Both the position numbers and the translations under genes were made by a program. From Acidobacteriota bacterium (GTDB lineage: Bacteria > Acidobacteriota > Terriglobia > Terriglobales > Acidobacteriaceae), in NCBI GenBank assembly GCA_019351975.1, contig JABBOG010000042.1:1-32913 (forward strand): a stretch of DNA of 32,913 nt, in the 5' to 3' direction. Positions 1 through 32,913 of the stretch are shown piece after piece (positions within the stretch are counted from its first letter, which is position 1; each line of letters opens with the position of its first letter). The notes under the pieces were generated by a model. That model was not told where the DNA came from. It saw nothing but the letters and a program-made list of their open reading frames with translations, and made no database searches.

Positions 1-1053
1 ATCGGCTCGAACTTCGTCCTCAACTGGCTCCAGGCTGGCAAGGGTCGAGTCATCAACCTTGACGCGCTCACCTATGCGAGCAACCTGCAGAATCTAGCCT
101 CGGTCGACCAGCACCCGGACCATGTCTTCGTCCACGGAAACATCTGCGACAGCCAGCTCATCGCCAACCTGCTTTCCACGCATCGACCCCGGGCCATCGT
201 TCACTTCGCAGCTGAAAGCCACGTGGACCGCTCCATCGTCGCGCCGGACGCCTTCCTCAAAACCAATATCGACGGCACCTTTACGCTGCTCCAGCAGGCA
301 CGCGCGTATCACGCAACTCTGAGCCCCAACGACCAGCAAAACTTCCGCTTCCTCCACGTCTCCACCGACGAGGTCTACGGCACGCTCGCGCCCAACGATC
401 CTGCGTTCACGGAGACGACCCCCTACGCCCCAAACAGTCCCTACGCTGCCTCCAAGGCCTCGTCAGACTTCCTCGCGCGCGCCTGGTTCCACACCTACGA
501 CCTTCCCGTTCTCGTCACCAATTGTTCGAACAACTACGGCCCCTTTCAGTTCCCTGAGAAGCTCATTCCGCTCATCATCACCCACGCGCTCTCCGGCAAG
601 CCACTACCCATCTACGGGGACGGCCAGCAGATCCGCGACTGGCTCTTTGTCGCCGACCATTGCAAAGCCATCGTCGAGGTCCTGGAGCGCGGCCAGATCG
701 GCGAAACCTACAACATAGGCGGCGACAATCAGCGCAGCAATCTCGAGGTCGTAAACCTGATCTGCCGCCTCCTCGATGAACTTGTTCCCGACTCACCATT
801 CAAACCCCACGCGCAGCTGATTACCTACGTGACAGACCGCCCTGGCCACGATCGTCGCTACGCTATCGATGCAACCAAGATCGCACGCGACCTGCGTTGG
901 CAACCCGAAGAGACCTTCGAAACCGGCATGCGCAAAACCGTCCAGTGGTACCTTGCCAATAGTTCGTGGCTTCAGTCCGTTACGGGCAAAGAGTATCAGC
1001 AGTGGGTCACCACCAACTATGCATCACGCGATTCAAGCGCGGAGGCCCAATGA
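1..1053 (+). CDS. rfbB: dTDP-glucose 4,6-dehydratase (5' partial)
   Basis: Catalyses NAD-dependent conversion of dTDP-glucose to dTDP-4-keto-6-deoxyglucose, the second step of dTDP-L-rhamnose synthesis in the cytoplasm. The frame is already open at base 1 and begins with IGSNFV, the tail of the GxxGxxG Rossmann motif, so only about ten N-terminal residues are missing. Visible family marks are [12 protein letters not shown], the STDEVYG strand, the catalytic YAASK (Tyr-x-x-x-Lys) and [15 protein letters not shown]. The stop overlaps the rfbA start (ATGA), implying translational coupling and one operon. This is an extended short-chain dehydrogenase, and the rfbA partner supports the substrate assignment. 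Confidence 0.95.
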
Positions 1054-1925
1054 AAGGCATCATCCTCGCGGGCGGCTCCGGCACCCGGCTTCACCCCATC
1101 ACCCTCGCCGGCTCCAAACAGCTTCTGCCCATCTACGATAAGCCCATGATCTACTACCCGCTGACGACGCTCATGCTGGCGGGAATCCGTGACATCCTCC
1201 TCATCTCCACTCCGCACGATATGCCGCGTTTCGAAGCACTTCTCGGCTCCGGTGAACGGTGGGGTATCCGCCTTCAATACGCTATCCAGCCCTCCCCGGA
1301 TGGCATTGCGCAGGCCTTCCTCATCGGCGAAGAGTTTCTAGCCGGCGATGGCTGCTGTCTCGCCCTCGGCGACAATATCTTCTTCGGCCACGACTTCGTC
1401 AAAGCCATGCAAAATGCGACGTCTCACACAACCGGCGCTACCGTCTTCGCCTACGCCGTCGCCGACCCCGAACGCTATGGCGTCGTCGAGTTCGACGCGG
1501 AGCGGAGAGTCATCTCGCTCGAGGAGAAACCTGCGAAACCCAAATCGCGTTACGCCGTTACCGGCATCTACTTCTACGACGAGCAGATCGTCTCCGTCGC
1601 CAAGCAAATCAAGCACTCGCACCGTGGTGAGCTCGAGATCACCGACGTCAACCGCTGGTACCTCGAACGGGGCCAACTCCGCACCGAACTGCTGGGCCGA
1701 GGCATGGCATGGCTCGACACCGGCACACCCGATGCGCTGCTCGAAGCCGCCAACTTCGTTCAAACCATCGAGTCGCGGCAAGGCCTCAAGGTAGCCTGCC
1801 CCGAAGAGATCGCCTTCCGTCTTGGTTACATCTCAGCCAGCCAACTAGAGCTTTTGGCTGCCCAGATAGGCAAGAGCGCCTACGGCAAGTATCTCCACGG
1901 CCTCCTTACCGAGGCTGTCTACTAA
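1050..1925 (+). CDS. rfbA: Glucose-1-phosphate thymidylyltransferase
   Basis: Joins glucose-1-phosphate and dTTP to give dTDP-glucose, the first step of dTDP-rhamnose synthesis. The chosen start gives 291 residues, normal for RfbA. It has GGAGG about five bases upstream and overlaps the rfbB stop. An in-frame ATG at 966 lies inside rfbB and was rejected. The nucleotidyltransferase signature GGSGTRLHP sits at the N-terminus, followed by [27 protein letters not shown] carries the metal and sugar-phosphate site, and the EKPAKPKS and WLDTGT segments are typical. rfbC faces this gene from the opposite strand and no rfbD (reductase) is in the window. Confidence 0.96.
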
Positions 1926-1974
1926 CGCAGCAGCAGAGCGAATCATCCTTCGCCACCGCCCTGCGCGACCCTCG

Positions 1975-2538
1975 TCAGCGGGGGATGTACGCGGGCGGCA
2001 GCTCTGCCTCCTGAAGCAATGTACCCACCGCGTCCTTCGCAGAGACAATCGGAGTTCCTAGCTCCTCCAGAGGCCACTCAATTCCCAGATCAGGGTCGTT
2101 CCACCGCACACACCGCTCCCCGCTCGGCGAGTAGAAGCCGGTCGTCTTGTACAGCACATTTGCACTCTCTGAAAGCACAACGAATCCATGTCCAAAGCCT
2201 TCCGGGATCCAAAGGAACTCCATCTCTTCGCCACTCAAATTGAACCCCGCCCATTGTCCAAACTGGGGAGAAGCGGGACGCAGGTCCACCGCTACATCCC
2301 ATATCCGCCCCGACAACACCCTCACCAGCTTCCCTTGCGGTTCGCCCAGTTGATAATGCAGCCCCCTCAGAACCCCTCTATGTGAAAAAGATTGGTTATC
2401 CTGCGCAAATCGATCCGGCAGCCCTGCCCCGGCAAAGGTCTTCGCATTGAAAACCTCCGTAAACCACCCTCGCTCGTCCCCATATTTCTTCGGGCGTACA
2501 AGCTTCACATCCATCAAACTCGTTTCGATGATCTGCAT
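1975..2538 (-). CDS. rfbC: dTDP-4-dehydrorhamnose 3,5-epimerase
   Basis: Epimerises C3 and C5 of dTDP-4-keto-6-deoxyglucose, the third step of dTDP-rhamnose synthesis. At 187 residues it has the usual RmlC length. The cupin fold is recognisable: DERGWFTEVF, then SHRGVLRGLHYQ with the catalytic base candidate His61, QGKLVRVLSGRIWDVAVDLR, PEGFGHGFVVLSE, and the YKTTGFYSP segment holding the active-site tyrosine. An AGGA stretch lies about seven bases before the ATG. The gene converges on rfbA with 49 bases between stops, so it has its own promoter, unlike the usual one-strand rfbBDAC arrangement. Confidence 0.95.
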   Translation of the reverse strand: MQIIETSLMDVKLVRPKKYGDERGWFTEVFNAKTFAGAGLPDRFAQDNQSFSHRGVLRGLHYQLGEPQGKLVRVLSGRIWDVAVDLRPASPQFGQWAGFNLSGEEMEFLWIPEGFGHGFVVLSESANVLYKTTGFYSPSGERCVRWNDPDLGIEWPLEELGTPIVSAKDAVGTLLQEAELPPAYIPR

Positions 2539-2920
2539 ACCCTTATCCTATCGTCCCAATGGCAAAAGCTATATCTGGAATCTGCGGCGTGGCACCACAC
2601 CGCGCGCGCCCGTCTGCGGTTACCCTTCATGATACCTTTGACGACTTTCCATCGACCCACAGGATATAATCAGTGGATAGGCGTGACGGGAACGACGTAT
2701 GCTTCTACGACGGATCAACGCTCGATTCCAAATGCGTTGTCGCACGAAACGGTTGGATTTTTCTCATTGCTCGCAGGGTCTGAATTACTTCGGTTACTAT
2801 TACTGACAGTCAAGGACGATGTCTAAATCTGAAACATGTGACGGAACCAAGTTGTAGGCCGATAAACAGAACAAGCATGACGCAACCAAATCGCAACACG
2901 GCGTAGATGGAATCCTATCG
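2539..2920. other. Intergenic region between rfbC and sugar transferase
   Basis: This is a 382-bp divergent spacer, clearly more AT-rich than its flanks. No convincing gene is seen. A perfect -10-like TATAAT lies at 2665-2670 facing the sugar transferase, but the nearest TTGACG (2638-2643) is 21 bases upstream, too far for a standard sigma-70 pair. The inverted repeat at 2584-2603 is the other visible element. The region presumably holds promoters for both flanking genes. Confidence 0.5.
2584..2603. promoter_or_regulatory. Inverted repeat upstream of rfbC
   Basis: GCGGCGTGG, a 2-base centre, then CCACACCGC: nine facing positions with eight exact pairs and one G-T. It is centred about 55 bp upstream of the rfbC start, in the region where an operator would lie. 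Whether it binds a regulator is unknown, and a chance palindrome in GC-rich DNA is possible. Confidence 0.3.
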
Positions 2921-3709
2921 ATGCAGATGAGCAAGAGAGATTACCTGGAGTCTATGTTTTGTCCGCGCCACGTCAGCTCATGGTGCATGTCAAAGCAAAA
3001 GCGGTGTTTCGACCTCGTGGTCAGCGTCGCAGCCTTAGCCGCCTTCTCGCCCATTATGATCGTCATCGGCGGCGTGATTCGTCTCACATCCGACGGTCCA
3101 GTGCTCTTCCGGCAGGAACGTGTCGGTCTCCATCAGCGTCCCTTCGTCATCCTGAAATTCCGCACCATGAGACACCGCATCGCCGACGACGAGCGTGGCC
3201 CATCGGTCACCAAGCATGGTGACCCACGTATGACCCGCATCGGGTCTCTACTACGCCGCCTCAAGCTCGACGAACTGCCCCAACTGATCAACGTTGCCAG
3301 AGGCGAGATGAGCATGGTCGGTCCGCGACCTAAACTCGCCCAACATGAAAACCTCCGCATGCTGTGCCGCCCCGGTATAACCGGCGCCGCAACCATCAAA
3401 TTCTCCCACGAAGAGAAGCTGCTAACCGAGATTCCCACAGAGTACATCGAGCATTACGTCACTTCCGTTCTCAATCCCGAGAAGTGCCGCATCGATTCAC
3501 AATACATTGAGACCGCATGCTTCTACGAGGATCTCAAAATTCTTGTCCGCACCGTCTTCAAGGTAGGCAACGGATCTTTGCCTGTCACCCAGCCAAAACA
3601 TCTTGTTACCTCGCGCCAGCGATCGTCTTCCGTAAAATCCTCTCCCGTACAAATAGCTCGTATCGAAAGCATGGAGCAAGCGACACAGGAAGTTTTGCGG
3701 TCCGCATAG
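2921..3709 (+). CDS. Polyprenyl-phosphate sugar-1-phosphate transferase (PglC/WcaJ family)
   Basis: Probably transfers a sugar-1-phosphate from a nucleotide sugar to undecaprenyl phosphate at the inner membrane, starting synthesis of an exopolysaccharide or O-antigen unit. One hydrophobic segment (about residues 31-52) is followed by the bacterial sugar transferase domain: DGPVLFRQERVG, ILKFRTM, LDELPQLINVARGEMSMVG and PRP. The Asp-Glu of LDELPQ matches the catalytic dyad described for PglC. It is the short, monotopic form without a PssY-type N-terminal extension. The start is uncertain: 2921, 2927 and 2987 are possible and none has a strong ribosome-binding site. The sugar cannot be told from sequence. 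Confidence 0.85.
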   Translation: MQMSKRDYLESMFCPRHVSSWCMSKQKRCFDLVVSVAALAAFSPIMIVIGGVIRLTSDGPVLFRQERVGLHQRPFVILKFRTMRHRIADDERGPSVTKHGDPRMTRIGSLLRRLKLDELPQLINVARGEMSMVGPRPKLAQHENLRMLCRPGITGAATIKFSHEEKLLTEIPTEYIEHYVTSVLNPEKCRIDSQYIETACFYEDLKILVRTVFKVGNGSLPVTQPKHLVTSRQRSSSVKSSPVQIARIESMEQATQEVLRSA

Positions 3710-3758
3710 CCGTCCTTCGAACACGCGTCTGTTGCTGCGCCGCTGCTTCCCTAATCTC

Positions 3759-5498
3759 TCATTTCATGTAGTACGTAAGCTGCACCGTTCCCACAGCATC
3801 TTTTTGTTGGCCCTGAGCGATCAAAGGTGCCTTCCAAAGCTCTCCTTGCAACGATGTCGTCAGCTCCAAGGACCGCGTTGGCCTCAACACAAACGTCGCC
3901 GATAGATCCTGCTGTGTTGTTCCGCCCGGCAGAAAGTCGTGTGCCACCTTGGCGGTGCGGTATTGCAGCTGCATCATCTGGTCCGGCTTCATATGCCACG
4001 TAAGCCAGGCCTGGCCGCCCGTGGCCTCACGCCCAATCCAGTCACCCAGAATGTACCCCTTGTTCGTGTATCCCTGCACTTGCACGTCCTCCCACATCAA
4101 GAGCCGTCCATTATTGCTCCCAATGTTCCTGGGATTCGATGTCACTCCCTCCGCACGCAGGTCCCAGCGCGGTAGCTTCGGCAGACGCGCAAGGTATACT
4201 CCGGGCCTCAACCCTGACCGTCCCAGGTTACTGATCGGAAACACATTATCATGGGCGAACGAGTCCATATAGATCGTCAGTAAATGATTGTCCATCGGCA
4301 GGCGCCAGGTGAAATCAAACGTGCTGAAGCGTGCCCCGGGATTCTGCCGCGAGAACTTCACGATCGGCTGCGGTGCCGTTACACTGAAAAATCCTCGCAG
4401 AAATGTTCCAATCGTGATCGGCACAGTGCATAACCCCATCGATCCGTCTGGCTCATAACACTTCTGCCCGTGCCCTCCCCAGATCACCGACCGCATAAAG
4501 CCGAACTCGAAGTCCGGCGCAACCTTCATGCTGATCTTCTCCATATGTATCCAGGGATCGCTCGGAAACTGATGCCCGCGCAGGCTCCCCACCATAAAGT
4601 CATACCGGAATAACCCGACAATCCTCGAAAGCCCAGGCACATACAGCGGCTCGATTCGATTGATGCGAAAGGCATAGATGTCCTCAGCATTATTGGACCA
4701 TGCCATACTCGCGCCCTGCGCTGGCCCCAACCACTCATCGCTCTTACCAAACGAAACCTCGTTACCCAGCACATGCACTGAAGCATTCGCCTCCAGGACC
4801 GCCCCATTGTCCTGTCCAGAAATAAACCCTTCCGGAATCGTGGTCTGCGGTACATCTGGAGTCTCATCAATCGCCGCCAACTGCGCCGCGACCGACGGCG
4901 AGTACCCCATCACCGACGGTGCATGCTGATACTCCGTCCGCACATACAAACTGAACCTGCCCGCCTGTGCCGATCCACTAAATCCAGTGAGATTATTGAA
5001 CCCCGGCTCATCCGGACGTCCATAGTCGTTCACAATCGTCTGCCCAAAGTGAAAGCTGTCATTGAGGATCGTTCCGCCAATTCCCGTCCCTCGCGTATAC
5101 ACGCTCTCCGTATGCAAAAATGGCGACGCGTCATGATTAAGCTCAGGAGCCAGTTCCTCACGCAGGCGCGCATTGATTTCCACCGCCTCCGCAGGCGCAT
5201 CCGGTGCCTCCAGTGCCTCCTTCGACAGCTCCAACATGTGCGCCAGCGACGCCCGCGTCCATGGCCTCAGCCCTACATACGCCGTCGGCAGGTACCCCAG
5301 ATAGTACAACCGCAGCGCCGTCGGATAGATCCAGCTATCCACTGGAATATAAGGAGATCCCTGCGTACTCGCCGAAGTCTCCGCAACCTCAGCGTGCGAA
5401 GGCGCAGCCTCGCCTCCCTGGCCCCATGCACAAACCATCCCGCCCATCGCCGCCACGAGTGAAAACGCAACGAGCCTCACGCAACTCCCACGCCTCAT
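3759..5498 (-). CDS. Capsule assembly Wzi-family outer-membrane protein
   Basis: Probably an outer-membrane beta-barrel that helps anchor or assemble surface polysaccharide, as Wzi does for E. coli K30 capsule. The chosen start (MRRGSCVRLV...) gives about 579 residues with a good signal peptide ending near CAWGQ. An ATG at 5510 is also possible; the frame stays open to 5597, but that adds a non-secretory leader. After the signal, SPYIPVDSWIYP and LRPWTRASLAHML match the conserved N-terminal segment seen in this family. The rest is a run of amphipathic strands with many Trp/Tyr/Gly, ending in LTYYMK. It lies convergent with the sugar transferase, consistent with an exopolysaccharide locus. Confidence 0.75.
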   Translation of the reverse strand: MRRGSCVRLVAFSLVAAMGGMVCAWGQGGEAAPSHAEVAETSASTQGSPYIPVDSWIYPTALRLYYLGYLPTAYVGLRPWTRASLAHMLELSKEALEAPDAPAEAVEINARLREELAPELNHDASPFLHTESVYTRGTGIGGTILNDSFHFGQTIVNDYGRPDEPGFNNLTGFSGSAQAGRFSLYVRTEYQHAPSVMGYSPSVAAQLAAIDETPDVPQTTIPEGFISGQDNGAVLEANASVHVLGNEVSFGKSDEWLGPAQGASMAWSNNAEDIYAFRINRIEPLYVPGLSRIVGLFRYDFMVGSLRGHQFPSDPWIHMEKISMKVAPDFEFGFMRSVIWGGHGQKCYEPDGSMGLCTVPITIGTFLRGFFSVTAPQPIVKFSRQNPGARFSTFDFTWRLPMDNHLLTIYMDSFAHDNVFPISNLGRSGLRPGVYLARLPKLPRWDLRAEGVTSNPRNIGSNNGRLLMWEDVQVQGYTNKGYILGDWIGREATGGQAWLTWHMKPDQMMQLQYRTAKVAHDFLPGGTTQQDLSATFVLRPTRSLELTTSLQGELWKAPLIAQGQQKDAVGTVQLTYYMK

Positions 5499-5638
5499 GA
5501 AATCACCCATTGCACTTGCCCAAATTCCGGTAGGCAAGCCCACCCGCACGCGTCCCATCCTGTAACTCAAATTCCATACCCAAGTATAAGTCCTCAAGTC
5601 CCCGATTTCGCGATCGACTGCAGCCGTTCGCTTCGCTT

Positions 5639-6976
5639 CTACCGCGTCGTTAGAGCGACCTCGACCTGCGTATCCTTGGCAAATGTCACCTCGTGTCCGC
5701 GTGTGAGAAAGCGAAAATAAACTGACTGCGCAAATGCGTACGCACCGAAGCCCGTAGCGATATTAGCGCTCGTTACCGTAAGCGCAATCACGCGTGCCAC
5801 AATCCCAAAACCATTGGACGCCACCGTCGTTGACCCAACCCCTGGCCCTCCACCGCCGTCCGAATCCTGATGCTCACCCGCCGCAGCCGTCATGGCCAGC
5901 AGCAGCGGAGCCACAAACCGGTTCCCATCCGGATTCGCCTTCACGTTGCCTTCCGAGTCCACCGTGATATTCTGCGAGGCACTTCCATCCGCTCCCGTCA
6001 GCGTCCCATACACCCTCTCTACCGCACGCCCCTTGGGTCGCTTCTGCTCCTTCACGCCACGAATCGCAAACCGCAATTGCCCGTTCCTTCCAAAGCTTCG
6101 CGCCGGCTTGCTCGCCGACACCAGCCCATCTAACTCCGTCCCCTCCGGCAAAATCAGCCGATGTTCCTTATCGAATACCGGTGCCGTGCTGAGCGCCGTC
6201 ACCGCATCGCCCTTCTTCGCCGTCTTCGAATCAATCGAATCGATAAGCCGGGCCTCCACCGTCAACCCGTTCAGCGATGCAACCTCCGACTCCTTCACCG
6301 GCGGTTCCTTCGGAAGCATAACCGTCACCGGCGCACCTAAATCCGCTACAAACTGTGTGCCCGCCCATATCCTCTGCGGATGGTACGGCAGCTGCGCGTA
6401 CACCAGCTTGAGCGCACGGTCCTTCTTGTCCGGCCCAACCACCGACTCGTATCCGTCATGGACGCGCGTCTTCACGCCGTCCACAATCTTTTGTAAGCGA
6501 GACTTCTTCGGCGTCTTCACAAACCGCACCAATTGCGTTGCTCGCTCCAGCCCAATCGTGTTGATCGGCACAACCGTATCGGAGCCGGCAAGATGCACGC
6601 TCGTGAAATCCACCACCGGCGCATGCAGCGGCGTGAAGTCACCATTCAGCAGCGCCTGCTCATGCTCAATCTTCGCGATCGGAGTATACGCAGCGACCTC
6701 GCCAACCACAGTCGATCCCACCGGTAACACCAGCCTGTCCTTTACGTAGATCGGGTCTGTAAGCGTTCCAGAGATCGGTGTACCGATATGCAAATGAGCC
6801 GTTTGTATCACCTTAATATGCAAGGGAACGCCGGCCGGTATGATCGCTGCCTCAGTGACTGCCGAAGACGGGACCTCAGCGTTTATTAGCTGCGTCGCAG
6901 GCACTTGCGCAGCCGTCAGCGCAACCGATCCGTTCAACATTCCAAGTACTGTAAGACATTTGAAACGAGTCATCAC
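5639..6976 (-). CDS. Secreted protein of unknown function with a duplicated module
   Basis: Function not recognised. The 445-residue protein begins with a signal peptide (MMTRFKCLTVLGMLNG..., cleavage near AAQ), so it is probably periplasmic or surface located. Two similar modules are visible. Residues about 46-105 run IPAGVPLHIKV...LVLPVGSTVVGEV, and residues about 230-300 run LTVEARLIDSI...LILPEGTELDGLV. This 'lPxGtxxxGxV' pattern recalls the beta-barrel region of TrbI/VirB10-like proteins, but no conjugation genes are near, so the link is weak. A Gly-rich stretch (DSDGGGGPGVGS) and a hydrophobic segment lie near the C-terminus. AGGAG sits five to eight bases before the paired ATG starts. 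Confidence 0.6.
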   Translation of the reverse strand: MMTRFKCLTVLGMLNGSVALTAAQVPATQLINAEVPSSAVTEAAIIPAGVPLHIKVIQTAHLHIGTPISGTLTDPIYVKDRLVLPVGSTVVGEVAAYTPIAKIEHEQALLNGDFTPLHAPVVDFTSVHLAGSDTVVPINTIGLERATQLVRFVKTPKKSRLQKIVDGVKTRVHDGYESVVGPDKKDRALKLVYAQLPYHPQRIWAGTQFVADLGAPVTVMLPKEPPVKESEVASLNGLTVEARLIDSIDSKTAKKGDAVTALSTAPVFDKEHRLILPEGTELDGLVSASKPARSFGRNGQLRFAIRGVKEQKRPKGRAVERVYGTLTGADGSASQNITVDSEGNVKANPDGNRFVAPLLLAMTAAAGEHQDSDGGGGPGVGSTTVASNGFGIVARVIALTVTSANIATGFGAYAFAQSVYFRFLTRGHEVTFAKDTQVEVALTTR

Positions 6977-7027
6977 CTCTCCTAGTGTACCTAGTTAAGA
7001 TGAACGGTTCTTCATGCATGACAGCGA

Positions 7028-7058
7028 CGAAAAGGCTGCCATCGCGGCAGCCTCTTCG
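7028..7058 (-). terminator. Hairpin terminator downstream of catalase
   Basis: Left arm 7028-7040 and right arm 7046-7058 pair at 12 of 13 positions around a 5-base loop; the core is GGCTGCC/GGCAGCC. On the - strand the core stem runs into TTTTCG, fitting Rho-independent termination just after the catalase stop. The near-symmetry could also stop transcription from the + side, but no + gene enters here. Confidence 0.7.
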
Positions 7059-7079
7059 ATTTCACAGCTCGTTACACCT

Positions 7080-8636
7080 CTACTTTTCAGGCATTCTTGC
7101 AGCAGGAGCCAACTCGGCCGCGTCTGGCGCGTGAAGGTACTCAGGGTGTTGGTCAGTGCCCAGTGCTTTCACAATACGAGCCGCGAAATCAGGGTCAGCC
7201 TTTTGGAAGTGTGACAACTGCAGCTTCTGGATCCGCACGGGAACCTGTCCCAGCGAGTTCGCAATCGCCTTCGCCGTACGGTCCTTCTGGCCGTCGTCAA
7301 ACAGTCGCCACAGATTGCCAGGCTGCGTGTAATCATCGTTGCCTTCACGATGGTTATACCGACCAACCTTCTCCAGCGTCGTGCTCGTCGTGTAAGGACG
7401 CTCCGTGTATTTTGGATCCTGCGCAGGTCCGCCAAAGCTGTTCGGCTCGTAGCTCGGCAGCGATCCATAGTTGCCATCAAAGCGCATCGAACCATCGCGG
7501 TTGTAGTTCGCGCCCGCGTTCTTGCGCGCATTGATCGGCAGCAGATCGTAGTTCGTTCCGATCCGATACCGGTGCGCATCCGGATAGCTCAACAGTCGTC
7601 CCTGCAGCATCTTGTCCGGCGAATACCCCATACCCGGAACCACATTCGACGGGTTGAACGCCGACTGCTCCGTCTCCGCAAAGTAGTTGTCCGGCATCCG
7701 ATCCAGCGTCAACACGCCCACATCGATCAGCGGATACTCCCCATGCGGCCACACCTTCGTCAGATCGAACGGATCGAAGTTCGGCTTGTCGATCTCACTC
7801 TCCGGCATCACCTGGATCTTCACATTCCACGACGGAAACTCACCCTTCTCAATCGCGTGCGTCATGTCACGCTGCGAGTAATCAGGATCGGATCCAGCCA
7901 GCAACTCAGCCTTCTCCGTCAGCAGGTTCTTGATGCCCTGCGCCGTCTTGAAGTGCCACTTCACATAAAACAATTCACCCGCCGCGTTGATCAGCGAAAA
8001 CGTATGCGACGAGTAGCCATTCATAAACCGGTATCCATCAGGAATGCCGCGGTCCGAGAACAGGATCGTCACCTGGTGCATGCTCTCCGGCGAAAGGCTC
8101 CAGAAATCCCACATCATCGTCGCCGACTTCAGGTTGCTTCCCGGCTCGCGCTTCTGCGTATGAATGAAGTCGCCGAACTTCAGAGGATCGCGGATGAAGA
8201 ACACCGGCGTATTATTGCCGACCATGTCCCAGTTCCCTTCCTCCGTGTAAAACTTCACCGCGAACCCGCGCGGATCGCGCGCCGTATCCGCCGATCCCTT
8301 CTCTCCACCCACCGTTGAAAACCGTGCAAACGTCTCGCACTTGTTTCCAACCTTCGCAAACAGCTTCGCCGACGTGTACTTCGTGATGTCATGCGTCACC
8401 TCGAAGTGACCATGCGCGCCCGTTCCCTTCGCATGCACCACACGCTCCGGCACGCGCTCGCGATTGAACTGCGCCATCTTCTCGAAGAGCTGGAAGTCGT
8501 CCAGCGTGATCGGCCCCCGCCGCCCCGCCGTCACCGAATTCTGATTGTCGCCGATCGGCCGTCCCTGATTCGTCGTCAGGACTTTCCGCTCTACCTTCGG
8601 TCCGCTTCCATTGCCATTGCCGTTCGTGTTTTCCAT
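7080..8636 (-). CDS. katA: Haem catalase (clade 3, small subunit)
   Basis: Converts hydrogen peroxide to water and oxygen. The 518-residue start (MENTNGNGNG) was chosen because GGAG lies seven bases upstream; the frame extends to 8711 but without family similarity. Essential residues are present: distal His68 in RVVHAKGTGAHGHFEV, Asn141 in VGNNTPVFFIRDP and proximal haem ligand Tyr351 in RLLSYPDAHRYRIG. Length and absence of a C-terminal flavodoxin-like domain fit the small-subunit, probably NADPH-binding, group; the gene symbol is provisional. There is no signal peptide. oxyR lies upstream on the same strand, and the 200-bp spacer carries an OxyR-like operator, so peroxide induction is expected. 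Confidence 0.95.
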   Translation of the reverse strand: MENTNGNGNGSGPKVERKVLTTNQGRPIGDNQNSVTAGRRGPITLDDFQLFEKMAQFNRERVPERVVHAKGTGAHGHFEVTHDITKYTSAKLFAKVGNKCETFARFSTVGGEKGSADTARDPRGFAVKFYTEEGNWDMVGNNTPVFFIRDPLKFGDFIHTQKREPGSNLKSATMMWDFWSLSPESMHQVTILFSDRGIPDGYRFMNGYSSHTFSLINAAGELFYVKWHFKTAQGIKNLLTEKAELLAGSDPDYSQRDMTHAIEKGEFPSWNVKIQVMPESEIDKPNFDPFDLTKVWPHGEYPLIDVGVLTLDRMPDNYFAETEQSAFNPSNVVPGMGYSPDKMLQGRLLSYPDAHRYRIGTNYDLLPINARKNAGANYNRDGSMRFDGNYGSLPSYEPNSFGGPAQDPKYTERPYTTSTTLEKVGRYNHREGNDDYTQPGNLWRLFDDGQKDRTAKAIANSLGQVPVRIQKLQLSHFQKADPDFAARIVKALGTDQHPEYLHAPDAAELAPAARMPEK

Positions 8637-8731
8637 ATTCTGTCTCCAGATTTGCTGCTGTTTCTGTGGAGTGAGCCCGCAGGCTGTTGAGGATTCCATC
8701 GCTGCGCACATGCGCCCGTCACATCATAAAA

Positions 8732-8746
8732 ATAGGCAATCGTTAT
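8732..8746. promoter_or_regulatory. Possible second LysR-type half-site
   Basis: ATAG-N7-TTAT, one base away from the OxyR half-element ATAG-N7-CTAT, about 95 bp upstream of the catalase start. Flanking tetramers at the next seven-base steps do not match, so this would be at most a single dimer-half site. A TATGAT (minus strand, 8723-8728) just downstream could be a -10 box. Confidence 0.3.
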
Positions 8747-8797
8747 GGCGCACCAGGCGGCACGCTGCCATACTCCTAACCTACTACACACCCCGTT

Positions 8798-8803
8798 GTT
8801 CAA
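8798..8803 (-). promoter_or_regulatory. -35-like hexamer for catalase
   Basis: TTGAAC on the - strand starts three bases downstream of the OxyR-like operator. This is the placement at which OxyR usually contacts RNA polymerase. No good -10 is seen 16-18 bases further on (GTTAGG at 17), as is common for activator-dependent promoters, so the call rests mainly on geometry. Confidence 0.4.
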
Positions 8804-8806
8804 AAA

Positions 8807-8843
8807 CCAGAACCTGTCTATGACAGCTATAGGCAACCTCTAT
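8807..8843. promoter_or_regulatory. OxyR-type operator
   Basis: Four tetramers at exact 11-base steps read CCAG-N7-CTAT-N7-ATAG-N7-CTAT, against the OxyR pattern ATAG-N7-CTAT-N7-ATAG-N7-CTAT. That is 14 of 16 tetramer bases correct, the mismatches being in the first block. The internal T and A positions of the E. coli consensus are not kept. The last CTAT includes the oxyR stop codon, so the site overlaps the end of oxyR and lies about 170 bp upstream of the catalase start. Confidence 0.65.
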
Positions 8844-9730
8844 GCTTGCCCCTCTGCCCGCTTCGCCGTCTGGCGTAGCCACTTCGTGAACGCGCTCAAC
8901 GGCTTGAAGGTCCCGCCGGACTTCAGCCTCGCATACCCTATCTGCCGAAACTGCGGCTTCGGCAAGGCAACCAAAGTACACTCCGACGCATACCTCGCCG
9001 CCATCATCGGCGCAATCGTCACGCCCACTCCCGCCGCCACCAGCGGAAAGATCGTCCCAAAGTGTTCCGACTCGAACACCGGACTCATCTCCGTCCGCCC
9101 ATGCTTACACGCCGTCAGCATGTCGTCGCGAAAACAGTGTCCCTCCTTCAGCAGCAACAGCCGCTCACCGTGCAAGTCCAGATGACTCTCCCTGATCGCC
9201 TCCGTCAGCCGATGGTTCTTCGCCGTCACCAGCACCAGAGGATCACGCATCAGCGCGCTGCACACCACGTCCCGATGGTGCAGTGGCAGGCTCACCACAA
9301 TCAGGTCCAGATCGCACGCCTGCAGCCGTTCCACCAGCCGCTCCGTCACATCCTCCGACAGCAAAATCTCAATCTCCGGATACTCCGCCGAAAACTCTCC
9401 CAGATACGGCGCAATCAAATACGGCAGAATCGTCGGAATCACACCCACCCGCAGCGGCCCGCGCACATCCGTCTCCAAATGTCGCACCTGCGCCGTCGCC
9501 TTGCGCGCCTGCTGCAATATCTCCTGCGCAAACGGATACAGGCTGTTTCCCGCATGCGTCAGACGCACCGACCGCCCCTGCCGCGCAAACAGCTCCGCAC
9601 CCAGCGACTCCTCCAGCCGCCGAATCTGCTGCGACAGCGTCGGCTGCGACACCCCCTCCAACTCCGCCGCCTTCGTAAAGCTGCCCGTCTTTACGATCGC
9701 GCAAAAATACCCAAGTTGATGCAGTTCCAT
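8840..9730 (-). CDS. oxyR: LysR-type peroxide regulator OxyR
   Basis: A transcription factor that senses hydrogen peroxide through a disulfide switch and activates peroxide-defence genes. Its 296 residues hold an N-terminal winged helix-turn-helix (about 1-60, with GSFTKAAELEGVSQPTLSQQIRRLE) and a substrate-like effector domain. The key evidence is GHCFRDDMLTAC: cysteines at 199 and 208, the same numbers and spacing as the redox pair of E. coli OxyR, and the surrounding GHC.RD is also kept. It follows hemC by 53 bases and precedes the catalase gene on the same strand. An OxyR-like operator at its 3' end points to the catalase as target. Confidence 0.93.
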   Translation of the reverse strand: MELHQLGYFCAIVKTGSFTKAAELEGVSQPTLSQQIRRLEESLGAELFARQGRSVRLTHAGNSLYPFAQEILQQARKATAQVRHLETDVRGPLRVGVIPTILPYLIAPYLGEFSAEYPEIEILLSEDVTERLVERLQACDLDLIVVSLPLHHRDVVCSALMRDPLVLVTAKNHRLTEAIRESHLDLHGERLLLLKEGHCFRDDMLTACKHGRTEMSPVFESEHFGTIFPLVAAGVGVTIAPMMAARYASECTLVALPKPQFRQIGYARLKSGGTFKPLSAFTKWLRQTAKRAEGQA

Positions 9731-9783
9731 CTTCGCCCTATCTCCTCGGCGTCCTGTCCCACAACATCATGCCTCGTCCCGAC

Positions 9784-10764
9784 TCACTCCGCCGCGTCCC
9801 CCCGCAGCAACTCCATCGCACCGCGCGCCTTCAACATCTCCGCCACCGCCCCGCCCAGCTCAGCAGCGGGAACGCCCTTCGCCGCCCGGTGCAGCACCTG
9901 CGCCACCTGCTCGCCGTCGCTCGAAACCACCATCGCGTGCACATGCCACGCATCATCCACCGCATGGCAGTAGGCTCCCAGCGGCAACTGGCAACCGCCG
10001 CCCAGCGACTGCAGCACACCGCGCTCCACCTGCGCCGCAAACGCCGCGTCCGCATCATTCAGCGCGCGCACCGCCTCCAGCACATACGCATCGCGCGGCG
10101 CATCCATCGCATGCCCCTCGCATCGCGTCTCCAACCCAAGCGCTCCCTGTCCTGGCGCGGGCGTCATCTCATCCACAGAAAACCTCTGATGCACATGCTC
10201 CATACGTCTCAGCCGCTCCAGCCCGGCGGCGGCCAGCACCAGAGCATCCGCCTGCCCTTCCTCCCACTTTCGCAGCCGCGTATCGATGTTCCCGCGCATC
10301 GCCACAAACGTAAGATCCGGCCGCAGCGCCAGCAGCATCGCCTTCCGCCGCGGACTCGTCGTCGCCACGCGCGCGCCCGACGGCAGCATGTGCAGCCCCC
10401 AATACGCCTCGCACACAAACGCATCTCTCGCATCCACGCGCTGCGGCACCGCCGCCAGCATAAACCGCGCATCCAGCGCCGTCGGCAGGTCCTTCAGCGA
10501 GTGCACCGCCAGGTCGACCCGCCCGTCCGCCAGAGCATCTTCAATCTCCTTGATGAAGATCCCCTTCGCATCCAGCGGCGTCCCATCCTCAAACGCCTCC
10601 GGTGCGCGGAACCCGGGATCCTGCATCCGGTCACCCACCGTTCGGATAACCTCAATCTCCACCGCATGGCCATTGGCCCGCAGCGTCTCCGCAACGTGGT
10701 TCGCCTGCCACAGCGCAAGCTGCGACCCCCGCGATCCAATTCGAATCGTATGTGTCTTCACCAC
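9784..10764 (-). CDS. hemC: Hydroxymethylbilane synthase (porphobilinogen deaminase)
   Basis: Polymerises four porphobilinogens into hydroxymethylbilane in haem synthesis. At 326 residues it is slightly longer than the usual ~310. Visible features are the N-terminal IRIGSRGSQLALWQANHV, catalytic Asp92 in AVHSLKDLPT, the substrate-binding TTSPRRKA, the AMRGNIDTRL segment, and the dipyrromethane-cofactor cysteine Cys258 in GGGCQLPLGAY. A short insertion (EAFEDGTPLDA) precedes the GIFIKEIEDAL helix. It lies upstream of oxyR and catalase on the same strand, and diverges from the SCO gene across an 88-bp spacer. hemA is about 1.2 kb further along but is separated by the oppositely oriented SCO gene. 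Confidence 0.96.
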   Translation of the reverse strand: MVKTHTIRIGSRGSQLALWQANHVAETLRANGHAVEIEVIRTVGDRMQDPGFRAPEAFEDGTPLDAKGIFIKEIEDALADGRVDLAVHSLKDLPTALDARFMLAAVPQRVDARDAFVCEAYWGLHMLPSGARVATTSPRRKAMLLALRPDLTFVAMRGNIDTRLRKWEEGQADALVLAAAGLERLRRMEHVHQRFSVDEMTPAPGQGALGLETRCEGHAMDAPRDAYVLEAVRALNDADAAFAAQVERGVLQSLGGGCQLPLGAYCHAVDDAWHVHAMVVSSDGEQVAQVLHRAAKGVPAAELGGAVAEMLKARGAMELLRGDAAE

Positions 10765-10852
10765 CCTAGAATACGCTGTCCGATCACCGCATCCGTCACG
10801 CTTCGCAGCGCCTCAGAGGTTTACCATAAAACAGGCAGGAGATCCCACCCCG

Positions 10853-11707
10853 ATGAAATCACGAGCACTGGCCTTTGCGCTCATCACCCTGTTCGCCGCA
10901 ACCATGCTGCGCGCTCAGGGCTACTCCGCCGATAAACCCATCGGTGCGACTGCGCAGGAGACCCCCGCCTATCTCGCCCACGCCGGCATCGAGCAGCGAC
11001 TCGGCCACTCCCTCCCCATGTCCACCACCTTCACCGACGAGACCGGACGCACCGGCGCACTCAGCACCTGGTTCCACGACAAGCCCGTCGTCATGGCCGA
11101 GGTCTACTACAACTGCGCCATGCTCTGCCCGCAGGTGCTCCACGGCCTCGCCACCGGCCTCGGCCAAACCACCCTTCTTCCCGGCAAAGATTACCAGGTC
11201 CTCGTCTTCAGCATCGACCCCATGGACACACCCGCCGATGCCGTCGCCAAAGAGAAAACCTTCCTCAGCGAAGCCCACTGGACCAACAACCCGCAAGCCC
11301 CCGGCGCCGTCCACTTCCTCACCGGAACCCCCGCCAGCATCGCCTCCATCACCAGCGCCACCGGCTTCCATTACGTGCGCGTCCCCGGCCCAGACGGCAA
11401 GCTGGACCAGTTCGCCCACTCCAGCGTCATCATGTTCGCCACGCCCGACGGCAAGCTCTCCAAGTACATCTCCGGCATCGACTACCAGCCACGCGACATC
11501 CGCATGGCCCTCCTCGACGCCAGCCAGAAAAAGATCAGCAATCCCGTCGATCTCCTCATCCTCTACTGCTGCAGCTACAGCCCCACCGTCGGCCGCTACT
11601 CTGTCTCCGTGCTCCACATCCTCAGCATCGCAGGCATGCTCACACTGCTCATCGTCGTCGGCATGATCTTCCTCCTCACGCGCAAACCCAAAGGCTCCAC
11701 CGCATAG
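10853..11707 (+). CDS. SCO1/SenC-family copper chaperone with C-terminal membrane anchor
   Basis: Probably a periplasmic thioredoxin-fold protein that delivers copper to, or reduces, the CuA site of cytochrome oxidase. The 284-residue start has AGGAG 11 bases upstream. A signal peptide (MKSRALAFALITLFAATMLRAQ) is followed by the domain with Cys88-AML-Cys92 (CxxxC) and His189 in QFAHSSVIMF, the three expected copper ligands. Unlike classic SCO proteins anchored at the N-terminus, it ends in a membrane helix (about 247-273) followed by positive TRKPKG. No oxidase genes are in the window. Neighbouring hem genes suggest a general link to haem and respiration. Confidence 0.88.
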   Translation: MKSRALAFALITLFAATMLRAQGYSADKPIGATAQETPAYLAHAGIEQRLGHSLPMSTTFTDETGRTGALSTWFHDKPVVMAEVYYNCAMLCPQVLHGLATGLGQTTLLPGKDYQVLVFSIDPMDTPADAVAKEKTFLSEAHWTNNPQAPGAVHFLTGTPASIASITSATGFHYVRVPGPDGKLDQFAHSSVIMFATPDGKLSKYISGIDYQPRDIRMALLDASQKKISNPVDLLILYCCSYSPTVGRYSVSVLHILSIAGMLTLLIVVGMIFLLTRKPKGSTA

Positions 11708-11785
11708 CACACTTCGCTCCCGCGTAACCTTCTACTCTAGTGGATTGAGTCTGAAGTCAATCGCATACGCCGGTCTGTCATCTAA

Positions 11786-11852
11786 GCCGGTCTGTCATCC
11801 TGAGCGTAGTTTGGCGCGGCTTCTTGCAACAAACTCAGTCGAAGGACCCCGA
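11786..11852. repeat. Intergenic copy of the 'tgtcatcctgagc' repeat
   Basis: Lies in the 295-bp gap between the convergent SCO and hemA genes, which contains no believable gene. It begins GGTCTGTCATCCTGAGCG and ends near GTCGAAGGACCC, a pattern I associate with dispersed repeats in Acidobacteriota genomes. Its translated form (CHPERS...) resembles the in-gene copies at 16529, 17548 and 32614. A 13-base stretch, GCCGGTCTGTCAT, occurs at 11769-11781 and again at 11786-11798, so the left end is duplicated. The short frame at 11745-11936 is only a reading of this repeat. Confidence 0.6.
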
Positions 11853-12002
11853 AGAGGCTCACCCTTCCCCAGCCTTCCAGCCCTTTCCGCCATAGATTCA
11901 ATGAACTTCAGAGTCAATATACTCGTGAACCTCTGATGAAGTCGCTGTTGTGAAGGGGACAAGCTTCAGCCCGTCCGTACATCGGAGACCGGCACGCTGG
12001 AC

Positions 12003-13301
12003 CTAATCCGAGCCGCCCAGATCCTCACGCAGCGCCGCAATCTGCGGATGCAGCAGCTTCCCCGTCAGCGACTTCGTCAGCCTGTCCACCGCCGCAATCT
12101 GCTCCTCCGAAAGCGGCTCCCGCGACAACTGCTGCACAATCCGGGCCATCTCCTGTAGCCGCAGCGCCTCCGCATCCAGCATCAACTGCTTGATCGCCTC
12201 CCGCGACGGCGCGCGCGACATCTGCTCCCGATACCGCGCCACCTCACTGCTCACAATCGTCTCCGCGGCCTCCGCCTCGTGATTGCGCACCGCTTTATTC
12301 TGCATCGCCACCTGCTGCAGGTCGTCGATGTCATACACAAAGCATCCCTCAAGATCATTCACCGCCGGGTCCACATCCCGAGGCACCGCAATATCGATGA
12401 AAAATACAGGCCGGTTCTTCCTCCGCTGCAGCACCTGCCGCGCGTTCTCCGGCGTAAACACATGCCCCGCTCCCGTGCTCGTAATCACAATGTCCGCCCG
12501 ATGCGCCTGTTCATACAACTGCGCCAGCGGAATCACACCCGTCGTAATGCTCGGCGTCCGCAGCGCATCCGCAATCGCCTGCGCGCGCGCCTCCGTCCGG
12601 TTCGCCACCAGCAGCGTCTGCGTACCCTGCTGGATCAGGTGCCGCGCCGTCAGGTCGCTCATCTTTCCCGCACCCACCAGCAGCACCGTCTTTCCCGTCA
12701 ACGACCCAAAGATCTTCCTCGCCAGCTCCGCCGCAACCGACGCAACCGATACGGTAGACTTCCCGATCTGCGTCTCCGTCCGCACCCGCTTCGCCACCGA
12801 AAACGCCCGCTGCAGCAGCGGATCCAGCGTCGACTTCACCGCGCCCACATCCCTTCCCACCGTCCACGACTGCTTCACCTGCCCCAGAATCTGCGACTCG
12901 CCCACCACCATCGAATCCAGCGAACTCGCCACGCGAAACAAATGCCGCACCGCTTCGCTCTCGCGAAACTCATACACATGCGGCTGAATATCCGTCACCT
13001 GCACCCGCAGATACTCATTCAGAAACCGCAGCATGCTCAACGTCGGCGCACCCCCCACAGCGCTGCCATCACCATCCGCGCCCATCCCGTCCTGCACCGT
13101 CAGCAACTCCACCCGGTTGCACGTCGAAAGGATCAGCGCCTCGCGAACGCCCGGCTGCTCGGCCAGCATCTTCGTCGCATCGCCCAGCCGCTCCGTCGGT
13201 ATCGCCAGACGCTCGCGCACGTTGATCGGCGCCGTCGTGTGGTTCACCCCCAGCAACAGTAGCTCTACCTTCGCATTCGATCCCACGCGTCTCTCGCTCA
13301 T
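12003..13301 (-). CDS. hemA: Glutamyl-tRNA reductase
   Basis: Reduces glutamyl-tRNA to glutamate-1-semialdehyde with NADPH, the first committed step of the C5 pathway to haem. The ATG at 13301 (MSERRVGSNA) was chosen because it overlaps the stop of the upstream gene as ATGA, giving 432 residues. The frame continues to 13346 but that part lies inside the neighbour. Marks are GVNHTTAPINVRE, catalytic Cys61 in ILSTCNRVEL, VGESQILGQVKQ, the NADPH-binding VLLVGAGKMSDL, VANRT, and a helical C-terminal dimerisation domain. It probably forms an operon with the HemX-like gene, as hemA-hemX do in Bacillus, in reverse order. Confidence 0.96.
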   Translation of the reverse strand: MSERRVGSNAKVELLLLGVNHTTAPINVRERLAIPTERLGDATKMLAEQPGVREALILSTCNRVELLTVQDGMGADGDGSAVGGAPTLSMLRFLNEYLRVQVTDIQPHVYEFRESEAVRHLFRVASSLDSMVVGESQILGQVKQSWTVGRDVGAVKSTLDPLLQRAFSVAKRVRTETQIGKSTVSVASVAAELARKIFGSLTGKTVLLVGAGKMSDLTARHLIQQGTQTLLVANRTEARAQAIADALRTPSITTGVIPLAQLYEQAHRADIVITSTGAGHVFTPENARQVLQRRKNRPVFFIDIAVPRDVDPAVNDLEGCFVYDIDDLQQVAMQNKAVRNHEAEAAETIVSSEVARYREQMSRAPSREAIKQLMLDAEALRLQEMARIVQQLSREPLSEEQIAAVDRLTKSLTGKLLHPQIAALREDLGGSD

Positions 13302-14116
13302 GGCGCCTTGAACCTGTGCACCGCCGACAGCGAATTCGCCGCCCACACCGCGAGCACTCCCAGAAACACAAAGCTCGACAGGTACACCGCACGCCTGCCA
13401 CGCAGCCCGCTATGCGTACGTATGAAGATCATCAAGACATACGCCACCCACATCGCAAACGACAGCAGCACCTTCGGGTCCGCAAAGAACGCCAGCCCAA
13501 TCGTCTGCAACGCCAGCCCCGACCCGATCAGAAGCCCCGCCGTCATGCACGGCAACCCGAACCGCAGCGCGTTCAACCCAATCTGGTCCAGCGTCTCCAA
13601 CGGCGGCAGCCATCCCCGCTGCGGCTCCGCACGCTTCTGCTTCAACCGCCGCTCCTGAATCAGGTACAACAGGCTCGCAATCAACGACAGAAACAGCGCC
13701 GCATACGCCGTTAACAGCAGCGCAATGTGCAGCAACAGCAACCAACCCGTCCCCACCAGCGAGTACGACAGGCTCTCACGCCCCGGTCGAAACGCCGGAA
13801 CAATCGTAAACAGCACCGCCACCGGCAGCAGAAAAATCCCGAACGAAACCGTGCGATACCGCGTCGCCAGCACCAGAAACGCGATCACCAGCAGCAGCCC
13901 GAACCACGACAGCGTCTCGTGCGTATCCACCGGCAGCGCGCGGTGCGCCGCCACCAGCGTCTCCGTAATCGATACAAAATGAAAAAACGCACCCGCCAGC
14001 GCCGCAGGCAGCGCCACATGCCTCCACCGCGGCCTGTGATACAGCGCCGCCGGCAGCACCGCCAACGCCGCCACGCCGTAAAGTATCACCGCAAGTCGTA
14101 GCCACAACAGAGACAT
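13298..14116 (-). CDS. HemX/CcsA-family integral membrane protein
   Basis: A 272-residue protein with eight predicted membrane helices. Family resemblance is to the cytochrome c assembly group: LHIALLLTAYAALFLSLIASLLYL, and the C-terminal RTHSGLRGRRA loop before the last helix. The Trp-rich WWD haem-handling segment of true CcsA/CcmC is not seen. Length, helix count and the overlap with hemA instead match HemX, the membrane protein encoded beside hemA in Bacillus and reported to affect GluTR abundance. Annotation pipelines will probably label it cytochrome c biogenesis protein. A role in tuning HemA or moving haem is inferred from position. Confidence 0.8.
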   Translation of the reverse strand: MSLLWLRLAVILYGVAALAVLPAALYHRPRWRHVALPAALAGAFFHFVSITETLVAAHRALPVDTHETLSWFGLLLVIAFLVLATRYRTVSFGIFLLPVAVLFTIVPAFRPGRESLSYSLVGTGWLLLLHIALLLTAYAALFLSLIASLLYLIQERRLKQKRAEPQRGWLPPLETLDQIGLNALRFGLPCMTAGLLIGSGLALQTIGLAFFADPKVLLSFAMWVAYVLMIFIRTHSGLRGRRAVYLSSFVFLGVLAVWAANSLSAVHRFKAP

Positions 14117-14172
14117 AATCCGTTCGCATCACCTTCCGTGCGAACTACCAGTATATCGCCCGCGCCGTGCGA

Positions 14173-14415
14173 TTACAGAGCAGAACGGCTCGCGTCATAC
14201 GCCACCGACTGCTCCAGATACGCCCGCAGCCGCCCCTCAATCAACGACAACGGAAGCAGCGCCGGCCGGTCCACAATCTCCACCGCCAGCTTCCCCGTCT
14301 CGTACGCGTACTTCGCCGTTACGCCGTCTTTGGTCAGCGTTCCAGACCTTCCCTCCAGCACGATACCATTGGTCTTCAGCCGCTGGGTGGCCGCCGCAAA
14401 CTGCGTCTCGGACAT
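14173..14415 (-). CDS. Small protein of unknown function divergent from mutS
   Basis: I do not recognise a family. The 80-residue frame (MSETQFAAATQRLK...AYDASRSAL) has a balanced, globular-looking composition unlike the Arg/Ala-rich shadow frames nearby. It suggests a short alpha-beta-alpha fold with no signal peptide or membrane segment. The true start may lie up to 16 codons upstream at a GTG or TTG (to about 14463), because the preceding RVWPYTGRVIEIP also looks protein-like. Still further upstream the frame only shadows mutS. No strong ribosome-binding site decides the matter. It diverges from mutS by about 90 bp. Confidence 0.55.
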   Translation of the reverse strand: MSETQFAAATQRLKTNGIVLEGRSGTLTKDGVTAKYAYETGKLAVEIVDRPALLPLSLIEGRLRAYLEQSVAYDASRSAL

Positions 14416-14506
14416 CGGAATCTCGATCACCCTGCCAGTGTAGGGCCAGACCCGCAAATTCACCAAGCCTGCGGTATTCTGAGCTATCAAATGCGAGCCG
14501 CAAGCA

Positions 14507-17434
14507 ATGCCCGTTGACACCCCCGCACAATCCGCCGACGACGTCCTCACCCCCGTCATGCGGCAGCATCGCGCCGCCAAAGACGCCCACCCCGACGCCC
14601 TCATCTTCTTCCGCCTCGGCGACTTCTACGAGCTCTTCTACGAAGACGCCATCATCGCCGCGCGCGAACTCCAGCTCACCCTCACATCCCGCGACAAAAC
14701 CCGCTCCGTACCCATGTGCGGCGTCCCCTATCACTCCGCCGGCAGCTACCTCCAGCGTCTCCTCCGCAAAGGCTACCGCGTTGCCCTCTGCGAGCAGATG
14801 GAAGATCCCAGGACCACCAAAACCATCGTCCGCCGCGAAGTCACCCGCGTCCTCACCCCCGGCACCTCCGTCGACGCCGCACTCGACGCCAGCGAAAGCC
14901 AGTGGCTCGCCAGCATCGCCGCCGTCGGCCCCTCCGCAGCCTCCACCGTCGGCGTAGCCTCCATCGATCTCTCCACCGGCGACTTCCGCTCCACCGAGTT
15001 CTCCGGCCCATCCGCCTGGCCCCTCGCCCTCGACGAGCTCGCACGCATGCGCCCCGCCGAACTCATCTACCCCCGCAACAGCGCTTCCAACTTCGGCCCG
15101 ACATCCCAGAACCTCCGCCAGGGCGTTCTCCGCGAATCCCCCCCATCGAAACCCCACCCAGACGCCGACACCGAAGACCCCACCCCCTTCGACCTCACTG
15201 CCGCCCGCACCGAGGTCGAAGACTGGGCCTTCACCGAAGACTACGCCCTTCCCCTGCTCCGCCAGCAGCTCCGCCTCCACTCCCTCGACGGCCTCGGTCT
15301 CTCCGGCCACAACGCCGCCGCCACCGCCGCCGGAGCCATCGTCCACTACCTCCGCGCCACCAAGCAAGGTGCCCTCGACCACCTCGACACCCTCCGCTTC
15401 TACGAACGCCGCGACTGCCTCGAACTCGACGCCGTCAGCGTCCGCAACCTCGAACTCGTCGACCCGCTCTTCTCCGCCGAAGGCCCCCAGACCACCCTCT
15501 TCTGGACCCTCGACGCCTGCTGCACCCCCATGGGCAAGCGCCTCCTCCGCGCGCAACTGCTTCGCCCCATGCAGTCCCTCGCAGCCATCAACGCGCGCCT
15601 CGACGCCGTAGCCATCGCCGCCGCCGACATCCGCCGCCGCGAAACCCTTCGCCGCTCCATGGACGGCGTCCTCGACCTCGAGCGCCTCCTCGGCCGCGTC
15701 GCCATGGAGACCGCCGGTCCCCGCGAGCTCGTCGCCCTCGGCTCCACACTCTCGCGCCTCCCAGGCCTTCGCTCCGCCGCCGCCGACCTCACCGCAAGCC
15801 ATCCCGCCTGTCGCTGGCACCATCTCTCCACCACCTTCGACACCCTCGCCGATCTCCACGAACGCATCACCCGCACCCTCGCCGACGAACCTCCCGTCAA
15901 CCTCGCCGACGGCAACGTCATCCGCACCGGCCTCGACCCCGAACTCGACGACCTCCGCGCCCTCTCCTCCAACGGCCGCCAGCTCGTCGCCAACATCGAG
16001 ACCCGCGAGCGCGAACGCACCGGCATCGCCTCGCTCAAAGTCCGCTTCAATTCCGTCTTCGGCTACTACCTCGAAGTCACCAAAGCCAACGCCAAATCCG
16101 TCCCGCCCGACTACGAGCGCAAGCAAACCCTCGTCAACGCCGAACGCTTCACCACCCCCGAGCTCAAAGATCTCGAGGCTAAGATTTTGACCGCTCAAGA
16201 GCGCTCCGCCGACATCGAGCGCCGCATCTTCGCCGAGCTCCGCCGCGACATCCTCGCCAACGCCACGCGCATCCGCGAGTCCTCGCGCCACATCGCCGAA
16301 ATCGACCTTCTCGCCAACTTCGCCCATATCGCCGCCCTTCGCGGCTGGGTGCGCCCGCAGGTCAACGACTCCGGCACCCTCGAATTCCTCGCCGCCCGCC
16401 ATCCCGTCGTCGAGCGCCGCCTCGAAGACCAGGGCACCGGCCGCTTCATCCCCAACAGCCTGCACCTCTGCGCCCCCAGTTCGACATCCACAGAAGACCT
16501 GTCCTCTCAACCGAGTCCCTCTCAAGACCTGTCATCTCGACCGGAGCGCAGCGCAGTGGAGAGACCTGCAGCTCCTCTCTCAGCCACCAACAAACCGGGT
16601 GCCCCACCCATGGCGGAGTCTCATCACGACATGAGTGGGCCGCGACACAAACTCGCAGTAACGCCCTCGCCCTCACTCCTCCTCATCACCGGCCCCAACA
16701 TGGGTGGCAAATCCACCTATCTCCGCCAGGCTGCGCTGCTCACCATCATGGCCCAATGCGGCTGCTTCGTCCCCGCCGAGCGCATGACCCTCGGCCTCGT
16801 CGACCGCATCTATACCCGCATCGGCGCGTCCGACAACGTAGCCCGCGGCCGGTCTACTTTTATGGTCGAGATGACCGAAACCGCCGCCATTCTCAACACC
16901 GCCACCGCCCGCTCCCTCGTCCTGCTCGACGAAATGGGCCGAGGCACCGCCACCTACGACGGCCTCTCCCTCGCCTGGGCCGCCGTCGAGCACCTCCACG
17001 ACACCATCGGCGCGCGCACCCTCTTCGCCACCCACTACCACGAACTCACCCTCCTCGCCAACCGCCTCCCGCACCTCCGCAACCTCCGCGTCACTGTTCG
17101 CGAAACCCCCACCGGCATCGTCTTCCTCCACACCGTCGAACCCGGCGCGGCCAGCAAGAGCTACGGCATCGAAGTCGCCCGCCTCGCCGGTCTTCCTACC
17201 TCCGTCATCGCCCGCGCCCGCGACGTCCTCAAGCTCCACGAGCGCGCCGAGTCCCAGCAGGTCCGCGAATCCGCTCCCGCCACGCGCGCCGCCAGCGTCC
17301 AGATGACCATGTTCACACCGCTCTCCCAGCGCATCGTCGACCGCATCGAGCAGACCGATATCGACGGCCTCACCCCCCGCGAAGCCCTCCATCTCCTCGC
17401 CGACCTCCAGCGCGAACTCAAAGGCGGCGCATGA
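14507..17434 (+). CDS. mutS: DNA mismatch repair protein MutS with repeat-derived insertion
   Basis: Recognises base mismatches and small loops and, through its ATPase, starts repair with MutL. At 975 residues it exceeds the usual ~850-880. The mismatch-binding Phe-x-Glu is F40-Y-E42 in GDFYELF. Walker A (GPNMGGKST) is at about 729-737, Walker B is LVLLDEMGRGT, and FATHYHEL follows. Part of the extra length is a Ser/Pro-rich insertion (about residues 652-722) between RFIPNSLHL and LLLITGPNMGG, where normal MutS has only a few residues. It consists of two repeat elements read in frame. A second low-complexity stretch sits near residues 205-225. Frames on both sides are intact, so the protein is probably functional. 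The stop overlaps anmK. Confidence 0.96.
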   Translation: MPVDTPAQSADDVLTPVMRQHRAAKDAHPDALIFFRLGDFYELFYEDAIIAARELQLTLTSRDKTRSVPMCGVPYHSAGSYLQRLLRKGYRVALCEQMEDPRTTKTIVRREVTRVLTPGTSVDAALDASESQWLASIAAVGPSAASTVGVASIDLSTGDFRSTEFSGPSAWPLALDELARMRPAELIYPRNSASNFGPTSQNLRQGVLRESPPSKPHPDADTEDPTPFDLTAARTEVEDWAFTEDYALPLLRQQLRLHSLDGLGLSGHNAAATAAGAIVHYLRATKQGALDHLDTLRFYERRDCLELDAVSVRNLELVDPLFSAEGPQTTLFWTLDACCTPMGKRLLRAQLLRPMQSLAAINARLDAVAIAAADIRRRETLRRSMDGVLDLERLLGRVAMETAGPRELVALGSTLSRLPGLRSAAADLTASHPACRWHHLSTTFDTLADLHERITRTLADEPPVNLADGNVIRTGLDPELDDLRALSSNGRQLVANIETRERERTGIASLKVRFNSVFGYYLEVTKANAKSVPPDYERKQTLVNAERFTTPELKDLEAKILTAQERSADIERRIFAELRRDILANATRIRESSRHIAEIDLLANFAHIAALRGWVRPQVNDSGTLEFLAARHPVVERRLEDQGTGRFIPNSLHLCAPSSTSTEDLSSQPSPSQDLSSRPERSAVERPAAPLSATNKPGAPPMAESHHDMSGPRHKLAVTPSPSLLLITGPNMGGKSTYLRQAALLTIMAQCGCFVPAERMTLGLVDRIYTRIGASDNVARGRSTFMVEMTETAAILNTATARSLVLLDEMGRGTATYDGLSLAWAAVEHLHDTIGARTLFATHYHELTLLANRLPHLRNLRVTVRETPTGIVFLHTVEPGAASKSYGIEVARLAGLPTSVIARARDVLKLHERAESQQVRESAPATRAASVQMTMFTPLSQRIVDRIEQTDIDGLTPREALHLLADLQRELKGGA
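16529..16576 (+). repeat. In-gene repeat copy within mutS
   Basis: Matches 17548-17595 in anmK at 46 of 48 bases, the first 40 being identical. Both are read in the same frame as LSSRPERSAVERP. A partial, degraded second copy lies just upstream at 16496-16517 (AGACCTGTCCTCTCAACCGA compared with AGACCTGTCATCTCGACCGG), so the left end has been duplicated here. Confidence 0.85.
16597..16639 (+). repeat. Hairpin repeat within mutS
   Basis: Starts GGGTGCCCCACCCAT and ends ATGAGTGGG. Arms 16603-16611 and 16631-16639 pair at 8 of 9 positions around a 19-base loop. It shares the lead GGGTGCCCCA with the intergenic hairpin at 29141-29181, suggesting one dispersed family. Here it is translated as part of the MutS insertion (GAPPMAESHHDMSGP). 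Confidence 0.6.
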
Positions 17435-18687
17435 CCACCACCCACCCAAAGTCCCTCATCGTCGCCGGCGTCATGTCCGGCACCTCCGCCGACGGCATCG
17501 ACGTAGCTCTCTGCCGCATCTCTCCCTCTGCTCTCCCCAATCCAAATCTGTCATCTCGACCGGAGCGCAGCGCAGTGGAGAGACCTGTAGCTTCTTCCGC
17601 TCCCCCCAAACTAAAACTCCTAGGCCACCGCCACTTCCCCTACGACAAAAAACTCCGCACCAAAATCCTCTCCATCGCCGCCGGCAACCCCACCACCGCC
17701 GCCGAACTCACCCAGCTCTCCTGGCACCTCGGCAGCCTCTACGCCCACGCCATCGCCGCCACCGCTAGCGACCTCGACCTCAAGCCCCACCTCGCCGCCA
17801 TCCACGGCCAAACCATCTACCACCAGGCGCTCGCCGCCACCTTCCTCGGTAAATCCCTCCGCTGCACCTCGCAAATCGGCGAACCCTCCGTCATCGCCGA
17901 ACGCCTCCACATCCCCGTCATCTCCGACTTCCGCCCCGCCGACCTCGCCGCCGGTGGCCAGGGCGCACCCCTCGTCCCCATCCTCGACTTCTGCCGCTTC
18001 CGCCACCCTACCCGCAACCGCCTGCTCCTCAACCTCGGCGGCATCGCCAACATCACCGCCCTCCCCGCCGCCTGCACCACCGCCAACATCCTCGCCTTCG
18101 ACACCGGCCCCGCCAATATGCTCATCGACGCCCTCATGCAGCGCCTCTACAACCGCCGCTTCGACACCAACGGTGCCGTCGCCGCGCGCGGCCAGGTCCT
18201 CCAGCACGTCCTCGAAGCCTTCCTCTCCGAGCCATACTTCGCCGCCCCACCCCCCAAATCCTGCGGTCGCGAAGAGTTCGGCCCCGCCTTCGCCGACCGC
18301 TTCCTCAAGCGCTGCAAGTCCGCCTCCACCCCGGACATCATCGCCACCGCCACCGCTCTCACCGCCGCCACTCTCCTCGACGCCTACCGCCGCTTCTGCT
18401 GGCCCCACCTCGGCCAGCACGCACCCCTCGCCCGCGCGACCGAACTCTTCGCCGCCGGCGGCGGAGCCAACAACGCCACCCTCATGCGCATGCTCGCCGG
18501 CCACCTCAAGCCCCTCGGCATCAAGGTCTCCACCACCGCCGCCACCGGCCTCCCCGTAGAAGCCAAAGAAGCCGCCGCCTTCGCCCTCCTCGGCTGGCTC
18601 ACCTGGCACCGCCTCCCCGGCAACATCCCCAGCGCCACCGGCGCCACCCACCCAGCCATCCTCGGCAAGGTCACTTATGCTTCTTGA
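17431..18687 (+). CDS. anmK: Anhydro-N-acetylmuramic acid kinase
   Basis: Hydrolyses and phosphorylates 1,6-anhydro-MurNAc to MurNAc-6-phosphate in cell-wall recycling. The ATG overlaps the mutS stop (ATGA), giving 418 residues against ~370-390 for the family. The ATP-binding GVMSGTSADGIDVAL lies at residues 14-27. IHGQTIYH, the VISDFRPADLAAGGQGAPLVP block, NLGGIANIT, FDTGPANMLID and the C-terminal AAGGGANN follow in order. The excess is partly an insertion at about residues 36-60 that reads LSSRPERSAVERPVASS, the same peptide as in the upstream MutS. It falls between the first two strands, in a likely surface loop. The co-transcribed peptide-binding lipoprotein further on fits a murein-recycling theme. 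Confidence 0.94.
   Translation: MTTTHPKSLIVAGVMSGTSADGIDVALCRISPSALPNPNLSSRPERSAVERPVASSAPPKLKLLGHRHFPYDKKLRTKILSIAAGNPTTAAELTQLSWHLGSLYAHAIAATASDLDLKPHLAAIHGQTIYHQALAATFLGKSLRCTSQIGEPSVIAERLHIPVISDFRPADLAAGGQGAPLVPILDFCRFRHPTRNRLLLNLGGIANITALPAACTTANILAFDTGPANMLIDALMQRLYNRRFDTNGAVAARGQVLQHVLEAFLSEPYFAAPPPKSCGREEFGPAFADRFLKRCKSASTPDIIATATALTAATLLDAYRRFCWPHLGQHAPLARATELFAAGGGANNATLMRMLAGHLKPLGIKVSTTAATGLPVEAKEAAAFALLGWLTWHRLPGNIPSATGATHPAILGKVTYAS
17548..17595 (+). repeat. In-gene repeat copy within anmK
   Basis: Near-identical direct repeat of 16529-16576 (46 of 48 bases), 1,019 bp downstream. It begins at a codon boundary of anmK, as the other copy does in mutS, so both give the same peptide. 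Confidence 0.85.
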
Positions 18688-18698
18688 GGAGAACGCAC

Positions 18699-19283
18699 AT
18701 GAGTCACACAATCGGAGATAAGGATCGGTTCTGGAACAAGTCAATTCCGCTTCGCCCATTTCTCTTCATCACCATCGCTATCGTCGCGCCTCTTTACGTA
18801 TGGGCAACGGCAGGAGAACGCGTCAGCGATTGGATCTGGTTCGTGCAGCACCACGGCAACGCAACCTACGATGGAAGACTCATCAAACTCCCATTTCCAT
18901 GGAGACAAGAAGACACTCCCGCTGGCTTACATGAACTCTCTATACGTCGTGCAAGCCGCAGTTTCGGACTGATTGATGAAGACATGATGATCACAAAGCA
19001 GCGAGTATCGCCTGCCGATGTCGGCGACAGAATTGGACGGTTCAGAGACCTAATGCTCAGATTCTCAAACCAGACCACCGTCGAGACCTATCACCCGGAT
19101 TCCTTCATCGATGCGAACTACGCCTGCATCGTCTCTCGCGCTCCCTTTCCCTCAGACGTCTCGCTCTATTGCGTGTCGAACGATGGACAGTGGAACATGT
19201 GGTTGCGCTGGGGAAAAGAAGCCAGCTTAGCGGACGCCACGACGCTCCTGCACACATTACTTCTCCCCCCAAAGGCCAGCTAA
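18699..19283 (+). CDS. Membrane-anchored protein of unknown function
   Basis: No family recognised. The start (MSHTIGDKDRFW) has GAGGAG seven bases upstream; an ATG at 18684 would overlap anmK and lacks this. The 194-residue protein has one membrane helix at about residues 16-34 (PFLFITIAIVAPLYVWA) and then a soluble part, probably periplasmic, without repeats or clear motifs. It is packed between anmK (11 bases) and the peptide-binding lipoprotein (2 bases), so it is surely co-transcribed. Codon use differs from its neighbours: a hand count gives 32 of 60 G+C at 18901-18960 against 41 of 60 at 18481-18540 in anmK. This may indicate recent acquisition. Confidence 0.65.
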   Translation: MSHTIGDKDRFWNKSIPLRPFLFITIAIVAPLYVWATAGERVSDWIWFVQHHGNATYDGRLIKLPFPWRQEDTPAGLHELSIRRASRSFGLIDEDMMITKQRVSPADVGDRIGRFRDLMLRFSNQTTVETYHPDSFIDANYACIVSRAPFPSDVSLYCVSNDGQWNMWLRWGKEASLADATTLLHTLLLPPKAS

Positions 19284-19285
19284 CC

Positions 19286-20821
19286 ATGGCCTCCCGCGTC
19301 CTTCAACGTATCGCGTCCGCCCTCTGCCTCGCCCTCACCGCCTGCCGCGCACCCGCTCCACCACCCAACACCCTCACTTTCCTCATCGAGTCCTCCCCCA
19401 ACAACCTCGACCTCCGCCAGGGCACCGACGCTCAATCCGAGCGCATCGGCGATCTCATCTACGATCCTCTCGTCCGCAAAGACGCGCACTTCAACCTCCA
19501 GCCCTGGCTCGCCGCCTCCTGGCAGCAACCCAACCCCCTCACCTGGATCTTCCACCTCCGCCCCAACGTCCGCTTCCACGACAACCACCCCCTCTCCTCC
19601 GCCGACGTCGCCTGGTCCATCCGCAGCATGTCCAACGGCACCCTCATCTCTCCCAAAGCCGGCGCCTTCGCCTCCATCACCGCCATCGACACCCCCGACC
19701 CCCTCACCCTCATCCTCCACACCCGCACGCCCGACCCCAGCCTCCTCTTCAACCTATCCGACGGCCTCTTCGGTGTCGTCGAATCCGGTGCCAACCGCAG
19801 CGAAGGCCTCCATCCCATCGGCACCGGCCCCTTCCGCTTCGTCTCCCAGGTGCAGGACAAAGACGTCATCCTCGATCGCAACCCAACCTACTGGGCCGGC
19901 CCCGCCAGCCCCACCCTGCAGCACCTCATCTTCGAGGTCGTCCCCGACACCATCACCGCCGCCCTCGAGATGAAAAAAGGCTCCGCAGACGTCGAAAGCA
20001 ATCTCCTCACCATGGACATGGTCCACGCCCTCCGCAATCAGCCCAATCTCCGTACCACCGCCGGCCCCGGCGCGCGCGTCGACTACCTCAATATCAACAC
20101 GCAGGACCCCGCCCTTCGCGACCCGCGCGTCCGCCAGGCCATCGCCTTCGCCATCGACAAGCCCGCTCTCATCGCCTCCATCTGGCGCGGCCAGGCCCAG
20201 CCCGCCGACACTCTCCTTCCACCCGGCCACTGGGCCGCCGCACCCTCTGCTTCGCTCGCCCACTACCCCCACAGCACCGCCCGCGCCATCCAACTCCTCG
20301 ACGCCGCCGGCCTCCACCCAGACCACAACGGCATCCGCCTCCGCCTCACCATGAAGACCTCCACCGACGAAACCACCCGCCTCGAAGCCCAGGCCATGCA
20401 GGCCGAACTCCGCGACGCCGGCATCGACCTCACCCTCCGCTCCACCGAGTTCGGCACCTTCTACGCTGACATCACCAAAGGTGCCTTCCAGCTTTATCTC
20501 CTTCGCTGGATCGGCTCCAACGAAGACCCCGACATCTTCCACTACGCCTACGCCACCAGCATGTTCCCGCCCAGGGGAGCCAATCGCGGACGCTACTCCA
20601 ACCCTCACCTCGACACCCTCCTCCAATCCGCCAGCGCTGCCACCGACCAGCCCACCCGCCGCAACGACTACATCCAGATCCAGCAAATCCTCTCCCAGGA
20701 TCTCCCCAGCATCCCCCTCTGGTACCCCAATAACATCGTCATTCACACCACCCGCCTCACCCACGTCATCTCCGACCCCGGCGGCAGCTTCGACTTCCTC
20801 CGGACTGCTGTGCTTCAATAG
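19286..20821 (+). CDS. Peptide ABC transporter substrate-binding lipoprotein (SBP_bac_5)
   Basis: Likely captures oligopeptides outside the inner membrane for an ABC importer. The 511-residue precursor has a lipoprotein signal with lipobox LTAC, Cys20 being the lipidation site. The family 5 solute-binding fold follows: SPNNLDLRQGTDAQSERI, LTWIFHLRPNVRFHD, the PIGTGPFRF signature, and RVRQAIAFAIDKPALI. No permease or ATPase genes accompany it. Family members include OppA, DppA and the murein-peptide protein MppA, and the position after anmK makes a murein-peptide ligand attractive but unproven. The ATG lies two bases after the preceding stop. Confidence 0.9.
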   Translation: MASRVLQRIASALCLALTACRAPAPPPNTLTFLIESSPNNLDLRQGTDAQSERIGDLIYDPLVRKDAHFNLQPWLAASWQQPNPLTWIFHLRPNVRFHDNHPLSSADVAWSIRSMSNGTLISPKAGAFASITAIDTPDPLTLILHTRTPDPSLLFNLSDGLFGVVESGANRSEGLHPIGTGPFRFVSQVQDKDVILDRNPTYWAGPASPTLQHLIFEVVPDTITAALEMKKGSADVESNLLTMDMVHALRNQPNLRTTAGPGARVDYLNINTQDPALRDPRVRQAIAFAIDKPALIASIWRGQAQPADTLLPPGHWAAAPSASLAHYPHSTARAIQLLDAAGLHPDHNGIRLRLTMKTSTDETTRLEAQAMQAELRDAGIDLTLRSTEFGTFYADITKGAFQLYLLRWIGSNEDPDIFHYAYATSMFPPRGANRGRYSNPHLDTLLQSASAATDQPTRRNDYIQIQQILSQDLPSIPLWYPNNIVIHTTRLTHVISDPGGSFDFLRTAVLQ

Positions 20822-21187
20822 CACCGCCAAGTCCCGAAAACGCACCCCCAGCGCCACAAAAAACATCCACAGACGCCAATCCAAAACCCGATCCGCTGCG
20901 TTTTTGCGTCGACCATCGACGCCCCATCCACGGCGCTCAGCGCGTCTAAACTCCCTTCAAATCATTACGATGCAGTCAAATCGACTTTGCTGGAAACATG
21001 CATCCCGCTTCCAACTCAAACACACAACCTTGAATCCCAGAACTCACCGCGTTCGGGGATCACCCTACAATGTTGAGCAAAATCAGGCCCGATCCCTCAG
21101 AACGTCGAGCTTTCCCTAGTGCGAATGGAACCTCATGCTCGACGCACCCAACTTCGACCGCCTGCCAACCCTCCAAGGAGTTCCCCA
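20822..21187. other. Intergenic region upstream of ferritin-like gene
   Basis: 366 bp without a supported gene. It holds a 7-bp perfect hairpin, GCGTCGA-CCA-TCGACGC, at 20906-20922, with no T-run on the + side, so it is not an obvious terminator for the upstream operon. A TACAAT at 21066-21071 could be a -10 box for the downstream gene, but no fitting -35 was found. Confidence 0.5.
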
Positions 21188-22006
21188 ATGAATCACGAAG
21201 ACATCGCACGCAGCGCAGCAACCCGTCGCAACTTTCTCAAAGGTGCAGGTATAGCCGGCATCGGTCTCACTGGCGCAGCCATCATGGGCACCAGCTTTGG
21301 CAAGAACGAGCAAAAAGTCGAAGCAGCCATTCAACCGGCGTACACCGACACCGACATCCTTAACTTCGCGCTCAATCTCGAATACCTCGAGGCGGAGTTC
21401 TACTGTATGTCCACCTGGGGCGCGACCCTTGTCGGGCTCGGCATCATCACCGAAGCTGAAACAAGTGGCCCAACGACCGGCGGCATGATGGTTCCCAACT
21501 TCGGAAAGTACCCTGAAGCCACGCTCGCAACCGCCCTTCGCGATACGGAGATCGCCCACGTCAAGTACCTTCGTGCCGCGCTCGGCAGTGCCGCAGCCAA
21601 GAAGCCTGCCATCAACCTGAACGCCCTCGGCTACGGTTTCTCGAGCGTCGCTAGCTGGTTGAAGCTGGCTCGGCAATTCGAAGATGTCGGTGTCAGCGCC
21701 TATCTTGGTGCCGCCCCGATGATCACGAGCAGCACATACCTCGCCGCAGCCGCTGCGATCATGGCAACCGAAGCGCAGCACTCAGGCTCCATCCGCATCT
21801 CCTGCATCTCCAATGGCGTCATGAGTCCAGCGGTGGATTCGCTGGACATTCCTCCCACCACTCAAAACGTCTATGACCTCGATAAAAACGCCCTGAGCAT
21901 CCCCCGCACGGTCGCTCAGGTCCTCAACATCGTCTACGCCGGCGGCGACTGCTCCGGCGGCTTCTATCCCAACGGCATGAACGGCATGGCCACTTGCAAA
22001 GGATAA
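21188..22006 (+). CDS. Tat-exported ferritin-like domain protein
   Basis: A four-helix-bundle ferritin-like protein of 272 residues. The start has AAGGAG seven bases upstream. The N-terminus TRRNFLKGAGIAGIGLTGA is a twin-arginine signal, so it is folded, possibly metal-loaded, before export. Candidate di-iron ligands are placed on four helices: Glu65/Glu68 in NLEYLEAEFY, Glu121/His124 in TEIAHVKYL, the Glu in ARQFEDVGVSAYLG and the ExxH of ATEAQHSGSIR. Such Ferritin_2-type proteins are common in soil bacteria and their function is not established. It stands alone and ends at a shared hairpin terminator. Confidence 0.88.
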   Translation: MNHEDIARSAATRRNFLKGAGIAGIGLTGAAIMGTSFGKNEQKVEAAIQPAYTDTDILNFALNLEYLEAEFYCMSTWGATLVGLGIITEAETSGPTTGGMMVPNFGKYPEATLATALRDTEIAHVKYLRAALGSAAAKKPAINLNALGYGFSSVASWLKLARQFEDVGVSAYLGAAPMITSSTYLAAAAAIMATEAQHSGSIRISCISNGVMSPAVDSLDIPPTTQNVYDLDKNALSIPRTVAQVLNIVYAGGDCSGGFYPNGMNGMATCKG

Positions 22007-22016
22007 ACGAACCGCA

Positions 22017-22046
22017 GGGTTGGCATCCTCTTCAGGTTGCCAACCC
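22017..22046. terminator. Bidirectional hairpin between convergent genes
   Basis: GGGTTGGCA (22017-22025) and TGCCAACCC (22038-22046) pair perfectly over nine bases around a 12-base loop. It lies 11 bases after the ferritin-like stop and 25 bases from the methyltransferase stop. Only a short T-rich tail (GCTTTC) follows on the + side. Confidence 0.65.
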
Positions 22047-22070
22047 GCTTTCATTCACCGCCACCGCGCG

Positions 22071-22655
22071 TCACCGGCCACAGCCCCCCACAATCATGTA
22101 CCCGAACGGCCCCATATTCTCTGCGGACCTAACGCCAAACCCCGCCTTCTGCAAAGACTCCGCCACCTGCTCCACAGCAATGCGCTGCTCCAGCGGCGGC
22201 CCCGGCGGCCGCACCACACCCGGCTTCCAGTCCACAATCGCAATGCTTCCGCCATCCGCAAGGATTCGCTGGGCCTCCAGCAACACTATATCCACGTCAT
22301 CCAGCTCGTGCCACAGGTACGACATCAGTATCAGGTCGCAGTTCTTCTCCTTCAGCCCCGTCCTCACCGCCTCGCCCACGCTGCAGCGCACATTCGACGC
22401 ACCTGCTGCCTTCAGCTTCTCCTCGATGAACGCCAGCATCTCCGGCTGCACATCCACCGCAAACACCACTCCGTCCGGCCCTACATCCTCAGCGATGGGC
22501 AGCGAAAAATATCCCGTCCCAGCGCCAATATCCGCTACCCGCATGCCCGGCCGCAACGCAAGCCTGTCCAATACGCCCGCGATAGGCAGCCACTCCTTAC
22601 GCTCCGCCGCATCCAGCCGATGTGCCTGCGACGATGAAAACGTACGTTCGTTCAT
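22071..22655 (-). CDS. Class I SAM-dependent methyltransferase
   Basis: Transfers a methyl group from S-adenosylmethionine; the acceptor is unknown. The start MNERTFSSSQ was chosen for the GGAGGAG five bases upstream, giving 194 residues. An ATG at 22685 has no such site. Motif I is VADIGAGTGYFSLPIA, the acidic residue of motif II lies in VFAVDVQPEML, and the CDLILMSYLWHELDD and LADGGSIAIVDWKP segments follow the UbiE-like pattern. The N-terminal AHRLDAAERKEWLP recurs in this subfamily. The C-terminus ends VGGCGR, and Gly-Cys pairs are not diagnostic. Isolated between convergent and tandem neighbours, so context gives no substrate. Confidence 0.88.
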   Translation of the reverse strand: MNERTFSSSQAHRLDAAERKEWLPIAGVLDRLALRPGMRVADIGAGTGYFSLPIAEDVGPDGVVFAVDVQPEMLAFIEEKLKAAGASNVRCSVGEAVRTGLKEKNCDLILMSYLWHELDDVDIVLLEAQRILADGGSIAIVDWKPGVVRPPGPPLEQRIAVEQVAESLQKAGFGVRSAENMGPFGYMIVGGCGR

Positions 22656-22782
22656 TATGTCTCCTCCACACTTCACTTCCACCACACGATGACATGCATC
22701 CGTGCAGCGTCACAGAAGAAACACACGAAACCCACATCCGTTACAGCAATCGCCGCACCTTCGGCTTCCGCTTCAGCCTCCA

Positions 22783-24252
22783 CTACGCCACAGCGCCGTC
22801 TTCAATCACCTTCTTGTAAAACGCCGCGCTCAACTTCGGCGTCCGCTTCAGCGTCTTGAAGTCCACATACACAATCCCAAACCGCTTCGAATACCCGTCC
22901 GCCCACTCAAAGTTATCCAGCAGACTCCACAGGAAGTACCCCTTCACCGGCACACCCTCCGCCACCGCACGCTGTAGCTGTGTCAGATAATTCCGCAGAT
23001 ACATCACCCGGTCCGTGTCATACACATGCCCATCCGGCGTCATCTGGTCATTCGACGACGCCCCATTTTCCGTGATGTACAGCACCTTCACCTTCCACAA
23101 CTCCGCAACCAGCTTCGGCGCCCAGTACAGCGCCTCCGGCCCCACCGTCAGCCAGTCGCTGAACATATGCGGAAACGAGCTCGGCGGCTGGATCATCGCA
23201 TACCCCGCCTCATTGCTGTCCGCGCGCACATACGATGGCGTGTAGATATTCAGCCCCACAAAATCCAGCGGGCTCGAGATGATCCCCATCTCCTCCTGCG
23301 TAAAGTGCGGCGCATCCGGCCCCAGCTTCGCCAGGTACCGCTCCGTATATCGGCCCTCCATAATCGCCGTCAGGAACATCGCATTCTCCTCGCGCATCGC
23401 CGTTCCCGCCGCGCGAATATGCTCCGGAGCCTCAATCGCCGGCGTCGCCGCCACAACATTGTCCGCCAGCCCCACCTTCGCCTCCGGTGCCGCCGCGCGG
23501 ATCGCCCGTACCGCCATTCCATGCGCCAGCAGCACATTATGTGTCAACTGCGCCAGCGGCCCAGGCTCCAGCCGCAGTCCCGGCGCATGATAGCCCGTCT
23601 TGTACCCCAGCTCCACGAAGCTGCGCATCTCGTTCATCGTCATGAACTGCTTCACACGGCCCTGCAGCTTGCCCGCCACATACCCCGCATAGTGCGCAAA
23701 CGCGTCCGCCGTCTCCCTGCTCTGCCACCCGCCTTTGTCCTGCAACGCCTGCGGCAGGTCCCAGTGAAACAGCGTGCAATAAGGCTCAATCCCCGCCGCC
23801 AGAAGCGCATCCACCATCTTCTGATAAAACTCAATGCCCTTCGGATTCGGCTCGCCCGTCCCCGTCGGAAAGATCCTCGTCCACGCCACCGAAAACCGAA
23901 ACGTCTTGATCCCCATCGACTGCATCAGCGCAATATCCTGCTTATACAGGTGGTAGAAGTCATCCGCCACATCCCCCGTATCGCCGTCATGCGTCTTCCC
24001 CGGCGTATGCGAAAACGTGTCCCACACCGACGGCCCCCGCCCGTCCTCCTTCACCGCACCCTCCACCTGGTACGCCGCCGTCGCCGTCCCCCACAAAAAT
24101 CCCTTGGGAAACTGCCCACCCATCGCCCGCCCCGCAGCCTCTCCCGTCTGCCCCAGCAATCCCAACGCATGGCTCAGCGGTGAAACCGACAACGCCGCCG
24201 ACGATACACCCAACGCCCGCGCAAACGTGCGCCGCGAAAACTTGTTCAACAT
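22783..24252 (-). CDS. Tat-exported GH1 beta-glucosidase-like enzyme
   Basis: A retaining glycoside hydrolase of family 1, likely cleaving beta-glucosides or galactosides outside the cytoplasm. The start MLNKFSRRTF is preceded by GGAG at five bases; the ATG four codons earlier is worse. SRRTFARALGVSSAALSV is a twin-arginine signal. The catalytic domain starts at FPKGFLWGTATAAYQVEGA. The nucleophile is Glu395 in YITENGAS. The acid/base is Glu208 in TMNEMRS; most GH1 enzymes have Asn-Glu-Pro here, so Met209 is a departure worth noting. At 489 residues the domain is complete, ending LLDNFEWADGYSKRFGIVYVD. Most GH1 enzymes are cytoplasmic, so export is notable. Confidence 0.93.
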   Translation of the reverse strand: MLNKFSRRTFARALGVSSAALSVSPLSHALGLLGQTGEAAGRAMGGQFPKGFLWGTATAAYQVEGAVKEDGRGPSVWDTFSHTPGKTHDGDTGDVADDFYHLYKQDIALMQSMGIKTFRFSVAWTRIFPTGTGEPNPKGIEFYQKMVDALLAAGIEPYCTLFHWDLPQALQDKGGWQSRETADAFAHYAGYVAGKLQGRVKQFMTMNEMRSFVELGYKTGYHAPGLRLEPGPLAQLTHNVLLAHGMAVRAIRAAAPEAKVGLADNVVAATPAIEAPEHIRAAGTAMREENAMFLTAIMEGRYTERYLAKLGPDAPHFTQEEMGIISSPLDFVGLNIYTPSYVRADSNEAGYAMIQPPSSFPHMFSDWLTVGPEALYWAPKLVAELWKVKVLYITENGASSNDQMTPDGHVYDTDRVMYLRNYLTQLQRAVAEGVPVKGYFLWSLLDNFEWADGYSKRFGIVYVDFKTLKRTPKLSAAFYKKVIEDGAVA

Positions 24253-24421
24253 AAACTCTCCCATCCCAACGCGATCTTCTCTGCAACGTATTCGAGTCTA
24301 CCCCGAAAGCCCCGCTCACGCCCCAAACCATCAGCGCAGCCGAAACCATCCGCTCGATGCACCCCCGCAAACCCACGCCAACGCTTCGTTACCCCAACCC
24401 AAACCGTCTGCGCTCACACAT

Positions 24422-24811
24422 CTATGCCAGCGTACGCGCCGTCGCCGACCCGGCACTCACCGCAACCAGGCCCGCGATCAAACTCACCGCCACATACAGA
24501 ATTCCCACCCAGAACGCCCCACTCGTCAGGTCCGACCACGTCTCCCACTCAAACGTGGAGAACGTCGAAAATGCCCCGATAAACCCAATCGCAAACGCAT
24601 ATCTCCAGAACGGATTCGGCCCAGCATGGTGGTCCAGGTACTCCAGCACAAACCCAATCATGAAGCACGCGCTGATGTTGATCGACAGCGTCCCCACCGG
24701 AAACCTCTGCCCAAACCGCTCTGCCGCCATCATCCCCACAAAATACCGCAGCATCGCTCCGACAGCGCCACCGCACGCAACCAGCAGATACCGCTGCACT
24801 GTTACGCCCAT
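24422..24811 (-). CDS. crcB: Fluoride ion channel CrcB/Fluc
   Basis: A small membrane protein that lets fluoride out of the cell and works as an antiparallel dimer. The start MGVTVQRYLL gives 129 residues, normal for the family, with a GGTGG stretch just upstream. The frame stays open to an ATG at 24949, adding 46 residues of unusual sequence. Typical motifs are GGAVGAMLRYFVG, FPVGTLSINISACF with the conserved Asn, and the central GFIGAFSTFSTFEWE containing the Phe-box and sodium-site break. In NISACF the usual Gly before the Ser/Cys is Ala. Four hydrophobic helices are seen. A fluoride riboswitch lies in the leader, which firmly supports the function. Confidence 0.93.
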   Translation of the reverse strand: MGVTVQRYLLVACGGAVGAMLRYFVGMMAAERFGQRFPVGTLSINISACFMIGFVLEYLDHHAGPNPFWRYAFAIGFIGAFSTFSTFEWETWSDLTSGAFWVGILYVAVSLIAGLVAVSAGSATARTLA

Positions 24812-24933
24812 ATCCCACCACGTTCCTCGCCCGCTTCTCCGCGCCAGCCAATCATGCAGCTCTCCCGCGCACAGGCAATCATCCGCCCATGCCTCTCTCA
24901 AGATTTTTCCAGGGATCACTGCGACGAGCGACA

Positions 24934-24960
24934 TCCTCATCAGGGCCATCCCTGAGAGGA
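24934..24960 (-). promoter_or_regulatory. Expression-platform hairpin of the fluoride riboswitch
   Basis: On the - strand TCCTC-TCAGGG, loop ATGG, CCCTGA-T-GAGGA forms an 11-bp stem with one bulged T. Its left arm takes up the TCC of the aptamer's ACTCC strand, so hairpin and folded aptamer exclude one another. No T-run follows, so an intrinsic terminator is not obvious; translational or Rho-dependent control is possible. Confidence 0.6.
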
Positions 24961-25009
24961 GTCATCAGCTGTTACAAACCAACAGCGGTTAAGGTGAACT
25001 CCATCACCT
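24955..25009 (-). ncRNA. Fluoride riboswitch aptamer (crcB motif)
   Basis: Reading the - strand, GGTGATGGAGTTCACC forms the first stem-loop, AACCGCTGTT...AACAGC forms the second, and CTGATGACTCCT is the 3' strand. GGAGT in the first loop (25002-24998) can pair with ACTCC (24962-24958) to give the characteristic pseudoknot. This closely follows the known crcB-motif aptamer, and it sits in the leader of crcB on the same strand. It starts 27 bases after the tRNA-Ala 3' end. Confidence 0.92.
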
Positions 25010-25035
25010 TCAACACATCAAACACACAAAAAATT

Positions 25036-25111
25036 TGGTGGAGCTGAGCGGGATCGAACCGCTGACCTCCTCGTTGCGAACGAGGCGCTCTCCCAGCTGA
25101 GCTACAGCCCC
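25036..25111 (-). tRNA. tRNA-Ala (anticodon CGC)
   Basis: A 76-base cloverleaf with encoded CCA. The acceptor arms GGGGCTG and CAGCTCC pair with one G-U, and the D-arm is GCTCAGCTGGGAGAGC. The anticodon stem CCTCG/CGAGG holds loop TTCGCAA, giving anticodon CGC (reads GCG). The T-arm is AGCGG-TTCGATC-CCGCT. TTTTTT follows two bases after the CCA. It lies between the uracil-DNA glycosylase gene and the fluoride riboswitch on the same strand. Confidence 0.97.
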
Positions 25112-25203
25112 ACAAACATCACGCAGCGCCTTCGCGCACACATGCTGCTACGTCGCATAGTTTAGCAGGAGACTCCCCTCCGCTCCAAGCAAATCCGCCC
25201 AAC

Positions 25204-26157
25204 CTACGTCGCCCGCCTCGGTGCCGACAACCCCATCTCCACCATCACCCGTTGCAGGTCTTTCCACGCCTCGCCCTTCTGCCGCGGGTCGCGCAGCAGA
25301 AACGCCGGATGGTACGTCACCGCTACCTTCGCCCCGCGCACGCTGTGCCACTGCCCGCGCAGGCTCGCCAGCGGCTGCTTCACACCCAGCAGATACGTCG
25401 CCGCCGTCGCCCCCAGCGCCACAATCACCTCCGGCCGCACCACATCGATTTGCCGCGCCAGAAACTGCGAGCACGTCGTCGCCTCCACAAACTCCGGCAC
25501 CCGGTTCGCCGGCGGCCGGCACTTCACAATATTCGCGATGTACACCTCCTCGCGCTTCAGCCCCATCGCCGTAATCATATTGTTCAGCAGCTGCCCTGCC
25601 TTGCCCACAAACGGCACGCCGGTCTCATCCTCATCCGCGCCCGGCCCCTCGCCCACAAACATCAGCCGTGCATTCGGGTCACCATCTCCAAACACAATAT
25701 TCCGCCGCCCCGCATACGCCAGCGGACACCGCGTACACTCCCCAATATCCTCCCGCACCGCCTGCAACGCTACCGCGCGCTCTCCCGCCGCCAGCCGCTC
25801 CACCGGAACCACACCCACAGCATCCAACGACGGCGGCTTCGGCATCGACGACTCAACCTCTCTCCACTCAGGATCAACCGCCGTCGGCACCGCCTCACGA
25901 GCCACAGAAACCATCCGCGCCGCACCCGCAGCCGCAGCACTCGCCGCAACGCTCGTCCGCGCCCCTACACCCTGCGCTGCCACCGCCTGCGTCGCAGCAG
26001 CACTTCGCACCACCGGCGCTGCAGGCCGCGCTACAGCAAGCCGCTCCTTCAGCCCCTCCGGCAACATCACCTTCGGATCTTCCCGCCGATACAGATCATA
26101 GATCCCCATATCGCGCAGATAGTCCACATATGCCCGAAGCTGCTGCTCGACAACCAT
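25204..26157 (-). CDS. Family 4 uracil-DNA glycosylase (iron-sulfur)
   Basis: Removes uracil from DNA at the start of base-excision repair. Four cysteines for a 4Fe-4S cluster are placed as in family 4: Cys141 and Cys144 in CTRCPL, Cys213 in KCRPP and Cys229 in TTCSQFL. The active-site loop is GEGPGADEDETGVPFVGKAG and the DNA-binding loop is TYHPAFLLRDPRQK. At 317 residues it is longer than minimal enzymes: an N-terminal helix (about 1-26) is joined to the catalytic part by an Ala/Val-rich low-complexity linker of about 60 residues. Ten bases separate it from the rpoZ stop, so it probably belongs to the gmk-rpoZ operon. Confidence 0.93.
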   Translation of the reverse strand: MVVEQQLRAYVDYLRDMGIYDLYRREDPKVMLPEGLKERLAVARPAAPVVRSAAATQAVAAQGVGARTSVAASAAAAGAARMVSVAREAVPTAVDPEWREVESSMPKPPSLDAVGVVPVERLAAGERAVALQAVREDIGECTRCPLAYAGRRNIVFGDGDPNARLMFVGEGPGADEDETGVPFVGKAGQLLNNMITAMGLKREEVYIANIVKCRPPANRVPEFVEATTCSQFLARQIDVVRPEVIVALGATAATYLLGVKQPLASLRGQWHSVRGAKVAVTYHPAFLLRDPRQKGEAWKDLQRVMVEMGLSAPRRAT

Positions 26158-26167
26158 AGCCCTCAGT

Positions 26168-26368
26168 CTACAGCGACGCCGGTGGCACAGGCTTCGCCAT
26201 CACCGTGTACGTCACCTTCCCATGCCGTATCTCGTCCTGCGCCACTCGGCACACCTTCGTCGAGCTCGACGCTCCTAGCGTCGGCGCTCCCGAGTAGATA
26301 TGCCGCGCCCTTCGTGCAGCGCCCTTCACAAGGCTGTATTTATTCTGGAATAGGTCTTTCTCAAACAT
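26168..26368 (-). CDS. rpoZ: RNA polymerase omega subunit
   Basis: A small subunit that supports assembly of the beta-prime subunit and stringent control. MFEKDLFQNKYSLVKGAARRARHI is recognisable because the KY.LV..AARRAR helix is the most conserved part of omega. The 66-residue start has AGGAGG eight bases upstream; the ATG at 26398 lies before that site and is rejected. It follows gmk by 89 bases on the same strand, the gmk-rpoZ order seen in many bacteria, which strongly supports the call despite the short length. The C-terminal part (STKVCRVAQDEIRHGKVTY) is more divergent. Confidence 0.82.
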   Translation of the reverse strand: MFEKDLFQNKYSLVKGAARRARHIYSGAPTLGASSSTKVCRVAQDEIRHGKVTYTVMAKPVPPASL

Positions 26369-26457
26369 TTGAGGTACCTCCTGGGGGGATGGCTTCATCC
26401 TAGCGCGAAATCAAACATGCGTTGCAAAAAATATCAATCCCTCATCAGAATTCTTCC

Positions 26458-27135
26458 TCACCCTACATCCACGCCCACACCAAAGCTCGTCAGCGCCGCC
26501 TCCAGCCGCTCCGACCGCGCACCCGTAACGCACTGCGCCGCCAGATCACCCTCCGCCGGCGTCGCCTCCCCCCGCGCCACCAGCACAATCGCCCTCATCT
26601 CCGACGCCGCCTGGTCCAGCACATCATTCACCAGCGCATATCTGTAGTCCTCAAGCTTCCTCAGCTCCGTCCGCGCCTCCGCCAGCCGTGTCTCAATCAC
26701 CGCTTCATTCGACACGCCCTCCGCCTGGCTCCGGTTCCTCAACCGGCGTTCCAGCACCTCCGGGCTCGGCGGCAAAATAAAAATCGACACCGCATCCGGC
26801 ATCCGCTCCATCACCTGCAGCGCCCCCTGCACATCGATGTCCAGCAGCAGGTCCATCCCATGCTTCGCCGCCATCTCCAGCGCCGAAAGCGCCGTCCCAT
26901 AATAGTTCCCGAACACCTCCGCCCACTCCAGAAACTCGCCCGCCGCGATCATCCGCTCGAACTCCTCTCTGCTCGTAAAGTGGTACTCGCGTCCGTCTTC
27001 CTCCGACCCTCGCGCGCGCCGTGTCGTATACGAGATCGAGAAGTCCAGCCCCTCAACCAGCCTGCGAACCTCGTTCACAAGCGTCGATTTGCCCGATCCA
27101 CTAGGCGCCGAAATAATAAACAGTATGCCTGCCAT
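26458..27135 (-). CDS. gmk: Guanylate kinase
   Basis: Phosphorylates GMP to GDP with ATP in purine-nucleotide synthesis. The 225-residue protein begins MAGILFIISAPSGSGKST, with the P-loop at about residues 10-18. The GMP-binding domain follows: SYTTRRARGSEEDGREYHF, FEWAEV-like FLEWAEVFGNYYGT, and LLLDIDVQGA with the catalytic Asp. IFILPPSPEVLERRL and the C-terminal helix complete the fold. A C-terminal tail of about 15 residues exceeds the shortest homologues. It lies 44 bases after the ABC exporter gene and upstream of rpoZ, all on the - strand. Confidence 0.96.
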   Translation of the reverse strand: MAGILFIISAPSGSGKSTLVNEVRRLVEGLDFSISYTTRRARGSEEDGREYHFTSREEFERMIAAGEFLEWAEVFGNYYGTALSALEMAAKHGMDLLLDIDVQGALQVMERMPDAVSIFILPPSPEVLERRLRNRSQAEGVSNEAVIETRLAEARTELRKLEDYRYALVNDVLDQAASEMRAIVLVARGEATPAEGDLAAQCVTGARSERLEAALTSFGVGVDVG

Positions 27136-27179
27136 AATTGTTGGTGTGCACCCAGTGTAAACCCTCCCGCACCCAACCC

Positions 27180-29030
27180 TCAGGCAATTCCCTCGCCCGC
27201 CGCCACCATCGCCACTTCCCCCTCGCCAAACTGCAAATTGTACAACCGGCTATACGTCCCGCCCTGCGCAAGCAGCGCCTCATGCGACCCCAGCTCCGTA
27301 ATGCACCCATCCTCCAGCACTGCAATTCTGTCCGCGCGCCGCACCGTCGACAGCCGATGCGCAATCACCAGCACCGTCCGCCCCTCCATCAGATTTCCCA
27401 GCGCCGCCTGCACCGCCGCCTCGCTCTCCGTATCCAGCGACGACGTCGCCTCATCCAGAATCAAGATCGGCGCATCCTTCAGCAGCGCGCGCGCAATCGC
27501 CAGCCTCTGCCGCTCCCCGCCCGAAAGCCGCGTCCCCCGCTCCCCGATCATCGTCTCGTACCCCTGCGGCAGCCGCTCGATAAACTCATGCGCCAGTGCC
27601 GCCTTCGCCGCCGCCACAATCCGCCCCATCGGCACATCCGGCTGCCCATACGCAATGTTGTTCCGCACCGTATCGTTGAACAGCACCGTCTCCTGCGTCA
27701 CCTTCCCAATCTGTTTCCGCAGTGACGCCAGCGTCAGATCCCGCACATCATGCTTGTCCAGCAGGATCGCCCCGCCCGTCACATCGAAAAACCGCGGCAG
27801 CAGGTTCATCAGCGTCGACTTCCCGGCGCCGCTCGGTCCCACCAGCGCCACCACCTCGCCCCGCTTCACCGTCAGCGAAACCCCATGCAGCACCTCTTTG
27901 CACACCCCATCCTGCTCATATCCAAACCTTGCATCGCGAATCTCAATCAACCCCGCAAACCCCTTCAGGTTGATCGCCTTCTTCCGCTCCCACACCTCAT
28001 CCTGCGCATCGATGAACGCAAAGATCTCCTCACTCGCTCCCACCGCCTGCTGAAACGCGTTGTAGTACGTCGGCATCTTCCGCACCGGGTCATACAGCAC
28101 AATCACCGCCGCCAGAAACGTGATAAACGTCCCAATCGTCCAGTTCCCATGCAGAATCCTGTCGCGCCCAAACATCAACAGCAGCGCAATCGCCACCGCT
28201 CCCAGCGCGTCCATCAGCGGCGACGAGATCGACTGCACCGCCACCGACCGCATATTCGCCATCAACAGCCGGTCCGCCGCCCGCCTGAACCGGTTCATCT
28301 CCCAGTTCTCCATCCCGAACGCCTTCACAATCCCGTTGCCGACAATCGTCTCCTGCACAATATTCTGAATCTCCGCCAGCTTGTCCTGCCCCTTGCGCGT
28401 CGTCTTCCGCACGCTTCGCCCCACCCTCCGCGTCGACGCCACAATGATCGGCACAAACACCAGCAGCACCCACGCCATCCGCCCGCCCACCACAATCACC
28501 ACACCGATCATGAACAGCAGCGTGAAAAATTGCTGCAGAAAGTCGCTCATCACCGTCGCCATCGCCGCCTGCACCCGCTCCACATCGTTGATCAGCGTAG
28601 AGATCAGCGTCCCCGACGTATGCCTCTGGAAAAACGCCGACGACCGCCCCAGCAGCGAGTTATACAGATCATTGCGCAGGTCCGTAATCATCCCGAACCC
28701 CGCCTTGTTCGCCATCAGCGTCCCCAGATAATCCGCAATCGACTTGATGATCGCCGAAGCCACCAGCGCAATCGCCACCACCGTCCACGCATTGTGCACA
28801 CGGTGCGGCAGCAGCACCTGCAGGTTCAAATGAAAGTGCGTATGCGGAATCACAAAGTTCAGCACCTTGTCCGGCGACGAAGCCGCACTCAGCACATTGT
28901 CAATAATCGGCTTGATCAGCAGAATCCGAAACGCCGCCAGCGCTCCCACCACCGCCATCAGCAGCGCCGACACCACCCAGTACACCAGGTACGGACGCAT
29001 ATACCCCAACAGACGCAGCACCAGCTTCAT
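27180..29030 (-). CDS. MsbA-type ABC exporter (fused permease and ATPase)
   Basis: A half-size exporter that would dimerise in the inner membrane, probably flipping lipid A-core, another lipid or a drug. The start MKLVLRLLGY (616 residues) has GGAG six bases upstream; the frame opens further at a TTG (29048) with no site. Six membrane helices span about residues 14-315. The ATPase part has Walker A GPSGAGKST at about 398, signature LSGGERQRL at about 502, Walker B LILDEATSSLD at about 520-530 and the AHRLST switch. A periplasmic loop between the first two helices (SSPDKVLNFVIPHTHFHLNLQ) is long. Its place ahead of gmk-rpoZ suggests an operon. Confidence 0.9.
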   Translation of the reverse strand: MKLVLRLLGYMRPYLVYWVVSALLMAVVGALAAFRILLIKPIIDNVLSAASSPDKVLNFVIPHTHFHLNLQVLLPHRVHNAWTVVAIALVASAIIKSIADYLGTLMANKAGFGMITDLRNDLYNSLLGRSSAFFQRHTSGTLISTLINDVERVQAAMATVMSDFLQQFFTLLFMIGVVIVVGGRMAWVLLVFVPIIVASTRRVGRSVRKTTRKGQDKLAEIQNIVQETIVGNGIVKAFGMENWEMNRFRRAADRLLMANMRSVAVQSISSPLMDALGAVAIALLLMFGRDRILHGNWTIGTFITFLAAVIVLYDPVRKMPTYYNAFQQAVGASEEIFAFIDAQDEVWERKKAINLKGFAGLIEIRDARFGYEQDGVCKEVLHGVSLTVKRGEVVALVGPSGAGKSTLMNLLPRFFDVTGGAILLDKHDVRDLTLASLRKQIGKVTQETVLFNDTVRNNIAYGQPDVPMGRIVAAAKAALAHEFIERLPQGYETMIGERGTRLSGGERQRLAIARALLKDAPILILDEATSSLDTESEAAVQAALGNLMEGRTVLVIAHRLSTVRRADRIAVLEDGCITELGSHEALLAQGGTYSRLYNLQFGEGEVAMVAAGEGIA

Positions 29031-29140
29031 CCGCGTCTCCACGCGCAACCCATGCGCCGCATCCTGTCAAAGCTCCTCATCAACAGCTAGTGTACTGCGG
29101 CCACCCACCCCACCGTTGCCCGTCCTAAACCGGGATGCTG

Positions 29141-29181
29141 GGTGCCCCATATCTCCCCGCGCTTTTGCGGGGAGATGTGGG
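29141..29181. repeat. Intergenic hairpin repeat
   Basis: Arms 29146-29160 and 29167-29181 pair over 15 positions (14 exact, one G-T) around a 6-base loop GCTTTT. It starts GGTGCCCCA, the same lead as the in-mutS element at 16597. It sits in the 212-bp spacer between the MDR gene and the ABC exporter. On the - strand the loop is AAAAGC and no T-run follows, so it looks like a dispersed repeat rather than a plain terminator, though it could block transcription. Confidence 0.65.
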
Positions 29182-29242
29182 CCTGAAGTTCCTTACAAAT
29201 CCAATTCAGGTACGACACCCTACGACCACCCCCAACCCAGGG

Positions 29243-30259
29243 CTACACCGTCACCACAATCTTCCCAATCTGCGCATTCGACTCCATATACGTATGTGCC
29301 GCCACAATCTCATCCAGCGCAAACACCTTATCCACCTTCGGCTTGAATGCCCCGGACTCCAGGTGGTCGAACACATACTTCTTCCCGCGCGCAAAGCTCT
29401 CCGGCTCCGCCACCACCTCGAACAGCGTGTACCCCTTGATCGTCAAATGCTCGCTCAGCGCGGCAAACAGAGGATACGGCGTCGCCTCCGCCGCCAGCGC
29501 ACCATACTCGAAGATCGTTCCGCTCACCGCCATCGCCGCCGCAATCGCCTCCAGTCCCTTGCCAGCCACCGGATCAAACGCAATACGCACGCCCTTTCCG
29601 CCGGTGATCTCTTGCACCCGCGCCACCAGGTCGTCCTCGTCGGTCACAATCACGTGGTCCGCACCCAGCGCCAGCAGCTCCGCCTTCTTCTGCGCCGTCC
29701 GCGTCGTTGCGATGCTCACCGCGCCCTCGGCCTTCACGATCTCAATCGCCGCAATCCCCACGCTGCTGCTCGCCGCCGTAATCAGCACGAACTCGCCCTT
29801 CGTCAGCTTCCCCTGCTCGATCAGCGCTCCATACGCCGTCAGATACTGCATCCAGATGCTCGTCCCCTCTTCAAATGACAGCTTCTTCGGATACTCCGCA
29901 ATCGCTCCCACCGGTACTACCACCGCCTCGCCGTACACCCCATACTGGTCCGCCGGAAACGCCGGCACCGTGCTCACAATCTTGCCCATCCACGCACCAT
30001 CCACGCCCGGCCCCACAGCCTCCACCGTCCCTGAAGCCTCATATCCCAGCATCGACGGCAGCTTCGGCTGAACCAGGTACTGCCCCTTGCGAAACATCAC
30101 CTCCGCGCGATTCAGCCCGATCGCCTTCACCCGAATCCGCACCTCACCCGCCGCAGGCTCCGGCACCGGCAGCTCTTCCAGCTGCAGCACCTCAGCCTCG
30201 CCCGTCGTATGAAACCGCACCACCTTCGCCGTCGCCTTGCCTGTATCCTGCGCCATCAT
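29243..30259 (-). CDS. Zinc-independent MDR oxidoreductase (quinone reductase-like)
   Basis: A medium-chain dehydrogenase/reductase of 338 residues, probably using NADPH to reduce quinones or other enones. The N-terminal GroES-like domain carries LPSMLGYEASGTVEAVGPGV, without the catalytic zinc Cys/His set of true alcohol dehydrogenases. The cofactor domain has ITAASSSVGIAAIEIVKAEG in place of the common GAAGGVG, then the NADP-type TTRTAQKKAELLALGADHVI. The C-terminus HTYMESNAQIGKIVVTV is standard. GAGGAGG lies just before two consecutive ATGs (30259, 30256); the second may be the true start by spacing. It is isolated from other functions here. Confidence 0.88.
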   Translation of the reverse strand: MMAQDTGKATAKVVRFHTTGEAEVLQLEELPVPEPAAGEVRIRVKAIGLNRAEVMFRKGQYLVQPKLPSMLGYEASGTVEAVGPGVDGAWMGKIVSTVPAFPADQYGVYGEAVVVPVGAIAEYPKKLSFEEGTSIWMQYLTAYGALIEQGKLTKGEFVLITAASSSVGIAAIEIVKAEGAVSIATTRTAQKKAELLALGADHVIVTDEDDLVARVQEITGGKGVRIAFDPVAGKGLEAIAAAMAVSGTIFEYGALAAEATPYPLFAALSEHLTIKGYTLFEVVAEPESFARGKKYVFDHLESGAFKPKVDKVFALDEIVAAHTYMESNAQIGKIVVTV

Positions 30260-30340
30260 TCCTCCTCATTCTTCTGAAGCTGTAGATGCCATGTCGTCAT
30301 TGAAGGAAGCACAGAATTAACTGCAAATTCTTCCAGCGCC

Positions 30341-31372
30341 CTACCGCGGCATATCCCTATGCGCCGACTTCGCCCGATACCCCGCCACCGCCAGCCGCTT
30401 CTTCAACTCCTCCGCAATCATCACCGACCGATGCTGCCCCCCCGTGCACCCCACCCCAATCGTCAGATAGCTCTTCCCCTCGTGAATATAGTGCGGCAGC
30501 AGGAACGTCAGCATCTCCGTCACCTTGTCCAGAAACTCCTTCGTCTGCGGAAACTGCCGCACATACTTCGCCACCTTCGGGTGCTTCCCTGTCAGCTTCC
30601 GAAACTCCGGCACAAAATGCGGATTCGGCAGAAACCGCACATCGAACACCAGGTCCGCATCCGTCGGTATCCCGTTCTTGAACCCAAAACTCGTCACCGA
30701 AATCGTCAGATTCCGGTCGCTCTTCCCAATCCCACGCGTAAACTGCGCATTGATGTGCGCCCGCAGCTCATGCACATTAAACCGCGACGTATCCAGCACG
30801 ATATCCGCCACATTCCTGATCGGATCCAGCCGCTTCAGCTCCGCGCGTATCGACGCCAGCACCGTCTCGCCCTGCCCCTTGCCATCCCTCCCCAGCGGGT
30901 GCGGCCGCCGTGTCTCCGAGAACCGCCGCACAATCGAATCCTCCGCCGCCTCCAGAAACACCACCCGCGTCGGCAGCACCTTCCGCACCTTCGCCAGAAT
31001 CGCCGGAAACCGCTCCAGCCGATTTCCCTCCCGCACATCCACCACCAGCGCCGCGTGCGTAATCTCCGCAGACTTCGCCACCAGGTCCGCAAATCGCGGT
31101 ATCAACTCCAGCGGCAGATTATCCACCGAATAAAATCCCAGATCCTCAAACGCCTTCAGCGCCGAAGCCTTCCCCGCTCCCGACAGCCCCGTCAAAATCA
31201 CCAGCTCACGAGGCTCACCTCCGCCCGCTCCCGCTCGCACCTCAACCCCGGCCGCGACCGCCTTCACCGCAACTGTCTTCTTCACCGCAGCTGTCTTCTT
31301 CACCGCAGCCTTCCGTCCCACGGAACTCCCCTTGGCCGCAGTGCCAGTCTTCTTCTTCATCGCGGAAGTCAT
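30341..31372 (-). CDS. rapZ: RNase adapter / nucleotide-binding protein RapZ
   Basis: In E. coli RapZ binds a small RNA and GlcN-6-P and controls amino-sugar synthesis through RNase E; in other phyla its role is less known. The body matches: LTGLSGAGKASALKAFEDLGFYSVDNLPLELI, then FLEAAEDSIVRRFSETRRPHPLG and the C-terminal IGVGCTGGQHRSV and AHRDM. Two oddities stand out. The Walker A reads G62-LSGAG-K68-A69, lacking the Ser/Thr that normally follows Lys and helps hold magnesium. About 55 extra N-terminal residues are Lys/Ala/Val-rich (AAVKKTAAVKKT) and made by an 18-base tandem repeat. The start is uncertain between 31372 and 31360. Confidence 0.92.
   Translation of the reverse strand: MTSAMKKKTGTAAKGSSVGRKAAVKKTAAVKKTVAVKAVAAGVEVRAGAGGGEPRELVILTGLSGAGKASALKAFEDLGFYSVDNLPLELIPRFADLVAKSAEITHAALVVDVREGNRLERFPAILAKVRKVLPTRVVFLEAAEDSIVRRFSETRRPHPLGRDGKGQGETVLASIRAELKRLDPIRNVADIVLDTSRFNVHELRAHINAQFTRGIGKSDRNLTISVTSFGFKNGIPTDADLVFDVRFLPNPHFVPEFRKLTGKHPKVAKYVRQFPQTKEFLDKVTEMLTFLLPHYIHEGKSYLTIGVGCTGGQHRSVMIAEELKKRLAVAGYRAKSAHRDMPR
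31262..31308. repeat. 18-bp tandem repeat in the rapZ N-terminus
   Basis: Two exact adjacent 18-base units (31273-31290 and 31291-31308) and a partial third upstream (31262-31272) code, on the - strand, for AAVKKT units of the basic tail. Being a multiple of three, unit gain or loss would keep the frame. Confidence 0.8.
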
Positions 31373-31493
31373 AGAAGAATCCTACATCCTGAATCCTTCC
31401 GCTCAACGGCAAATTCTCGACGCCGCCCCTGACTTTTCGCCCAAACCCTTTCGCCTCTTCCTGCCAGCCCTCTCCTGTGCGACCCTAGTACGC

Positions 31494-32913
31494 ATGACTC
31501 GCCTGTCACCCCTGCTGCTCGCCGCTCTCCTCGCCGCGCCCGCGCTCTCCCAAACCCCGCCCCTCGCGCCAGCGCAGCCCTTCACCGATCCCGCCAACCT
31601 CCGCGGCGAGCGCGTCTCTCCCTCCGACGGCCACGAGCTTCCCATCGATACATCCGAAGCCCAATCCGCCCTCGGCCTCGCCCAGCTCCTCCGCCGCCTC
31701 AACACCCGCGCCTCCATCCTCAACATCGTCGCTCACCCCGACGACGAAGACGGCGGCATGCTCACCCTCTACTCCCGCGGCCTCGGCGCACGCGTCGCCG
31801 ACCTCTCCCTCACCCGCGGCGAAGGCGGCCAGAACGCCGTCACCGGCGACTTCGAAGACGCCCTCGGCCTCCTCCGCACCCAGGAACTCCTCTCCTCCGA
31901 CCGCTATCCCGGCATCTCCCAACTCTTCGGTACTGAAGTCGACTTCGGTTTCTCCAAAACCAAGCAGGAAGCCTTCGAAAAATGGGGCCACCAGCGCGTC
32001 CTCTACGACGCCGTCCGCGCCATCCGCCTCTTCCGCCCCCTCGTCATCACCGCCACCTTCGTCGGCTCCGTCACCGACGGCCACGGCCAGCACCAGGTCT
32101 CCGGCGAGATCGCCCAGGAAGCCTTCCTCGCCGCCGCCGACCCCACCATCTTCCCCGATATGATCGCCCAGGGCATCCTCCCCTGGCAGGCCCTCCGTGT
32201 CTACGCACGCGTCCCCTCCGGTGCCATCTCCTCCAAAGGCCTCTTCGACTACGCTACCAATCAGTACACTCCCGCACGCTTCGTCAACTACGTCACCGGC
32301 CAGATCACCACCACCGTCCCCTCCACCGACGTCACCGTCCACGAAGGCACCACCGACCCACTCCTCACCGCCGCCGCCGCCAACCCCGCCGACCTCGCTC
32401 TCCTCTCCCTCCCCGGCCAGCCCCTCAATCCCAGCACCCCCCTCAGCTACGTCCAGTTCGCCCGCATAGGCCTCGGCCTCCAGCGCACCCAGATCACCCG
32501 CGACCTCCGCCTACCACCCCCCGGCCCCTTCGACGTCAGCTACCACCTCTACGGCTCCTGCACCCCCAACTCGACCCAGTCCAACCACACCCAACCCACG
32601 CCCCTGCCAAAATACTGTCATCCTGAGCAGGCGCAGCGCCCCGAAGGACCCGCCACACCCTCCGCAGCCGCACACCCTCCCGCACCTTTCAGCCCCAACC
32701 CTCAACCCAAACCCGCTACCCCTGCAACATCCGTCGCCGCAGGCGGTGAACCTGCTTCCTACGTCGCCGCACCCATGTCCGTTCACTTCCGCGCCACCGC
32801 TCCACCCTCCGCTCAAAACCCCGCCCTCGCCCACGACCCCTCCTTCTTCACCGGCATCGACACGTCCATCCAAAGCATCGCCGCCCTCGCCCCCGCCGCC
32901 TTCCCGCCCAACG
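31494..32913 (+). CDS. PIG-L family deacetylase, exported (3' partial)
   Basis: An LmbE/PIG-L zinc deacetylase, probably removing acetyl groups from an N-acetylated sugar. The start MTRLSPLLLAALLAAPALSQ is a signal peptide, placing it outside the cytoplasm. The zinc motif is AHPDDE at residues 80-85, followed by LTRGEGGQN, a block typical of the large secreted members. The frame is open for 473 codons and runs past the window end, so the C-terminal part is missing. Near residues 374-386 it reads KYCHPEQAQRPEG, an in-frame copy of the dispersed repeat, within a Pro/Ser/Thr-rich stretch. It diverges from rapZ across 121 bp. No strong ribosome-binding site is seen. Confidence 0.88.
   Translation, partial: MTRLSPLLLAALLAAPALSQTPPLAPAQPFTDPANLRGERVSPSDGHELPIDTSEAQSALGLAQLLRRLNTRASILNIVAHPDDEDGGMLTLYSRGLGARVADLSLTRGEGGQNAVTGDFEDALGLLRTQELLSSDRYPGISQLFGTEVDFGFSKTKQEAFEKWGHQRVLYDAVRAIRLFRPLVITATFVGSVTDGHGQHQVSGEIAQEAFLAAADPTIFPDMIAQGILPWQALRVYARVPSGAISSKGLFDYATNQYTPARFVNYVTGQITTTVPSTDVTVHEGTTDPLLTAAAANPADLALLSLPGQPLNPSTPLSYVQFARIGLGLQRTQITRDLRLPPPGPFDVSYHLYGSCTPNSTQSNHTQPTPLPKYCHPEQAQRPEGPATPSAAAHPPAPFSPNPQPKPATPATSVAAGGEPASYVAAPMSVHFRATAPPSAQNPALAHDPSFFTGIDTSIQSIAALAPAAFPPN
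32614..32651 (+). repeat. In-gene repeat copy within the PIG-L gene
   Basis: Contains CTGTCATCCTGAGC and GCCCCGAAGGACCC, the same ends as the intergenic copy at 11793, separated by a shorter middle. It is translated as CHPEQAQRPEGP without breaking the frame. Confidence 0.65.

What the first reader, a model, noticed from the sequence alone, without database searches (positions are those of the whole stretch)
16529..17595. Same 48-bp repeat inserted in frame into two unrelated adjacent genes
Bases 16529-16576 in mutS and 17548-17595 in anmK match at 46 of 48 positions and are read in the same frame, adding LSSRPERSAVERP to both proteins. In MutS it lies just before Walker A; in AnmK just after the ATP-binding GTSADGID loop. 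Family members elsewhere lack these segments. This resembles the palindromic elements known inside Rickettsia genes: a mobile or copied repeat that tolerates, or prefers, a coding phase giving a soluble peptide. A repeat preserving frame in enzymes this essential to fitness is unusual.
Basis: partly seen in the sequence, partly recalled or inferred. Interest (0 to 1): 0.8.

Follow-up and report, generated by a model that had tools for sequence, protein, structure and literature searches.

The report
Strand-locked DNA hairpins inside protein genes
A short hairpin-forming DNA repeat in a soil bacterium has landed in two enzyme genes without breaking their reading frame; the copies examined nearly all point the same way relative to DNA replication, which hints at how such repeats spread.

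Summary
In detail: 46 of 48 bases match, same strand, same frame, in mutS and anmK of a Granulicella-like genome. The 37-bp core is one length class of a hairpin repeat with about 36 copies in this genome, close to the published CGTC/TGTC-tagged REPs, which are already known inside genes.

New here: (1) orientation follows the replication strand: 34 of 34 tabulated copies in this genome, 49 of 49 sampled in relative G007 and 27 of 28 in named contigs lie on the C-rich strand, identified as lagging in G007 by dnaA, rpsL and tuf. Relative G002 instead carries mostly inverted pairs. (2) MutS of two relatives (a third by resemblance) carries other repeats at the same place; all lie on the C-rich strand, so they read antisense where mutS sits on the other strand. 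(3) In genes, 17 of 20 cores are 1 mod 3 long, against 12 of 52 between genes; 41 of 43 are sense; one sense frame is never used. (4) The apical stem changes by compensation.

Best reading: a REP-like hairpin, probably inserted through single-stranded lagging-strand template, with selection keeping frame-compatible copies in disordered loops. No mobilising enzyme was identified. The peptide is probably neutral.

The parts
14507..17434 (+). mutS (MutS, 975 aa), host gene of the first copy
   Evidence: ORF; Pfam MutS I-V
17431..18687 (+). anmK (anhydro-N-acetylmuramic acid kinase, 418 aa), host gene of the second copy, overlapping mutS by 4 bases
   Evidence: sequence; Pfam AnmK E 1.3e-93
16530..16566 (+). 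hairpin repeat, short-apex class, 37-bp core, in mutS
   Evidence: genome copies
17549..17585 (+). hairpin repeat, short-apex class, 37-bp core, in anmK
   Evidence: variant at the same site in relative G013
16500..16515 (+). possible degenerate left half of the same repeat just upstream in mutS (TGTCCTCTCAACCGAG)
   Evidence: read by eye; not scored by a search
16598..16639 (+). copy of a second hairpin repeat family (GGTGCCCCA...) in the same MutS loop, read in frame as GAPPMAESHHDMS
   Evidence: end read by eye
11793..11806 (+). left half of the sister repeat family, TGTCATCCTGAGCG
32616..32629 (+). left half of the sister family with one mismatch, inside the gene call at 31494-32912

Best explanation
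The 48-bp repeat is a short length class of a mobile or formerly mobile REP-like hairpin: outer stem GTC-A-TCTC / GAGA-GAC with a bulged A, an internal loop, and a variable apex that in the long class is itself a hairpin. Shown: it is dispersed over this genome and relatives; in the long class the apical stem changes by compensation; the copies examined in two genomes and in named contigs lie with the TGTC strand on the C-rich strand (lagging in G007), with one exception; inside genes they are nearly restricted to lengths and frames that leave the protein readable. Inferred: copies enter as single strands into the exposed lagging-strand template at the fork, as IS200/IS605-type HUH transposases do. 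Insertion is indifferent to genes; selection removes copies that break a frame, so frame-compatible copies persist in disordered loops such as the MutS loop before the ATPase core and the AnmK beta-hairpin loop. The added peptide is most likely neutral.
For: Orientation: 34 of 34 tabulated rows in the window genome and 2 of 2 further true copies; 49 of 49 in 20 chosen G007 stretches; 27 of 28 in named contigs; sister family TGTCATCCTGAGCG 16 of 16 and 20 of 20 in fetched stretches. Lagging identity: in G007 dnaA (Pfam-confirmed, about 2.139-2.141 Mb) lies where orientation flips between 2.133 and 2.161 Mb, and rpsL, fusA and tuf (Pfam-confirmed) and a 16S motif lie on the G-rich strand. Same-site test: MutS repeats are sense in G000, where the coding strand is C-rich, and antisense in G016 and G017 (and, by resemblance of the head only, G030), where it is G-rich. 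Length: 17 of 20 in-gene against 12 of 52 intergenic cores are 1 mod 3, P = 2e-6. Phases 0/33/8; 41 sense to 2 antisense. Structure: covariation score 0.274 against 0.107 shuffled; apical helix 91.9% paired with double changes at 6 of 8 pairs. Loop: AnmK residues 36-54 have pLDDT below 50 between two strands. The genome has seven Y1/HUH transposase-like hits, two of them flanked on both sides by the GGTGCCCCA family, which follows nearly the same strand rule.
Against: None of the seven Y1_Tnp loci (up to 1.5 kb either side) carries this repeat family, so no enzyme is tied to it. No exact empty site or target duplication could be read: the G007-G015 pair compared differs by about 12-14%. The 55-nt pieces around the two window copies fold no better than shuffles. 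In the covariation test two of five measures (pairs with a change on both sides, further pair types) do not exceed the shuffles. The flanking outer stem is not supported. In G002 the sampled copies are mostly inverted pairs or palindromes and skew is weak, so the strand rule does not show there.
Confidence: 0.66

Rival explanations
1. The orientation is selected, not made at insertion: the hairpins are polar sites acting in replication, segregation or transcription termination, and wrong-way copies are removed.
For: Orientation is near absolute in three sequence families in the stretches examined; apical stems are kept by compensation.
Against: About 36 copies in 3.9 Mb is sparse; orientation holds inside coding sequences too; exact left-half counts run from 112 in G007 to 0 in three of the same-genus genomes sampled; G002 copies are mostly symmetric pairs.
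Confidence: 0.2
2. The repeat is kept for its peptide: a useful linker or signal added to enzymes, especially DNA repair enzymes.
For: Of 26 scanned host proteins 7 are DNA replication or repair enzymes (MutS, UvrD, Pol I, Pol IV, Lhr in two genomes, a MutS-family protein) against 1 of 40 control genes (P 0.005).
Against: Two different frames are used; other sequences, at least one a different repeat family, occupy the same loops in orthologues; G016 lacks all five copies compared; length filtering explains the frame.
Confidence: 0.07
3. The segments are ancestral parts of MutS and AnmK, or assembly artefacts.
For: AnmK of G013 has a segment at the same site.
Against: Absent from 28 of 28 MutS relatives and 22 of 23 AnmK relatives read; other genomes carry in-gene copies in other genes.
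Confidence: 0.02
4. An add-on question: genes carry mostly sense copies because leading-strand genes are more essential and tolerate fewer insertions, not because the antisense peptides are harmful. Compatible with the best explanation.
For: Antisense copies would fall in leading-strand genes, where rpsL, fusA and tuf lie in G007.
Against: The GGTGCCCCA family is antisense in 6 of 23 in-gene copies on the C-rich strand (three of the six in one gene) and in MutS of G016 and G017; 41:2 against 17:6 gives P 0.018.
Confidence: 0.35

Closest known systems
CGTC/TGTC-tagged REP super-family (Di Nocera et al. 2013, PMC3733652; outline, passages, CGTC-family section, genome-distribution section and first part of the discussion read)
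   Same: TGTC head, short hairpin, dispersed, copies inside genes including DNA repair genes, no dedicated transposase known
   Different: 7-bp stem with a bulged A and a variable apex instead of an 8-9 bp stem with a 4-5 base loop; no AT pair at the start of the stem; mostly single copies in G000 and G007; strict strand orientation, which the parts read do not report
Rickettsia palindromic elements (from recall, and as mentioned in PMC3733652)
   Same: palindromic repeats inside protein genes, kept in frame
   Different: different phylum and sequence; orientation tied to the replication strand here
REPINs and RAYTs (Bertels and Rainey 2011, PMC3116915; passages read)
   Same: hairpin repeats; inverted pairs in relative G002; Y1 transposase-like genes in the genome
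   Different: no GTAG tag; not found beside a Y1 gene; single units rather than doublets in G000 and G007
IS200/IS605 single-strand transposition (as summarised in PMC6006769; passages and one section read)
   Same: hairpins and a lagging-strand orientation
   Different: no transposase gene inside the element, cores of about 37-54 bp; circular intermediate not testable here

Membership tests
CGTC-tagged REP | CGTC or TGTC motif at one end | tested here: met
   TGTC invariant in 34 aligned long-class copies; these were picked with at most one mismatch to a pattern that starts TGTC, and single copies start CGTC
CGTC-tagged REP | tag unpaired, stem starts with complementary AT | tested here: not met
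   GTC and GAC are complementary in 34 of 34, invariant pairs and so no covariation proof; the A after GTC has no partner in this structure
CGTC-tagged REP | stem 8-9 bp, loop 4-5 bases | tested here: not met
   7 pairs around a bulge, then an internal loop and an apical hairpin in the long class
CGTC-tagged REP | 3-base tail, mostly CCA | tested here: not met
   copies end GACC followed by T or C
CGTC-tagged REP | mostly head-to-head dimers | tested here: inconclusive
   mostly single in G000 and G007, mostly inverted pairs in the G002 stretches
RAYT-mobilised REP | GTAG tag | tested here: not met
   element ends read TGTC and GACC
RAYT-mobilised REP | copies flank a RAYT gene | tested here: not met
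   0 of 7 Y1_Tnp loci in the window's genome; not tested in other genomes. The GGTGCCCCA family does flank L012 and L014
Rickettsia palindromic elements | in-frame copies inside unrelated protein genes | tested here: met
   41 sense in-gene copies over three data sets
Rickettsia palindromic elements | Rickettsia sequence families | not tested
   no comparison with RPE sequences was made; the exact 37-bp core was found at 18 loci, all titled Granulicella or Acidobacteria
IS200/IS605-type single-strand elements | orientation set by the lagging strand | tested here: met
   not seen in G002
IS200/IS605-type single-strand elements | HUH transposase acting on the ends | not testable with these tools
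   candidates exist but none is linked to this family

The most novel reading that the evidence does not exclude
A class of REP-like hairpins spreads only through single-stranded lagging-strand template, giving near-absolute strand polarity, with a fast-changing apex whose length class decides whether a copy can live inside a gene. Several unrelated families share this route, so lagging-strand genes, DNA repair genes among them, continually gain expendable loops.
Probability: 0.4. Interest if true: 0.78.

Novelty: new variant of a known kind. Interest (0 to 1): 0.6.

Why it matters
How REP sequences spread is an open question. Strict strand polarity in a strongly skewed genome is a signature of the step at which they enter DNA, and it can be tested in cultured Granulicella. 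The length classes also give a natural measure of selection on reading frame, and the MutS loop shows how enzymes acquire disordered segments.

Tried and rejected
A codon-usage gene finder was trained first and dropped, because the strong strand skew made it call one strand only. It was replaced by an amino-acid and local-composition scorer, which recovers mutS and anmK but is home-made and unsure of starts (it starts anmK inside the repeat, so the reading frame was extended by script). Single-strand folding of the pieces around the two window copies gave no excess stability. An outer flanking stem suggested by G007 copies is not convincing: 3.83 pairs of 6 against 3.58 (sd 0.11) for shuffled partners in G007, no excess at that register in the other two sets, 53.5% paired. 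A Y1 transposase beside the repeat was sought and not found. Comparison of five in-gene G007 copies with G015 and G016 gave no readable target duplication. The MutS model is poor (mean pLDDT 62.7) and is used only to say that residues 657-719 are not predicted as ordered. The functional-peptide reading was set aside because two frames and other repeats fill the same loops. Four encoded peptide strings were searched in papers: 0 papers.

Full report
WHAT IS THERE. The two segments are real: 46 of 48 positions match, and the longest exact repeat in the window is 40 bases against 14-16 in 20 shuffled windows. Both are sense and in the same frame in mutS and anmK. The window lies in a 3.9-Mb, 132-contig genome. 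The exact 37-mer occurs at 18 loci of a one-genome-per-species collection, all titled Granulicella or other Acidobacteria, with the window's own records possibly left out, so I call the host Granulicella-like.

THE FAMILY. A search with 111 bases around the mutS copy gives 58 matching pieces at E up to 10. The left half with up to 2 mismatches gives 37 hits against 0 for the reversed control; one (C56) lacks the rest of the element and is discarded, and the rest include a few half copies. Most full copies share TGTCATCTCGACCGNAG and CGCAGYGGAGAGACC; the stretch between is short (cgcag), intermediate, or a 21-base hairpin such as ccaaacggcttcatcgtttgg. On 34 copies of the 53-base class (13 own, 20 G007, 1 named) the outer stem is 99.6% paired and almost invariant, which by itself says nothing about pairing, while the apical helix is 91.9% paired with changes on both sides at 6 of 8 pairs. 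For the whole structure the covariation score is 0.274 against 0.107 (sd 0.011) shuffled and at most 0.129 for slid versions; cells paired and cells with double changes also exceed every shuffle, but the number of pairs with a double change (10 against 8.8) and of further pair types (19 against 22.5) do not. The copies are related, so these are not probabilities. Of 299 genomes drawn from the class, 43 hold the exact 14-base left half, most with one or a few hits; three same-genus genomes in that draw have none and G002 has 70. G007 has 112 exact hits.

ORIENTATION. GC skew is about 0.3 in most fetched stretches of this genome. In it, 34 of 34 tabulated rows (32 full copies, one half copy, one sister-family copy) lie with the TGTC strand on the locally C-rich strand; two further true copies agree, and the discarded C56 match does not. 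In G007, 49 of 49 copies in 20 stretches agree, one of them where skew is nearly nil (-0.04). The stretches were chosen from a list of the first 100 of 112 exact hits so as to touch every orientation block in it, exceptions included. In named contigs 27 of 28 left-half matches agree, one with weak skew (-0.05); the exception, in L114, lies close to a copy in the opposite direction. The core has 13 G and 11 C, so its composition does not favour the C-rich strand. The sister family agrees 16 of 16 and 20 of 20 in fetched stretches, 36 of the roughly 62 genome hits. GGTGCCCCA agrees in 24 of 26 own matches and in 37 of 39 over three data sets, which overlap with those 26 (16 of 17, 13 of 13, 8 of 9). 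G002 differs: in 20 stretches picked mostly for close pairs I found 15 inverted pairs of 144-188 bp and 6 palindromes of 29-56 bp, 23 to 21 by strand, with weak skew in most; single copies exist there too. In G007 orientation flips between 2.133 and 2.161 Mb, where dnaA lies at about 2.139-2.141 Mb, and rpsL, fusA and tuf lie on the G-rich strand, as does a 16S motif where skew is weak. With + strand C-rich to the left and G-rich to the right of dnaA, G-rich is leading and C-rich lagging. G007 has further orientation blocks that follow local skew, so it is not a simple two-arm map, and the lagging identity in G000 is by analogy.

INSIDE GENES. With home-made gene calls, 43 of 110 left-half matches lie in genes: own 11 of 34, G007 13 of 49, named 19 of 27. 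A few are partial copies beside a full one. Of the 43, 41 are sense and 2 antisense (one a half copy), while coding bases on the C-rich and G-rich strands are 104:61, 124:92 and 63:34 kb, so about 61% sense would be expected (P 3e-7). Phases of the 41 sense copies are 0, 33 and 8, so one sense frame, open in the core, is never used. Core lengths are 1 mod 3 in 17 of 20 in-gene and 12 of 52 intergenic copies of own plus G007 (P = 2e-6). With the named set, fetched by the 37-mer and so biased to that length, they are 33 of 36 and 18 of 60. Only 97 matches whose two ends were recognised entered the length count, one of them antisense. The simplest reading is insertion without regard to genes followed by loss of frame-breaking copies; it assumes that flanking bases added with the core are constant in number, which no empty site has yet shown.

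SAME SITES, OTHER REPEATS. Of 28 relatives whose MutS segment was read, none has this repeat. G016 and G017 have a GGTGCCCCA-family segment at the same place before Walker A; G030 has a segment beginning like a TGTCATCCC repeat, judged by its head alone. All three read antisense, and their MutS coding strands are G-rich (0.26, 0.36, 0.10); in the window genome the strand is C-rich (-0.34) and both repeats read sense. Orientation thus follows the strand composition, not the gene. AnmK of G013 has a variant with an apex 12 bases longer at the same site; the other 22 of 23 AnmK relatives read have none. Five in-gene copies of G007 were compared with G015 and G016: two are shared with G015, one is absent, and in two G015 has other sequence in place, once a GGTGCCCCA-family repeat and once a GGGATTAG-rich segment whose motif recurs in other fetched loci. 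G016 lacks all five.

STRUCTURE. In a predicted AnmK model (mean pLDDT 85.9, 19 sequences) residues 36-54 lie below 50 between two beta strands; the only other internal stretch below 50 is 170-179. The element encodes residues 40-52. The MutS model is weak (62.7), with residues 657-719 among many stretches below 50. No solved structure was consulted.

HOSTS. One search gives 33 sense host genes; 26 were scanned with Pfam (own 7 of 10, G007 9 of 10, named 10 of 13; the seven left out were my choice, mainly cut or weak calls). Seven of the 26 are DNA replication or repair enzymes in the strict sense (MutS, UvrD, Pol I, Pol IV, Lhr in two genomes, a MutS-family protein), against 1 of 40 control genes drawn from 59 on the same strand with at least 400 residues (Fisher P 0.005). 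Controls are shorter (median 499 against 630), hosts had no length floor, the two Lhr are probably orthologues, and I sorted the classes after seeing the names. The one control hit, a LigD-like ligase, itself carries a GGTGCCCCA copy. A like tendency is reported for REPs of other species in PMC3733652.

WHAT IS KNOWN. REPs inside genes, repair genes included, are in print (PMC3733652). Lagging-strand insertion is documented for two IS200/IS605 members according to PMC6006769 (passages and one section). REPINs: passages of PMC3116915. RepRanger (PMC12306157, passages) reports REPs on both strands of E. coli and lists a Granulicella species. My searches for a strand rule of REP-like repeats and for repeats in Acidobacteria or Granulicella showed none in their listings. 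A paper on the orientation of bacterial transposable elements, cited in PMC6006769, is not held, so absence from print is not established.

VERDICT. The finding is real. Its kind is known; the strand rule and the length classes are the new part; single-strand insertion and the enzyme remain inferred.

Noticed in passing
window 16598-16639: A second, unrelated hairpin repeat (GGTGCCCCA family) sits in the same MutS loop, in frame.
   Followed up: yes
whole window; other fetched stretches of the genome: Very strong GC skew (about 0.3) independent of gene direction; several relatives with few or no copies have weak skew in the mutS region.
   Followed up: partly
L012, L014: Y1 transposase-like genes flanked on both sides by GGTGCCCCA-family hairpins, a likely RAYT with its repeat.
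   Followed up: partly
L252-L271 (G002): The same repeat ends occur as inverted pairs of 144-188 bp and as palindromes of 29-56 bp, like REPINs or small inverted-repeat elements.
   Followed up: partly
L168 7314 and 7881 (DNA polymerase I gene of G007): At these two sites the relative G015 carries other sequence in place of this repeat: a GGTGCCCCA-family repeat and a GGGATTAG-rich segment.
   Followed up: partly
L040 1346-4306: A LigD-like DNA ligase gene carries a GGTGCCCCA-family copy in frame.
   Followed up: no
G007 chromosome: Repeat orientation and local skew switch together at many points, suggesting inversions or assembly joins.
   Followed up: partly
L015: Another Y1 transposase-like gene has a different repeat on both sides, matching several other loci of the genome.
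   Followed up: no
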